Assembly (NCBI GenBank): GCA_905618895.1
Contig: CAJQTA010000001.1
Coordinates: 1-64,000 of the forward strand
Length of the DNA: 64,000 nt
Origin: an uncultured Candidatus Pelagibacter sp.
GTDB taxonomy: Bacteria; Pseudomonadota; Alphaproteobacteria; Pelagibacterales; Pelagibacteraceae
Direction of reading: 5' to 3'
Within the stretch, counting starts at the first letter, position 1, and each line of letters begins with the position of its first letter. The notes under the pieces are model-generated. The model did not search any database. It saw nothing but the letters and a program-made list of their open reading frames with translations, and was not told the DNA's origin. Positions 1 through 64,000 of the stretch are shown in pieces. A program made the translations under genes and the position numbers.

Positions 1-1
1 T

Positions 2-1036
2 GGTGAAGTCCTTGATAAAATCAATAAAGAGTATGTTGATGAAGTAGACCAGTCCAAAAGTATGGATGCTGCAATAAATGGATTACTACAATCTCTAGAT
101 CCCTACTCTGCATATATGACCCCTGAGAGTTTTGAAGGTATGCAAACTGAAACTAGTGGTAAGTTTGGTGGTCTTGGGATTGAGGTTGGTATGGAGTCAG
201 GTGTTGTAAAGGTAATCTCTCCTATAGATAATACACCAGCTTCAAGAGCGGGATTAAAAGCAGGAGACTATATTGTAAAAATTGACGGAGTGCAGGTGCA
301 AGGTAAATCATTAATGGATGCTGTTGATTTAATGAGAGGGCTTGTTGGATCCAGTATTGAATTAACCGTTAGAAGACGAGGTGTTAAAAAAGCAATAATC
401 TTTAATGTAACAAGAGAAATTATTCAGGTTCAGTCAGTTAAATCTGAACTCATTGATAATAATATTGGCTACATTAGGCTAACTTCTTTCAATGAAAATA
501 GTAGTAAACAAATTAAAGAGAAAGTTAAAAAACTAAATAAAAATAAAAATTTAAAAGCATACATTTTAGATTTAAGAAATAACCCTGGTGGTTTACTTTC
601 TCAGGCAATTAAAATTTCAGATTTCTTTTTAGAAAATGGTGAGATTGTATCAACTAAAAGTCGAACAATTTCAGAGAACAGAAAATGGTTTGCTAAAAAG
701 GGTGATATAACTGGAGGTAAGACACTAATAGTACTTATCAATTATGGTTCAGCTTCCGCATCAGAAATAGTTGCTGGTGCATTAAAAGATCACAAAAGAG
801 CAATTATACTTGGAGAGAATAGTTATGGAAAAGGTTCAGTTCAATCAATAATTCCTTTAAAAAATAGAGGTGCCATCAGATTAACAATTGCAAAATACTA
901 TTTACCATCAGGTAAATCTATTTCTAAAGTTGGTGTAACACCTGATATAGAAATAACGGAAGGTTCAGAGGATTTTAAATTGAACTCTGCAACAGATAAT
1001 CAACTAAAATTTGCTTTAAAGCTACTCAACGGATAA
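2..1036 (+). CDS. ctpA: C-terminal processing peptidase, S41 family (5' end outside window)
   Basis: PDZ domain (GGLGIEVGMESGVVKVISPIDNTPASRAGLKAGDYIVKIDG) and S41 catalytic motif (GSASASEIVAGALKDHKRAIILGENSYGKGSVQ); frame open to the window start. Confidence 0.93.
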   Translation, partial: GEVLDKINKEYVDEVDQSKSMDAAINGLLQSLDPYSAYMTPESFEGMQTETSGKFGGLGIEVGMESGVVKVISPIDNTPASRAGLKAGDYIVKIDGVQVQGKSLMDAVDLMRGLVGSSIELTVRRRGVKKAIIFNVTREIIQVQSVKSELIDNNIGYIRLTSFNENSSKQIKEKVKKLNKNKNLKAYILDLRNNPGGLLSQAIKISDFFLENGEIVSTKSRTISENRKWFAKKGDITGGKTLIVLINYGSASASEIVAGALKDHKRAIILGENSYGKGSVQSIIPLKNRGAIRLTIAKYYLPSGKSISKVGVTPDIEITEGSEDFKLNSATDNQLKFALKLLNG

Positions 1037-1513
1037 ATGACAAACAAGTATACAAGTTTACCCCTTAGAAGTGGGGTTGGGATTGTTGTGTTGAACAAAG
1101 ATAATAAGGTCTTTGTTGCAAGAAGAATAGATAATCAAAAAAATTTTTGGCAAATGCCTCAAGGTGGCGTTGATGAGGGTGAAGATTATTTAGCTGCCGC
1201 TTATAGAGAATTAGAAGAAGAAACTAGTATAAAAAATGTAGAGCTAATAAAAGAACTTGATGGATTGATCTCTTACGAGCTACCTAAAAATTTACTAGGT
1301 GTGATCTGGGAAGGTAAATACAGAGGCCAAGAACAAAAATGGTTTGTAATGAGGTTTTTAGGGCAAGATAGTGAAATTAATATTAAAACTAAAAATCCAG
1401 AATTCTGTGAATGGAAGTGGATTGATCTTGAAAATATAACTGACTTAGTTGTAGACTTTAAATTACACGTGTATGAGGATGTTAAAAGAAAAGTTAATGA
1501 AATTCTTAATTAA
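1037..1513 (+). CDS. rppH: RNA pyrophosphohydrolase (Nudix)
   Basis: Nudix box GGVDEGEDYLAAAYRELEEETSI; length 158 aa. Confidence 0.92.
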   Translation: MTNKYTSLPLRSGVGIVVLNKDNKVFVARRIDNQKNFWQMPQGGVDEGEDYLAAAYRELEEETSIKNVELIKELDGLISYELPKNLLGVIWEGKYRGQEQKWFVMRFLGQDSEINIKTKNPEFCEWKWIDLENITDLVVDFKLHVYEDVKRKVNEILN

Positions 1514-1897
1514 GAGTTTTTAGTACATCAATTTTTTGATCCACTAAATATTTGTCTTGATCTGTAATTTCACTATTTGATGAGTGCACTTCTGCTTGCT
1601 TGAGTAATTCACTAATTTTATCTTTATCCATGTCTTTGATATTAAAAATAGAGCTGGTTAGTACTGATAGATTATTATTCTTAAACTCAACAATTCCATC
1701 TTCAACATAGTAATTTTCTTCCCCAGATTTAGAAAAGATTTTAATAACACCAGGTTTTAGAAATGAAATAATGGAAATATGGTCTCTTAAAATCCCCATT
1801 TCTCCTTCAAAAGCAGGTACAACAACTTCTGTTACATCTTCTTTTGAAAGAAAAGATCTCTCGGGGTTTACGATTTCTATCTTAAACTCTTCACTCA

Positions 1898-1898
<1 letters not shown>
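1506..1898 (-). CDS. atpC: ATP synthase F1 epsilon subunit
   Basis: AtpC-like N-terminal domain, position after atpD. Confidence 0.93.
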
Positions 1899-4194
<2,296 letters not shown>

Positions 4195-4197
4195 ATA

Positions 4198-5733
4198 TTA
4201 TGAATTTAAGTTTTTCTTAAGCTCCATTATTACTTCAACCAATAATTTTTCCGTATCTTCTTCAAGCTTGCCTGAGCTTAAAACAGATTCTAAAATTTCT
4301 GGTTTTTCAGATTTACATTTTTCAATAATTTTAGATTCAAACTCAGCAATATCTTTAAGTTCTACATCATCCAAGTAACCTTTAACCCCACAAAAAACTG
4401 AAATTACCTGTTCAGCAACTGTCATTGGAGAATATTGTTTTTGTTTTAGAAGTTCAGTTAATTTTGAACCTCTATTTAAAAGTTTTTGAGTTGACGCGTC
4501 TAAATCAGATCCAAATTGTGCAAAGGCAGCCATTTCTCTATATTGAGCAAGTTCAAGTTTCATTGAACCAGAAACTTTTTTCATTGCTTTTGTTTGTGCT
4601 GCAGATCCAACTCTAGAAACTGATAAACCTACGTTAATCGCTGGTCTAATTCCTTGGTTAAACAATTCTGTTTCAAGAAATATTTGTCCATCAGTAATTG
4701 AAATCACGTTGGTTGGAATAAACGCTGAAACGTCTCCACCTTGTGTTTCAATTATTGGAAGAGCTGTTAATGATCCCCCACCATGCTCATCGCTAAGCTT
4801 GGCAGCTCTTTCAAGCAATCTACTGTGTAAGTAAAATACATCCCCTGGGTAAGCTTCCCTTCCTGGAGGTCTTCTTAATAAAAGTGACATCTGTCTATAA
4901 GCTACAGCCTGTTTAGATAAATCATCATAAATGATTAATGCATGCATACCATTATCTCTATAAAATTCACCCATGGTACAGCCTGTATAAGGTGCCAAGA
5001 ATTGAAGTGGTGCCGCGTCTGAAGCCGTGGCAGCAACAATTGTTGTGTACTCCATTGCACCAGCTTCTTCTAAAGTTTTTTGGATTTGTCTAACTGTAGA
5101 TCTTTTTTGACCTATAGCTACATAGATACAATAAAGTTTTTGCTTCTCATCTCCAGATTCATTTATTTTTTTCTGATTAATAATTGCATCAATAGCAACT
5201 GCAGTTTTTCCTGTTTGCCTGTCACCAATAATTAACTCACGTTGTCCTCTTCCAACTGGAACTAGGCTATCAATTGATTTTAGACCTGTTTGCATTGGTT
5301 CACTAACAGATTGTCTTGGAATAATTCCAGGAGCTTTCACTTCAACTCTACTTCTTTTTGTTGCTTTATCTAAAGCACCCTTACCATCAATTGGATTTCC
5401 TAATCCATCAACAACTCTTCCTAATAATTCTTTTCCAACAGGTGTATCAACAATACTTCCTGTTCTTTTAACAACGTCACCTTCTTTAATTTTTCTATCA
5501 TCTCCAAAAATTACAACTCCAACATTCTCACTTTCTAAGTTTAGAGCCATTCCCTTTGATCCATCAGAAAATTCTACCATCTCTCCAGCTTGAACGTTGT
5601 CTAGTCCATATACTCTGGCAATACCATCTCCAACTGATAAAACTTGACCAACTTCAGTTACCTCAGCTTTGTCACCAAACTTTTTAATTTGCTCTTTTAA
5701 TATCTTTGTTACTTCTGATGGGTTTATATCCAT
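4198..5733 (-). CDS. atpA: ATP synthase F1 alpha subunit
   Basis: [13 protein letters not shown] Walker A, canonical AtpA length 511 aa. Confidence 0.98.
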
Positions 5734-6291
5734 TTATGCCTCTATCATCCTATTTTCAATTTGTTGTAATTTATTTTTAATGGAGGTGTCCACCATTGTG
5801 CTTCCTACTTGCACAATCAAACCCCCAATTAAACTTGCGTCATGTTTGTAGTTTAATTTTATTTTTGAACTAAAGTTTTTAGTCAATTCTTCTTTTATGT
5901 TGTTAACTTCAATTTCAGTAAGATCTTTCGCAGAAGTCAATTCTGCTTTTAATTCACCTCTTTTAATTGAACATGTATCAACAAAGCTTTTTAAAATTTT
6001 TTCCACATAAAAAAATCTTCTCTTAGATATTAGAAAGCTTAAAAATTTTGTTAATAATTTATTTAATTTATATTGATCTGAAATTTTGTTTAAAGCATTA
6101 AGCTGATCTTCTTTATTGTTTGTTGGATCTTTGATTAAAGACTTAAAATCTTTACTTAAAGTGATTAAATTAATAATTGACACTGAATGGACTTCAATCT
6201 CACTTAACATATTAGCTTCTGTAGCTAATTCATAAAGTGCCAGAGAATATCTACCTGCAGATGTTTCAGAAAAACCTTTATTTTTGCTCAA
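5734..6291 (-). CDS. atpH: ATP synthase F1 delta subunit
   Basis: OSCP/delta family sequence and operon position. Confidence 0.92.
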   Translation of the reverse strand: MSKNKGFSETSAGRYSLALYELATEANMLSEIEVHSVSIINLITLSKDFKSLIKDPTNNKEDQLNALNKISDQYKLNKLLTKFLSFLISKRRFFYVEKILKSFVDTCSIKRGELKAELTSAKDLTEIEVNNIKEELTKNFSSKIKLNYKHDASLIGGLIVQVGSTMVDTSIKNKLQQIENRMIEA

Positions 6292-6401
6292 TTTCTTGTT
6301 CCTTATAAATAATTGAAGATTTATTAAAATTCAGTTTTAATTAACATATGACCCTAAGCTCTTCAAGTCACACATTGTCTAAAAGTGTTATTTTTTGCCT
6401 A

Positions 6402-8357
6402 TTAATTGAAGTTTATTGGGTCAACATCAACTGTCAGTTTCATTCCATTGGAAAATTTGAATTTTTGGATTATTTTAGCTAATGAATTTTGAACTTTTAA
6501 AGATTTTCGCCCCCTAATTAAAAGCCTAACTCTGAACTTTCTTTTTAGTCTAAATATTGGAGCATTAACTGGACCAAGAACTCTTCCCTCCACTGAGTTT
6601 TCTATAAAAGTTTTAAATTTATAAGCTTCTTTTTCAAGTTCTCTTTCATTGGTACCTGTAATTATTAAGGCAATAAATCTTTGAAACGGTGGAAGATTAT
6701 TTTCTCTTCTAATTTCAAGCTCTTTATCTAAAAATATATCAGGATTTTTATTTGTAATGTCTGTAATCATCTTGGTATCTAAATTGTAAGTTTGAAAATA
6801 AACAGTAGCAGGTTTTCCTGTCCTTCCCGCTCTACCTGAAAGTTGATGATATAATTGTAAATTCTTTTCTGCACCTCTTAAATCATGACCTTGTGAAGAT
6901 AAATCAATATCAACAACAACAATGCAGTTTAAACTTGGAAAATGAAATCCTTTTGAAATTAATTGAGTTCCAATTAAAATTTGAATTTCATTATTTATAA
7001 TCTTTTCCAAAATATCTGCTGAACTTTTTTTGTTCATTGTATCGCTAGAAAATATAGTTGTTTTTTTAGTAGGAAAAATTTTTTTGACCTCTTCTGATAT
7101 CCTTTCAACTCCAGGTCCACTAAAAATAAAATCACATTTTCCTTCTTTAGAACAGTCTCTATCTAGTAAGGCTTTATATCCACAGTAGTGACATAATAAA
7201 TTTTTTTTATTTTTATGATACACCAAATTTATTGAACAATTTGGACATGAATAACTAGTAAAACATTTTTTACATAATACATGAGGTGAAAAACCTCTTC
7301 TATTTAAAAAAAATAAAACTTGATCTTTTTTTTCAAGATGAAATTTTACTTTTTCAATTGTTTCTTTTGAAATCCAGGATTGAGATTCTAATTTTGAATT
7401 ATTTAGATTAATTATTTCATACTTTGGCAAAGGTGCATTTAAATATCTTTGGTCAAGTTTTGATAAGCTATATTTGTCCTTTTTAATATTATCATAAGTT
7501 TCAATAGATGGGACAGCTGTAATTAAATTGATTGGGATATTTTCAAAGAATGCTCTTGAAATTGCCATATCTCTTGCATTGTAAGTTACTCCCTCATCTT
7601 GCTTATAAGATTGATCATGTTCTTCATCAACAATAATTAATCCTAATTTTTTAAAAGGTAAAAACAATGAGGACCGAGCACCGATTACAACTTTAATTTT
7701 ATCATTAGCAATTCCACTCCAAATAATTTCTTTATGTTTCTTTGTGATGCCTGAATGCCATACGGCTGGCTTGAATCCAAAAAATTCTATAAATTTATTT
7801 TGAAACTGCCCTGTTAATCCAATTTCTGGTAATAGAATTAACCCTTGAAAACCCTTGTTAATTATCTCTTTTAAAGCCTCAAAATAAACCATCGTTTTAC
7901 CCGATCCTGTTGTACCCTGCAAAACATGTACTCTAAATTTTTGATTAGAAATATTCATCTTTCTTAAGCAACTTTTTTGTTCTTTTGAAAGTTCAATTTT
8001 GTTTTGTTTAATATCAATTTTAAATTGCTCGTACACTTCACTTGAAATTTTTTCTATCGCGTTACTACTTAATAATAGAAGTTTTAAGGCCATACCTTTG
8101 GGGGTCATGTTGTATTCTGAAAACCAATTTAAAAACTTAATAGTATTTTTTTTTAAAGATGGAACATCTAGCTTTTTTGAAACTTTCTTAATTGCAAAAC
8201 TTTTATTGGTTTTTTTTTCAAACTCATCCCAAACTACTCCGGTAAGCTCAGATTTTCCAAATGGTACAACAACATAGTCACCCACTTTAAGCTTTAAATC
8301 AGAGTTATAAGTAAATGGGTGATTAAAAATATTGGGTATAAGAATCGGTACTTTCAT
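6402..8357 (-). CDS. priA: Primosomal protein N' (helicase PriA)
   Basis: GTTGSGKTMVYFEAL, DEEHDQSYKQ, Zn-binding CKKCFTSYSCPNC...CHYCGYKA, GRAGRTGKPATVYFQT. Confidence 0.96.
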   Translation of the reverse strand: MKVPILIPNIFNHPFTYNSDLKLKVGDYVVVPFGKSELTGVVWDEFEKKTNKSFAIKKVSKKLDVPSLKKNTIKFLNWFSEYNMTPKGMALKLLLLSSNAIEKISSEVYEQFKIDIKQNKIELSKEQKSCLRKMNISNQKFRVHVLQGTTGSGKTMVYFEALKEIINKGFQGLILLPEIGLTGQFQNKFIEFFGFKPAVWHSGITKKHKEIIWSGIANDKIKVVIGARSSLFLPFKKLGLIIVDEEHDQSYKQDEGVTYNARDMAISRAFFENIPINLITAVPSIETYDNIKKDKYSLSKLDQRYLNAPLPKYEIINLNNSKLESQSWISKETIEKVKFHLEKKDQVLFFLNRRGFSPHVLCKKCFTSYSCPNCSINLVYHKNKKNLLCHYCGYKALLDRDCSKEGKCDFIFSGPGVERISEEVKKIFPTKKTTIFSSDTMNKKSSADILEKIINNEIQILIGTQLISKGFHFPSLNCIVVVDIDLSSQGHDLRGAEKNLQLYHQLSGRAGRTGKPATVYFQTYNLDTKMITDITNKNPDIFLDKELEIRRENNLPPFQRFIALIITGTNERELEKEAYKFKTFIENSVEGRVLGPVNAPIFRLKRKFRVRLLIRGRKSLKVQNSLAKIIQKFKFSNGMKLTVDVDPINFN

Positions 8358-8371
8358 ATCTTCATACTATG

Positions 8372-8392
8372 AAAATACTTTAAGAGTGTATT
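8372..8392. repeat. Boundary repeat copy 1: AAAATACTTTAAGAGTGTATT, contains the lpd 3'-end core
   Basis: 21/21 identical to 13290-13310; core TAAGAGTGTATTGCT (8381-8395) also at the lpd stop codon 51789-51803. Confidence 0.9.
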
Positions 8393-8450
8393 GCTGTTTC
8401 TTTCAGCGCTCTAAAGTTATTGATCATCAATGTTAATACGCTGTTCATTT

Positions 8451-8499
8451 TGCTTTCTCTCACTGTATCAAGTGTTGCGCAGTGTGTACCTCCACCTTG
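8451..8499 (-). pseudogene. Fragment of the amidinotransferase 3' end
   Basis: 47/49 identical to 10411-10459 inside the CDS 10388-11572. Confidence 0.9.
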
Positions 8500-8569
8500 A
8501 TAGGCTGGATGTGGAAGAGCAGTAATGCGTGTAGCTAACCAGTACTAATGGCTCAATTGTCTGATTATC
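8497..8569 (+). pseudogene. 23S rRNA 3'-terminal fragment
   Basis: ttgataggctggatgtggaagagcagtaatgcgtgtagctaaccagtactaatggctcaattgtctgattatc matches the 3' end of bacterial 23S rRNA (GATAGGCYGGGTGTG..AAG.GCAG.AATGC....AGCTAACC.GTACTAAT). Confidence 0.85.
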
Positions 8570-8625
8570 TTTGTTATTTATTTAATTAGTCCATATTCAT
8601 TTATAAAAAAACTCTTTATTGTAAT

Positions 8626-9342
8626 TTATTTTATAGCTAAAATAATTTCAAAGCATATAAACTTTCCAATAACTGAAAAATCTTTAAAACCAGCTCTTTT
8701 AATCATTGATAAATTTCCTTTTGATGAAAAGGGGTCCAAAACCCCCTTTAAACTTTTTGTTTTTGAGTTTATTTCTCCATCTGTAAATCCCATAATTTTT
8801 TTCCATTCTTTATAAATTTCATTACTCATATCTTGTGTTCTTGCATCATAAGATCTTACTTTCTCTACGAAAAAAAAACCTCCACCCCAATTAAGGCTTT
8901 TGTAGATCTTATTTATAATTGATTGTCTATATTTTTGATTAATAAATTGCAGAGTATAAAAAGATAAAACAAAATCACTTTTTATAAATTTCAACTTATT
9001 TATATTTTTTTTTGTGTAAATAATATTTTTTAATTTATTTTTTTTTTTAGCAAAATTAATCATTTCAGAAACAACATCAATTGCATAAATTTTTAAACCT
9101 TTTTTATTTTTATGTCTTAAAGCAAGTTTTTTTGTATAGGAACCTGTTGAACAACCTAAATCATATACAACAGACTTATCTTTTATGAAATAGTCTGATA
9201 CCTCATTACACAACCACTGAAAATCTTTATAAAATGGAATTGATTTATTGATATGATAATCGAATAAAGGTGCAATCTTTTTAGAAAAAGACCATTCTTT
9301 ATTCTTTAAAATTATATTTTTATCTACTTTGGTTTTTTTCAC
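8626..9342 (-). CDS. SAM-dependent methyltransferase (class I, CmoA-like)
   Basis: Motif I VVYDLGCSTGSYTKKL and following Rossmann pattern. Confidence 0.75.
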   Translation of the reverse strand: MKKTKVDKNIILKNKEWSFSKKIAPLFDYHINKSIPFYKDFQWLCNEVSDYFIKDKSVVYDLGCSTGSYTKKLALRHKNKKGLKIYAIDVVSEMINFAKKKNKLKNIIYTKKNINKLKFIKSDFVLSFYTLQFINQKYRQSIINKIYKSLNWGGGFFFVEKVRSYDARTQDMSNEIYKEWKKIMGFTDGEINSKTKSLKGVLDPFSSKGNLSMIKRAGFKDFSVIGKFICFEIILAIK

Positions 9343-9406
9343 TTTAATTTTTATAATAAGTTATTTTATTAATTTTAAAAGTAATATTTTATGAATAAAT
9401 TTTTAA

Positions 9407-10381
9407 TTAAGTTTTAATTCTTGATTGTAAATTAATTTTTATAAATTTTAATATATTTACAGGATCTTCTCTTGCCATTTCTAGAGTAGAGTGATTTATT
9501 TTTAATCCATTTGAAGTTTTTGAGTGTGATCTGAATCCACACAATATTCCTAAATCTTTTAAAATCTTTAGACTATATTTGTTATATGAGTCTAAAGGGT
9601 GAGACATTGCTAATGGGTTTTTTTTTAAAATAAATCTTAAATAATCAAAATTTTTTTTATATTCTGCACTTTGTTTTTTCTTTGGTAGCGATGACATTCT
9701 ATAGGGATGTGAAAATGAATGCATCCCAATCATATGTCCTTTTTTGTTTAAGTTTATTAAATCTTTTTTATTTAACCAGGTATTCTTATAAAAATCTTTT
9801 ATATTTAATTTAAAATATAAAAAAAAATTTTCCATTATATTTTCAAATTTTTTTCTTGGATAGTGAATATCCCTAAGAAATTTATATTTTAGTTCTATTT
9901 CTGAATAAAAATCATATAAACTAGTTTCGTCATTATAGTATTTTTTAAATTTTTTTGATTCAAATATTTTTGGTTCAATATCAATATATTTAAAAAATTT
10001 ATCTATAAACTTTTTGTATGTCTTAAATTTTTTAACAATCAAAATCGAAAATATTTCACTTTTATCAAAGTTGTTAGGCAAGGTGTTACAATGTATGAAC
10101 CAAAAAGCTTTTAAATTAAACTTCTCGAGGACAGGCAAAGCTACTTTAATTTGACTCTTGAGCCCATCGTCAAATGTTAAACATATATGATTTTTTTTTA
10201 AATTACCTTTATTCAATCTACTGATCCATTCATCAGGATTTAAAATTCTTTTCCTACCTATAAAGTTAATTAATTTTGTAAGATTTTGAGAAGTTAGTGC
10301 TCCATAGCTCGCATTTTTGTTTTTTAAATCCTGGAATCTATGAAACATGATTCCATGAGCGAACTTAGATTGATACACCAT
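9407..10381 (-). CDS. Polysaccharide deacetylase (NodB homology) family protein
   Basis: CLTFDDGLKSQIKVALPVLEKFNLKAFWFIHCN; HSFSHP motif. Confidence 0.85.
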   Translation of the reverse strand: MVYQSKFAHGIMFHRFQDLKNKNASYGALTSQNLTKLINFIGRKRILNPDEWISRLNKGNLKKNHICLTFDDGLKSQIKVALPVLEKFNLKAFWFIHCNTLPNNFDKSEIFSILIVKKFKTYKKFIDKFFKYIDIEPKIFESKKFKKYYNDETSLYDFYSEIELKYKFLRDIHYPRKKFENIMENFFLYFKLNIKDFYKNTWLNKKDLINLNKKGHMIGMHSFSHPYRMSSLPKKKQSAEYKKNFDYLRFILKKNPLAMSHPLDSYNKYSLKILKDLGILCGFRSHSKTSNGLKINHSTLEMAREDPVNILKFIKINLQSRIKT

Positions 10382-10387
10382 TAATGT

Positions 10388-11572
10388 TTAATCGAAATAG
10401 CTTTCAAGCTTGCTTTCTCTCACTGTATCAAGTGTTGCACAGTGTATACCTCCACCTTGTGTATACATGTGTCTAAGAGATATAGGAACAACTTTATACT
10501 TTTTGCTTTCTAATAATTTAATTAATTTTTCTTGTCTTTTATCTACTAATACAGTTTCTTGATCAAAGGATAACAAGTTCATGCCCACCCATGGAGAAGA
10601 CATCTCTTCAATATTGGATGTAAAGCCCAGTTCTTTTAATTTATGAGCTATTGGATCTCTAATTTCTTTTTGAATTTTTAATTCAACTTCTGAAGTTGGC
10701 GCGACATCTTCAAAATAAATTTTGTCCCAATTTTTTAATAATGGGGGGCAATTTTTTTCAGTTACTCTTGCGCTGTTCATTAATATCTGACCTGGCTTTA
10801 ATGCCATTAAAGTAGAGTCTATATGACTAGATCTATATAAATCATTCGTTATGTGCACTTTGTACTCATCTCCCAAAACTGATTGTAACCATTTTGCTCC
10901 AAGGTAATTTCCTGAAGAAGATACCAAATATAAAAGATCTTTACCTAGCCTCAATGTATTAGCAGCTTCAAAAAGAATTTCTTTTTCAGCTAATTTATGA
11001 AGTTTTTCCAACCTTCCTTCGGTTAGATTTTTGTGCTTAACATCCTCAGAGGTTAGCTCTCGATTATCATGATCCTTAAAATATGGAAGTACAGCTTCAT
11101 AATCTAACTTTGGTTTTGGGCTTGCAATCCACTTAAAACCCTTTTCAAAATATTTATAAAAAATTTCATAAAATCCTGTAGTTTCATAATATCTGCTTGC
11201 ATAATATGAAGGGCTTTCAATTACACTATTTCCAACTACTAAATTTAAATCCCTGGCATTATAAAGGTTGTTGCTATTAGAATACCAAAATGGAGATGAG
11301 TAAATTTTTGAAAGATCATAAGCCTTTGGTCTATGAACTATAGCGCCCAAATCTTTTAAAGTTGCTGCAAGGCCATCTAAATCCTCTTCTATTTCATCAT
11401 ATAGCCACTGAGGACAAGCTTCTTTTGCAAGCTTAGTTGCTTGCTCAAGTTTTTTTTGATCTACTTCTTTATCTCTTTTCCAAGTAAGAGTTGCTGTGCT
11501 ATTTTTTCCCGTACCTACAATTATTTCTTTGATTTTATCCCATTCATTATGGGAATTAATTTTTTCAAACAT
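10388..11572 (-). CDS. Amidinotransferase family protein (glycine/inosamine amidinotransferase-like); start taken at MFEKINS
   Basis: NLYNARDLNLVVGNSVIESP, LFEAANTLRLGKDLLYLVSSSGNYLG, HIDSTLMALKPGQILMNSARV, QGGGIHCATLDTVRE. Confidence 0.85.
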   Translation of the reverse strand: MFEKINSHNEWDKIKEIIVGTGKNSTATLTWKRDKEVDQKKLEQATKLAKEACPQWLYDEIEEDLDGLAATLKDLGAIVHRPKAYDLSKIYSSPFWYSNSNNLYNARDLNLVVGNSVIESPSYYASRYYETTGFYEIFYKYFEKGFKWIASPKPKLDYEAVLPYFKDHDNRELTSEDVKHKNLTEGRLEKLHKLAEKEILFEAANTLRLGKDLLYLVSSSGNYLGAKWLQSVLGDEYKVHITNDLYRSSHIDSTLMALKPGQILMNSARVTEKNCPPLLKNWDKIYFEDVAPTSEVELKIQKEIRDPIAHKLKELGFTSNIEEMSSPWVGMNLLSFDQETVLVDKRQEKLIKLLESKKYKVVPISLRHMYTQGGGIHCATLDTVRESKLESYFD

Positions 11573-11586
11573 AATATATAATTTTT

Positions 11587-12795
11587 TTATTCTCCTTTGT
11601 GTGCAATAAAATCTACATGGCGCACGCCACAAGGACCTTTAAATAGTATTGAACATTTTTTTATATAATTATCAACATCATTTAAATTTTTACTATTTAC
11701 TATCTCTACTAATTGTTTTGACTCCAAGATAAAGTTTTTAAATTTATCTTTTAAATTATTGACAAATTTAACATTGTCGATTGAATTTAAAATATCATCA
11801 GATAATTCAAAAAATTCTTTAGTTTCTATTTTAGTTTTTGTATTACAGTTTGCAACATAAGATGCAAATTTGCTAAAATGGTTATTAAGAACACCAAGAT
11901 CATTTTCTATTGTTTTACTTTCAGAAATATCATCTTCTGTTTTCATCATCCAAAGTATTTCAGACAACACAGGAATATTTTTTACTTTTTCAAAATCTAC
12001 TTTACTTTTATTATAGTATGAATCTGTTAAAAGGAATTGAGGATAGGCTGGATATGCCGAGTAAAGCTTTAGTCCACAATCCCGCATCCATTTAGTCACT
12101 TCCTCTAAAGAAGGATCGTCTTGACTTTGGATAACCCATCTATCGTATATAATCTCATTTCTAGTTCTCGGCACTGCTGCCTGGCTTCTATCAATATCAT
12201 CTTTAAAAAGTATTTCAGAATTTTTAACAATTTCCTCATCATTGCTAGAAAATTTATACAACGCATACCTTTGTAACATATTCTGAAACCCTCCAGCTTT
12301 GTTTGGATCTCCAAAAATCAGATAGCCACCCTTTTTCAGGTAAGAGCTTATTTTTTTAAAAGCTTTTTCTTTTCCAGCAGTGTGTGAAAGAACACCCCTA
12401 CAATGCACTATATCATATAGTTTATTTTTTTCCTCATAATCAAAGATAGAGCTATTTACAAATTTGTGATCATCTAAATTTTTTGCTCTTAATTTAAAAA
12501 CCTCTTTAGCAATTCCTAAAGATTTGTCACTTAATTCAACCAAGGTACATTTTGCGCCCCAGTTAGCAAGAGATATAGTGTTGTGCCCAGTACCAGCTCC
12601 AAAGTCTATAAGCTCCGTATTAGAAAACATTTTAGGTGGAAATTTAAAGCATTCTCTGTAAGTTTTTTCGGTGTTTTTTGAAAATTCATTAAAACTTTTT
12701 TCATCTTTATGATGAAAATCTATGGATGGAACTTCAGTTTTGAAGGTATTTAGAGTCTCTTGCTCTGTTTTTTTTATAATATTTTGGTCACTCAT
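11587..12795 (-). CDS. SAM-dependent methyltransferase with C-terminal extension; start taken at MSDQNII
   Basis: LIDFGAGTGHNTISLANWGAKCTLVELSDKSL motif I; HCRGVLSHTAGKEKAFKKISSYLKKGGYLIFGDP. Confidence 0.8.
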   Translation of the reverse strand: MSDQNIIKKTEQETLNTFKTEVPSIDFHHKDEKSFNEFSKNTEKTYRECFKFPPKMFSNTELIDFGAGTGHNTISLANWGAKCTLVELSDKSLGIAKEVFKLRAKNLDDHKFVNSSIFDYEEKNKLYDIVHCRGVLSHTAGKEKAFKKISSYLKKGGYLIFGDPNKAGGFQNMLQRYALYKFSSNDEEIVKNSEILFKDDIDRSQAAVPRTRNEIIYDRWVIQSQDDPSLEEVTKWMRDCGLKLYSAYPAYPQFLLTDSYYNKSKVDFEKVKNIPVLSEILWMMKTEDDISESKTIENDLGVLNNHFSKFASYVANCNTKTKIETKEFFELSDDILNSIDNVKFVNNLKDKFKNFILESKQLVEIVNSKNLNDVDNYIKKCSILFKGPCGVRHVDFIAHKGE

Positions 12796-12948
12796 TATGG
12801 AAAGCCATGTTAAATTTTTCTGCGTTATGTCAAATTTTAGTATAAAAAGCAAGAACTATTGAAAAGTGTTATTAAATTATATAAAAATTTTCGATATTTT
12901 TTATAATAAAAAAAAGCCAGGATAATTGTACTAAAAATAAGCAAAAAA

Positions 12949-13032
12949 TCAAAAAACATAACCAAATAATAAAGCCATAAAAAAGCATGGAACTTCAACA
13001 GAAGCAAAATCCTTTTTTATTTCATCAGTCAT
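12949..13032 (-). CDS. Putative 27-aa membrane microprotein MTDEIKKDFASVEVPCFFMALLFGYVF
   Basis: Short ORF preceded by a strong Shine-Dalgarno-like AAAGAAAGGTGAACTATT-ATG; hydrophobic C-terminal half. Confidence 0.45.
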   Translation of the reverse strand: MTDEIKKDFASVEVPCFFMALLFGYVF

Positions 13033-13289
13033 AATAGTTCACCTTTCTTTAATTGTTAACGTTGGGTTTCTACAATTTATGAAACAGATAATTGAGAAGT
13101 TAACTAGACCCTAGAGTAATAACAGCAATACACTGCTGTACCATAAGCAAATTACAAACGAGTCAGTGATTGTACCATGAAACTCACTAACACTCTTGCA
13201 CACATACAGTTTCTAAATAGTGAATCAAAAGTGAACACCAATATAAAAGCTAGGTTTTACTAACGAACAGGAATCTATACGAATGATCT

Positions 13290-13310
13290 AAAATACTTTA
13301 AGAGTGTATT
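13290..13310. repeat. Boundary repeat copy 2
   Basis: Identical 21-mer to 8372-8392. Confidence 0.9.
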
Positions 13311-13438
13311 TGTTTAACAGCATTAGCTTTTGCACTTGCTGTATACCCATTATAAGCAACCACACCTACTGCAGCAAGGATACCGATGATGGCTACAACG
13401 ACTAGGAGTTCTATTAGGGTGAAACCACTTCGTTTCAT
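13298..13438 (-). pseudogene. Orphan pilin 5' cassette (46 aa, [46 protein letters not shown])
   Basis: Complete class III prepilin N-terminus, but the ORF ends in the boundary repeat; no globular domain. Confidence 0.85.
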
Positions 13439-13447
13439 ACCAAACCT

Positions 13448-14044
13448 TTAATTTAAAATTTTCTTTTTAGCTTTTTTAAATTCTTCTTTTGAAATCACAC
13501 CATCATCTAAGAGTTTTTTGAGATCTTTTAATTTAGCAACAACATCTTTATCTTCTGATTTTTTTTTTGTTATTTTAGCTTTTTTCTTATTAGTAGTTGA
13601 GCTGATAGCATCTCCAATAAAACCAAGTGAAGCAAGCTTATCTTTCATTTCTGAATAGGACATTTTACTTTTAAATTGTGATTTGCTTTTTCCATCATTG
13701 ATACCATTTTTCCAAATTACTCTTCTTTTTCTTGCAAATATTTTACATTCTTTTTTGGTATATTTTTTGCATGCTGTGACTTCAGCGTGTCCTGCATTAT
13801 TCATACATCCGCCTCCAAAATTGTGGCTACAATAATAATAATATGAATTTGATCCATCTAAAGTTATCATAAATATACCTGGGTCTGCTTTTTGGCCTTT
13901 AACTTTTTTAAGTTTAATATAATTTTCAAAATTACTAATTACTTGATTACTAAGTTTTACCTCTCCTTCACCAGTGTAAGATTTAGAATAAGCATTTCCA
14001 CTCAACAATAAGCCCAGAACTACGATCCCTATAATTTTTTTCAT
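13448..14044 (-). CDS. Secreted protein with C-terminal SHOCT-like domain
   Basis: Signal peptide MKKIIGIVVLGLLLSGNAYS; C-term DVVAKLKDLKKLLDDGVISKEEFKKAKKKIL. Confidence 0.7.
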   Translation of the reverse strand: MKKIIGIVVLGLLLSGNAYSKSYTGEGEVKLSNQVISNFENYIKLKKVKGQKADPGIFMITLDGSNSYYYYCSHNFGGGCMNNAGHAEVTACKKYTKKECKIFARKRRVIWKNGINDGKSKSQFKSKMSYSEMKDKLASLGFIGDAISSTTNKKKAKITKKKSEDKDVVAKLKDLKKLLDDGVISKEEFKKAKKKILN

Positions 14045-14338
14045 AGATAAAGTTAGCTCAAAACTTAATAAATAAAACTATCAATATTTAATTGTAAATT
14101 TTTTTTGCAAAATAAGGATTATAGAAGCACGGTCCGGGGCACCGGGTAACAGAACGCCCCTTCACACTCTTCTATTACTCTTTATTTATATTGCTGGTTA
14201 ACTTTTAAATTGCTCTTGGTCGTACATATGTCGTAATTCAGTTGAATCATTCACGATTAAATAGAAGTCCTAACACATACCAATTGTCTCCATAGTAAAT
14301 GAGATAGCCATGAAGCTTGTAAGAAAATATGGTTAGAT

Positions 14339-14356
14339 GGCCCAGTTAGCTGGACC
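14339..14356 (-). terminator. Possible stem-loop downstream of the 14374-14961 gene
   Basis: GGTCCAG-CTAA-CTGGGCC hairpin (7 bp, one GU) on the minus strand; no clear U-tract. Confidence 0.3.
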
Positions 14357-14373
14357 ACCCTACAAAATTTATA

Positions 14374-14961
14374 TTAAAATAGATAACCTACTGAAAAGAA
14401 TGTTGCACTTGTATCTATGCCACCTATATCAGCATAATGAATAATTGAATATCTTGTATTACCACTTTCAATTCCACCTCCTAATAAAGCACCAGTTCCA
14501 GTTTTACTTGCTGTTGCTGCATATGAAGTTCCACCAATAGTTACATTTGCTTCTCCATCAATAGTTGATGAATGTATTCCAATTTTACCAAACAAACCTC
14601 CTGGACTACTAAAAACTGCAGAGATATCCAAACCATGTATATCATAAGACTCAGAAGCACTATCTGCACCTATTTTATAAGTTGCACCTGCACCTGATGT
14701 TTGAAAGTAACCCACTTCTACTCCTAAATTTGAAGCAATACCGTATTCACCAAATACTCTTCCTACAAAAGCTCCTTTATCATATTCTACCAATACTGTT
14801 GATCCTGACGCATTAGCTATTGCTTGAGCTGTTTTTTCAGCTTCAATTTCAATTGGTGTCCAACCCAATTCAACACCACCCCTAAACTGTCCTTCTTCTG
14901 CTGCATTAACAAAATTTGAAAAACCAAACATTAATAATGCTATGTAAATTATTTTTTTCAT
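14374..14961 (-). CDS. Outer-membrane beta-barrel protein
   Basis: Signal peptide, alternating amphipathic strands, C-term TSATFFSVGYLF. Confidence 0.7.
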   Translation of the reverse strand: MKKIIYIALLMFGFSNFVNAAEEGQFRGGVELGWTPIEIEAEKTAQAIANASGSTVLVEYDKGAFVGRVFGEYGIASNLGVEVGYFQTSGAGATYKIGADSASESYDIHGLDISAVFSSPGGLFGKIGIHSSTIDGEANVTIGGTSYAATASKTGTGALLGGGIESGNTRYSIIHYADIGGIDTSATFFSVGYLF

Positions 14962-15178
14962 TTAATTTCCTTATTTTAATATATTCATTAAAAAGTTATC
15001 ATTTAAATGACAAAAAAAAACTACCGGAATTCAACTGTAAAATATCCATCAAAATATTAAAGTTTACTTAAGTAAAATTGCATCTCTATAAGAAAAATCC
15101 TTAATTGAATTGTGAATGTCGACCAAAAGCCCCTCAAATTTATGGACACGATAACTCTGGAATGCTAGGATTTTTGTA

Positions 15179-15589
15179 ATGAAAAAACTATTAATTTTAA
15201 TAATATTAATTCCATTATTATCTGCATGCTCTGGCACTGGAAGTAAAATTAAACCATCTATAGCATCATCAAGCAATGGAAATACAAATTTATATTTTAC
15301 TAGAGAAGGAGGATTTATGGGTGGTGGAATTTTAGCTAAAATAGAAGTTAATGGAAGAGAAATTGCTAGATTGGGCACAAAAGAAAGTATAACTCATAAT
15401 GTTTCTAGTAATTATAAAGTCAAGGTATCAGGTGCTGGAATTAATGGATTTACTATTGGTAAAGATTCGGCAGCTGGAACTAGTGATGGAAAAAATCATT
15501 TTTATATTATTTCAGTCAAACAAGGTCTTTTTTCAATGAGCTTTAAGATAAGTGAAACAACAGAGTCTGGGTTTAATCAATCTAATTAA
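15179..15589 (+). CDS. Small lipoprotein
   Basis: Lipobox LLSACSG; 136 aa. Confidence 0.7.
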   Translation: MKKLLILIILIPLLSACSGTGSKIKPSIASSSNGNTNLYFTREGGFMGGGILAKIEVNGREIARLGTKESITHNVSSNYKVKVSGAGINGFTIGKDSAAGTSDGKNHFYIISVKQGLFSMSFKISETTESGFNQSN

Positions 15590-15701
15590 TTTTTACACTA
15601 TCCCAATACCCATTATAAGCAACCACTCCTACTGCAGCTAAGATACTGATGATGGCTACTACGACTAGGAGCTCTATTAGGGTGAATGCTTTACGGTTCA
15701 T
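15582..15701 (-). pseudogene. Orphan pilin 5' cassette (39 aa, [39 protein letters not shown])
   Basis: Prepilin N-terminus cut after GY; overlaps the 3' end of the convergent lipoprotein gene. Confidence 0.8.
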
Positions 15702-15791
15702 ATCCTTCTATTCTCTATTGTTACTGAGCCAATCTTTTTATTAAATCCTATCAATCATCTTTAGCTTATCCATTCATTAGCTTCTACAATT

Positions 15792-16307
15792 TTATTCTAT
15801 CGTTACTAAGTCAGTGAGATTTTGAAAATTATTATCTTGATCTAAATAGTAAGTTACAATTCTAAATGTATTAGCATTAATACTATCCAATTGAATAGCT
15901 CCAACACTCTCTTTTATCATCCAATTAGCTGCTTTTCCTTGTTCAAAATAACAAGATGCACAAACAGGTTTTGTTGTCATACCATATAAATTTTTCCAAC
16001 CTCCGTAATAAAAATGATCCTCAAAATAATTTATTGCTGAATTAGCATTAATGGGACAATTAAAATGACCCATTCTACCATGGGCATTTTCTCTAAATAT
16101 AATTTTATCGCTGGAATCTATTTCACATTTCATTATCTGTAATTGTACCCACTTTTTTAAATTATTGTGATTAGCTATAGTCCCATTTCTTTTAGCAGCA
16201 CCCGTATACCCATTATAAGCAACCACACCTACTGCAGCTAGAATACCGATGATTGCTACAACGACTAGCAATTCAATTAATGTAAAACCTTTATTTAATT
16301 TTTTCAT
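15792..16307 (-). CDS. Type IV pilin
   Basis: [42 protein letters not shown]. Confidence 0.92.
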   Translation of the reverse strand: MKKLNKGFTLIELLVVVAIIGILAAVGVVAYNGYTGAAKRNGTIANHNNLKKWVQLQIMKCEIDSSDKIIFRENAHGRMGHFNCPINANSAINYFEDHFYYGGWKNLYGMTTKPVCASCYFEQGKAANWMIKESVGAIQLDSINANTFRIVTYYLDQDNNFQNLTDLVTIE

Positions 16308-16477
16308 AGATTATTAATAAATATTAAAACTTTTGATGTAATTTTTATAAAAAGATACATAACAATAATTGAGCCAACAACTGCTAACCAAATATTAATT
16401 TTATAAAGAAATAAAATTACCCACAATGCTATTCCAAAAGCGGTGTTATAATAAATAAATTTAAATAATTTAGTCAT
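16304..16477 (-). CDS. 57-aa two-TM small membrane protein, translationally coupled (ATGA) to the pilin
   Basis: MTKLFKFIYYNTAFGIALWVILFLYKINIWLAVVGSIIVMYLFIKITSKVLIFINNL; stop overlaps the pilin ATG. Confidence 0.55.
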   Translation of the reverse strand: MTKLFKFIYYNTAFGIALWVILFLYKINIWLAVVGSIIVMYLFIKITSKVLIFINNL

Positions 16478-16479
16478 AA

Positions 16480-16550
16480 CTAACAGCCATTACTTATATC
16501 TGCTTTTTTATTAGTCTCAGTGATTTTAATTGTACAACTTGAATTCATTT
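16480..16550 (-). pseudogene. Orphan pilin C-terminal fragment (NSSCTIKITETNKKADISNGC*)
   Basis: Resembles the C-terminus DASCTIKITQTKKKPVSSSSC* of the pilin at 27130. Confidence 0.6.
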
Positions 16551-16673
16551 TTTAGTTGCTGTAGTCTGTAGGATATGTCCGAACCCCCTCTTAGATGAAA
16601 ATCAGATATATTTTTATTCTCTTTTGCAAGGATATTAACTTTATCTATCATTACTAGATGTTAACCCTTTAAA

Positions 16674-17114
16674 TTGAACAAAAAAACTGTTGAAATTTGT
16701 TATGTTATTTTGCTACCAGTATTATACGATAAAAAATACCTTATGACTAATAACGCTGCAGAATATAAAACAGAAAAATATCTTCAAGAATTTTATGATC
16801 TTAGCAATACAACAGATATAAAAGGTTTCTATTATGAAACCAGATTGCATTCTGTAATAGTTTTAGAAATTTCCCTAGCAAGTTTTAATAAAAATCATCC
16901 TGTAAGTTTTGAATTTCTCTGTGAAACCATTCCAAAGAAATTGGGGAAAAGAACAACCATACAAACTATTTTAAACGAAGGTTTAAGAAAAGGTTATTTT
17001 ATAAAGACAATAAGTGAAAAAGATAAAAGAATAAAATTTTATACTCTAGAAAAAGATTCACTTAGTGTTATTGAAAAATGGTGGACTGATCGAAAAGAAT
17101 TTTCCACTACATGA
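16674..17114 (+). CDS. Winged-HTH (MarR-like) regulator
   Basis: KRTTIQTILNEGLRKGYFIKTISEKDKRIKFYTLEKDSLSVIEKWW. Confidence 0.55.
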   Translation: MNKKTVEICYVILLPVLYDKKYLMTNNAAEYKTEKYLQEFYDLSNTTDIKGFYYETRLHSVIVLEISLASFNKNHPVSFEFLCETIPKKLGKRTTIQTILNEGLRKGYFIKTISEKDKRIKFYTLEKDSLSVIEKWWTDRKEFSTT

Positions 17115-17116
17115 TT

Positions 17117-17217
17117 TTAAACTTTCAAAACAAAATTATATAAAAACTCTCCATATAAAAAATATATTAAACTACCTAAAATAATGTGTGGCCCAAAAGG
17201 TATTTGAGATTTAAGGT
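17117..17217 (-). pseudogene. Prepilin peptidase (pilD) C-terminal remnant
   Basis: LKSQIPFGPHIILGSLIYFLYGEFLYNFVLKV* parallels PilD C-term MRTEIPFGPFIIVASLIYFAQGDLLYSLILV* (45872-46648). Confidence 0.75.
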
Positions 17218-17243
17218 TTGTTTTTTATAAAGGTTTTGTTAAA

Positions 17244-19757
17244 TTAAAAGACTTTCTTTAATTTAACCATTGCTTCATCAATAGTATTTGGTTTCAATAC
17301 ATCTTGATTATTTAATTTAAAATCAATTTCAAAATCATTAATATTTTTACTAATCTTATACTCAGATCCTAGATTATCTGATCCATTTATTTTAAAAGCA
17401 TAGTTGGTTTTTTTGTTTGGTAAGTATCCAATCGTAATAATGATGTTATCTGTGTGTCCAGTTCCAAGAGCTTGATTACGCTCATATATTAAAAAGACAC
17501 TCAAACTATCAGGTAAAATTATATCTATACCCACTTCACCATTTACATTATGTAAAGCTCCTGAGTATAATTTTTCCTGAAAATCTAAAGTATTATCTGA
17601 AACATAAGTATATTTAAAATTAGAGGAACGACTTAAATCAGCCATATATTCTAATTTACCGTGTCTTTTTATAAAACAGGTTTTATTTTTCACACCTGGG
17701 CAAAAAGTAGATTTATTTGGGAAACCATCCACTACTCCCATCGCTGTTCTTAGTTTTAATGTTTGTATGTTTTGATCTTCGACTTTAATTGCACCAATAC
17801 CAGACTCTGTATATCCATCTAATATTGTGTACCCAACATCAGCTTGTATAGAAGGAATTAAAATAAAATTATTTTTTTTGATCTCATCTTTTGACTTAAC
17901 TGCCCCATACACTTGTCTACCATTTCTACTGGCTTTTATATGTTCGCCGTCTAAAACAGTTAGAATATCATACTTTAATTTACCAAAACCAATAACGATA
18001 TCCTCAGATTTTGTGTCATTTTCAATTGGGGTAGTAGAATAATAACTAAGGTTGAATGTATCAGTATCTATATTACTTCCTCCCATTCCAACATCGACAT
18101 TATTGTTACCGATTCTAAATGCCAATCCTTTTATTCCATTATTATCAGTAAATTTATCAGCTCCAAGTGTAATTGCTTCAGTGTCAATCTTTTTAAATGA
18201 AGAAATATTTGTGTCTCCTACTCTTCCAATTGCAATACTTCCTTCGCTCCAAAAAAAAATATCTTGTTGTTTATCTTCTGTCTTTTTTTCAAGAGATGCT
18301 TGACGTGCAGTTATTTTTTCTGGAAGTTTATCCATCCAAGAATTTAATAGTGAGTTATCTGATTTAATTGTAGTGGTAAAATTATTTAATTTTCTATTAT
18401 CTATATCTTTCTGACTAATAGTTATAGACCGACCATTTTCTACTTTTTTATTAACTGAAAGTATTCTGTCTGGAAGTTTTTTAACCCAGTAATTTAACAA
18501 TGGGTTATCAAGTTGAGTGGCAGTATTAAAATTAAAATCAATATTAAGATTTGATAAATTTTGATTATCTTTATTTCTTCTTATCCATTCTAAACGGTTT
18601 AAGGCACTTTTAGTTGAATGATCAATAGTTCTTTTAGCAATCATTATTTGCGCTTCTACAATTCCAGTTCTAATACTATTTTCTGTAATTGGAGGACATT
18701 TTCCTGCAATAATATTAAAAGGACAAACTAAATCATATTCTAAAACATCTTCATCTTCATCGTTCATCGTGTACATTTTTAAACCATTGGTGCTAAATGC
18801 AAGTCCACTTGGCTGTGGAGCACCACCACTTCCACTGTTGATGAATTCAACTGTACCATCTATTGTAAATGAAGAAGTAGAGAATGCCACACCAAGAGAA
18901 ACTTGAGTTATATCTCTAGGAAAATTGGTTCCTGCGTGATCAACAACCCAAAACCTTTTTCCATCTGGACTAAAATCAAATCCCTTGGCATTACCTACAG
19001 GAGTGATACTTGAACCTGGATCCTGAAGTCTTATTCCAGCATCTGTAACAATTGATATAGTGCTTAAATCATATGCAATTGATAATTGGTATTCTAATAA
19101 CCTTACATAATGATTTGAACCAGAGCCACCAAAAAGTACAAATAATTTTTTTCCATCATTGCTAAAGTCAAAACCTCTAAGCCTATTATTCCTTGAAGAA
19201 GCAGCAACAGTTCCAGCATTACTCCCATCTTGCAGATCATCATCATCAAGATTTGAAGTTGCATGTACAGCTGAACCTACAGGAAAATTACATGTTGAAA
19301 TATCGTAAGGTGAAGTTAAATCAAATCTAAATACTCTATCAGCGTTTGTATCATCTGAACCTGCATTCCCTCTGCCTACAAACAACATCATTCCATTATG
19401 AGAAAATTTTAAATCATGCATCCAATTTGTAGGACCATGTTCACTTGATCTATTACCCTCACCATTGTTCAAAATACATCTTTCACCATCACCTGCATAA
19501 GTTTTTGTAGAGACATCAAATGGTGTGCTTAAATTATATTCACTTACATGCGAAAAAACATCATCAGCTGAATTATCTGGTGATTGAGATAATATGAACA
19601 TTTTTGTTCCAGCAGGATTAAAATGAACACCACTTGGATCATTATTAGTGCCATCGGTAACTGCTGCCTTCTGTACAAAAGTGTGCATAGCTCCAAATGA
19701 ATTAGAGATCGGAAGTATAAATATTAAAATTAAAATAAAGTTTTTTATAAATTTCAT
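17244..19757 (-). CDS. Beta-propeller passenger plus autotransporter-like beta-barrel, paralog 1; start taken at MKFIKNF
   Basis: Signal peptide; repeats such as PSGVHFNPAGTKMFILSQSPDN; FWSEGSIAIGRVGD barrel start; terminal aromatic F. Confidence 0.75.
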   Translation of the reverse strand: MKFIKNFILILIFILPISNSFGAMHTFVQKAAVTDGTNNDPSGVHFNPAGTKMFILSQSPDNSADDVFSHVSEYNLSTPFDVSTKTYAGDGERCILNNGEGNRSSEHGPTNWMHDLKFSHNGMMLFVGRGNAGSDDTNADRVFRFDLTSPYDISTCNFPVGSAVHATSNLDDDDLQDGSNAGTVAASSRNNRLRGFDFSNDGKKLFVLFGGSGSNHYVRLLEYQLSIAYDLSTISIVTDAGIRLQDPGSSITPVGNAKGFDFSPDGKRFWVVDHAGTNFPRDITQVSLGVAFSTSSFTIDGTVEFINSGSGGAPQPSGLAFSTNGLKMYTMNDEDEDVLEYDLVCPFNIIAGKCPPITENSIRTGIVEAQIMIAKRTIDHSTKSALNRLEWIRRNKDNQNLSNLNIDFNFNTATQLDNPLLNYWVKKLPDRILSVNKKVENGRSITISQKDIDNRKLNNFTTTIKSDNSLLNSWMDKLPEKITARQASLEKKTEDKQQDIFFWSEGSIAIGRVGDTNISSFKKIDTEAITLGADKFTDNNGIKGLAFRIGNNNVDVGMGGSNIDTDTFNLSYYSTTPIENDTKSEDIVIGFGKLKYDILTVLDGEHIKASRNGRQVYGAVKSKDEIKKNNFILIPSIQADVGYTILDGYTESGIGAIKVEDQNIQTLKLRTAMGVVDGFPNKSTFCPGVKNKTCFIKRHGKLEYMADLSRSSNFKYTYVSDNTLDFQEKLYSGALHNVNGEVGIDIILPDSLSVFLIYERNQALGTGHTDNIIITIGYLPNKKTNYAFKINGSDNLGSEYKISKNINDFEIDFKLNNQDVLKPNTIDEAMVKLKKVF

Positions 19758-19761
19758 ATAA

Positions 19762-21945
19762 TTAAAATGTTGCTGACAATTCAATACCTGCACTATAGTC
19801 AGGTACTTCACTTAAAAAATTATAGTTAGAACTCATTTTAAAATCAAATTCATTTACGTTATTGGTTAATGATAAACTAGTTTTCTCAAAATTATTTACA
19901 TCAAATACAAATTTCATTTTATCAACTGGAACATACCCTACAGATAGATAAATGTCGTTACTATAACCTTTTCCATTAGTTTTAAATTTTTCAAAATTTC
20001 CAACTAATGACCATCCTGATATCGAAGTTACATCAACACCATAACCAATTCTAAAATTATGTTTTGACTTATTATCTACTTTATAATTATAAACTGTACT
20101 TTGGCTATTTAGATAATAAAACTCTGCATCTGATGATGAGCTTAAATCTGCAATATATTCTAATCGCCCATGATGATTAATAATTTCATCCTCTTCCTTA
20201 TCTGTATCTGTTTTGTCTAAAAGTATACCAAGTGTTGCTAATGCAGATTTAATATTTTGATCCTTATAAAGTAATACGTCTGTCAAACTGTTTACTGCAG
20301 TTGATTTTTCTCTAAAAGCTTTTAGTCTTGTGTATCCTAAATCTAATTTGATGCTGGGATTTAAATTTATGTCTTCATCAACTATTCTTTTTCCAAAATT
20401 AAATGATCCAAATATCTGTTGCCCTTCTCGGTCACCATTTAGGGTGTTACCAAAAGTAACTCTTTTTTGATCTACAACTAGCAAACTAACACCAATTAAT
20501 GCATCAGTAAAAACGTGATCATCTCTAAGTTTAGTGCCGTATAACGCTAAACTATAAGCATCTGTATCTAATTTGCTTCCTTTATATCCAATATCAACAT
20601 TATCTTTTCCATACTGAAAAACGTATCCATACATAGTGTTTCTATCTTCTTCTTTAATTCTATCTGCACCAATTGAGATAGCATAACTATGAAAATCTCT
20701 TGATGATGAAGTTGAAGATTTATTTTTCCCCAAGCTAACTCTACCTTCACTCCATTGAAACCAATCATCACTATCATAACTTCTATCAATTTCTTTTTTT
20801 GAGCTTTTAAGGGCACTAACTAATTTTGATATTTTTGTATTTGTAAAATCAATTTCTGCATTAAGATTTGATAGATTGTCTTTATTTTTATGTCTTCTTA
20901 ACCACTCCATTCGGTGAAAGATTGGAAGATTAATGTTTTGAATTATACGTTTTGATAATTCAACATTTGCTTCAATGATTGCTGTAACATCTTTATCATT
21001 AATAGGATCACAAGTAATTGTGCCAGCACAAGCTAAACTATATTCATAAATTACATTATCACCTGAACTAGATCCATCGTCTCCAGTAACATATAGTTTT
21101 GTAAAATTTGACGAAAATATAAATCCTCTCATATTTCCAGTTTGAGATACTATTGAATAAGATGTTTTAAGGGTAATTGAAGTAATGTTATATGGTGATG
21201 ACAATGAATACTTATTGATATCATCCCCACTATTTCCACCAACATATAAAAAATTTCCATCTGAACTAAGTTGTATATTTCTTAATGAACTTTCATCAGA
21301 CTGAATACTACCCGAACATTGTTGATTGGTCATGCTCGTAATATCCCAAGGTGTTGTTAAATCATATTGAGCTATTATATTATTACCTTCATTTCCAACA
21401 AATACACGAGTTCCATCTGGTTTAAAGCTTATACCTCTTGATTGTATACTTGTAGTACATCCGGCCCGTAGTGCTGTTCTTGCAGTCCAAGATAGAGTTG
21501 AGGTATTCCAGGGTGTAGATAAAGTAAACTGCTCTATAGAAACATTATTACCTGATGTTCCATCGCTTCGAATTACATACATTTCTGTTCCATCAGTTTT
21601 AAATACTATAGCGTGTGGGTTATTCATAACCTCTGTACCTCCACTTTCTTCTATTGTAAGTGGTGTGTCTGAAATTTTAACTGCAGTGCTAATATCAAAT
21701 GGTGTCGTTAAAGAATATTCTATAACTGATTGATCATCTTCGTCTTTATCATTAGTGACGTATACTCTTGTTCCATCAGGTTTTATGAATATACCCCTTA
21801 ATTCATCAATGTCAGAGGAAATATCTTTTGATTGCTTAAATTCTAAAAAAGCAAAAGAATTAGAATAAAATAAAGCTAAAAAACTAAATACAATAAATAA
21901 TATTTTGAAAAAACTTTTCACGAGCGTAGAGTAATGAAAAGTCAA
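19762..21945 (-). CDS. Beta-propeller passenger plus autotransporter-like beta-barrel, paralog 2
   Basis: LRGIFIKPDGTRVYVTNDKDEDDQSVIEYSLTTPFDIST blades; QWSEGRVSLGKNKSS; C-term SAGIELSATF. Confidence 0.75.
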   Translation of the reverse strand: MTFHYSTLVKSFFKILFIVFSFLALFYSNSFAFLEFKQSKDISSDIDELRGIFIKPDGTRVYVTNDKDEDDQSVIEYSLTTPFDISTAVKISDTPLTIEESGGTEVMNNPHAIVFKTDGTEMYVIRSDGTSGNNVSIEQFTLSTPWNTSTLSWTARTALRAGCTTSIQSRGISFKPDGTRVFVGNEGNNIIAQYDLTTPWDITSMTNQQCSGSIQSDESSLRNIQLSSDGNFLYVGGNSGDDINKYSLSSPYNITSITLKTSYSIVSQTGNMRGFIFSSNFTKLYVTGDDGSSSGDNVIYEYSLACAGTITCDPINDKDVTAIIEANVELSKRIIQNINLPIFHRMEWLRRHKNKDNLSNLNAEIDFTNTKISKLVSALKSSKKEIDRSYDSDDWFQWSEGRVSLGKNKSSTSSSRDFHSYAISIGADRIKEEDRNTMYGYVFQYGKDNVDIGYKGSKLDTDAYSLALYGTKLRDDHVFTDALIGVSLLVVDQKRVTFGNTLNGDREGQQIFGSFNFGKRIVDEDINLNPSIKLDLGYTRLKAFREKSTAVNSLTDVLLYKDQNIKSALATLGILLDKTDTDKEEDEIINHHGRLEYIADLSSSSDAEFYYLNSQSTVYNYKVDNKSKHNFRIGYGVDVTSISGWSLVGNFEKFKTNGKGYSNDIYLSVGYVPVDKMKFVFDVNNFEKTSLSLTNNVNEFDFKMSSNYNFLSEVPDYSAGIELSATF

Positions 21946-22123
21946 TTAATACAACCGTATTAGTGCCCAAATCGAATTAAATTATTTATGCTATTAGTCA
22001 ATTTTAAAGCTTTTAAACTTGTCCTTCCATAATTGCCAAAAATGATTGGAAAAAACACCTAAATAAATCTTTTAATAAAATTATAATAAAGATTCTAAGA
22101 ATATTTAATGAAATTGAAAGTTA

Positions 22124-25100
22124 CTAAAATTTATTTGAAATTTTCAAGTTTACACCATAATCAGGGATTTGACTCATCAAGCTATAGTTTGATCCTAATT
22201 TGATATCAAAACCATTTATATTTTTAGATATATTTAGTCCTGTCGTTAGTTCATCAGAGCCATCTAAACTCATAGCATACTCTGTTTCACGTTGAGAAAT
22301 ATAATGAAAGCCAAACCTTACATTGTTTGTTTGTTGACTTTCACTACCTTGAATTCTTTTTAAAATACCTGTTAATTTTAAATGATCTTGTAGTTCATAG
22401 TTAAATCCCATTTCAGCAGTTAATAAATGTGTAGAATTTATACCTGTAGTATAAGCGTAAATCGTCGAGGTATCAGATACGTAATTCATTTTTGTATCTG
22501 ATGAATTACTAAAATCTAATCCATACTGAAATGAACCAAATGGTTTTAAAGAGCTATTAGAAAATTTAACAACATCATTAATCTCTAGGCCAATTGAAGC
22601 TAAGCCACTTTCAACAGTTTGTTTACCATATGTTAGTGCATCAGTACCAGTTTCAGTGTAGCCATCTAATTCAGTGTAGCCAAGATCAACTCGAGCTATT
22701 GGAGTTAAATTAAAGTCTTCTTTATTAACAGGCTTACCAGCGTAATTAATTGAACTAAATATTTGAGTTCCATTTCGAGATCCTGTTAAAGTATTTGCTC
22801 CACTTTTTCTAACTAGCTCATTTTCAGTTAAAACAACTCCAAATAATCCTTCAATAAAATTATTAGCGTTTAATGGTCTTGTTCTATAAACTGATAAATT
22901 ATAATTGTTACTATCAATACCTGTTCCACTAGTTCCAACTTCTGTATCACTTTGGCTAAATTGCATTGCAAAACCTAATAGATCATTATTGTTTAATTTT
23001 GTGTCAAAACCTAAAGCTAAACTCTGGACATCTATGTCTTTGGATGAAGAATTTTTATTATCTCCTACCTTTGTCATACTAACAGAGCCCTCACTCCATG
23101 ATGACCAATTTTTAGGAACATAGTCTGTTAAATAAACTTTTGATGCTGGGGTAACTTTTGCAAGAGATGTTAACATTGTATTTGTTAAATAAGTTTTTGA
23201 TGTTGGACTAACTGTTGCAAGAGATGTTAATACTTCATTTGTTAAATGAATTTTTGATGCTGGAATAAATTTTGCAAGAGTTGTTAACATTGAATTTCCA
23301 AAATCTAATTTTACATTATTTTTTGTAAAATCTTTGTTAATTCTATTCTGTCTTAAATATCTTAGTCGATCATTAATCAAACTTGTAAATCCACTTAGAG
23401 TATTTTTGGCCATCATATTTTGAGCATCAATACTTCCTGTAACATTTTTATCTGTTGTAGGGTCCACCATTGCTTTAATAGTAAAACTTAAAGCAGTTGT
23501 GGAACTTATTCCAGCATACGAGCCACTGCTACTATTATCAAAAGCAGTTGCATCTATTAAAACATAATATTCAGTTAGGCTATCAAAGTTTGATGATGGA
23601 TTAATTGTTATTTGAGATGTTCCAGACCCTGTTACTTGACCACTCGTTACACCAATAGTTTCAACAAGTACATCGCCTGAGGTTTTATAAATTTCTATGT
23701 CTCCAGTTTCAGCATCAACATTTTCACTAAAATTTAAAATAATATTTGCATCTCTTTCAACATCAGTTGCATCATCAGCTGGCACTGATGAGGTTAATGT
23801 GGGTACTGCATTAGTGGTTGTAAAACTTAAAGTAGTTTTAGAAGTCGGTATTCCAGCATAAGAGCCACTATCAACATCATCAAAAGCAGTATTAGGTATT
23901 AAGACATAATATTCAGTATTATTATCAAAGTCTGTTCCTGGATTAATCGTTATTTCAGTTGATCCATCTCCTGTTACTTTGCTGCCTGTTACATCAAATG
24001 TTTCAACGGTTGAATCATCTGATGTTTTATGAATTGTTATATTTCCACTTTCAACATTAACGATTTCACTGAAAGTAAGAACAATATTTGCATCAAGTGC
24101 AACACCAGTATCATCATCTTCTGGCACTGATGAGGTTAATGTGGGTATTGTATTAGTGGTTGTAAAACTTAAAGTAGTTTTAGAAGTCGGTATTCCAGCG
24201 TACGAGTTACTATCAACATCATCAAAAGCAGTACTAGGTATTAAGACATAATACTCAGTATTATCTTCAAAGTCTGTTCCTGGATTAATCGTTATTTCAG
24301 TTGATCCATTTCCTGTTACTTTGCTGCCTGTTACATCAAATGTTTCAACGGTTGAATCATCTGATGTTTTATGAATTGTTATATTTCCACTTTCAACATT
24401 AACGATTTCACTGAAAGTAAGAACAATATTTGCATTAATTGCAACACCAGTATCATCATCTTCTGGTACTGATGAACTTAATATTGGGTCAGTAAAACCT
24501 ATATCAAATGGAGCGTCTAAATCATATGAATATACATCGGCATCACTTCTAGCTGTCACAAACATCTTGGTTCCATCATTATTAAAAGCAATACCACTAA
24601 CAGTAGTAGTTTGACTTGCAACACTAAAACCACCTACAGAGCTTGCAGATGACACATCAAATGCTGCTGATAGCGTATATTCATATACCTTATTAGTTTG
24701 ATCACCTACCACAAACATCTTGGTTCCATCATTATTAAAAGCAATACCTCTAGGAGTATTATCTTGACCACTAATATCCTCACTATCTACAAAGCTTGCA
24801 GATGACACATCAAAGCCAGTTGTTAAAGTATATTCATTTACATCATCACCAGCATTACCTACCACAAACATCTTGGTTCCATCATTATTAAAAGCAATAC
24901 CTTGAGGATCAGTGTCTTGACCACTAATATCCTCACTATCTACAAAGCTTGCCTCTGAAATATCAAAAGGGTCATTAGGCATTTCATATTCATTTACATC
25001 ATCACCATTAGCACCTACCACAAACATCTTGGTTCCATCATTATTAAAAGCAAAACCCCTAGGAGCATTTTCTTGAGTTTTAACAATTTTTCTATCCTGA

Positions 25101-25390
25101 ATACTTCCAATACCAAGTGATATATCAAAGACAGAAGAGCTTAAATCATATTCCTCTACTCTATCAAAATTTGAAGAGGCACCACCACTAGGAGTACGAT
25201 TATGTAGCACAAACATCTTGGTTCCATTACCATTAAAAGCAATAGCTTGAGGTTTAATTTCAGTACCAGTACCTCCACCAGTGCCAACGCTAGCACTAGT
25301 AGGATTTGTTGGACCAGCTTGTGCTGAGTTAACAAAAGTTAGATTAAAAATTAAGAATATTGAGAATATTTTTTTTATAAAATTAAGCAT
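22124..25390 (-). CDS. Beta-propeller + 3 tandem Ig-like (SbsA/Big_5-type) domains + autotransporter-like beta-barrel, paralog 3
   Basis: FNNDGTKMFVVGNAGDDVNEYTLTTGFDVSSASF blades; SSVPEDDDTGVALDANIVLTFSEIVNVESGNITIHKTSD repeats; SWSEGSVSMTKVGDNK; C-term NLKISNKF. Confidence 0.78.
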   Translation of the reverse strand: MLNFIKKIFSIFLIFNLTFVNSAQAGPTNPTSASVGTGGGTGTEIKPQAIAFNGNGTKMFVLHNRTPSGGASSNFDRVEEYDLSSSVFDISLGIGSIQDRKIVKTQENAPRGFAFNNDGTKMFVVGANGDDVNEYEMPNDPFDISEASFVDSEDISGQDTDPQGIAFNNDGTKMFVVGNAGDDVNEYTLTTGFDVSSASFVDSEDISGQDNTPRGIAFNNDGTKMFVVGDQTNKVYEYTLSAAFDVSSASSVGGFSVASQTTTVSGIAFNNDGTKMFVTARSDADVYSYDLDAPFDIGFTDPILSSSVPEDDDTGVAINANIVLTFSEIVNVESGNITIHKTSDDSTVETFDVTGSKVTGNGSTEITINPGTDFEDNTEYYVLIPSTAFDDVDSNSYAGIPTSKTTLSFTTTNTIPTLTSSVPEDDDTGVALDANIVLTFSEIVNVESGNITIHKTSDDSTVETFDVTGSKVTGDGSTEITINPGTDFDNNTEYYVLIPNTAFDDVDSGSYAGIPTSKTTLSFTTTNAVPTLTSSVPADDATDVERDANIILNFSENVDAETGDIEIYKTSGDVLVETIGVTSGQVTGSGTSQITINPSSNFDSLTEYYVLIDATAFDNSSSGSYAGISSTTALSFTIKAMVDPTTDKNVTGSIDAQNMMAKNTLSGFTSLINDRLRYLRQNRINKDFTKNNVKLDFGNSMLTTLAKFIPASKIHLTNEVLTSLATVSPTSKTYLTNTMLTSLAKVTPASKVYLTDYVPKNWSSWSEGSVSMTKVGDNKNSSSKDIDVQSLALGFDTKLNNNDLLGFAMQFSQSDTEVGTSGTGIDSNNYNLSVYRTRPLNANNFIEGLFGVVLTENELVRKSGANTLTGSRNGTQIFSSINYAGKPVNKEDFNLTPIARVDLGYTELDGYTETGTDALTYGKQTVESGLASIGLEINDVVKFSNSSLKPFGSFQYGLDFSNSSDTKMNYVSDTSTIYAYTTGINSTHLLTAEMGFNYELQDHLKLTGILKRIQGSESQQTNNVRFGFHYISQRETEYAMSLDGSDELTTGLNISKNINGFDIKLGSNYSLMSQIPDYGVNLKISNKF
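23117..23287 (-). repeat. Three tandem 57-bp (19-aa) repeats in paralog 3 linker
   Basis: LTTLAKFIPASKIHLTNEV / LTSLATVSPTSKTYLTNTM / LTSLAKVTPASKVYLTDYV; boundaries approximate. Confidence 0.75.
23814..24497 (-). repeat. Two near-identical 342-bp tandem repeats encoding Ig-like domains
   Basis: GTGGTTGTAAAACTTAAAGTAGTTTTAGAAGTCGGTATTCCAGC starts at 23814 and 24156 (342 bp apart). Confidence 0.85.
24557..25246 (-). repeat. Propeller-blade repeats, paralog 3 (5 copies)
   Basis: CACAAACATCTTGGTTCCATCATTATTAAAAGC starts at 24557, 24710, 24863, 25019; variant at 25208. Confidence 0.9.
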
Positions 25391-25395
25391 ATTAA

Positions 25396-25623
25396 TTAAA
25401 ATTTATTTAATAGAGACAAGTTAGTATTATGCTGGCCACCACCTATTCCAGTTATAAATAATTTGGATCTATCATTGTTCCATGCAATACCTGTAGGGAA
25501 TGCATTTCTTGGTGATAGATCTAGCCTCTCACCATCACCGGCGTAAGTAACTCCAGCAAATGATTTAAAGCTAAATAAACAAATAAAAAATACTAAAAAA
25601 AATGCTTTTATAAAAAATTTCAC
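25396..25623 (-). pseudogene. Collapsed propeller/autotransporter remnant (signal peptide + one blade + final beta strand)
   Basis: MKFFIKAFFLVFFICLFSFKSFAGVTYAGDGERLDL..GIAWNNDRSKLFITGIGGGQHNTNLSLLNKF; last 11 aa parallel HNANLSLSSKF of 49306-51423. Confidence 0.7.
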
Positions 25624-25783
25624 TAGCTTAAATTAATGAATAAGAGATAAATACAACCATGTTAGTGCTCGAATTGTACTAAATTTATTAGGTATAGCTT
25701 ATCTTTTTAAGCTTACTCCCTTGTCTCATTGACAACTGTCCATAATGGGTTCAAATATCTTGGTTTGTAATAAATTTTAAACT

Positions 25784-26773
25784 ATGAAAAATATCCCAAG
25801 TGTTTCCAATCAATTAGATAAAGAAAAACTTTTTGAAATTATTAATAAAAACTTTAGTAAATTAGCACCAGCATATTATACACTAATTACTACTTGGCTT
25901 GTTGATGCTTACAAAGTTTATAAGGGTATCGATAAGTTTATAATTTTAATTTATCTGATTAATAAAGACTTTATTTTCTATAGAAAAAATGGACTAATGG
26001 TTGATTATGATACATTTTATAAAGATAAATCATTAGAAATTCCAAATATTAACATCATTGATATTTCAAAAGATCTTCGAATTCCTAGAGAAAGTGTAAG
26101 AAGAAAGATAGAAATATTAAAAAAACAGGGTGTAATCAAAAAAAAGTGGAAAAAAAAAATCTTTGTAGATAGATCGGCATTTATAACAGCTAAAGCTGAT
26201 AAAACTCTAAAAAATCTTAGTATTTTAATTTTTAATTTTAGTGAAATATTAAACGATAAAGATAAAACTGATGAACCTTTTGGTGTAGATGAAATTTCAA
26301 AATCAATTAAAGAAAGCTTTTCTTTTTGTTGGTATCATTTTTATAAGTTTTTATTCACTTTTACTAATAATTGGAAAACATATACCAAAACTAAAGATTT
26401 AGAAACAGTATGTGTAGCATTCATTGTGCTAATTAATACTGTTCAAAATAAAATTTTTAAAAATAAAAATTTAAATAGAGAAAAATATCTTAAAGAATTA
26501 AAAAAATCTAATCATATTGGTATTAATGCATTTTCTATTGCTGATATATCAGGAATTCCGAGAGCAACGGTTGTTAGAAAATTAAAATTTTTAGTTAACA
26601 ATAATTTTTTGATAATTAATGAAAAAAAACTTTATACTTTTGGTTTAAGCACACAAAGTAAACAATACAAAGTGGTTTCTAAGTTACAGGATAAAAATAT
26701 GGTTTCTTTAAGTAATTTATTATACAGAATCTCTAATCAAATTAAAGCTAATCCAAAAAATAAATTAATATAG
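25784..26773 (+). CDS. Putative regulator with two winged-HTH domains
   Basis: LRIPRESVRRKIEILKKQGVIKKKW and SGIPRATVVRKLKFLVNNNFLI. Confidence 0.65.
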   Translation: MKNIPSVSNQLDKEKLFEIINKNFSKLAPAYYTLITTWLVDAYKVYKGIDKFIILIYLINKDFIFYRKNGLMVDYDTFYKDKSLEIPNINIIDISKDLRIPRESVRRKIEILKKQGVIKKKWKKKIFVDRSAFITAKADKTLKNLSILIFNFSEILNDKDKTDEPFGVDEISKSIKESFSFCWYHFYKFLFTFTNNWKTYTKTKDLETVCVAFIVLINTVQNKIFKNKNLNREKYLKELKKSNHIGINAFSIADISGIPRATVVRKLKFLVNNNFLIINEKKLYTFGLSTQSKQYKVVSKLQDKNMVSLSNLLYRISNQIKANPKNKLI

Positions 26774-26775
26774 GA

Positions 26776-27044
26776 ATTGTAACATCAATAGCTCCAATTG
26801 CTTTAGCCATTATTATGCTATGCTTAGGGGCCTCATTAACGGTAAGTGATTTTTCAAGAGTAATCAAAAATCCAAAAGGATTTTTTTATTGGTTTTATTT
26901 GTCAATTATTTATTTTACCTTTAGTTGCTTATCTACTTATTAGTATTTTAAAAGTTCCAACTGCAGCTTATGCTTTAATTATGATGATAACTTCTTTAAT
27001 TTTTGTTTTTATTTTAAGAAAGACTAATTTTAGTCAAAACTAAT
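26776..27044 (+). pseudogene. Bile acid:sodium symporter (SBF/BASS)-like transporter remnant
   Basis: IAPIALAIIMLCLGASLTVSDFSRVIKNPKG then, after a 1-nt shift at T7, FFIGFICQLFILPLVAYLL..; too short for an intact transporter. Confidence 0.55.
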
Positions 27045-27129
27045 ATTTTTTTAATGTCACTAGATGAACTTCAAACAAGTCAAAATATAAACAGAATCAA
27101 GAAAATTTAAATTATTTTATAGTCGATAA

Positions 27130-27568
27130 CTAGCAACTACTACTGGAAACTGGTTTTTTTTTTGTTTGAGTTATTTTTATTGTACAGCTTGCGTCACTAA
27201 TTTTAGTTGCAATAATAGTAAGAGTGTCGGCGACTGTTGTTTTAAAAGTGTATGCTTGTCCATCTAAATCATCTACACTATCAAATAAATTAGTAACTAT
27301 ATTTAATTGAGATGTGCTAATATAATATTCTCCATTATTAGATTTATATTCTTGCTCAGCTAAATAAATAGAGTTTAGTGTAATTTCAGCTTGTTTTTTT
27401 TTCTGCTGAAGTTTTGTATCCACTATAGGATACAACTCCTACTGCTGAAAGAATGCCGATAATGGCCACAACTACTAATAGTTCAATTAATGTAAAACCT
27501 TTTGAATTTTTTTTGTTATTAAAAAGTATTTGAGTTTTGATTAATTTAATGCACATTGCTGCTGACAC
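27130..27568 (-). pseudogene. Type IV pilin split by a 1-nt shift at an A9 run
   Basis: [66 protein letters not shown]...; frames join at GCAGAAAAAAAAACAAGC. Confidence 0.75.
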
Positions 27569-28518
27569 ATACCATCTGGGTTTCGTTCTTTACATTTATT
27601 ATAACACATAAAGTCAAATGCTAAACGTGGTTGACCAAAAACAGTTTTAACTGTTTTCATGGCTGCTATTTTTGTTTCAGCTGTCCAGCAACCCACATAA
27701 GCAGTTGCATTTTGTATTTTTTCTCCAAGTACTTCTGTCGAAACTTTCTTTGGCTCTTCTTCAGAATTTTTTATACTATTTGCTGAAGTAAAATTTTTAA
27801 GAATAGATGATTTAATCCCAAAATTTGTATTTTCTGGAATAACTCCATAAGACTCCATTGCATCTTTAAAATCTAGTTTGGCTACCGCAACTCCAACTAC
27901 ATCACCACTAGTATTAACAATCGGACCCCCACTATTACCTGGCTGAATTGCTGCATCAATTTGAACTAATGCATAATTATCTTGTGAACCAGCAAGTGCA
28001 CTAACAACTCCTTTTGTAACCTTTACAGAAGAGCTTACTGCTTTGCCAAAAGGATAACCTGCAACGTAAATATCATCTAATAATTTTGGATCTCTATTTG
28101 AAATATCAAATTTGTCTTTTGGTATTATATCTGTTTCAAGAAGTGCAAGATCATTTACTCTATCGTAAGCTAATATTTTAGCAGTTACTGTCTTACCAAA
28201 ATATTTGACTTTGGTAATATTACAATAATTAACTACATGATGGTTAGTAATCATATGACCTTCATCAGATATAAAGAAAGCTGTACCTGATCCAGTAAAA
28301 ATTTTATCGTCTAAAACTTTAACAATTTTTTTCGTATTAGTTCCTTCATCAATAGTCACTTTTGCTTTAACTTTTTTACATACAAAAACAACACTGTTAG
28401 AGTTAACTACACTTTCTGCTATTTTTTTTGATTTATTACACGATTTTAGATCAGCCTTGTAAACATGCTCGATCATACTTCCGTTTAAAAATAATAGTAA
28501 AGCTGTAACGATTTCCAT
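27541..28518 (-). CDS. Trypsin-like serine protease (S1C/HtrA-type, no PDZ seen) with Cys-rich C-terminus
   Basis: [28 protein letters not shown]. Confidence 0.85.
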
Positions 28519-28567
28519 AATTGATTTACTGTACTACAAGCTATTACTAATTATTACTAAAATACGC

Positions 28568-28637
28568 TCATACTGGGCAATAATTAGAAACCACACCCAA
28601 GAGTTCTATTAAAGTAAACCCTTGGCTGTAGTACCTA
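28568..28637 (-). pseudogene. Degenerate pilin N-terminal fragment ([15 protein letters not shown]..)
   Basis: GFTLIELL motif without body. Confidence 0.6.
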
Positions 28638-28655
28638 ATTTTAAAATATTATTTA

Positions 28656-29123
28656 TTATTCAATTGTAACAGTACCTTGTAGTTGATTAGCAGCAGTAGC
28701 ACATGCGGTAACCATACATGATTTAACCGTTATAACTTTGCCTGAACCATTGATACTTATTTGTCCTTCAACAAATGTTGTGCCTGATACTAACGCAGCA
28801 CCTTGAGTGTAAGGATTTTTATCTGTTGCATTAGCTATTAAGGCAGCTGCAGCAGTTACACCACCAGTAGCACTACTAATAGCAGCACAGTTTGCTGTTG
28901 CCGACCCAAATGCTTTACCTGTAGTGCCTTCTAAAGTACATTTTTGAGCTTCTGCAGCAGCATATTTTAATGTTTGGGCATGCATTTGTTTAATTACATT
29001 TTTCTTAGCAGATGCCGTGTATCCATTATAAGCAACAACACCTACTGCTGCTAAAATTCCTATAATTGCTACAACAACTAGCAATTCAATAAGTGTAAAA
29101 CCTTTATTTTTAATTTTTTTCAT
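28656..29123 (-). CDS. Type IV pilin (likely major, PilA/MshA-like)
   Basis: [42 protein letters not shown]; adjacent to pilC. Confidence 0.92.
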   Translation of the reverse strand: MKKIKNKGFTLIELLVVVAIIGILAAVGVVAYNGYTASAKKNVIKQMHAQTLKYAAAEAQKCTLEGTTGKAFGSATANCAAISSATGGVTAAAALIANATDKNPYTQGAALVSGTTFVEGQISINGSGKVITVKSCMVTACATAANQLQGTVTIE

Positions 29124-29212
29124 TAAATCCTTTTTAGTGTTTTATATTAATAATATTATGGAGATTATACTCAAAAAGGTCAATAAATTTTATCAAGCCT
29201 AATGACTAATAA

Positions 29213-30445
29213 TCACCCAATTATCGCACCAACGTTAAATATAGGCGCATACATAGCTAACATTAGACCACCAATAGTGATCCCCATAAATACGATCATT
29301 ATGGGCTCAATTAAGCTTGCAAGGTTGGCAACAGCCACATCAAATTCTTCTTCGTAGTATATGGCAATAGAGCCAAACATTTCATCCAAGCTTCCTGTTT
29401 GTTCACCCACTGCTATTAATTGACTAAAGGTTGTTGGGAATATTTTTTCTTTATTAAACAAATCCGTTAAACTTTCTCCTGAAAAAACTCCCTTCTTAAT
29501 TCTTTCTAATGCCTCAACAACAATTACATTGTCAGTTACTGATTTTGCAATATCTATACTCTCAATTAAATCAACCCCTGCTTGGTTAAGGTTTCCTAAA
29601 ACTAAGGATACTTTTGCTAAAATTGATTTTTGAATTAAATTTCCAAAAATAGGAAGCTTCATCATAATACGATGCCAATTTTTTCTCACTTCATAATTTT
29701 TTTTAATTAAAAATTTAAAACCAAATACAAAAGATATAATAAACATAAGTAAAAAAATTCCACCAGAAGAACGAACAAATTCACTCATAGACATAATAAC
29801 AGCTGTTGGTGTTGGTAGATCATCTGCCATACCCATGCCTTCATACATATCTACAAAAGTTGGTACAACATTCATTAACATAAAAACAGTTACTAAAATT
29901 GCAACTGAAAATAAAACACCTGGATAAAATAAAGCACTTTTAATTTGTGATTTAATTTTTTCTCTTTTCTCTAAATTGATTACTATTTTTTGTAAAAAAG
30001 TATCAAGTTTACCACTAGCCTCCCCTGCTTTGATTAAATTAACAACAACTGTATCAAAAATTTTCGAGTGTTTTTCAAAACATTTTGACAATGCATTTCC
30101 GGATTCTAAATCTTTTTTTATAGTTGAAATAACTTTTTTCATGGGAGGTCTTGATGTTTGACCTTCTAACATATCAAGAGTATTTAGAACAGGCAGTCCA
30201 GCTCTAAGCATAGTAGCAAACTGTTTACAAAAAATTAAAATTTCTTGTGGCTTTATTCCAGTGCCAAAACTAAAAGAAGTTTTTTCTTTTTTAATAACAA
30301 CTTTCTTTTTTTTAGCTTCCTTTAATTTTGTGATAATAACTTTTTTGTCTTTAAGTTTATGAGCAGCCTCTGCATTATTTAGGGCTTCAATTTCTCCCTC
30401 AACATATTTACCAAGAGCTATTCCTTTATATTCAAAATTTAACAT
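29213..30445 (-). CDS. pilC: Type IV pilus inner-membrane platform protein PilC/MshG
   Basis: T2SSF domains; IFCKQFATMLRAGLPVLNTLDMLE, KAGEASGKLDTFLQKI. Confidence 0.93.
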   Translation of the reverse strand: MLNFEYKGIALGKYVEGEIEALNNAEAAHKLKDKKVIITKLKEAKKKKVVIKKEKTSFSFGTGIKPQEILIFCKQFATMLRAGLPVLNTLDMLEGQTSRPPMKKVISTIKKDLESGNALSKCFEKHSKIFDTVVVNLIKAGEASGKLDTFLQKIVINLEKREKIKSQIKSALFYPGVLFSVAILVTVFMLMNVVPTFVDMYEGMGMADDLPTPTAVIMSMSEFVRSSGGIFLLMFIISFVFGFKFLIKKNYEVRKNWHRIMMKLPIFGNLIQKSILAKVSLVLGNLNQAGVDLIESIDIAKSVTDNVIVVEALERIKKGVFSGESLTDLFNKEKIFPTTFSQLIAVGEQTGSLDEMFGSIAIYYEEEFDVAVANLASLIEPIMIVFMGITIGGLMLAMYAPIFNVGAIIG

Positions 30446-32154
30446 TAGCTAGATTGTAAAACTCTTTCATATTCTGCAAATGAAAGATCACCACTTAACA
30501 ACATTTCTTGCCCCATATCCTGCATGGTCCTAAAACCATTTTTTTTAGCTATCGCATTTAATTCATTTTGTTGAAGGTTTGATAAAATCCCTGCTTTTAA
30601 TTCACTTTCAATTTCAAGAATTTCATAAATTCCCATTCTACCCTTGTAGCCAGAACCACCACATTCATCACAACCACCACCCTTATAAATTTTAGCTCTT
30701 GCTGATTGTTCTGGTAAAAATCCAATAGAATTTAGGAGTTTAGGAGTAATATTTTCATCAATTATACGGCATTCTAAGCATGTTTTTCGAGCTAAACGTT
30801 GTGCCATAATCAATGTTAAAGCTGCAGATATTAAATAGTTTGGGGTTCCCATATTTAATAAACGAGTAATAGAGCTTGGAGCATCATTAGTGTGAAGCGT
30901 ACTAAATACTAAGTGACCAGTTAAAGCAGCTTTCAAAGCGATATCTACTGTTGCCTTATCCCTGATCTCTCCAACCAAGATCACCTCCGGATCTTGACGC
31001 AAGAAAGATCTTAGTGCCTCCTCAAAAGTGTAACCAATTGCCTCTTTAATTTGTACCTGGCCAATTCCTTCCATTTCATATTCAACAGGATCCTCTGCTG
31101 TTAAAATGTTCATACCTGGCTTATTAATATGTTTTAAAACACTATAAAGAGTTGTTGTTTTACCACTCCCTGTTGGACCAGTAACAAGCACCATCCCTTG
31201 AGGTGATGAAATAGCTTTAGTTAATTTTTCTAAATCTTTAGCTTCAAAGCCAAGGTCAGCTAAAGCTTTGTCTCCTGCATCTTTATTTAATATACGCATT
31301 ACAACACGTTCTTTATTTTTTGTTGGTAAAACCGAAACCCTTAAATCAATTTCTTTTGTATCAGATTTAAATGTTGAAGCACCATCTTGAGGAACTCTTC
31401 GTTCTGCTATATCTAATTTGCTAATTATCTTAACTCTTGCAATAACCGCATCATAGTTTTCATGTAAAAACTTTGAATATTTATCTATCACTTTTAAAAT
31501 GCCATCTACTCTAAATCGTGTTTGTGCACTATTTCTAAAAGATTCTATATGAATATCACTTGCTCCCATATTGATAGCTTCAGTAATTAGTTTATTTCCA
31601 AAAACAATTACTTCTGAACCAACCTCAACTAACTCATCATTAGTTTTTTCAAGCTTTTCAACTTTTACATTTGCATCAGATATTTTTTTTGTTTCATTTT
31701 TTGTAAATCTTTCAATAAAAGAATTTATATTGCTTATGGATGCAGCATATAATTCTGGCTCCATCTTTGTCATTGTTTTTAAGTTTTTCATCAAACTTAA
31801 TTTTGATGCATCTGCTATTGCAATTTTTAAAACTCCACTGCCCATTTCAAATGGAACAAGTGAATTATCTTGAATATATCTGATATCAATAATTTTTTTA
31901 ATCTTTGGATCTATTACAGTTTTTTTTAAATCTATAATATCCATAGAATAGTTTGTTGATAAAATTTTTACTATCTTATCTTCATCAGTAAAATTTAATT
32001 CAAAAGCAGTTTCTAATTTTGATTTTCCTATTTCAGCGCTTGTATTATTAATCTTAGTCATTTGCTCAGTTGAAATGGATGAGCTCTCCATTAGCATATT
32101 TAAAATATTTTGTTCACTAGTGGCATCTAATTTAGTTTTGCTCATCTTATTCAA
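30445..32154 (-). CDS. pilB: Pilus extension ATPase PilB/MshE
   Basis: VTGPTGSGKTTTLYSVL, LRQDPEVILVGEIRD, CLECR..CDECGGSGYKGRMGIYE. Confidence 0.95.
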   Translation of the reverse strand: MNKMSKTKLDATSEQNILNMLMESSSISTEQMTKINNTSAEIGKSKLETAFELNFTDEDKIVKILSTNYSMDIIDLKKTVIDPKIKKIIDIRYIQDNSLVPFEMGSGVLKIAIADASKLSLMKNLKTMTKMEPELYAASISNINSFIERFTKNETKKISDANVKVEKLEKTNDELVEVGSEVIVFGNKLITEAINMGASDIHIESFRNSAQTRFRVDGILKVIDKYSKFLHENYDAVIARVKIISKLDIAERRVPQDGASTFKSDTKEIDLRVSVLPTKNKERVVMRILNKDAGDKALADLGFEAKDLEKLTKAISSPQGMVLVTGPTGSGKTTTLYSVLKHINKPGMNILTAEDPVEYEMEGIGQVQIKEAIGYTFEEALRSFLRQDPEVILVGEIRDKATVDIALKAALTGHLVFSTLHTNDAPSSITRLLNMGTPNYLISAALTLIMAQRLARKTCLECRIIDENITPKLLNSIGFLPEQSARAKIYKGGGCDECGGSGYKGRMGIYEILEIESELKAGILSNLQQNELNAIAKKNGFRTMQDMGQEMLLSGDLSFAEYERVLQSS

Positions 32155-33700
32155 TCACTCTAGGTGCAATAAAGATTAATAATTCGACTAATTCATCACT
32201 ATTATTTTTGCTTTTAAATAAGTTTCCAAATACCGGTATTTTGCTAACCCCTGGTGTTTTACTATTCGTATTGTTTGTGGTGTTCTTTTTAATACCACCA
32301 ATTACTACAATATCTCCATCACTTACTAAAAGTTTTGTGACAATTGAATTAGTTTTAATTCCTGGTTCGTCAGATCCAGCAACTGTTACCGGAGAGTCGT
32401 TATTGACCTTTATATCTAACAATACGTTGCCATCTCCTATTATGCTTGGGGTAACTGTTAAAGATAGTGCAGCTTCTTTGAATTCAGTAGTTGTTGTTCC
32501 ATCTGCTGTTGTTTGATAGGCAATTTGTGTTCCTTGAGTGATAGTTGCTTCCTGGTTATTTAATGTAAACACACTTGGTTGAGAAAGTGTTTTACTTAAA
32601 CCTAAAGACTCCAATGCCTCAATTTCAACTTTAAGAGCACGTGCTCCAATTTGTCGAAGTATTCCAATTCCACTTGTTCCAGAAATTCCTTGATTTGAAA
32701 TAGTTCCTGCCGCAGACCCTAAAGCTATATCTCCAGCAGTTGCTGCTGCATTTCCTCCAGATGTCATTCCTGAAATAGTAGTTGTTCCCTTAGCGCCTCT
32801 TTCACTTACACTCATCGCTCCAACTCTAGCACCTAATGCTTTTGCAAAAGTAGAAGTTGCATCAATTATAAATGCTTCAATTAAAACTTGTTTAGTTTTT
32901 ACATCAATTTCTCTTATAACTGCATCGATAGTATCGAGGTCTGGTTCGTGACCTCTAACAATTATTGATCTAGTAGTATCCTCTACTGTAATTGAAAGGT
33001 TAGACATAGTACTAGCACCCTCTGCACCTTGTGTTGCAAATAAAGCTTCTAGTGTAGTCTTTGCTTGAGTAGGACTAATATAATATAATCTAAATATTTC
33101 AGCTAAGATCGGCTCAACAGACTCTTCTAATTGAATTTTTTTCTTTAATACTTCCGCTCTTGCAGATTTTGCAGTTTCTTGTGCAGTTAATTTTTCAGGA
33201 GTATGAACTCTTATAATTCCATTAACAACATCAACATCAGCCACTAAAGTTTTCATATCTAACAAAGTTTGAAAAGCAACATCCCAACCAACATTATAAA
33301 TTTTAGCATTTACTGTGCCACTTACTTCATCCCCTACTAAAATATTTATATCTGCTATATCTGCCATCATTGACATCACATATTTAAAATCTAAGCCTTG
33401 AAAATTAATATTAACCATTTGTTTAAGGTGAGGGTATTCATCTGAAATATAGACATAATTTTTAACATTTTCAGTTGTTATCGTTTTACGTTTATCTTCT
33501 CTTGGTATGCTTGTGTCGTAAGGTTTAGGACCATCAATAACCTTCTTGTCCATATCGGCACGACCATCAACAATAATCTTAGCTGTATCAATTAAAGGTT
33601 TATCACCATGAACTGATTTTGGTTTTTGTCCAGGTGTTACACAAGATTGTAATAGAACGATAAATGATAGTGCTATTAAAATTTTAAAATATTTATTCAT
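32147..33700 (-). CDS. Secretin PilQ/MshL-like (lipoprotein signal)
   Basis: LLQSCVTP lipobox; secretin signature VPFGNLF-like KIPVFGNLFKSKNNSDELVELLIFIAPRVIE. Confidence 0.92.
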   Translation of the reverse strand: MNKYFKILIALSFIVLLQSCVTPGQKPKSVHGDKPLIDTAKIIVDGRADMDKKVIDGPKPYDTSIPREDKRKTITTENVKNYVYISDEYPHLKQMVNINFQGLDFKYVMSMMADIADINILVGDEVSGTVNAKIYNVGWDVAFQTLLDMKTLVADVDVVNGIIRVHTPEKLTAQETAKSARAEVLKKKIQLEESVEPILAEIFRLYYISPTQAKTTLEALFATQGAEGASTMSNLSITVEDTTRSIIVRGHEPDLDTIDAVIREIDVKTKQVLIEAFIIDATSTFAKALGARVGAMSVSERGAKGTTTISGMTSGGNAAATAGDIALGSAAGTISNQGISGTSGIGILRQIGARALKVEIEALESLGLSKTLSQPSVFTLNNQEATITQGTQIAYQTTADGTTTTEFKEAALSLTVTPSIIGDGNVLLDIKVNNDSPVTVAGSDEPGIKTNSIVTKLLVSDGDIVVIGGIKKNTTNNTNSKTPGVSKIPVFGNLFKSKNNSDELVELLIFIAPRVIE

Positions 33701-33703
33701 TTA

Positions 33704-34126
33704 CTATCCATCACTCGGTTTAATTATATTATTCATATAAACTTCAAAAAGATTATTTGCTCCATCTTGAACAATTACAAAATCAGAATAAATATTTCTT
33801 ATCATCGTGGTATCTGTAATCGCTTGATCTTCTTCATATTTATACGCTCCACCATCAGCAGCTGAAAAAACTGCTATTTGTTTGTTTTCACCTATAATTG
33901 TGCCAACCAATCTCATATTATTTAAAAGCCCATTATTTGAGCTTACCTCCGTATCTGTTCCACTTGCTTGATTTGTAGAACCAACTCCTCCTGCAAAAGG
34001 ATCAATTGCTGGCAACTCTTCATCATCTAAAGAAGAATGATCATCTGCTTTTAAATTTAACATTTGGAACTGACAAAGCATAATTGTCATTAAAAATATT
34101 AATATTTTTTTATTATTTATATTCAT
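33704..34126 (-). CDS. PilP-like pilus assembly protein
   Basis: DPFAGG...MRLVGTIIGENKQIAVFSAADGGAYKYEEDQAI; operon position. Confidence 0.7.
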   Translation of the reverse strand: MNINNKKILIFLMTIMLCQFQMLNLKADDHSSLDDEELPAIDPFAGGVGSTNQASGTDTEVSSNNGLLNNMRLVGTIIGENKQIAVFSAADGGAYKYEEDQAITDTTMIRNIYSDFVIVQDGANNLFEVYMNNIIKPSDG

Positions 34127-34775
34127 TTGGTAACCCCACAATTGAAACAGTACCTTTTGATAGAATTTGTCCTTGAATTTCAGCTATCGTTGTAATTTCC
34201 TCCTTATCAAAATTAATAACTTTTTGAGATTTTGATAAAGCTCTTCTAAATTTAAGATAGCTTAAAAAATTTCCTTGTATCTCATACTCAACAGGAATTT
34301 TATAATACATCACATTTTGCCCGTCTTGATTTTCTGTTGTTTGTTCTGTGTTTTGATCTTGCCCATCTCCAGTAACAGCTTTTGGTTTACCTTTTTTAAG
34401 ATTAGTTATTGACAAACCATTGATTAACGCAAATTTGCTTATATTTTGATAAAGATCTTCAACTTCTTTTTTACTATGAAAAAGTTTACTATTTTTATCA
34501 TAGTCAGGTTCTAATTTTTTAACGGTTGCTGTTAAAGTACCAATATTATTTTTAAACTCTCCAATCTTTATTTTGTTTTCATTCATCAAACTAATTTGCT
34601 CTTCTTGTTGTTTTAATATCGGTGATACAAAAGCATAATAACCTATCAAAAAAATTAATACAGCAGCAAAACCAACACCAAATTTGATTAGAGTTTTTTT
34701 ATCACCCAAACCACCACTTTTAAGTTTTGCAAATATATCATTTAGATCTAAATCTTTTAAACTTGCTAAATCCAT
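34113..34775 (-). CDS. PilO-like pilus assembly protein
   Basis: Single N-term TM then coiled coil and PilO-like fold; operon position. Confidence 0.75.
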   Translation of the reverse strand: MDLASLKDLDLNDIFAKLKSGGLGDKKTLIKFGVGFAAVLIFLIGYYAFVSPILKQQEEQISLMNENKIKIGEFKNNIGTLTATVKKLEPDYDKNSKLFHSKKEVEDLYQNISKFALINGLSITNLKKGKPKAVTGDGQDQNTEQTTENQDGQNVMYYKIPVEYEIQGNFLSYLKFRRALSKSQKVINFDKEEITTIAEIQGQILSKGTVSIVGLPNEYK

Positions 34776-37078
34776 TATATCAATTTCAATTTACAATTAA
34801 TTGTAAATCCCTTTTTATTATTATTACCTGATGCTTGATCCCCAGTTTGATTTTTCATCGCAGCCAATGAGGCTTGTTCAATTAATGATTTTGCATTTAA
34901 ATTTGAAATAAAATTTAAAATATCTTGATCAGAAAAAGCAACCCCTTCAATAATTAAACTATCTTTTCCATCAAAAGTCATTTTCGTAAATTGTACTCTT
35001 TGAGGAACGCTCCTAGTTACTTGTGCTAATGATCTATAAGATCTTGCTTGATTTGAATTAACTAATTTTCCAAGATCCAATGCAAGCTGCATTTCTTTTC
35101 TTTTTTTTGCTAATTTTGAAAATTGAATATTCATTTTATCAAATTCCATTTGCACTTGATCAAATTCTATTAATTTATCTTTATTGCTACTAATCTGGAA
35201 AAATGAAAAGACTGTTAATATCAAATAAATACCTGCAATCGCACCTGCTGCACCTTTAAAAGCAAAACCAGATAAGAACTTTACCTTATTTTGCTGACGG
35301 ACAGCGTCTCTATTAGGTAATAAGTTTATATTTTTAACAGCAGTTACAAACTTATAATAACCAAATACATCTAATTTTCTGTAAGCTAAACCAAGTACTG
35401 ATGATAATGGTGATTGATTATCACCAGATATTTTTTCACTATTATAAGAAGGTATGCTTATACTTTGCAGGGGATCAAAGTTAATAAAATTTGTTGTTGG
35501 TAAATTCTTTTTAAATACCGGAAGTATAAATGAAATATTTTTTAGGCTAGAGACTACTTGAATAGATGTAATTTTATTTTCATATTTACTTTCATAATCG
35601 GTAATTGCTTGTTTAACTTGCATCGCATATCTTCTGATAACTGCGTCTGCCTCAGTTGAAAGTTGTTCACTTTTAATATCCTGAATATGTTCTTTTTCTT
35701 GAGGTCTTAAAAATATATCAGTAATTACAGGAATATTATTATGAATAATCATTACATAGTTTTCATCTGTACCTAATTCTAAAATAGCTGAATTTCCTTT
35801 ATTTGTAATAGATTTAAATTTTGTATTATCGTGTGCATTCTTTAAAGTAAAACAACGAACATCCATAATAACCGGATTAAGTCCAGCTTTTTTAGCAATA
35901 GATGAATAAGCATTTACATCAGCTAATTTTGAAGCAACAAATAAAATCTCCATTGTATTAGTTTTAGAATTTCTATTTATGATTTGATGAAAAATTGAAT
36001 AATCATTTAAGTTATCTGTAAGTTGAACTAGGTTGTCCCAAAGAGAATCTGTTTCAATCGCTTTCTGCAATTCATCATCTGTCATTAGTGGGCTGGTAAC
36101 TACTCTAATAATTGCACTAGTTACTGGAATCGATAATGCGACATTTTTTGAAGTAATTTTTGCATTAGACAAAGCTAATTTAATTTCTTCAGCCAAGTAA
36201 TCTTTGTGTTCTAAAAGGTTTTCACTGATCTTTTCTTGATCCAATAGACGATAAGAATATTTATCTAATATCCATTTTTCATCTTTATCTTGAGAGACTT
36301 GAGCAACTCTAATTACTTCTCTTGTCATATCTAAACCGGCTATTTCTTCACCAGCAACACTTAATTTACTAACTTTAGATTGAAAGAAGTTTTGAAAAAC
36401 TTTTTTTAACTTATTTTCTTTTGTTTTTTGATTTTTATCTTCTCCAGCTACCTCTTCACTGGTTGAGTTATTATTTTTGGATTTAGAAAATTTAAAATTT
36501 TTTAACTTTTCCAACATACTAATTGCTACGCCTTTTGTAGGTTCTTGCATAGCTACTTTGGATACCTCTGAAATAGGAGCTGCGCTAACAACATCATTAT
36601 TTTCTTTGGTTGTTGGAATAACTGAATCATTTTTGGGATTATTCTCCTGATTTTGCTCAATAACTTGTTCTTTAACTGGAATATTCTCATTTTTCTCTAA
36701 TTGAAGCTCATCAAACCACTTTTCCAATATTGGTATTGCTTCTTCAAGATTAGGTGTTCCTGATGAAGAGATCTTTTGTTTACCATCAATATATAGTCTT
36801 CCGACCCAATTTTTTGATTTTAACTCACCCTTATACTTGTCTTGTCTTATATATATATGTAAACGGCCATCTTTCTTGTGAATTACCTCGTGCTCACTCT
36901 TTTTATCAACTTTAGATTGTATTTCATCTTGATTGCCAATTATTTGTACATTATTAGGAGTATTTTCACCTTGAAGTTGATTTTCTTCAATGGTGCTTTT
37001 TTTTTCAGTATTTTTTTCCAACTGACTGTCTAAATTATCATTATTTTTTTCATCAATCATAATTTTATAAAAATACAC
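34775..37078 (-). CDS. PilM-PilN fusion with N-terminal extension
   Basis: VAGEEIAGLDMTREVIRVAQVSQ.. (PilM) and NINLLPNRDAVRQQNKVKFLSGFAFKGAAGAIAGIYL (PilN); 230-aa N-terminal extension. Confidence 0.8.
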   Translation of the reverse strand: MYFYKIMIDEKNNDNLDSQLEKNTEKKSTIEENQLQGENTPNNVQIIGNQDEIQSKVDKKSEHEVIHKKDGRLHIYIRQDKYKGELKSKNWVGRLYIDGKQKISSSGTPNLEEAIPILEKWFDELQLEKNENIPVKEQVIEQNQENNPKNDSVIPTTKENNDVVSAAPISEVSKVAMQEPTKGVAISMLEKLKNFKFSKSKNNNSTSEEVAGEDKNQKTKENKLKKVFQNFFQSKVSKLSVAGEEIAGLDMTREVIRVAQVSQDKDEKWILDKYSYRLLDQEKISENLLEHKDYLAEEIKLALSNAKITSKNVALSIPVTSAIIRVVTSPLMTDDELQKAIETDSLWDNLVQLTDNLNDYSIFHQIINRNSKTNTMEILFVASKLADVNAYSSIAKKAGLNPVIMDVRCFTLKNAHDNTKFKSITNKGNSAILELGTDENYVMIIHNNIPVITDIFLRPQEKEHIQDIKSEQLSTEADAVIRRYAMQVKQAITDYESKYENKITSIQVVSSLKNISFILPVFKKNLPTTNFINFDPLQSISIPSYNSEKISGDNQSPLSSVLGLAYRKLDVFGYYKFVTAVKNINLLPNRDAVRQQNKVKFLSGFAFKGAAGAIAGIYLILTVFSFFQISSNKDKLIEFDQVQMEFDKMNIQFSKLAKKRKEMQLALDLGKLVNSNQARSYRSLAQVTRSVPQRVQFTKMTFDGKDSLIIEGVAFSDQDILNFISNLNAKSLIEQASLAAMKNQTGDQASGNNNKKGFTINCKLKLI

Positions 37079-37084
37079 TTTTTT

Positions 37085-37418
37085 TCTAACACAAAAAAAC
37101 GAATCTCTAACACATCTCTAACACATCTCTAACACAAACTATAAAATTATCTATAATTTAATTATAATTTAGTGCTCAAATCAGGCTATTTATAAAAATA
37201 ATGTCAAAATGATCAATAAAATCAACATTTTTTATATAAGATGAAAATAAAGTAATTTTTTTAGTAAATTTTGTTGATTCTAACACAAAATAAATATTAA
37301 AATTGTGTTAGAGTTAAATTATTTTATAATATATTAAAATGTATGAAAAATATTGCATAAATCAACACTTTTAACAATTTAACAAATTTGTGTTAGAGTA
37401 ATCAGTATTTGTGTTAGA
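37085..37418. promoter_or_regulatory. Array of eight TCTAACACA(AA) motifs in both orientations upstream of pilMN
   Basis: Forward 37085, 37104, 37115, 37126, 37279; reverse 37303, 37387, 37408. Confidence 0.75.
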
Positions 37419-37429
37419 CTTTTTTGGCT

Positions 37430-40400
37430 TTAATAATTTTCTTTCCAACTTTCAAGTTGAACTGCTCCTGAAATTTCTTGTGCCTTAGATTTACCTGTAA
37501 TTAGGTTATCTTTTGCTGTAAATCCATCAATATTATTTTTAGCCTCTCCAGCTAGACCAATATATAGGTTATCACCCTGTTTTACAACTTTTGAGAGTAC
37601 TCCTTTACCCATATTCACATTAAGTAATGATTCACCACACTTTGTGTCATAGGCAGTTAAATAAGCATTACCTACCCCACATTTGTTATTTGTAGCACTT
37701 GGCTCGTATAACGGGAAATATACCCTATCTCTATCTACAGTTGGTTCAGAAGTTAATTTTTTTGCATTATCAAGGTCAACATACCAACCTAAATCAGTCC
37801 CAGATGGACATGTAGGTGCTGTTTTGCACATTGAAACATTACCGGTTGGATTAACCTCTACAAAATTTGGAAAGTTCACATCTTTTATACCATAAATTCT
37901 ATTTTGTATCTGACTTGATTGTGCTTGAAGCTTTTGGGTGTTTCCAGTTCCAAAATATAACCATAAATTGTTATCACTGTTGATTGTAACCTCTGGTCTT
38001 GTAAAAATATTCCTTCCATTTGCAGAAGTAGCTTCAGCTGTAAACAAAGTAGTTTGATGTATTTCTTTATCTGATGCATCGGAACGTATAATTGAATTAT
38101 AGGTAGAGCTATTTTGATCAGTATCCATAACAAAGTCCTCTGTTAAATCAATTTTAGTTATTTTACCCTCTAAGTCTGTTGCATAAATCAATGCTCCATT
38201 ATAATTTGCTTTATTAGTGCCATCTGCGGTAATGATACTTAAATCTGCAGGTAAAGAATTAACTACATCATTTTCCATTCTTGTAAATTTAACTGTACCA
38301 GAGCAAGAAATTCCTTGATCACATGGCCAAGGAGTATCAAATGTTATTTTTGAAATTCTAGATACAGTTCCATTGACAAGATAATCTATTATATGACCAA
38401 CAGGTGGATCAAACTCAACTATATGTGGCATTTCACCGTTTGCTGAATCATGTTTTATATTAGGATCCAAATGTGTGTGAACCTCAAGTACAGTATTGTT
38501 ATTAGTCAACTGTCCTTCCGCAGGAACCCTACTATACAAAGTGTAAAATCTATTGTCAGTGATTACATCTTTATCTTCTATATCAATTACTTTTAATACT
38601 TTTCCTTCATTTTCTAAATCTATTACAAATACAGCAGAGCCAACATTAGGATTAACAGCGCCATTGTATCCTCCACCAAAAACTGCAACCCATCTATCCT
38701 TACCATCAACTTTAATTCTAATAATTCTTGGAGTTGACCAGGTTTCTCCTAACTTGCTATAATCATATTCTGGAGCAACATTTCCAGCTACATAACCAAA
38801 TTCAAATTTACTCGCATTGACATCCCAATGTTCGACAAATTTATTAGTTTCATCATTGTTAAAAGCAAATAAGTGAGTAGGACTACTTGGATCTGTAACA
38901 TCAAGTGCAAACATACCTTTTCCACCTGCACCAAGCCCACTTAAAAGAATTGTTCGCCATCTTGGATTGTCTACGCCATCATTTGGAGTATCATCAAAAT
39001 AAATATCTTTAGCGACTGGAGAACCATCTATACCATAAATAGCATTTGTCGAATTAGCCTTGCTAGATGGGATCTTTTCGAGGACACCTAAAACATTTGG
39101 TGGAATATATCCCCATAACTCTTCACCATCTGATGCTTTAAATGCATGAAGAATACCATTATTGGCTCCAGCATAAATAATTTCTGCTCTATTAGCACAT
39201 GGTCCCCCACAAGTTGCTCCACTTTTAAAATTATTATAATTATTCTGCAATCTATAATATGAGTCTTTTTTCTGAGAATTAGCAGTATTATCATCAACTG
39301 CTGATGCTTCTGGATTTGCAACTACAATTAAATCAGAATGATAAATATCTGCAAGCTTATGTATAGACTCTGTTGTGTTATTATCTGCATCTTGATCATA
39401 AGTATCTATACCTCTAATAAAGTTTATTAAATTATCAACTTCGGTATCTGTTGGTGTTATATTAGGAAACATTTTTGATTTTAAAAGATCACTGTTAGCT
39501 GTTGTAAAATTATTTAAGCCAGTACCAATTTCTGGGGTCCATATATTTCTTGTAGATGAGGTTTTAGAATTTAATTTATCTGCAGCATCCCACAGAGCTG
39601 AACCAAAAGTACCATCAGTATTTAATTGATACTTTTTCAAACTTCCTTTCCATTGTTTGTCTGTTTCGTATTCAAATGTCGATTGATAGACAAAATTATT
39701 CCTACTTACATCTGACATTACTGCAGGAGTAGTAAAGGTTAGTCGACCTGAGATAGCTTGTTTAATTGCATCTGTTATTTTTGCAAGCAGTTCTGTTTCA
39801 TTTTCTGCATAAAGAGGGCTTGTAGTTCCTCCAGCAGTTGCTAGTGCAGAATAATTACTATTAGATCCACCTAAAGCATAACCTACAGCAAAAGTTTGAA
39901 TATTATCCACCCGCCTGATTTGATTAGCAACAGTAACTACTTCGTGGTTTGATGACCAATATCCATCACTTATTACTATTAAAAAATTTAAAGAACAGGT
40001 TAAATCCCAATTATCAACCACGCCACTTCTAAAATAATCTCTTGCAGTTCTCATAGCTCTAGCAAGGTTGGTTCCACCATTTGCACTAATACCATCTACA
40101 TTTGAATAAATGAATCGAGCTCCATTATTTGTAATTCCAACTCTTATATTGGCACTAGAACTCCATTCCATTAAACCAAAATTTGCTCCAGCTGTTAGAT
40201 TGGTATCAGAAACTATTTGCTTAATTACTTTCTTAGCACTAGACAATTTTGTTCCTGATTTTCCTCCAAATGTTGCTGTTTGAGTTAAACTAGTGTTAAA
40301 TTTTCTAGCAGTCTGATTAGTAAAATCTGCAACATAGATATTATCACTACTATCTATAAACATTCCATAAGGATTATAAAATGCAGACGTTCTAGAAAAT

Positions 40401-41233
40401 GATCCTTGTTTTGCTTGGTAAACTAAAGATGAATTAAATTTTTGTATTCTGTCATTATCTCGTTCTAAGACATATATATTTCCACTACTATCATAAGCTG
40501 CGTCTACGGGTCTATTAAAAGATCCATTCGCTGAAGATTGTGAAGTGCCAGCTGCGTTAACATAGGTAAGATTATTTCCAGATACTGTAAATTCAAAAAC
40601 TTTATGGTTATGATAAGATGCTACTAGCAGTCTATTTCCAGCACTATTTAAAGACATACCTATGGATAAATTGACACCACCAGCAACATTTTGATAGCCA
40701 GTTCGAGCTAAGTTACCTGTCGCAAGTGTTTCAATTGTATTGCCATAATGTCCAACAAAAACATAATTACTATTAACAGCAATTCCCCATGGTCTAAGGT
40801 AAGCAGTGAGACCACTACCAATACATTGACCAGTTAAACTAAGCTTTAAAACTCTATTGCCTTGCAGGTCTGCTAAATAAACTTGATCGTTAAAAATTAC
40901 AAATTGCCTTGCATATTTCCATTGATTACAACCAGATCCATAACCTCCAAAACTTCTAAGATATGTTCCTGCGCTATCAAAAACCTTAATTCTATTATTT
41001 GAATACTCCAAAACATAAACATTTCCTGAACTATCTGCTGCAACGTCTATCGGATATTGTGTTACTGTGTTACTGACTAATGTATCCCTCATACTTCCAG
41101 ACTTATCCAACATAATTAAAATGTTTGCTGGAATATCTGTGGTTCCAGTCCCTGGCGGAGGACTCTTAGCTTGTGCTTGAAAGCTAAATAAAAATAAGAA
41201 TAAAAAGATGATTACTGTTGAGAGTCTAGCCAT
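37430..41233 (-). CDS. pilY1: PilY1-like pilus tip adhesin with vWA and NHL-type propeller
   Basis: MLDKSGSM MIDAS, NHL-like SSGNVYVLEYSNNRIKVFDSAGTYLRSFGG, PilY1 C-terminal region IIYAGANNGILHAFKASDGEELWGYIPPN. Confidence 0.9.
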   Translation of the reverse strand: MARLSTVIIFLFLFLFSFQAQAKSPPPGTGTTDIPANILIMLDKSGSMRDTLVSNTVTQYPIDVAADSSGNVYVLEYSNNRIKVFDSAGTYLRSFGGYGSGCNQWKYARQFVIFNDQVYLADLQGNRVLKLSLTGQCIGSGLTAYLRPWGIAVNSNYVFVGHYGNTIETLATGNLARTGYQNVAGGVNLSIGMSLNSAGNRLLVASYHNHKVFEFTVSGNNLTYVNAAGTSQSSANGSFNRPVDAAYDSSGNIYVLERDNDRIQKFNSSLVYQAKQGSFSRTSAFYNPYGMFIDSSDNIYVADFTNQTARKFNTSLTQTATFGGKSGTKLSSAKKVIKQIVSDTNLTAGANFGLMEWSSSANIRVGITNNGARFIYSNVDGISANGGTNLARAMRTARDYFRSGVVDNWDLTCSLNFLIVISDGYWSSNHEVVTVANQIRRVDNIQTFAVGYALGGSNSNYSALATAGGTTSPLYAENETELLAKITDAIKQAISGRLTFTTPAVMSDVSRNNFVYQSTFEYETDKQWKGSLKKYQLNTDGTFGSALWDAADKLNSKTSSTRNIWTPEIGTGLNNFTTANSDLLKSKMFPNITPTDTEVDNLINFIRGIDTYDQDADNNTTESIHKLADIYHSDLIVVANPEASAVDDNTANSQKKDSYYRLQNNYNNFKSGATCGGPCANRAEIIYAGANNGILHAFKASDGEELWGYIPPNVLGVLEKIPSSKANSTNAIYGIDGSPVAKDIYFDDTPNDGVDNPRWRTILLSGLGAGGKGMFALDVTDPSSPTHLFAFNNDETNKFVEHWDVNASKFEFGYVAGNVAPEYDYSKLGETWSTPRIIRIKVDGKDRWVAVFGGGYNGAVNPNVGSAVFVIDLENEGKVLKVIDIEDKDVITDNRFYTLYSRVPAEGQLTNNNTVLEVHTHLDPNIKHDSANGEMPHIVEFDPPVGHIIDYLVNGTVSRISKITFDTPWPCDQGISCSGTVKFTRMENDVVNSLPADLSIITADGTNKANYNGALIYATDLEGKITKIDLTEDFVMDTDQNSSTYNSIIRSDASDKEIHQTTLFTAEATSANGRNIFTRPEVTINSDNNLWLYFGTGNTQKLQAQSSQIQNRIYGIKDVNFPNFVEVNPTGNVSMCKTAPTCPSGTDLGWYVDLDNAKKLTSEPTVDRDRVYFPLYEPSATNNKCGVGNAYLTAYDTKCGESLLNVNMGKGVLSKVVKQGDNLYIGLAGEAKNNIDGFTAKDNLITGKSKAQEISGAVQLESWKENY

Positions 41234-41736
41234 TCCCCCACCTTTGAATTATAATCTGCCATACCAACAGAGTAAAGTTTACTTACTATATTTATAATTT
41301 CTGCATGACCATCATGAATATCTGTTTTAATGTATTCAATACTATCATTTCCAGATTCCCAAACATAGCTGCCTCGCCATCTTGATTTTGGAACCCCTTC
41401 AGGAAGATTGAAACTACCATATTTACCCATAGCATAATCCATCAACTTACTATCCTCCATGTTAGGCCTATAAAGTTGAATTCTATTAAGTTTATTTTCT
41501 ATATATAAATGAATAACACTTGTTCCATATAAATTTTTATCGTTCTTACAAAGTTCCTGTATTGGAATAATTAATTCTTCTCCTCCAAAACGGTTAGACA
41601 TTACTACAGGTAAAAGTTCTTCAATTTTTACACTTTCTTTAGGACTTCCAAAATTTGTTATTTTAAAATTACAAGCTAATGCATTTACTTGCGCTAAGAG
41701 AAAAAATCCAAATATATAAACTATAAATTTATTCAT
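41212..41736 (-). CDS. Secreted protein of unknown function between pilX and pilY1
   Basis: Signal peptide MNKFIVYIFGFFLLAQVNALA; 174 aa; overlaps pilY1 start. Confidence 0.6.
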   Translation of the reverse strand: MNKFIVYIFGFFLLAQVNALACNFKITNFGSPKESVKIEELLPVVMSNRFGGEELIIPIQELCKNDKNLYGTSVIHLYIENKLNRIQLYRPNMEDSKLMDYAMGKYGSFNLPEGVPKSRWRGSYVWESGNDSIEYIKTDIHDGHAEIINIVSKLYSVGMADYNSKVGEWLDSQQ

Positions 41737-42305
41737 TAATTTACCAAGGTTACCACGGCCTCTAAGGGAATTATAATATTACTTTGGGCGTTACAATTAT
41801 CTTTAGACTCATTACATCCACATGAATAAATCGTGTACAGCGTGTTATTTGTACCTGCTTTTTTTATAAATGCTGAATTATTACCACTACCACCCGGAGT
41901 ATAAGCTATAAAATATTCAAAACTATATTTGCTTAATCTTGTTGCTTCAACACCTGATGCAGTGACTACTTCATTCAATGATTTTCTTTCAGTGTGAAAT
42001 CCATTATTCGAACTTATTAAATTTGGAAAAAAAGATGCTTTACAAAATTTAAGTTTAGTATCTAAATTGTTTGGTGGTGTAGAAGAGAATTTTCTAACAT
42101 TTCCTACCATCCAATTCTTAGCAACAGAAATTCCACTTTCAGCAGCATAAAATGCCTGCTGGTTGCTATCTTTATCGTTATTAGCATTATGCTCATTAGA
42201 TGAAATTGTAACTAAGGTAGCTCCCATTATTGTCATAACAACCAATAATAACAATGCTAATGGAAGAGCAAATCCTTTTTCACTATGTTTAAATCTATTT
42301 CTCAT
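41736..42305 (-). CDS. PilX-like minor pilin assembly protein
   Basis: SEKGFALPLALLLLVVMTIMGATLVTISSNEH. Confidence 0.85.
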   Translation of the reverse strand: MRNRFKHSEKGFALPLALLLLVVMTIMGATLVTISSNEHNANNDKDSNQQAFYAAESGISVAKNWMVGNVRKFSSTPPNNLDTKLKFCKASFFPNLISSNNGFHTERKSLNEVVTASGVEATRLSKYSFEYFIAYTPGGSGNNSAFIKKAGTNNTLYTIYSCGCNESKDNCNAQSNIIIPLEAVVTLVN

Positions 42306-43129
42306 TAGTTATAAGTTGATGATACTCCAATACTAGTTCCTGTTTGTTCTGATATAGCAATATGTTTTGCTAAATTTCTTGTATGTACGCTTACAAAAAA
42401 AGTTTCACGATAATATTTATCATTAAATGTTAAGTCGTTTCCATAAGGCATTTCATGATTTCTAATTCTTGTTTCTTGGTCAGTGTTAAAAACTTCTTTA
42501 GCCGATTCAATTGTTAAATATATTTCGGCTTTATGAACCTTTTTCATATTAGCTTGCCCTAAATTATAACTACCCACCATTGTTCCTGATCCTTGGGCAT
42601 TTTCTACTGGCCCACAATAAGAACATACAGGATAAAGTTCATTTCCTTCCTTATCTTTGAAGACAACTTGAAAATCTACAATATTAGGAACAAACTCTAT
42701 GTTATCATATATAACCGTTCCAACTGTCACTGGGTTCATTACAACTTCTCTTGCAAGATACATTTTATTGCTATTTTGATATTTCATTGGGCGATAATAA
42801 ACTCTCATCCGATCATTTGGTGCTGTTGTATACCAAACTGCTAATTCATCTAAATTATCTAAAGATTTTTGACGAAGATTAATTAATTTTGTTTCAGGAC
42901 GTGAATCCCTTGTAAAATTTATATCTATATAGCCTGCGTTTCTCAAATCTCTTGCTATAACTGTAAGGGCATCTCTTGCTGAACTATTTATTGCAGCTTT
43001 TTGAGAAACTGATTTATATGATTTATTAAAATAATTATATGATGCAAATGCTGCAGCAATACTAATAGCACCGATTACAATTGACACCAAAAGTTCTGCT
43101 AAAGTAAATCCAGAGTTTCTAGTTTTCAT
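42305..43129 (-). CDS. PilW-like minor pilin
   Basis: RNSGFTLAELLVSIVIGAISIAAAFASYNYF. Confidence 0.85.
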   Translation of the reverse strand: MKTRNSGFTLAELLVSIVIGAISIAAAFASYNYFNKSYKSVSQKAAINSSARDALTVIARDLRNAGYIDINFTRDSRPETKLINLRQKSLDNLDELAVWYTTAPNDRMRVYYRPMKYQNSNKMYLAREVVMNPVTVGTVIYDNIEFVPNIVDFQVVFKDKEGNELYPVCSYCGPVENAQGSGTMVGSYNLGQANMKKVHKAEIYLTIESAKEVFNTDQETRIRNHEMPYGNDLTFNDKYYRETFFVSVHTRNLAKHIAISEQTGTSIGVSSTYN

Positions 43130-43587
43130 TTAACTACAACTCCTAAATATTTTTTTTGTTTACCTTTTCTAGTAAAAAAATTAACTTTTCCTGATGTATT
43201 GGTTCCAGAATTAACAAATATCTTTTTGGTATCAGAATTATCACATGGCATCTTTTTATCTTTATTGTTTATTCTAATTTGATTTTTTTCTTCAAGTCTA
43301 TTTCTCCATTTGTCTTGCATTTTTTGATAAAGATTTGAACCATTATTAAGACTATGAGAACACGTCTTTATAAAACCTCCATAACTAGTAACATTATCAG
43401 GATCACCGATCATATCCTCCATCACCATTTCAGATAAATAATTAAGTTTATTTTTTTCAGTTGCTCGATCCATAGAGTTAATTGAAAAGGCTGCAAGCTG
43501 CATTATGGCAATAAACCCGATCCCAATTACCACCATACAAACCATAGATTCTATTATTGAAATACCTCTGTTTGATTTAACCATCAA
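43126..43587 (-). CDS. PilV-like minor pilin
   Basis: RGISIIESMVCMVVIGIGFIAIMQLAA. Confidence 0.82.
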   Translation of the reverse strand: MMVKSNRGISIIESMVCMVVIGIGFIAIMQLAAFSINSMDRATEKNKLNYLSEMVMEDMIGDPDNVTSYGGFIKTCSHSLNNGSNLYQKMQDKWRNRLEEKNQIRINNKDKKMPCDNSDTKKIFVNSGTNTSGKVNFFTRKGKQKKYLGVVVK

Positions 43588-44254
43588 TTTTCATCCAGTT
43601 TTTTTTCTTACTATATTTGAAAACCTTAATGTTTTGAAAGCGATCAAGTGTTATCATATATCTGTAATTATCATTTGAATTATACTTACAGCTATTATCA
43701 GATGTGTTTGATTTTGAACAAAATACAAAAGCATCAACTTTTTTACCTGTGGCCTCATCATTAACTTGAAAATTTTGATTTGGTCGATAATAAGCTATTG
43801 AACCATCTTTAGTTATACAAATAGCTGATCTCATAGGGTTATGATAGGCGCTTGGATAAACATTAACATTACTATTAGAAGCATTTACTCCAAAATCGTG
43901 ACTTGAATATTTTGACTCAATTGTAAAACCAGCCGTATCTGAAAAACCACAAGTAAAGGCCTGTTTATGAGAAGAATATGGCGAGCTGAAACCTTTGTAT
44001 ATTTGAAAAAATTTTTCAGAACTCATTGTAAAAACTTCCAATTGGTCATTTAAAAGAACTTGTACCATTCCATACTTACCGCTGGTAACTTCTGCTTTTC
44101 TCTCTTTTATAAAAGCAACAGTTTCATAGACTTCTTTTTTTACATTCCGGTCAGCAATCCAATTAGAAATATTTGGATAAGCAATTGCTGTGAATACTCC
44201 CATTACTGCAAGGACAACTAAAAGTTCTAATATGGTAAATGCATTTTTTTTCAT
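43577..44254 (-). CDS. FimT/GspH-like minor pilin
   Basis: KNAFTILELLVVLAVMGVFTAIAYPNISNWIADRN. Confidence 0.82.
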   Translation of the reverse strand: MKKNAFTILELLVVLAVMGVFTAIAYPNISNWIADRNVKKEVYETVAFIKERKAEVTSGKYGMVQVLLNDQLEVFTMSSEKFFQIYKGFSSPYSSHKQAFTCGFSDTAGFTIESKYSSHDFGVNASNSNVNVYPSAYHNPMRSAICITKDGSIAYYRPNQNFQVNDEATGKKVDAFVFCSKSNTSDNSCKYNSNDNYRYMITLDRFQNIKVFKYSKKKNWMKIDG

Positions 44255-44259
44255 TTTAA

Positions 44260-44850
44260 TTACCAGGTTTTTCCTACACAGCTAAAATGATAACTTTCAT
44301 CGGGAAGCATAGATCCAATTATAATCCAAGCACCATAACCTTTGCTGCTACAAGCATTTTGACTAAAACTTCTTGAACCCATACTTTCATAGCTAATACA
44401 ATGATTGCCTGGTTTCATTGATTGATCTGCGCTAGGACGATTAGGACAACTTCCACCCATTGCATAAGGATTTTTGGTACTACTACCTGCAACAGTTTGT
44501 CCCTGAATTACATTTCTAAAATCAGATTTTCCAGCAAAATATAATTTGAAAGGAAAATACATGCTACCTACAGTATGCCAATCACTACTTTTGTTACAAG
44601 CTGCTGTCCAAGTTTTATTTTGGCTACCATATTTTAATGAAACACTATCTGAATAATTTATACATGTAGTAAGTATTGTTGTTTTTATAAAACCATGCAT
44701 TTCCTTATTTTGTGCTTTGATTGCTGCGATTTGAGCTATCTTTGTATATTTTGAATAACCAACAACACCTATTGTTGAAATAATTCCTATGATAGCAACA
44801 ACAACTAATAGTTCGATTAAAGTTAAACCTTTAACTATTTTTTTCGGCAT
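44260..44850 (-). CDS. Type IV pilin-like protein; start taken at MPKKIVK
   Basis: [29 protein letters not shown]. Confidence 0.85.
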   Translation of the reverse strand: MPKKIVKGLTLIELLVVVAIIGIISTIGVVGYSKYTKIAQIAAIKAQNKEMHGFIKTTILTTCINYSDSVSLKYGSQNKTWTAACNKSSDWHTVGSMYFPFKLYFAGKSDFRNVIQGQTVAGSSTKNPYAMGGSCPNRPSADQSMKPGNHCISYESMGSRSFSQNACSSKGYGAWIIIGSMLPDESYHFSCVGKTW

Positions 44851-45841
44851 TTGATATAACTCCGGTGCCAATTAATTCTTCAATTGATTTTTCCATCGTG
44901 ACCATTCCTTCACGTTGACCCGTTTGCATAACACTTGGAATTTGATGAATTTTTGCTTCACGAATTAAATTTTTAATAGGTGGATTACAAATCATAATTT
45001 CAAAAGCCCCGACTCTGCCTGAACCATCTTTCTTTTTGAATAACTTTTGAGTGACAACCATCTTTAAAGACTCTGCAAGTTGCGCTCTTATTTGACCCTG
45101 TTGTTCAGGTGGAAAAACATCAATAATTCTATTCACAGTATTAGGTGCACCACTTGTATGCAATGTTCCAAAAACTAAGTGACCTGTTTCTGCTGCAGTT
45201 AATGCCATACCTATAGTTTCAAGATCTCTAAGTTCACCAACAAGAATTACATCTGGATCTTCCCTTAAAGCTGCTTTTAATGCATGAGAAAAACTCTCTG
45301 TTTGTTTTCCAACTTCCCTTTGTGAAACTATACTTTTTTTATCTTTGTGAATAAATTCTACAGGATCTTCAATTGTAATTATATTGGCAGGTCTCGACTC
45401 GTTTATCTGATTAATAATTGCTGCTAAAGTTGTCGATTTTCCAGATCCTGTTGGACCTGTAACTAAAACCAAACCTTTATGAGCATCAAGTAAACTGAAC
45501 AATACTTGAGGAAGGTTTAAATCTTCCATTAGAGGGATTTTTGTCTCCACTCTTCTCAAAACAGCAGCTAAACCATTTAAAGTTTTAAAAAAATTTGCTC
45601 TAAATCTTAGCTCACCTAACATAATGGCAGTATCTAATTCGTTTTTTAACTCAAATTTTTTAACTTCAGCTTCTGAACAATTATTCTTTAATAATTCTTG
45701 TAAATCTTTATCTTCAACATGGCTGTTAGGTTCTATGACAATGTCTCCTAAAACTCTATAGGAAATATCTGAACCAGACCTTAAATGAAAATCAGAAATT
45801 TTTTTATTGGTTTTTGCAAGCTCTGAAATTTTATTTAACAT
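44831..45841 (-). CDS. pilT: Twitching ATPase PilT
   Basis: VTGPTGSGKSTTLAAIINQIN, REDPDVILVGELRDLETI, AETGHLVFGTLHTSGA. Confidence 0.94.
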   Translation of the reverse strand: MLNKISELAKTNKKISDFHLRSGSDISYRVLGDIVIEPNSHVEDKDLQELLKNNCSEAEVKKFELKNELDTAIMLGELRFRANFFKTLNGLAAVLRRVETKIPLMEDLNLPQVLFSLLDAHKGLVLVTGPTGSGKSTTLAAIINQINESRPANIITIEDPVEFIHKDKKSIVSQREVGKQTESFSHALKAALREDPDVILVGELRDLETIGMALTAAETGHLVFGTLHTSGAPNTVNRIIDVFPPEQQGQIRAQLAESLKMVVTQKLFKKKDGSGRVGAFEIMICNPPIKNLIREAKIHQIPSVMQTGQREGMVTMEKSIEELIGTGVISNAEKNS

Positions 45842-45871
45842 AATACTAATAGTACTATCTAATAATAAAAA

Positions 45872-46648
45872 TTAAACCAATATTAGACTATATAATAGAT
45901 CACCTTGGGCAAAATAAATTAGGCTGGCCACTATAATAAAGGGTCCAAAAGGAATTTCAGTTCTCATGGTTTTTTCTTTTTTTATTAATGATGGGACAAC
46001 AAAAATTAAACCCAAAATAGATGAAACAAAAAGAACAAAAGGTATAGATTGCCAACCAAATAATAAGCCAATACCAGCCATTAATTTTGCATCTCCTAAT
46101 CCCATGCCATCAATTTTTTTTATTACTTTGTATAAATAAATAATCAACCATATGCTTAGATACCCAACCATTCCACCAATGATAGATTGATTAATTTCAT
46201 GAATAAAACTTGTATTAAAATTTGGTAAAAAGTTTTTAAATAAAGCTATAGCCATAACACTAAAATTTAAACTGTCAGGAATAATAAAATTTTCAAGATC
46301 TATAAAAAATATTATTATGTAGATTAAACTTAAAACTGATAAAAAAATAATTGTTGAGAGATCGTTATAATTTAAATAAATCAATAAAAAAATAATCCCA
46401 GTAGCAATCTCAACAATAAAATATCTTAAAGAAATAACTTTCTTACATTTTCTACATTTTCCATTTAAAATTAAAAAAGAAATTAAAGGAAGATTATCAA
46501 ACCAATTTATTTTTTTTTTACATCTTGGGCAAAAAGATCGGCCACTTACAATCTGTTTATTTTTAGGTAAACGATATATGCAGACATTTGAAAAGCTCCC
46601 TAAACATGCTCCTAAAATAAAAATTAAGAATGAATTTAAAAAAATCAA
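45872..46648 (-). CDS. pilD: Prepilin peptidase PilD
   Basis: GSFSNVCIYRLP, CPRCKKKINWFDNLPLISFLILNGKCRKCKK, GMGLGDAKLMAGIG. Confidence 0.95.
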   Translation of the reverse strand: MIFLNSFLIFILGACLGSFSNVCIYRLPKNKQIVSGRSFCPRCKKKINWFDNLPLISFLILNGKCRKCKKVISLRYFIVEIATGIIFLLIYLNYNDLSTIIFLSVLSLIYIIIFFIDLENFIIPDSLNFSVMAIALFKNFLPNFNTSFIHEINQSIIGGMVGYLSIWLIIYLYKVIKKIDGMGLGDAKLMAGIGLLFGWQSIPFVLFVSSILGLIFVVPSLIKKEKTMRTEIPFGPFIIVASLIYFAQGDLLYSLILV

Positions 46649-46765
46649 ATGATTAAATGTTTATATAAGCTACTAAACTTATAATGCTTTGGTAGCAATA
46701 ATTCATAAAAATAATACTATTCTCATACACTAAATTTAAATTGGGTGTATAAAGTTCTATCTTCA

Positions 46766-46990
46766 TTAACTATCCTTATCAGTTCTTTTAAGGATATTTT
46801 TAATTACTTCAGGTTTCCAAATATAATAAAAAATGTATGGTGCTAATGCTGGAACTAACCCAAACCATATCCATTCATCCCATCTAAAATTTTTGCTACC
46901 TCTTGCAAGTAAACCATTAGCCCAAACGAGATAGCCTACTAAAATTATCCATATAAATGACAAGGTTAAAAAAACTTTTAATTTTTTCAT
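46766..46990 (-). CDS. Small two-TM protein of unknown function
   Basis: 74 aa, two hydrophobic segments. Confidence 0.5.
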   Translation of the reverse strand: MKKLKVFLTLSFIWIILVGYLVWANGLLARGSKNFRWDEWIWFGLVPALAPYIFYYIWKPEVIKNILKRTDKDS

Positions 46991-47126
46991 TTACTAAGAC
47001 TAACAAATCCTGAACCATGAGTCTAACTGCTAGAAGTAATACAAAACAACAATACAGTCATTGAACAAGAAAAGAACAAGAGCATTTTCAGTTTTGGACC
47101 AAGAAAAGAACAAGAATTAAAAAAAT

Positions 47127-47263
47127 AATGTTTTAATAAATGTGGAATACCAACGATTACAAAATTTAAGTAGTTTTTTAATAATTGATTATTATTGTTT
47201 GTACTAAAGGGTATTAGGATTTTATAAGATAATATGGGAGTTCTAAGAGTGTATTGTTCTTTT
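47127..47263. repeat. Boundary repeat copy 3: ~137 bp direct repeat of the lpd 3' end and its downstream flank
   Basis: AATGTTTTAATAAATGNGGAATACCAACGATTACAAAA...GATAATATGGGA..CTAAGAGTGTATTG shared with 51671-51808. Confidence 0.9.
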
Positions 47264-47438
47264 TTGAACCGCTCTACTTCTATTGATAAACATAACTTCT
47301 AAACACACTGTTTGCTTTCTTCTTTCCGCACCATGAATAAACCATTAAACCAAATTTAATTCAAAAGTTTAATTTGTAATTCCAATACATTTACAAATCT
47401 ATTTCAATTCTTTTTTATGGTCAATTTATAAATTGATT

Positions 47439-47489
47439 TTAATTTCCTAACAACAAACTCAGAACCACGATTCCTAAAAGTTTTTTCAC
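47439..47489 (-). pseudogene. Orphan signal-peptide cassette (GTG start; VKKLLGIVVLSLLLGN*)
   Basis: DNA matches the 5' ends of the small secreted protein genes. Confidence 0.65.
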
Positions 47490-47614
47490 TTATTTTTATC
47501 TTTTGAATAATAATACACCAAGAATATTATTGCAGGTATTGCAATAATAAGACCTGCTGCATTAGATGACACACCAAATATATTTTCGATTAATTCTCCT
47601 AAGGCGTGGAACAT
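47486..47614 (-). CDS. Putative 42-aa single-TM microprotein
   Basis: MFHALGELIENIFGVSSNAAGLIIAIPAIIFLVYYYSKDKNK; TGA overlaps downstream GTG. Confidence 0.4.
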   Translation of the reverse strand: MFHALGELIENIFGVSSNAAGLIIAIPAIIFLVYYYSKDKNK

Positions 47615-47617
47615 AAG

Positions 47618-48208
47618 CTAAAACTTCTTACTTTTGCTTCTATTGCATTCTCCAGTTTGAACTATTTTGTTGCTACCTCTACTTATCTCATAAATAATAG
47701 TTCCAGTATTACGATTCAGTTTCCATACGATTTTAATATCATCATGATAATAGTCTCCACCATACCAGGAACTAGATTCACGATAGTATCCTGTCTGACC
47801 ATCGACATGAGCTACAAATGTTTTGCTATCTGGCAAAAGAGTCAATCTATGAGGTGATATCATGCCTTGATCAGGGTTATTCATATAACAAGTTAGATTA
47901 ATCGGTACATTACTAATAGCGTTAGATCCACCCAGACAAACTGGTGTAACATTTTCCTTCATCCACTTATTTTGCTGACTTTGACTGCTGTTCAGATATT
48001 TCTTGAATTGAGATGTATTCATTTTCTTATTAAAAGTATTAGTCATACATTTACAGAATTTTTTTGCTTCTGAGCCATAATCATTATTAGCTTTTGCTGC
48101 ATAAATACATCCATTGCTCATATCCTTTAAAAGTTTTTTATCAACTTTTGCAAAAGCATTCCCACTCAACAACAAACCCAGAACTATGATCACTAGAAGT
48201 TTTTTCAT
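47618..48208 (-). CDS. Small secreted protein, signal-peptide-cassette family
   Basis: MKKLLVIIVLGLLLSGNAFAKV signal peptide. Confidence 0.65.
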   Translation of the reverse strand: MKKLLVIIVLGLLLSGNAFAKVDKKLLKDMSNGCIYAAKANNDYGSEAKKFCKCMTNTFNKKMNTSQFKKYLNSSQSQQNKWMKENVTPVCLGGSNAISNVPINLTCYMNNPDQGMISPHRLTLLPDSKTFVAHVDGQTGYYRESSSWYGGDYYHDDIKIVWKLNRNTGTIIYEISRGSNKIVQTGECNRSKSKKF

Positions 48209-48211
48209 CTA

Positions 48212-48502
48212 TTATTTAGCATTTTTGTATTTATTGCAGTGTACAGAGGCAAAGTTGATCTTCTTCATCATATGGGCATTGCCCTTCATTATAATTTTAT
48301 CAAATTTCTTATCAGTGTACTTATTGCTAATCATGGTAACTGCGCATTTGCAGTATTCGGCTGCTCTAGCTTGTGTATTTCCATTTGCTACCATTCCTTC
48401 ACGGCAAACTTCATATTCATAATTTGCTCGATTAGAACTTAATGCAAAACTTGTATTGCAAAATAATATTCCTAGGATTGTGATTGCTAAAAGTTTTTTC
48501 AT
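48212..48502 (-). CDS. Small secreted Cys-containing protein, signal-peptide-cassette family
   Basis: MKKLLAITILGILFCNTSFALS signal peptide. Confidence 0.62.
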   Translation of the reverse strand: MKKLLAITILGILFCNTSFALSSNRANYEYEVCREGMVANGNTQARAAEYCKCAVTMISNKYTDKKFDKIIMKGNAHMMKKINFASVHCNKYKNAK

Positions 48503-48913
48503 TTAACTAAATTTACATTGCAAAAGTATTTTTCTTTTACTCTCACCCAGTATATCAACAATTGATTGAGTATTTTCTGAAATGTATACCTCATTTTTTA
48601 AGTCGAATTGAACATCGGGTGTTTTTCCATCTGTCACAATAATGTATCTATCTGTTTTAATTTTTATCGTATGTTTTACTAGTTTAAGCTGTCCATTTGG
48701 TAAGGTAAAACTTAGTATTGCAGTATCTCTTTTAAGATCTATTTCCCATGCCCAATCCTGAGAACCGTTTGCTTTAACATCTTGTTTGTAGTTTTTGTAT
48801 TCTTTAGGATTATAACAATTTGTTACTTTGATTTTATCCTTGTCAAACCATCCTGCAAAAGCAACTCCACTAAACAACAAGCTTAATACGATGACCCCTA
48901 AAATCTTTTTCAT
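48503..48913 (-). CDS. Small secreted protein, signal-peptide-cassette family
   Basis: MKKILGVIVLSLLFSGVAFAGW signal peptide. Confidence 0.62.
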   Translation of the reverse strand: MKKILGVIVLSLLFSGVAFAGWFDKDKIKVTNCYNPKEYKNYKQDVKANGSQDWAWEIDLKRDTAILSFTLPNGQLKLVKHTIKIKTDRYIIVTDGKTPDVQFDLKNEVYISENTQSIVDILGESKRKILLQCKFS

Positions 48914-48916
48914 CTT

Positions 48917-49147
48917 TTATCTTTCATTAAAAACCATACAGTATTCATCTGTATCAACTATTGTAAAACCTAAAGGACCTTGATCTACTTCCTCCATCAT
49001 TAAAGATTGCATACAATTAGTGTCTGCATATTCATACCAAATACCAATAAAAAATTCACACTCACCAGCAAAACATGTGGCCATGTCTGAATAAGCATTA
49101 CTACTTAAAAACAAACCCAGAACTATGATCCCTAAAAGTTTTTTCAT
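48917..49147 (-). CDS. Small secreted Cys-containing protein, signal-peptide-cassette family
   Basis: MKKLLGIIVLGLFLSSNAYSDM signal peptide. Confidence 0.62.
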   Translation of the reverse strand: MKKLLGIIVLGLFLSSNAYSDMATCFAGECEFFIGIWYEYADTNCMQSLMMEEVDQGPLGFTIVDTDEYCMVFNER

Positions 49148-49193
49148 GGTCCAACCCTACCAAACCTCTAATCAGGTGTCTAGGTGATGGAAT

Positions 49194-49223
49194 GGCAGTT
49201 GGTTGTCTGTAATTCCAGTTGCC
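49194..49223 (+). other. Stem-loop with GU pairs (plus-strand RNA sense)
   Basis: GGCAGTTGG-TTGTCTGTAATT-CCAGTTGCC: 9-bp stem, two G-U pairs. Confidence 0.45.
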
Positions 49224-49305
49224 TGTTGCTTTGTGGGGGTAGCTTGATTCAGGGTACCGGGCTGATGGAACGACCTTCAATTTCTAGTTTTTTTAATATT
49301 GATAG

Positions 49306-51423
49306 TTAAAACTTACTGGATAGAGATAAGTTGGCATTATGATTTTCTTGATTGGAAAAATCATTTTCTAAATTAAACTCTAGGTCAAAACCATCTAACG
49401 CTTTAGAAATTTTAAAGTTTGAAGTCATATCTTCACTAAGATCAAGTGCTAACTCTGTTTCTTTTCTATATAAAAAGCCTGTTGATAATGTAAATTTATT
49501 AATAGAACCGTGGCCCTTAATTTGTTGTCTTTCGTAATCAGTGCTAATTGTTAACCCTTGGTCATGTTTAAAATCAAAACCAAGTCCTGCTGTGTATATA
49601 TCTCTATTTTTGTTATCAGCTTGATATTCAAAATCTTCACTGTCTGATACATAGCTTGTTACCACTTTAGAGTTTGAAGCAAACTCTTTACTGTATTCAA
49701 GGTTAATTCTAGATCTTACATTTGAATTTTCTAAATTAATATCTTCGTCTATTAATACTCCTAACGAAGCCATTAAAGATTTGATGTCTTGATCATTATA
49801 ACTAAGCGCTGCTTCACCATCTTCTGAATAACTATTAAGTGTCGTATAACTTCCATCAATACGACCCGTTGGGGTAATAATTGCATTACCATCCTCATAT
49901 TCTCTACCAAAATTAAGTGAACCAAAAACTTGTTTGCCTTCACGGTCACCTGTATTGGTGTTAGTGTTTCCTTCGTCTTTTCTCACAATATCGCTATCTA
50001 AATAACTAACTCCAAAAACATGTTTTAAAAAATTCTTGTCTTCTAAACTATTAATTCCATAAACAGATAAACTTAATGCATTTGTATCAACTGATGAACC
50101 ATAAGTTCCAACATCAACGTCAGTGTTACCCACTCTTAGAGCGACTCCTAATATTTTATCATCATCAATTTTTGTATCAACACCAACTGTTATACCAAGG
50201 CTATCAATATCTTGAGCAGAGCTTAAAGAGTTCTCACCAATTTTTCCAAAACTAATACTGCCCTCAGTCCATAATGCCCAATCTTCTGGTAAATTTTTTT
50301 GTAATTGTCTAAATTGTTGACTTAGGGTTTTTTTAGCGTGTGGAGAACTTACAACATTATTTGATATTTTATTTAATGTTTCATTTTGAAAGTTTAATTC
50401 AATTTTTTGAGCACTTTTATTGTCATCTTTAGCTCTTAAATTAGCTAATCTTTTTAATGCAGACTGGCTCGAGTCTTTGGCAAAATTTTTAGCAGTATTA
50501 ATTTGTGCATCTATTACACCTTTTACATCTTTATCTTTTAGTGGCGTATCACATGTTGATGAAGCGGTTACTTTAAAAGGACAGCTTAAAGTATATTCAT
50601 TTATATCATCACCATCATTACCTACCACAAACATCTTGGTACCATCATTATTAAAAGAAAGACCAGATGGAAGAAGATCTTGAGATGCAACACTAAAACT
50701 ATCTACAAAGCATGCAGTTGAAACATCAAACCCAGTTGTTAGAGTATATTCATTTATATCATCACCATCATTACCTACCACAAACATCTTGGTACCATCA
50801 TTATTAAAAGCAACGCCACCAGGTAAAGCCTCTTCACCTGCAACACTAAAACTATCTACAAAGCTTGCAGTTGAAACATCAAACCCAGTTGTTAAAGTAT
50901 ATTCATTTATATCATTACCAGCATTACCTACCACAAACATCTTGGTTCCATCATTATTAAAAGCGAGATCAGTGGCATTAACATCTTCAGTTGCAACACT
51001 AAAACTATCTACAGAGCTTGCAGTTGAGACATCAAAGGGAGTTGTTAATGTATATTCATTTACTTCATTATCATTAAAACCCATCACAAACATCTTGGTT
51101 CCATCATTATTAAAAGCAACTCCAGTAGGAACGGAATCTTCAGTTTTAACTCTAAAACCTCTTCCATTTCCATTAAAGTCATTGAAAGTTGCAGTTGAGA
51201 CATCAAAGGGAGTTGTTAATGTATATTCATTAACATCGTCACCAGTATTACCTATCACAAACATCTTGGTTCCATCATTATTAAAAACAACACCAGCAGA
51301 ATTAGCCTCTTGAGTTGAAACATCAAAACTATCTACAAAGGTTGCAGCAGCTTGTGCTGAGCTAACAAAAGTTAGATTGAAGATTAGAAATATTGAAAAT
51401 ATTTTCTTTAAATAATTTAACAT
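49306..51423 (-). CDS. Beta-propeller passenger plus autotransporter-like beta-barrel, paralog 4
   Basis: FNNDGTKMFVVGNDGDDINEYTLTTGFDVSTASFVDSFSVA blades; LWTEGSISFGKIGENSLSSAQDIDSLGITVGVD; C-term NLSLSSKF. Confidence 0.78.
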   Translation of the reverse strand: MLNYLKKIFSIFLIFNLTFVSSAQAAATFVDSFDVSTQEANSAGVVFNNDGTKMFVIGNTGDDVNEYTLTTPFDVSTATFNDFNGNGRGFRVKTEDSVPTGVAFNNDGTKMFVMGFNDNEVNEYTLTTPFDVSTASSVDSFSVATEDVNATDLAFNNDGTKMFVVGNAGNDINEYTLTTGFDVSTASFVDSFSVAGEEALPGGVAFNNDGTKMFVVGNDGDDINEYTLTTGFDVSTACFVDSFSVASQDLLPSGLSFNNDGTKMFVVGNDGDDINEYTLSCPFKVTASSTCDTPLKDKDVKGVIDAQINTAKNFAKDSSQSALKRLANLRAKDDNKSAQKIELNFQNETLNKISNNVVSSPHAKKTLSQQFRQLQKNLPEDWALWTEGSISFGKIGENSLSSAQDIDSLGITVGVDTKIDDDKILGVALRVGNTDVDVGTYGSSVDTNALSLSVYGINSLEDKNFLKHVFGVSYLDSDIVRKDEGNTNTNTGDREGKQVFGSLNFGREYEDGNAIITPTGRIDGSYTTLNSYSEDGEAALSYNDQDIKSLMASLGVLIDEDINLENSNVRSRINLEYSKEFASNSKVVTSYVSDSEDFEYQADNKNRDIYTAGLGFDFKHDQGLTISTDYERQQIKGHGSINKFTLSTGFLYRKETELALDLSEDMTSNFKISKALDGFDLEFNLENDFSNQENHNANLSLSSKF
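50626..51294 (-). repeat. Propeller-blade repeats, paralog 4 (5 copies, 153-bp period)
   Basis: CACAAACATCTTGGTNCCATCATTATTAAAA starts at 50626, 50779, 50932, 51085, 51256. Confidence 0.92.
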
Positions 51424-51670
51424 TTGGCTTTTTATAATGAATAAATAACATAAATCATATTGGTTATTCTTCTTAATTGTTTAAGATTATAAAGATTTTT
51501 TAATAGTTATAACTGGCCAATACAAATGAAATCATAACCAAACCCTACCAAATCCAAAATCAGGTGTCTAGGTGATGGAACTAGTGAAAACAACAATACA
51601 GTCAATCACCATGATTTCACCATAGAGTTTTTTAGACATCGCCCATAAAATCACCATTAAATCCAAAGTA

Positions 51671-51808
51671 AATGTTTTAATAAATGAGGAATACCAACGA
51701 TTACAAAAATTTAAATAGTTTTCTAATAATTGATTATTAGCGTTGGTACTAAAAGATAATTTAAAAATCTTATAGGATAATATGGGACTAAGAGTGTATT
51801 GCTCTTTT
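51671..51808. repeat. Boundary repeat copy 4: native lpd 3' end plus downstream flank
   Basis: Pairs with 47127-47263; TAAGAGTGTATTGCTCTTTT is the antisense of lpd codons K-R-A-I-H-S-stop. Confidence 0.9.
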
Positions 51809-53188
51809 ATCTACTGATAAGGCTGCTTCTTTTACAGCTTCTGAGAATGTTGGATGCGCATGGCACGTTCTTGCAATATCTTCAGCGCTTGCACCAAACT
51901 CCATTGCAACTCCAATTTCACCAATTAATTCACCTGCATGGGGTCCAATAATATGCGCTCCTAAAACTATATCTGTTTTTTCATCAGCCAAAATTTTAAC
52001 AAAACCCTCTGCTTCATCAATTGCTTTAGCTCTTGAGTTTGCCATAAATGAAAATTTACCAATTTTATATTTTATATTTGCTTCTTTTAATTGTTCTTCA
52101 GTTTTTCCAATTGAAGCAACTTCTGGAGTTGTATAAACAACACCTGGAATAATATTATAATTTACATGTCCTGATTGTCCCACAATATTTTCTGCAACAG
52201 CAATACCTTCATCTTCAGCTTTGTGTGCTAACATTGGTCCATCTATTACATCACCAATTGCATAAACATTAGCTACATTTGTTTGAAAATTTTTATCTGT
52301 TTTAATTCTTTTCTTTTCATCTAACTCAACACCAATTGCATCTAAATTTAAATTATTAGTATTTGGTTTTCTACCAACAGATATAAGTACGACATCACAA
52401 TCAAAATTAATTTTTTTTCCATCTTTATCAGAAGTTGAAACGCTAGCACCATTAGTGTTTTTAGTTATTCCTTCTACTTTAGTTTGCATGTGAAAATTAA
52501 TTCCTTGTTTCTGTAAAATTTTCATAAACTCTGCAGATACTTCTCTATCCATTCCTGGTGTAATATGATCAAGAAATTCTACTACATGAACTTCAGCACC
52601 CAATCTAGACCAAACAGAGCCCATCTCTAATCCTATATATCCTCCACCAACTACAACCATTTTTTTCGGAACAATCTCTAAAGTTAATGCTCCAGTTGAA
52701 GAAACAATTATTTTTTCATCAAATTCAATTCCAGGTAATGAAACTGGAATTGATCCTGTACTAATGACAGTTTTTTCAGTTTCTATTACAGTTTCTTTTT
52801 TTTGATCATCTAAAATAGAAATTTTATTTGCTGATTTGAAGCGTCCTGTTCCTTTAAAATAAGTAACTTTATTTTTCTTAAATAAAAATTCTACACCTTT
52901 GGTTAGAACAGTTACTGCTTTATCTTTATTTTTCATCATTTTTTTGAGATTAAGTTTAACCTCACCAACCTCTATCCCAAGTTTAGAAAAGTTTTGTGCT
53001 TTATGATAATTCTCTGAGATATTTAATAAATTTTTAGAAGGTATACACCCAACATTTAAACAAGTGCCTCCTAATGATCCTCTAGATTCTATACATGCTG
53101 TTTTAAGACCCAATTGCGCCAATCTTATTGCACACACATAGCCGCCTGGACCTCCACCTATTACAACTGCTTGAAATTTTTCTGACAT
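51788..53188 (-). CDS. lpdA: Dihydrolipoamide dehydrogenase (E3)
   Basis: GGTCLNVGCIPSKNLL; HAHPTFSEAVKEAALSVDKRAIHS. Confidence 0.97.
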   Translation of the reverse strand: MSEKFQAVVIGGGPGGYVCAIRLAQLGLKTACIESRGSLGGTCLNVGCIPSKNLLNISENYHKAQNFSKLGIEVGEVKLNLKKMMKNKDKAVTVLTKGVEFLFKKNKVTYFKGTGRFKSANKISILDDQKKETVIETEKTVISTGSIPVSLPGIEFDEKIIVSSTGALTLEIVPKKMVVVGGGYIGLEMGSVWSRLGAEVHVVEFLDHITPGMDREVSAEFMKILQKQGINFHMQTKVEGITKNTNGASVSTSDKDGKKINFDCDVVLISVGRKPNTNNLNLDAIGVELDEKKRIKTDKNFQTNVANVYAIGDVIDGPMLAHKAEDEGIAVAENIVGQSGHVNYNIIPGVVYTTPEVASIGKTEEQLKEANIKYKIGKFSFMANSRAKAIDEAEGFVKILADEKTDIVLGAHIIGPHAGELIGEIGVAMEFGASAEDIARTCHAHPTFSEAVKEAALSVDKRAIHS

Positions 53189-54472
53189 TTAAATATTTAA
53201 AAATAATCTTCTTGGATCTTCTAAATTCTCTTTTACCATTTTTAAGAATGAAACTGACTCTTTTCCATCTATAATTCTATGATCGTAAGATAAGGCAAGA
53301 TACATGATTGGCCTAATCTTAATTTCACCATCTACTACTATTGGTCTTTCAACTATATTGTGCATTCCCAGCACACCAGATTGAGGTAAGTTTAAAATTG
53401 GCGTAGATAACATTGAACCATAAACCCCTCCGTTACTAATGGTAAAAGTTCCGCCTTGAAGATCCTCAATTGTTAATTTTCCATCTTTTGCTTTTTCAGA
53501 AATAGTTTTTATACTTTTTTCAATATCTGCGAATGATAATTCGTCAGCATTTCTTAAAACTGGAACAACCAATCCCCTTTCAGTCCCTACTGCAAAACTT
53601 ATATTATAATAATTTTTATAAATAATTTCATCACCTTCAATTTCAGCATTAACAGATGGGAAATTTTTTAAAGCAACTATACAAGCTTTTACAAAAAATG
53701 ACATAAAGCCTAATTTAATTTCATATCTATTTTGAAAATCTTCTTGGTTTTCTTTTCTCATTTCCATTATATTTGTCATGTCAACTTCATTAAATGTAGT
53801 TAACAATGCAGCATTTTCCTGTGCTTGCTTTAATCTCTTTGCAATAGTTTGTCTTAGTCTGGTCATTTTAACTCTCTCTTCTTGACCATATTGAATTTTT
53901 CTTTCTGATGGATTGGGGCTTTCTCCCATCATACTAATTAAATCACCTTTTAGTATTCTTCCTTCTTTTCCAGACCCTTTAACTTTTTGTAAATCAATTT
54001 TATTTTCTACAACTATTTTTCTCACTGCTGGTGAAAGTTTTTCTTCACCTTGTGCTACTAGATCAGGTCCTTTTTCTTTTTTTACTTCTTCAGTTAATAC
54101 TAGAGGTTCTTCTTCAGACATTTTTTTTTCATCAAAAATCCTAGGTTCTTTTCTTTCAATCTCTAAATTAACAACATTATTTTCTTGCTCTTCTGGTTCA
54201 ATTTTTTTAACCTGTTTGTTTTCAGTCTGCTTGCTATTTTGACTAATAGAGCCTAGCAAAGCACCCACTTCAACTGTCTCTCCATCTTTTGATGCGATTT
54301 CAGTTAAAATTCCATCTATTGGTGAAGGTACCTCTAAATTAACTTTGTCAGTTTCTAACTCTACAATAGGTTCATCTACTTCAACGCTGTCTCCCTCATT
54401 TTTAAGCCATTTTGCGACCGTTGCTTCTGTAATACTTTCCCCTAAAACTGGTACTAAAATTTTTTCACTCAT
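53189..54472 (-). CDS. sucB: 2-oxoglutarate dehydrogenase E2 (dihydrolipoamide succinyltransferase)
   Basis: Lipoyl domain [15 protein letters not shown]; catalytic [17 protein letters not shown]. Confidence 0.96.
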
Positions 54473-54474
54473 TA

Positions 54475-57393
54475 TTATTTAAAAACCTTATTAATAATTT
54501 CTTGTTGTTGGGAGATGTGTCTTTTCGCATATCCTGTTGCCGGAGATGCATCTGGACTTCTTCCTATATAAGAAATTTCCTCATTATTAGCTTTAATAGT
54601 ATCTAATGTCCATTGTATATAATCTCTCACTGAAAACCACGCCCCCATGTTTTTTGGCTCTTCTTGGCACCAATAAAATTTAGCATTTTTTGCATAAGGT
54701 TTCAGTTCTTTAACAAGAGTTTTTGCTGGAAATGGATATAATTGTTCTATCCTATACAATACAACATTATCTTTCTTTAATTTTTCCCTAGCATCTAACA
54801 AATCAAAATAAATTTTACCAGAGCACATTATTACTTTTTTTATTTCTGAACTTTTTTTTAATTTTATAAAACCTTTAATTTTTGGGTCAATTGCATGATC
54901 CCACAATATTCTATGAAATGAGTTATCTTTACTAAAATCTTCTAAGTTAGAAACACAATATTTGTTTCTTAGTAATGACTTCGGTGTCATCATAATCAAT
55001 GGTTTTCTAAAATCTCTGTGTATCTGTCGTCTTAAAGCATGAAAATAATTAGCAGGTGTTGTGCAGTTCATAACTTGCATATTATCATTTGAACACATTT
55101 GCAGAAATCTTTCTAATCTTGCTGATGAATGTTCTGGTCCTTGACCTTCATATCCGTGAGGTAAAAGCATAACAAGACCAGACGCTCTCGACCACTTTCT
55201 TTCTCCTGATGCAATAAATTGATCAATTACAACTTGAGCACCATTTGCAAAATCTCCAAATTGTGCCTCCCAAAGAGTAAGTGTATTTGGTTCTACTAAA
55301 CTATATCCATATTCAAAGCCTAGAACAGCTAACTCGGATAAAAAACTATCTACTATTTCAAATCTTTTTTGATTATTTGAAATATTATTTAAAGGAATAT
55401 AGCGTGAGTTATCTAGTTGATTTCTTAGAACGGAATGTCTTTGACTAAAGGTTCCTCTGCCAGAATCTTGACCAACCAATCTAACTGGGTACCCTTCTTC
55501 TAATAAGGATCCAAATGCCAAGGCCTCTGCTGTTGACCAATCTATGTTTGAACCTTTTTTAACTGACTCCTGCCTTGTGTTCAAAATTTTTATAATAGTT
55601 TTATGTAAATTTAACTCTGGTGGTAAAATATTAATCTTTTCAGATATTTTTAGAAGCTTGTTCGTATTTACTCCACTTACTCCTCTTTTGTCTTTTCCTT
55701 TTTCAGGTTTGTATGCAGACCAAGTACCCTCAAACCATTCAATCTTTGGTTTATAGTCTTTTGCATTTTTATATTGATCATCTAGTAAATCCTTAAATTT
55801 TTTAATACTATTATTTAATTCATCATTAGAAATTGTATTTTCATTTATCAGTTTATTTCCATAGACTTTTACTGGTGATGGATGTGATCTTATTTTTTTA
55901 TACATTAGTGGTTGAGTAAATGATGGTTCGTCACCTTCGTTATGACCAAATCTCCTATAGCAAATTAAATCAATAACAACGTCTCTATTAAACTTAAGTC
56001 TAAATTCAGATGCTATTCTTGCTGCATAAACTGCTGCTTCTGGGTCATCGCCATTAACATGTAAAATTGGTGCATCTACCATTTTGGCTACATCAGATGG
56101 ATAGGGGGATGATCGGGCAAATCTTGGACTTGTTGTAAAGCCTATCTGATTATTAATGATAATATGAATCGTTCCTCCAGTATTATGACCAGGTAAACCA
56201 GACATTGCAAAACACTCAGACACAACTCCTTGTCCAGCAAATGCAGCATCCCCATGAATTAAAATTGGTATAACTTTTTTTCTCTCTTTATCTTTATGAA
56301 AGAATTGTTTTGCTCTTGTTTGACCTAATACAACTGGATTAACCGCTTCTAGATGAGAGGGGTTATCTGTTAAACTTACGTGAACTGGATTGCCATCAAA
56401 CTCTCTATTAGAAGAGGCTCCTAAATGATATTTAACATCACCAGCTCCATCTTCAGAAGATGAGGTAAATTCCCCAGCGAATTCATTAAATATTCTTTTA
56501 TATGATTTTTGTAAAACATTTGCCAAAACATTAAGTCTTCCTCTGTGTGACATTCCAATTTTGACTTCTATAACATTAGATTGGCCACCAATTTTTATTA
56601 TTTGTTCCAATGCTGGAATTAAACTTTCTCCACCATCTAATCCAAATCTTTTAGTTCCAACATATTTTGTATGTAAAAATTTTTCAAAACCTTCTGCCTG
56701 AATTAATTTATTTAAAATTGCCTCTTTTCCATTTTTAGTAAATTGCAAAGCATCTTCTGATTTTTCAACTCTATCCCTAAGCCATTTTCTTTCAGTTGGA
56801 TTTGAAATATGCATATATTCATAGCCAATAGGTCCACAATAAGTTTTTTTTAAAAAACCTAGTATTTCTTTAACAGTTGCATTTTCTTTGTTTGCTACAC
56901 CATTTAAAAAAATTTTTTTATCATAATTTTTTTTCTTAAATCCATAGTGTTCTGGATGAAGTTCGTCTAAATATTCTGTTTTCAACATCCCTAATGGATC
57001 AAGTTTTGCTATTAAATGTCCCCTTTGTCTATAGGCTCTAATTAAAGCTACTGCACTAATAGAGTCTTTGTTTGCTTCTATTTGTATTTTATAATTATTT
57101 TGATTAGAAAAATTATTTTTTATATTTTCTTTATTTAATTTTTCATCTTCCTCAATTTTTTTTTGAATTTCATCTATGTCAATTTTGTTTTTTGCAGGAC
57201 TCCAAGATGGTCCATTAATTTCTTTAGCAATAATATCGAATTTATCTCCTATTTCTTCAAAATATTTTTTCCAGCTTTCATCTAAATCAGAATCTTTATT
57301 AATAAACTTTAGATACATTTGTTCTATAAAGGCACTATTAGATTTATTAAGAAATGAAGTTTTTTTATATTCGAGATTTTTTGATGATGACAT
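54475..57393 (-). CDS. sucA: 2-oxoglutarate dehydrogenase E1
   Basis: [26 protein letters not shown], 972 aa. Confidence 0.97.
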
Positions 57394-57427
57394 CTATTTT
57401 TTTAATATAGTATTTGAATAATTTTTT

Positions 57428-58303
57428 TCAATTAGACAATTTATTAAATAGTGTTTTACCAAGCTCTGAGGGTGATTTAGCGATAGTAATTCCACATTCT
57501 TCCATTTTTTTTATCTTATCTTCAGCACCACCTTTTCCACCTGAAATTATGGCACCTGCATGCCCCATTCTTCTTCCAGGAGGAGCTGTTATTCCAGCAA
57601 TAAAACCAACAATTGGTTTCTTTATTCTGTGATTTTTTACAAATTCTGCAGCCTCTTCTTCTGATGATCCACCTATCTCTCCTATCATGAGAATAGATTT
57701 TGTTTGATCATCATTTAAAAACAAATCTAAACAGTCAATAAAATTGGTTCCATTAATTGGGTCACCACCAATTCCTATACATGTTGATTGACCTAATTCA
57801 TTTTCAGTTGTTTGTGCAACAGCTTCATACGTTAATGTACCTGATCTTGAGACTATTCCGACAGATCCTTTTTTATGAATATTTCCAGGCATTATTCCAA
57901 TTTTACATTCATCTGGAGTAATTATTCCAGGGCAATTTGGTCCTATTAATCTACTTTTTGAATCTTCTAATTTTTGTTTAACTCTAAGCATATCTTGAAT
58001 TGGTATACCTTCGGTAATGCATACTATAAGTTCAACTGAAGCCTCTATTGCTTCAATTATTGCGGCTGCTGCAAATTTTGCTGGAACATAAATCATTGTT
58101 GCGTCAGCACCAACTTCTTGTTTGGCTTCTTTTACAGTATTAAACACTGGACGATCAAGATGTTTTTGACCTCCTTTTTTTGGAGTAACCCCACCAACAA
58201 GATTAGTTCCATATTCTATTGCTTGTTTAGAGTGAAATTCACCATGTTTACCCGTAAATCCTTGGCATATAACTTTTGTATTTTTATCAATTAAAACAGA
58301 CAT
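57428..58303 (-). CDS. sucD: Succinate-CoA ligase alpha subunit
   Basis: [39 protein letters not shown]. Confidence 0.97.
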
Positions 58304-58304
58304 A

Positions 58305-59465
58305 TTATTTTATAGCCTCTACTATTTTTTTAGCAGCGTCATCTAAGTTTTCTGCTGAAATTAATTTTAATCCTGAGTTATCTAATATCTCTTTTCCCTC
58401 TTTAAAATTAGTTCCAGCAAGTCTAACTACTAGAGGAACGCTTATATTCATTTCTTTTGCTGCATCAACAACTCCTTGTGCAAGCACATCACATCTCATT
58501 ATTCCACCAAAAATATTTATTAAAATTCCTTTAACATTTTTGTCTGAAAGAATTATCTTTAATGCAGCTGAAACCTTTTCTTTTGAAGCGCCACCACCAA
58601 CGTCTAAAAAATTAGCTGGCTCTTTTCCATAGAGCTTAATTATATCCATAGTAGCCATTGCTAGTCCTGCGCCGTTAACCATACAGCCAATACTTCCATC
58701 TAATTTTATATAGGCAAGATCATGTTTGCTTGCCTCAATTTCTGTGGGATCTTCTTCGTTTAAATCTCTTAACTGCATAATTTCTGGATGTTTAAATAAT
58801 GCATTAGAGTCAAAATTTACTTTTGCATCCAGACAGATTATTTTTTTTTCCTTAGTTAAAATTAAAGGATTAACCTCAACCATGTTGGCATCTGTACTAA
58901 TAAACATTTGATATACTGATTTAATTAGTGATATTGCTTGTTTTTTTGCATCATTACTTAAATTAAAAATTTCAATTATTTTTTCACAATCTGCATCTGA
59001 AATCTCTTCAACTATTTCAACTTTTGTTGTTATAATTTTTTCCGGTGTTTTATTGGCTACTTCTTCAATATCCATTCCACCTTGATCACTTGATATAAAT
59101 GCAATTTTTGAACTTGCTCTATCAACAAGACAAGAAAGATAAAATTCTTTGTCTATATTTGAAGATTCTTCAACATATAATCTCTTAACTTCTCTACCCT
59201 CAGGACCAGTTTGATGTGTCACAAGAGTTTTGCCCAACAGTTCTTTGGCTGCAACACTTAATTCCTCCAGTGTATTTAAAATTTTTACTCCTCCAGCCTT
59301 ACCTCTTCCACCTGCGTGGATTTGTGCTTTCAAAACAAATTTTTCAGTTTTTAGTAATTTTGATTTTTCAACCAACTCGTCTACCGTAAAAGCAAAAACT
59401 CCATTGGGAACTATTGCGCCATATTTTTTTAAAATTTGCTTAGCTTGATGCTCATGAATGTTCAT
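58305..59465 (-). CDS. sucC: Succinate-CoA ligase beta subunit
   Basis: [25 protein letters not shown]-grasp. Confidence 0.97.
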
Positions 59466-59467
59466 TA

Positions 59468-60430
59468 TTACTTAGAAAGATCTGGATCTATCTTGGAGGC
59501 CGATTCCCATAGTGCTTTAACAGCATCGATAGAGTTCATAAATTCTTTTTTTTCTTTTTCGTCTAAATCTATCTGTTCTATTTTTTCAACACCATTTTTT
59601 CCAATTATTACGGGTACACCAGCATAAACATTATCAACTCCATATTCTCCATTTAAATGAACTGCACATGGAAGTAATTTTTTTTCATCTTTTAAATATG
59701 CTTCTGCCATTTGAACTCCTGATGCAGCTGGCGCATAAAATGCTGAACCTTTTTCTAAATATTTAACAATTTCACCACCACCATCTCTGGTTCTTTGATT
59801 AATCTCCTCTAGCCTCTCAGATGAGATTTTTCCTTCTTTTACTAAATCTAGAAGTGGTTTTCCTGAAACTTTTGTAAATCTTGGCAAGGGAACCATTGTG
59901 TCTCCATGACCACCCATCACTATTGCTTCAATTTCTTTTACTGGAACATCTAATTCTAATGACAAAAATAATTTAAATCTTGAACTATCCAAAATTCCAG
60001 CCATTCCAACTACTTTGTTTGCAGGAAGACCCGAGAATTTTTGAAATGCCATTACCATAACATCTAGTGGATTTGTAATACATATAACAAAAGCATTCGG
60101 GGCATTTTTTTTAATACCTTCTGCTACCTGCTTGATAATTTTTAAATTAATACCTAGTAAATCATCTCTAGTCATTCCCGGTTTTCTTGGTACGCCCGCT
60201 GTTATTATAATTACGTCTGAATCTTTAATATCTTCATAGTTATCTGTCCCTGAAAACCTTACATTAAAACCATCTACAGATGATGATTGAGCAATATCTA
60301 GAGCCTTTCCTTTAGCTATTCCACTTGCAACATCAAACAATACCACCTCATTAGCCACTTCTTTTGTGCCTATTAAATGTGCTAAAGTTCCACCTATCTG
60401 ACCCGCTCCTATTAGAGATATTTTTTTCAT
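59468..60430 (-). CDS. mdh: Malate dehydrogenase
   Basis: [32 protein letters not shown]. Confidence 0.97.
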
Positions 60431-60438
60431 AAGTTTTC

Positions 60439-61932
60439 TTATTTCATTGTTGGCATGACAAATTCTGCATTAGATCTTATTCCAGAAGGCCATCTTGATG
60501 TTACAGTTTTAAGTTTTGTATAAAATTTAATTCCTTCAGCTCCATGCATCGCACTATCTCCAAATAATGATCTCTTCCATCCACCAAAACTATGAAATGC
60601 CATTGGAACTGGTATTGGAACATTAATTCCAACCATACCAACTTGAATTTTGCTTGCAAATGTTCGACCTGCATCTCCGTCTCTAGTGTAAATGCTTACT
60701 CCATTTCCATACTCATGATCATTAATCAACTTAGTTGCTTCTTCAAAAGTTTTTACTCTTATTACAGATAAAACTGGTCCAAATATTTCTTCTTTATAAA
60801 TTCTCATATCTTTTTGAACATGATCAAATAAACATCCCCCTAAAAAAAAACCGTTCTCATATCCTTGAAGTTTTATATTTCTTCCATCAACAACTAATTT
60901 GGCTCCTTCTTTAACACCAATATCAACATAACCTTTTACTTTTTCTAAGTGCTCTTTAGTTACTAGTGGACCCATCTCAGATGTTTTATCCATCCCTGGT
61001 CCTACTTTTAACGCTTCCGCTTTTTTTGATAGACGTGAAACTAATTCATCACCAATATCTCCTACGGCAACAGCAACTGATTGTGCCATACATCTTTCTC
61101 CTGCCGATCCATATGCTGCACCCATTAATCCGTTGACTGCACCATCAAGATCACAATCAGGCATAACAACTAAATGGTTTTTTGCTCCACCTAGTGCTTG
61201 AACTCTTTTTTCGTTTTTTGCAGAATTTTCATAAATATATTTTGCAATTGGAGTTGAGCCTACAAAACTTACAGCTTTAACATCTTTATTTGTTAAGATT
61301 GCATCAACTGACTCTTTATCTCCATTAACAACATTAAAAACACCATCTGGTAGTCCAGCCTCTTTTAGCAGTTCAGCTAATCTTAATGGGCATGATGGGT
61401 CTTTTTCTGATGGTTTTAAAATGAATGTGTTTCCGCACGCAATGGCAATAGGAAACATCCACATAGGTACCATTGCTGGAAAATTAAAAGGTGTTATACC
61501 CGCTACTACTCCGAGTGGTTGGCGCATTGACCAACTATCAACATTTGTTCCAACATTTTCAGAAAATTCTCCTTTAAGTAAATGTGGAATTCCACATGCA
61601 AACTCAACCACCTCCAGTCCTCTTGTTAAAGAACCTTTGGCATCTTCATAAACTTTTCCATGTTCTGAAACTATTAATTTTGTAAGCTCATCAGAATTTT
61701 TTTCGATCAATTCTTTAAATTTAAACATCACTCTTGCTCTTTGAAGGGGAGGTTTTAATGACCAAGTTTCGAAAGCTTTTTTTGCTACATCCACAGCTTG
61801 ATCAAGATCAATTTTACTAGCCAATCTTACTTCTGATTCTTGCTCACCTGTAGCTGGATTAAAAATTTTACTTTTTCTATCAGAAGAACCTGAAATTAGC
61901 TTTCCGCCTACAAAATGTTCTAATAAATTCAT
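60439..61932 (-). CDS. mmsA: Methylmalonate-semialdehyde dehydrogenase (CoA-acylating)
   Basis: [54 protein letters not shown]. Confidence 0.94.
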
Positions 61933-61989
61933 GAATACGATCTTTTAGATCATAATATAATATTAGTCTATTATTATTAAGAAAATTAA

Positions 61990-62769
61990 TTAAAGATTGC
62001 TAGTAGCTAGCATTTTTTTTAATTCAGCAATGGCTTTTGCTGGGTTTAATCCTTTTGGACAAGCATTGGTACAATTCATAATAGTATGACACCTATATAG
62101 TTTTAGTTCATCAGCTACTTTTTTTAATCTCTCTTTTCTTTCATCATCTCTACTATCTACTATCCACCTATAAGCTTGAAGCAAAACTGCAGGACCTAAA
62201 AATTTATCCTCATTCCACCAATAGCTTGGGCAAGAAGTAGAACAACACGCACACATTATACATTCATAAGCCCCGTCTAATTTCGCTCTATCTTTTTTTG
62301 ATTGAATAATTTCTGTAGTTTCAACTTTTGTATTTGTTTTCAACCAAGGCTCAATTGATTCGTATTGTTTATACAATCCACTTAAGTCCCCAATTAAATC
62401 TTTTTTAACTTTTAGATGAGGTAGTGGATAAATATTTATATCTCCTTCAATTTCTGAATGAGGTTTTGTACATGCTAAACCATTTTTACCATCCATATTC
62501 ATTGCGCAAGATCCACAAACACCATGTGCACAAGATCTCCGATAAGCCAATGATGGGTCAATTTCGTTTTTAATCTTATTTAAAATATCTAATACTTTTG
62601 AAGGACAGTTATCCATATCAACTTCATAAGTATCCTCTCTTGGATTTTCTCCATTTGAGGGATCCCATCTATAAACATTTACTTTTCTGATATTTTTTGA
62701 TCCAGTTTTATCTTGATAATAGATACCTTTTTGAACTTCTGAATTTTTAGGTAAATTTATTTGAACCAC
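61990..62769 (-). CDS. sdhB: Succinate dehydrogenase iron-sulfur subunit
   Basis: [37 protein letters not shown]. Confidence 0.97.
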
Positions 62770-64000
62770 TAGTAAACTCTTTCTTGTGGTGGAAAGTATT
62801 GAACTTCATTTGTTAAAGTTGTTTTAGTAACTGGTCTATAACCAATTTTTGAATCTTTTCCATTGCACCAAGCAATAGTGTGTTGCATAAATTTTTCATC
62901 GTCTCTTTTTGGGAAATCTTCTCTTGCATGTGCGCCTCTGCTCTCTTGTCTATTATAAGCAGAATCCACTGTTGTAATTGCTTGTCTTATCAAGTTATCA
63001 AACTCCAATGTTTCCACTAAATCAGTGTTAAAAACAAGTGACCTATCTTTTACAGAAATTGATTCCATTCCATCGTATGCTTTTCTAACATCATCAACAC
63101 CCTCTTTAAGTGTTTTTTCTGTTCTAAAAACAGCACACTTTGATTGCATAGTTTTTTGCATTGAAAGTCTAAGCTCTGCAGTACTATTTTCACCATTAGA
63201 ATTTCTTAATTTATCAAATCTTTCTAAACATTTTTCTGTTTCAGTCTCTCCTATATCTTCATGTGGGGTTCCTGGTTTTACAAGTTCTGCAGCTCTTCTA
63301 GCTGCGGCTCTTCCAAATACAACTAGGTCAATTAAAGAATTAGACCCCAATCTATTCGCTCCATGAACAGAAACGCAGGCAGCCTCACCAATTGCCATTA
63401 ATCCTGTAACTGTTTCAGAATCATTTCCTGTTAATACTTCAGCTTTATAGTTTGTTGGGATACCTCCCATATTGTAATGAACAGTGGGAACTACTGGTAT
63501 TGGCTCTTTAGTTACATCAACATTTGCAAATAATCTTGCTGCTTCAGTTATTCCTGGAAGTCTACTTTCAATAATACTTTTGTCTAAATGACTTAAGTGT
63601 AAGTGAACATGATCCTGTTCTTTACCCACACCTCTTCCTTCATTAATCTCAATTGACATTGATCTACTTACTACATCTCTAGATGCTAAGTCTTTAGCTT
63701 TTGGTGCATAACGCTCCATAAATCTTTCACCTTTTGAATTAACTAAATAGCCACCTTCTCCTCTAACACCTTCAGAAATTAAAGTTCCATGTCCATAAAT
63801 TCCTGTTGGATGAAATTGTACAAATTCCATATCTTGTAATGGTAAACCTGCTCTTAAAACCATTGCATTTCCATCTCCAGTACAAGTGTGTGCTGAAGTT
63901 GCAGAATAATAAGCTTTTCCATAACCACCTGTTGCAATTATTGTGCTGTGAGCTCTAAATCTATGAATTGTTCCATCATTTAAATTCCAAGCAATAAGAC
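62769..64000 (-). CDS. sdhA: Succinate dehydrogenase flavoprotein subunit (5' end outside window)
   Basis: [53 protein letters not shown]. Confidence 0.97.

Follow-up and report, generated by a model that had tools for sequence, protein, structure and literature searches.

A conserved, helically phased site array upstream of the pilus gene pilMN in SAR11 bacteria and an integrase arm-type-like domain as its candidate reader

The stretch of DNA analysed, 64,000 nucleotides long and referred to here as the window, is part of a genome of SAR11 (Pelagibacter), the most abundant bacteria of the ocean, and its nearest relatives are Pelagibacteraceae (SAR11) single-cell and metagenome genomes. The surroundings of the feature described below form a type IV pilus cluster including T2SSE ATPases, a platform protein, a secretin, PilO, a PilM-PilN fusion, a PilY1-like protein and minor-pilin-type genes. 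The fusion gene pilMN (34775-37078, minus strand; Pfam PilM_2 1.5e-16, PilN 7.9e-12) encodes 767 aa from a GTG or about 761 aa from the likely start ATG at 37060, and a hydrophobic stretch, GFAFKGAAGAIAGIYLILTVF, was read from the sequence between its PilM and PilN parts. Its upstream neighbour in the window lineage is a pilY1-like gene (37430-41233, minus strand; T4P_PilY1 1.2e-18), while the next gene of the operon is pilO (34113-34775, minus strand; Pfam and neighbourhood reading), with a secretin (32147-33700), a T2SSE ATPase (30445-32154) and T2SSF (29213-30445) as further members. As in type IVa pili, PilM_2 and PilN domains are encoded ahead of pilO and of secretin, ATPase and platform genes, but here the two are fused in one gene, and a further N-terminal domain of DNA-binding type is attached by long variable linkers.

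The gap between pilY1 and pilMN holds exactly eight copies of TCTAACACA (37085-37418), which are all the copies in the window, against a mean of 0.67 and a maximum of 3 in 100 dinucleotide shuffles. Five are on the plus strand and three on the minus strand, as the first-pass annotation had claimed in describing eight motifs in both orientations. Its 11-bp and 21-bp spacings were right while several of its start positions were shifted, those given as 37104, 37115 and 37126 being 37106, 37117 and 37128, and those given as 37387 and 37408 being 37388 and 37409 for TTGTGTTAGA. Genome-wide, 13 copies were counted (0.91 Mb examined, about 65% complete), eight of them in the pilMN upstream gap and the other five scattered isolated singles not above chance, and the motif is thus not dense elsewhere.

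All eight sites are exact matches and fall into three clusters. The distal pair (D1) consists of site 1 (GTCTAACACAAA, 37410-37418, minus) and site 2 (CTCTAACACAAA, 37389-37397, minus), 21 bp apart. Site 3 (37304-37312, minus) follows 85 bp from site 2, a spacing conserved at 85-87 bp, and forms the central inverted pair (P1) with site 4 (37279-37287, plus), which lies 25 bp away in the opposite orientation, an inverted spacing conserved at 25/26 bp. The gene-proximal cluster (P2) includes site 5 (37128-37136, plus), its 11-bp tandem copy site 6 (37117-37125, plus; 11-bp spacing in four cases), site 7 (37106-37114, plus) and, 21 bp from site 7 and about 25 bp upstream of the likely start ATG of pilMN, site 8 (37085-37093, plus).

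Other elements were located in the linkers between the site clusters. The element TGTTGATTTTATTGA(T) at 37212-37227 (minus) has an ATCAA core and is conserved in the linkers of relatives, where it occurs mostly once per long linker, and a second copy of the ATCAACA-TTTT element is at 37359-37372 (plus; repeat family D6, a clade-B linker element). The ATCAA core recalls an IHF site and an HU/IHF-family gene is present, but TGTTGATTTTATTGA matches the IHF consensus imperfectly, and no more than an IHF-like resemblance is claimed. Comparison with the relatives' linkers also brought out a weak degenerate counterpart (37172-37187, minus) of the dyad TGACCTAAAATGGTCA (consensus RCCYANNNTGRRCA), which is conserved ahead of the gene-proximal sites in two relatives (L068 and L101) and is possibly an operator for another regulator.

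The full site, derived from 530 sites in 76 distinct arrays, reads CTCTAACACAA, with its central nine bases fixed by the search itself and with flanking preferences for C at -1 (80%), A at +9 (96%) and A at +10 (71%). Adjacent sites in the same orientation were mostly 11, 20-23, 85-87, 116-118, 127-130, 139, 150 or 161 bp apart. Over 788 same-orientation pairs the best period was 10.70 bp (resultant R=0.81), and the phasing still stood at about 1e-7 with each distinct distance counted once. Same-orientation sites, at about n x 10.7 bp, are on one face of the helix across about 330 bp. Inverted pairs were mostly 25/26 or 35/36 bp apart, and along transcription a direct pair was usually followed by an inverted pair and then by a triplet next to the gene. 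Repeats spaced by whole turns and conserved before one gene are what is found in a helically phased operator array, and the earlier prediction of such an operator array with cooperative binding in helical phase is strongly supported by this period across the 76 arrays. An enlarged array over about 575 bp before pilMN was noted in one genome (L177, G182), where single sites are by turns about 90 and 50 bp apart.

Site number and orientation differ between arrays, and those of L183, L185 and L186 include five exact sites in a single orientation and no real inverted copy. This bears on a reading in which the repeats act as RNA, the inverted copies folding the pilMN leader into hairpins of an attenuator, terminator or riboswitch. 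The minus-strand transcript of the window folds with z=-5.45, a strong fold that is owed to the inverted copies; since one-orientation arrays exist, an RNA hairpin is not the common function. With the phasing being that of helical DNA, no Rfam match in the window and no terminator found in the pilMN upstream gap, this reading is extremely unlikely.

An array, taken as at least two TCTAACACA within 2-30 bp, was present in 16 of 101 related genomes and the extra N-terminal domain of PilMN in all 16 of these. The Fisher value of 6e-19 for this co-occurrence overstates independence, as the genomes are related and no correction was made for descent, and the domain search may fall short of full coverage of the 85 array-free genomes. 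Searched with the 63-aa domain core, 73 of 399 Pelagibacter genomes gave matches, one of which was an integrase. Every domain-bearing pilMN locus with at least 700 bp upstream (73/73) had 4-8 exact sites (median 7), while no exact site was found at the pilMN locus for seven short PilMNs (572-583 aa open frames) or for both outgroups. At least three different upstream neighbours occur, namely pilY1, a divergent pilT-like operon and a gene of 430-480 aa, and pilMN keeps its array with each. The linkage of domain and array is strong, and conservation in orthologous loci, which had been put forward as a check, takes the form of an array kept upstream of the long pilMN genes.

An apparent array-less exception, L110, was set aside because the DNA before its pilMN, at the end of a contig, reads as another coding region, which makes a chimeric single-cell contig likely. 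In L082 and L136 the reading frame of the long PilMN breaks past the N-terminal part, giving pieces of 249/566 and 257/565 aa, and the cause is either a sequencing error or a separation of the domain from the pilus parts.

This distribution weighs on two further accounts of the array. The first-pass annotation had also called it iteron-like, and replication iterons or DnaA-like boxes might be suggested by a 9-mer ending in CACA within an AT-rich gap. Confinement of the array to genomes with a long PilMN (16/101), always beside pilMN, leaves the replication-origin sense of that description scarcely credible. The HTH proteins encoded at 16674 and 25784 had been named as possible binders together with the PilMN N-terminal domain, and it is conceivable that the array is bound by one of these or another DNA-binding protein while the PilMN domain has another role, for example in binding a protein. 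Both HTH candidates are encoded in the window and the family of the 25784 protein is present in 12 of the 16 array genomes, yet it is also found in 29 of the 85 array-free genomes, which include its closest relatives (45-55% identity), and the 16674 protein is in only 4 of the 16. Their distribution does not track the array, and binding by such a protein is considered quite unlikely, the more so as the integrase relative of the PilMN domain described below has the same motif type in its flanks. Only the PilMN N-terminal domain, among the candidates examined, tracks the array, and it is retained as the candidate binder. The gene at 25784-26773 encodes an HTH protein with weak TrmB-like and Crp-like matches from a SAR11 paralogous family, without co-distribution with the array.

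The proposed array binder is an N-terminal 63-aa integrase arm-type-like domain of PilMN (36704-36892, minus strand; by homology), flanked by variable linkers that are probably disordered. In the nearest relatives it is mostly 90-98% identical to the window. Between the window and clade B the domain is 90-95% identical, as against 50-52% for the PilM-PilN core and 25-36% for the other N-terminal parts. In this comparison, codons at identical residues have turned over about as much in the domain as in the core, so that the conservation of the domain acts on the protein (purifying selection).

In a tree of 68 PilMN cores, with long outgroup branches that make the root uncertain, the Pelagibacter sequences that lack the domain are placed between two clades that have it, which means that domain and array were gained together twice, or gained once and lost once together. 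The core of the window PilMN belongs to clade A (82% to L182 vs 52% to L094), while in the domain (98% over 55 residues) and in the geometry of the array the window is like clade B. From these sequences, an exchange of domain and array as one module would fit.

The AlphaFold model of the domain, with phage homologues in the alignment, has a four-stranded sheet and a C-terminal helix (pLDDT 90.6). Foldseek comparison of two AlphaFold models of the domain with PDB folds gave no significant match, and weak hits to Pur-alpha, BlaR1 and UFC1 were below significance and not believed. Pfam gave no Arm-DNA-bind or AP2 hit for the PilMN domain at E<=10, and no arm-binding family hit at E<=1 for the SAR11 integrase that carries the homologous domain. 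Across Pfam, PHROGs, NCBIfam and PDB sequence no name was obtained for the domain, with a weak match to phrog_17986 (E 0.0014) only.

Over 76 aa, the window PilMN aligned at 55% with the N-terminus of a tyrosine integrase from SAR11 (E 2.3e-22). Within the Pelagibacter set the domain's most distant relative (G162, L176) forms the N-terminal end of a tyrosine recombinase of 423 aa, and a second integrase with the domain was found in G459 (L220). These two were the integrases found with the domain, and as both are of one element family they are not independent witnesses. Integrases of this kind match Phage_integrase (9.7e-8) and the phrog_1 integrase (1.7e-13), and both genes adjoin tRNA-Leu(caa). 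The N-terminal region is the arm-type DNA-binding domain in many tyrosine integrases, and on sequence comparison the PilMN domain is judged homologous to this region of the SAR11 integrase.

Both related elements include short repeated sites flanking the integrase/att region. The motif CTCTTACACAA, one base off, or close variants of it were present in both non-coding flanks of both integrases, including pairs with 11-bp spacing, and TCTWACACA had two to three exact matches in the flanks vs 0.02 expected; one flank site is an exact TCTAACACA (L176:2313). Two proteins that are otherwise unrelated thus share the domain, and each is accompanied by almost the same DNA word.

Lambda Int and Tn916 Int are integrases with arm-type N-terminal domains of a beta-beta-beta-alpha textbook fold. 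The SAR11 domain resembles these in its predicted beta-sheet and C-terminal helix, in its N-terminal position in the homologous SAR11 integrase and in the sites on both sides of that gene beside a tRNA. It differs in having four strands and a helix by AlphaFold vs the textbook three, in the lack of a significant Pfam or PDB match and, for PilMN, in being reused outside recombination.

The likeness of the motif to the putative arm sites of the SAR11 integrase could also mean that the array is itself an integrase recombination site, for phase-variable inversion or as a remnant att site. PilMN is without a recombinase catalytic domain, arrays differ in number and orientation and are absent wherever the domain is absent, and a tRNA search found none in the window; a recombination site is accordingly very unlikely. 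An origin as a remnant att site, later domesticated, is possible.

Small integrated elements at tRNA-Leu(caa) (L176:1482-3729 and L220:2611-4877) carry the tyrosine integrase, a serine resolvase and lipoprotein-like genes, and some of their small proteins resemble those of phage contigs L187/L191, so that by sequence the element may be a prophage or satellite. Marine phage contigs L187-L191 (IMG/VR; e.g. L190:5983-6333, plus) encode a protein of about 116 aa made up of the same domain and a C-terminal hydrophobic segment, a probable transmembrane segment. Its domain is 69-73% identical to the integrase N-terminus and 53-58% to PilMN, and no site array was found near its gene in L187-L191. Viral contigs yielded no full-length integrase relative, and phage records gave one weak 26% hit. 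Viral contigs L263-L266 with paired motifs were dismissed as chance matches, mostly in coding repeats and without the domain.

Taken together, we propose with a probability of about 0.62 that PilMN took up an integrase arm-type domain and, anchored in the membrane, binds the helically phased array before its own gene, which would most likely be an autoregulatory operator. In the proposed course of events pilMN would have acquired the domain at its N-terminus. With a cytoplasmic PilM and a PilN that spans the inner membrane, the fusion would be a membrane-anchored DNA-binding platform protein of the pilus. Several copies may then bind cooperatively on one helical face of the upstream region of about 330 bp, most likely with autoregulation of the pilMNOPQ operon as the outcome. 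From the pairing of domain and motif in sequence we infer physical binding of the array by the domain, and we further infer membrane-tethered regulation, its sign and its coupling to the state of the pilus.

Repression would be favoured by the position of the proximal triplet next to the start codon and by the known self-repression of integrase genes whose promoters overlap the binding sites, as for KplE1 IntS (PMC2951348), where the promoter overlaps the arm- and core-type sites. No promoter before pilMN was placeable by consensus search, and the choice between repression and activation is for that reason a guess. PilMN would share with the tRNA-associated integrase KplE1 IntS (attL) an arm-type DNA-binding region and arm-type sites placed over the promoter or the 5' region of the gene that encodes it. 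It is unlike IntS in being no recombinase, in the fusion of the domain to a pilus membrane protein and in a long phased array of sites that includes no recognised core sites and no tRNA.

Some known transcription regulators act on promoters from the membrane (ToxR, TfoS and ChiS type; PMC10269533, PMC13316777), and PilMN would resemble them in that a cytoplasmic DNA-binding domain, here assigned by homology, would be carried by a membrane-spanning protein and directed to a promoter. In PilMN, unlike these, the domain is of integrase type and the remainder is the structural pilus platform of actin-like PilM and PilN. The parts, integrase arm sites and membrane-tethered regulators, are of known kinds in a new combination. 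In the literature covered, with subscription journals and preprints outside its scope, neither a pilus protein carrying a DNA-binding domain of integrase type nor the CTCTAACACAA array was found described.

The same architecture could serve mainly to tether the locus to the membrane or pilus pole, for positioning or transertion rather than for transcription. A domain on a membrane machine with long and variable linkers, sites in both orientations that cover the whole gap of about 330 bp, and the phage protein of about 116 aa that joins the same domain to a hydrophobic segment are all consistent with a tether. A tether would not have to lie just upstream of the gene for its binder, yet the array does so in every lineage, and the strict helical phasing and the cluster beside the start codon look operator-like, for which reasons tethering as the main role is thought unlikely.

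For the autoregulatory reading, a wider and rather doubtful extension would have the platform protein act as an integrase-derived, membrane-tethered regulator that senses assembly state through PilM/PilN engagement and signals to its own operon via the helically phased array of about 330 bp; the small marine phage protein that combines the domain with a probable membrane anchor could then be aimed at the host array or at att sites.

SAR11 has few known regulatory sites and is hard to study by genetics, and here a near-invariant DNA word is paired with its likely reader from sequence alone. The CTCTAACACAA array is a marker for the pilus type of roughly one in five Pelagibacter genomes. It points to the reuse of a DNA-binding domain of mobile-element recombinase type in a cell-surface machine and suggests a pilus platform able to address its own promoter directly, so that the pilus machine may itself recognise and regulate pilMN.
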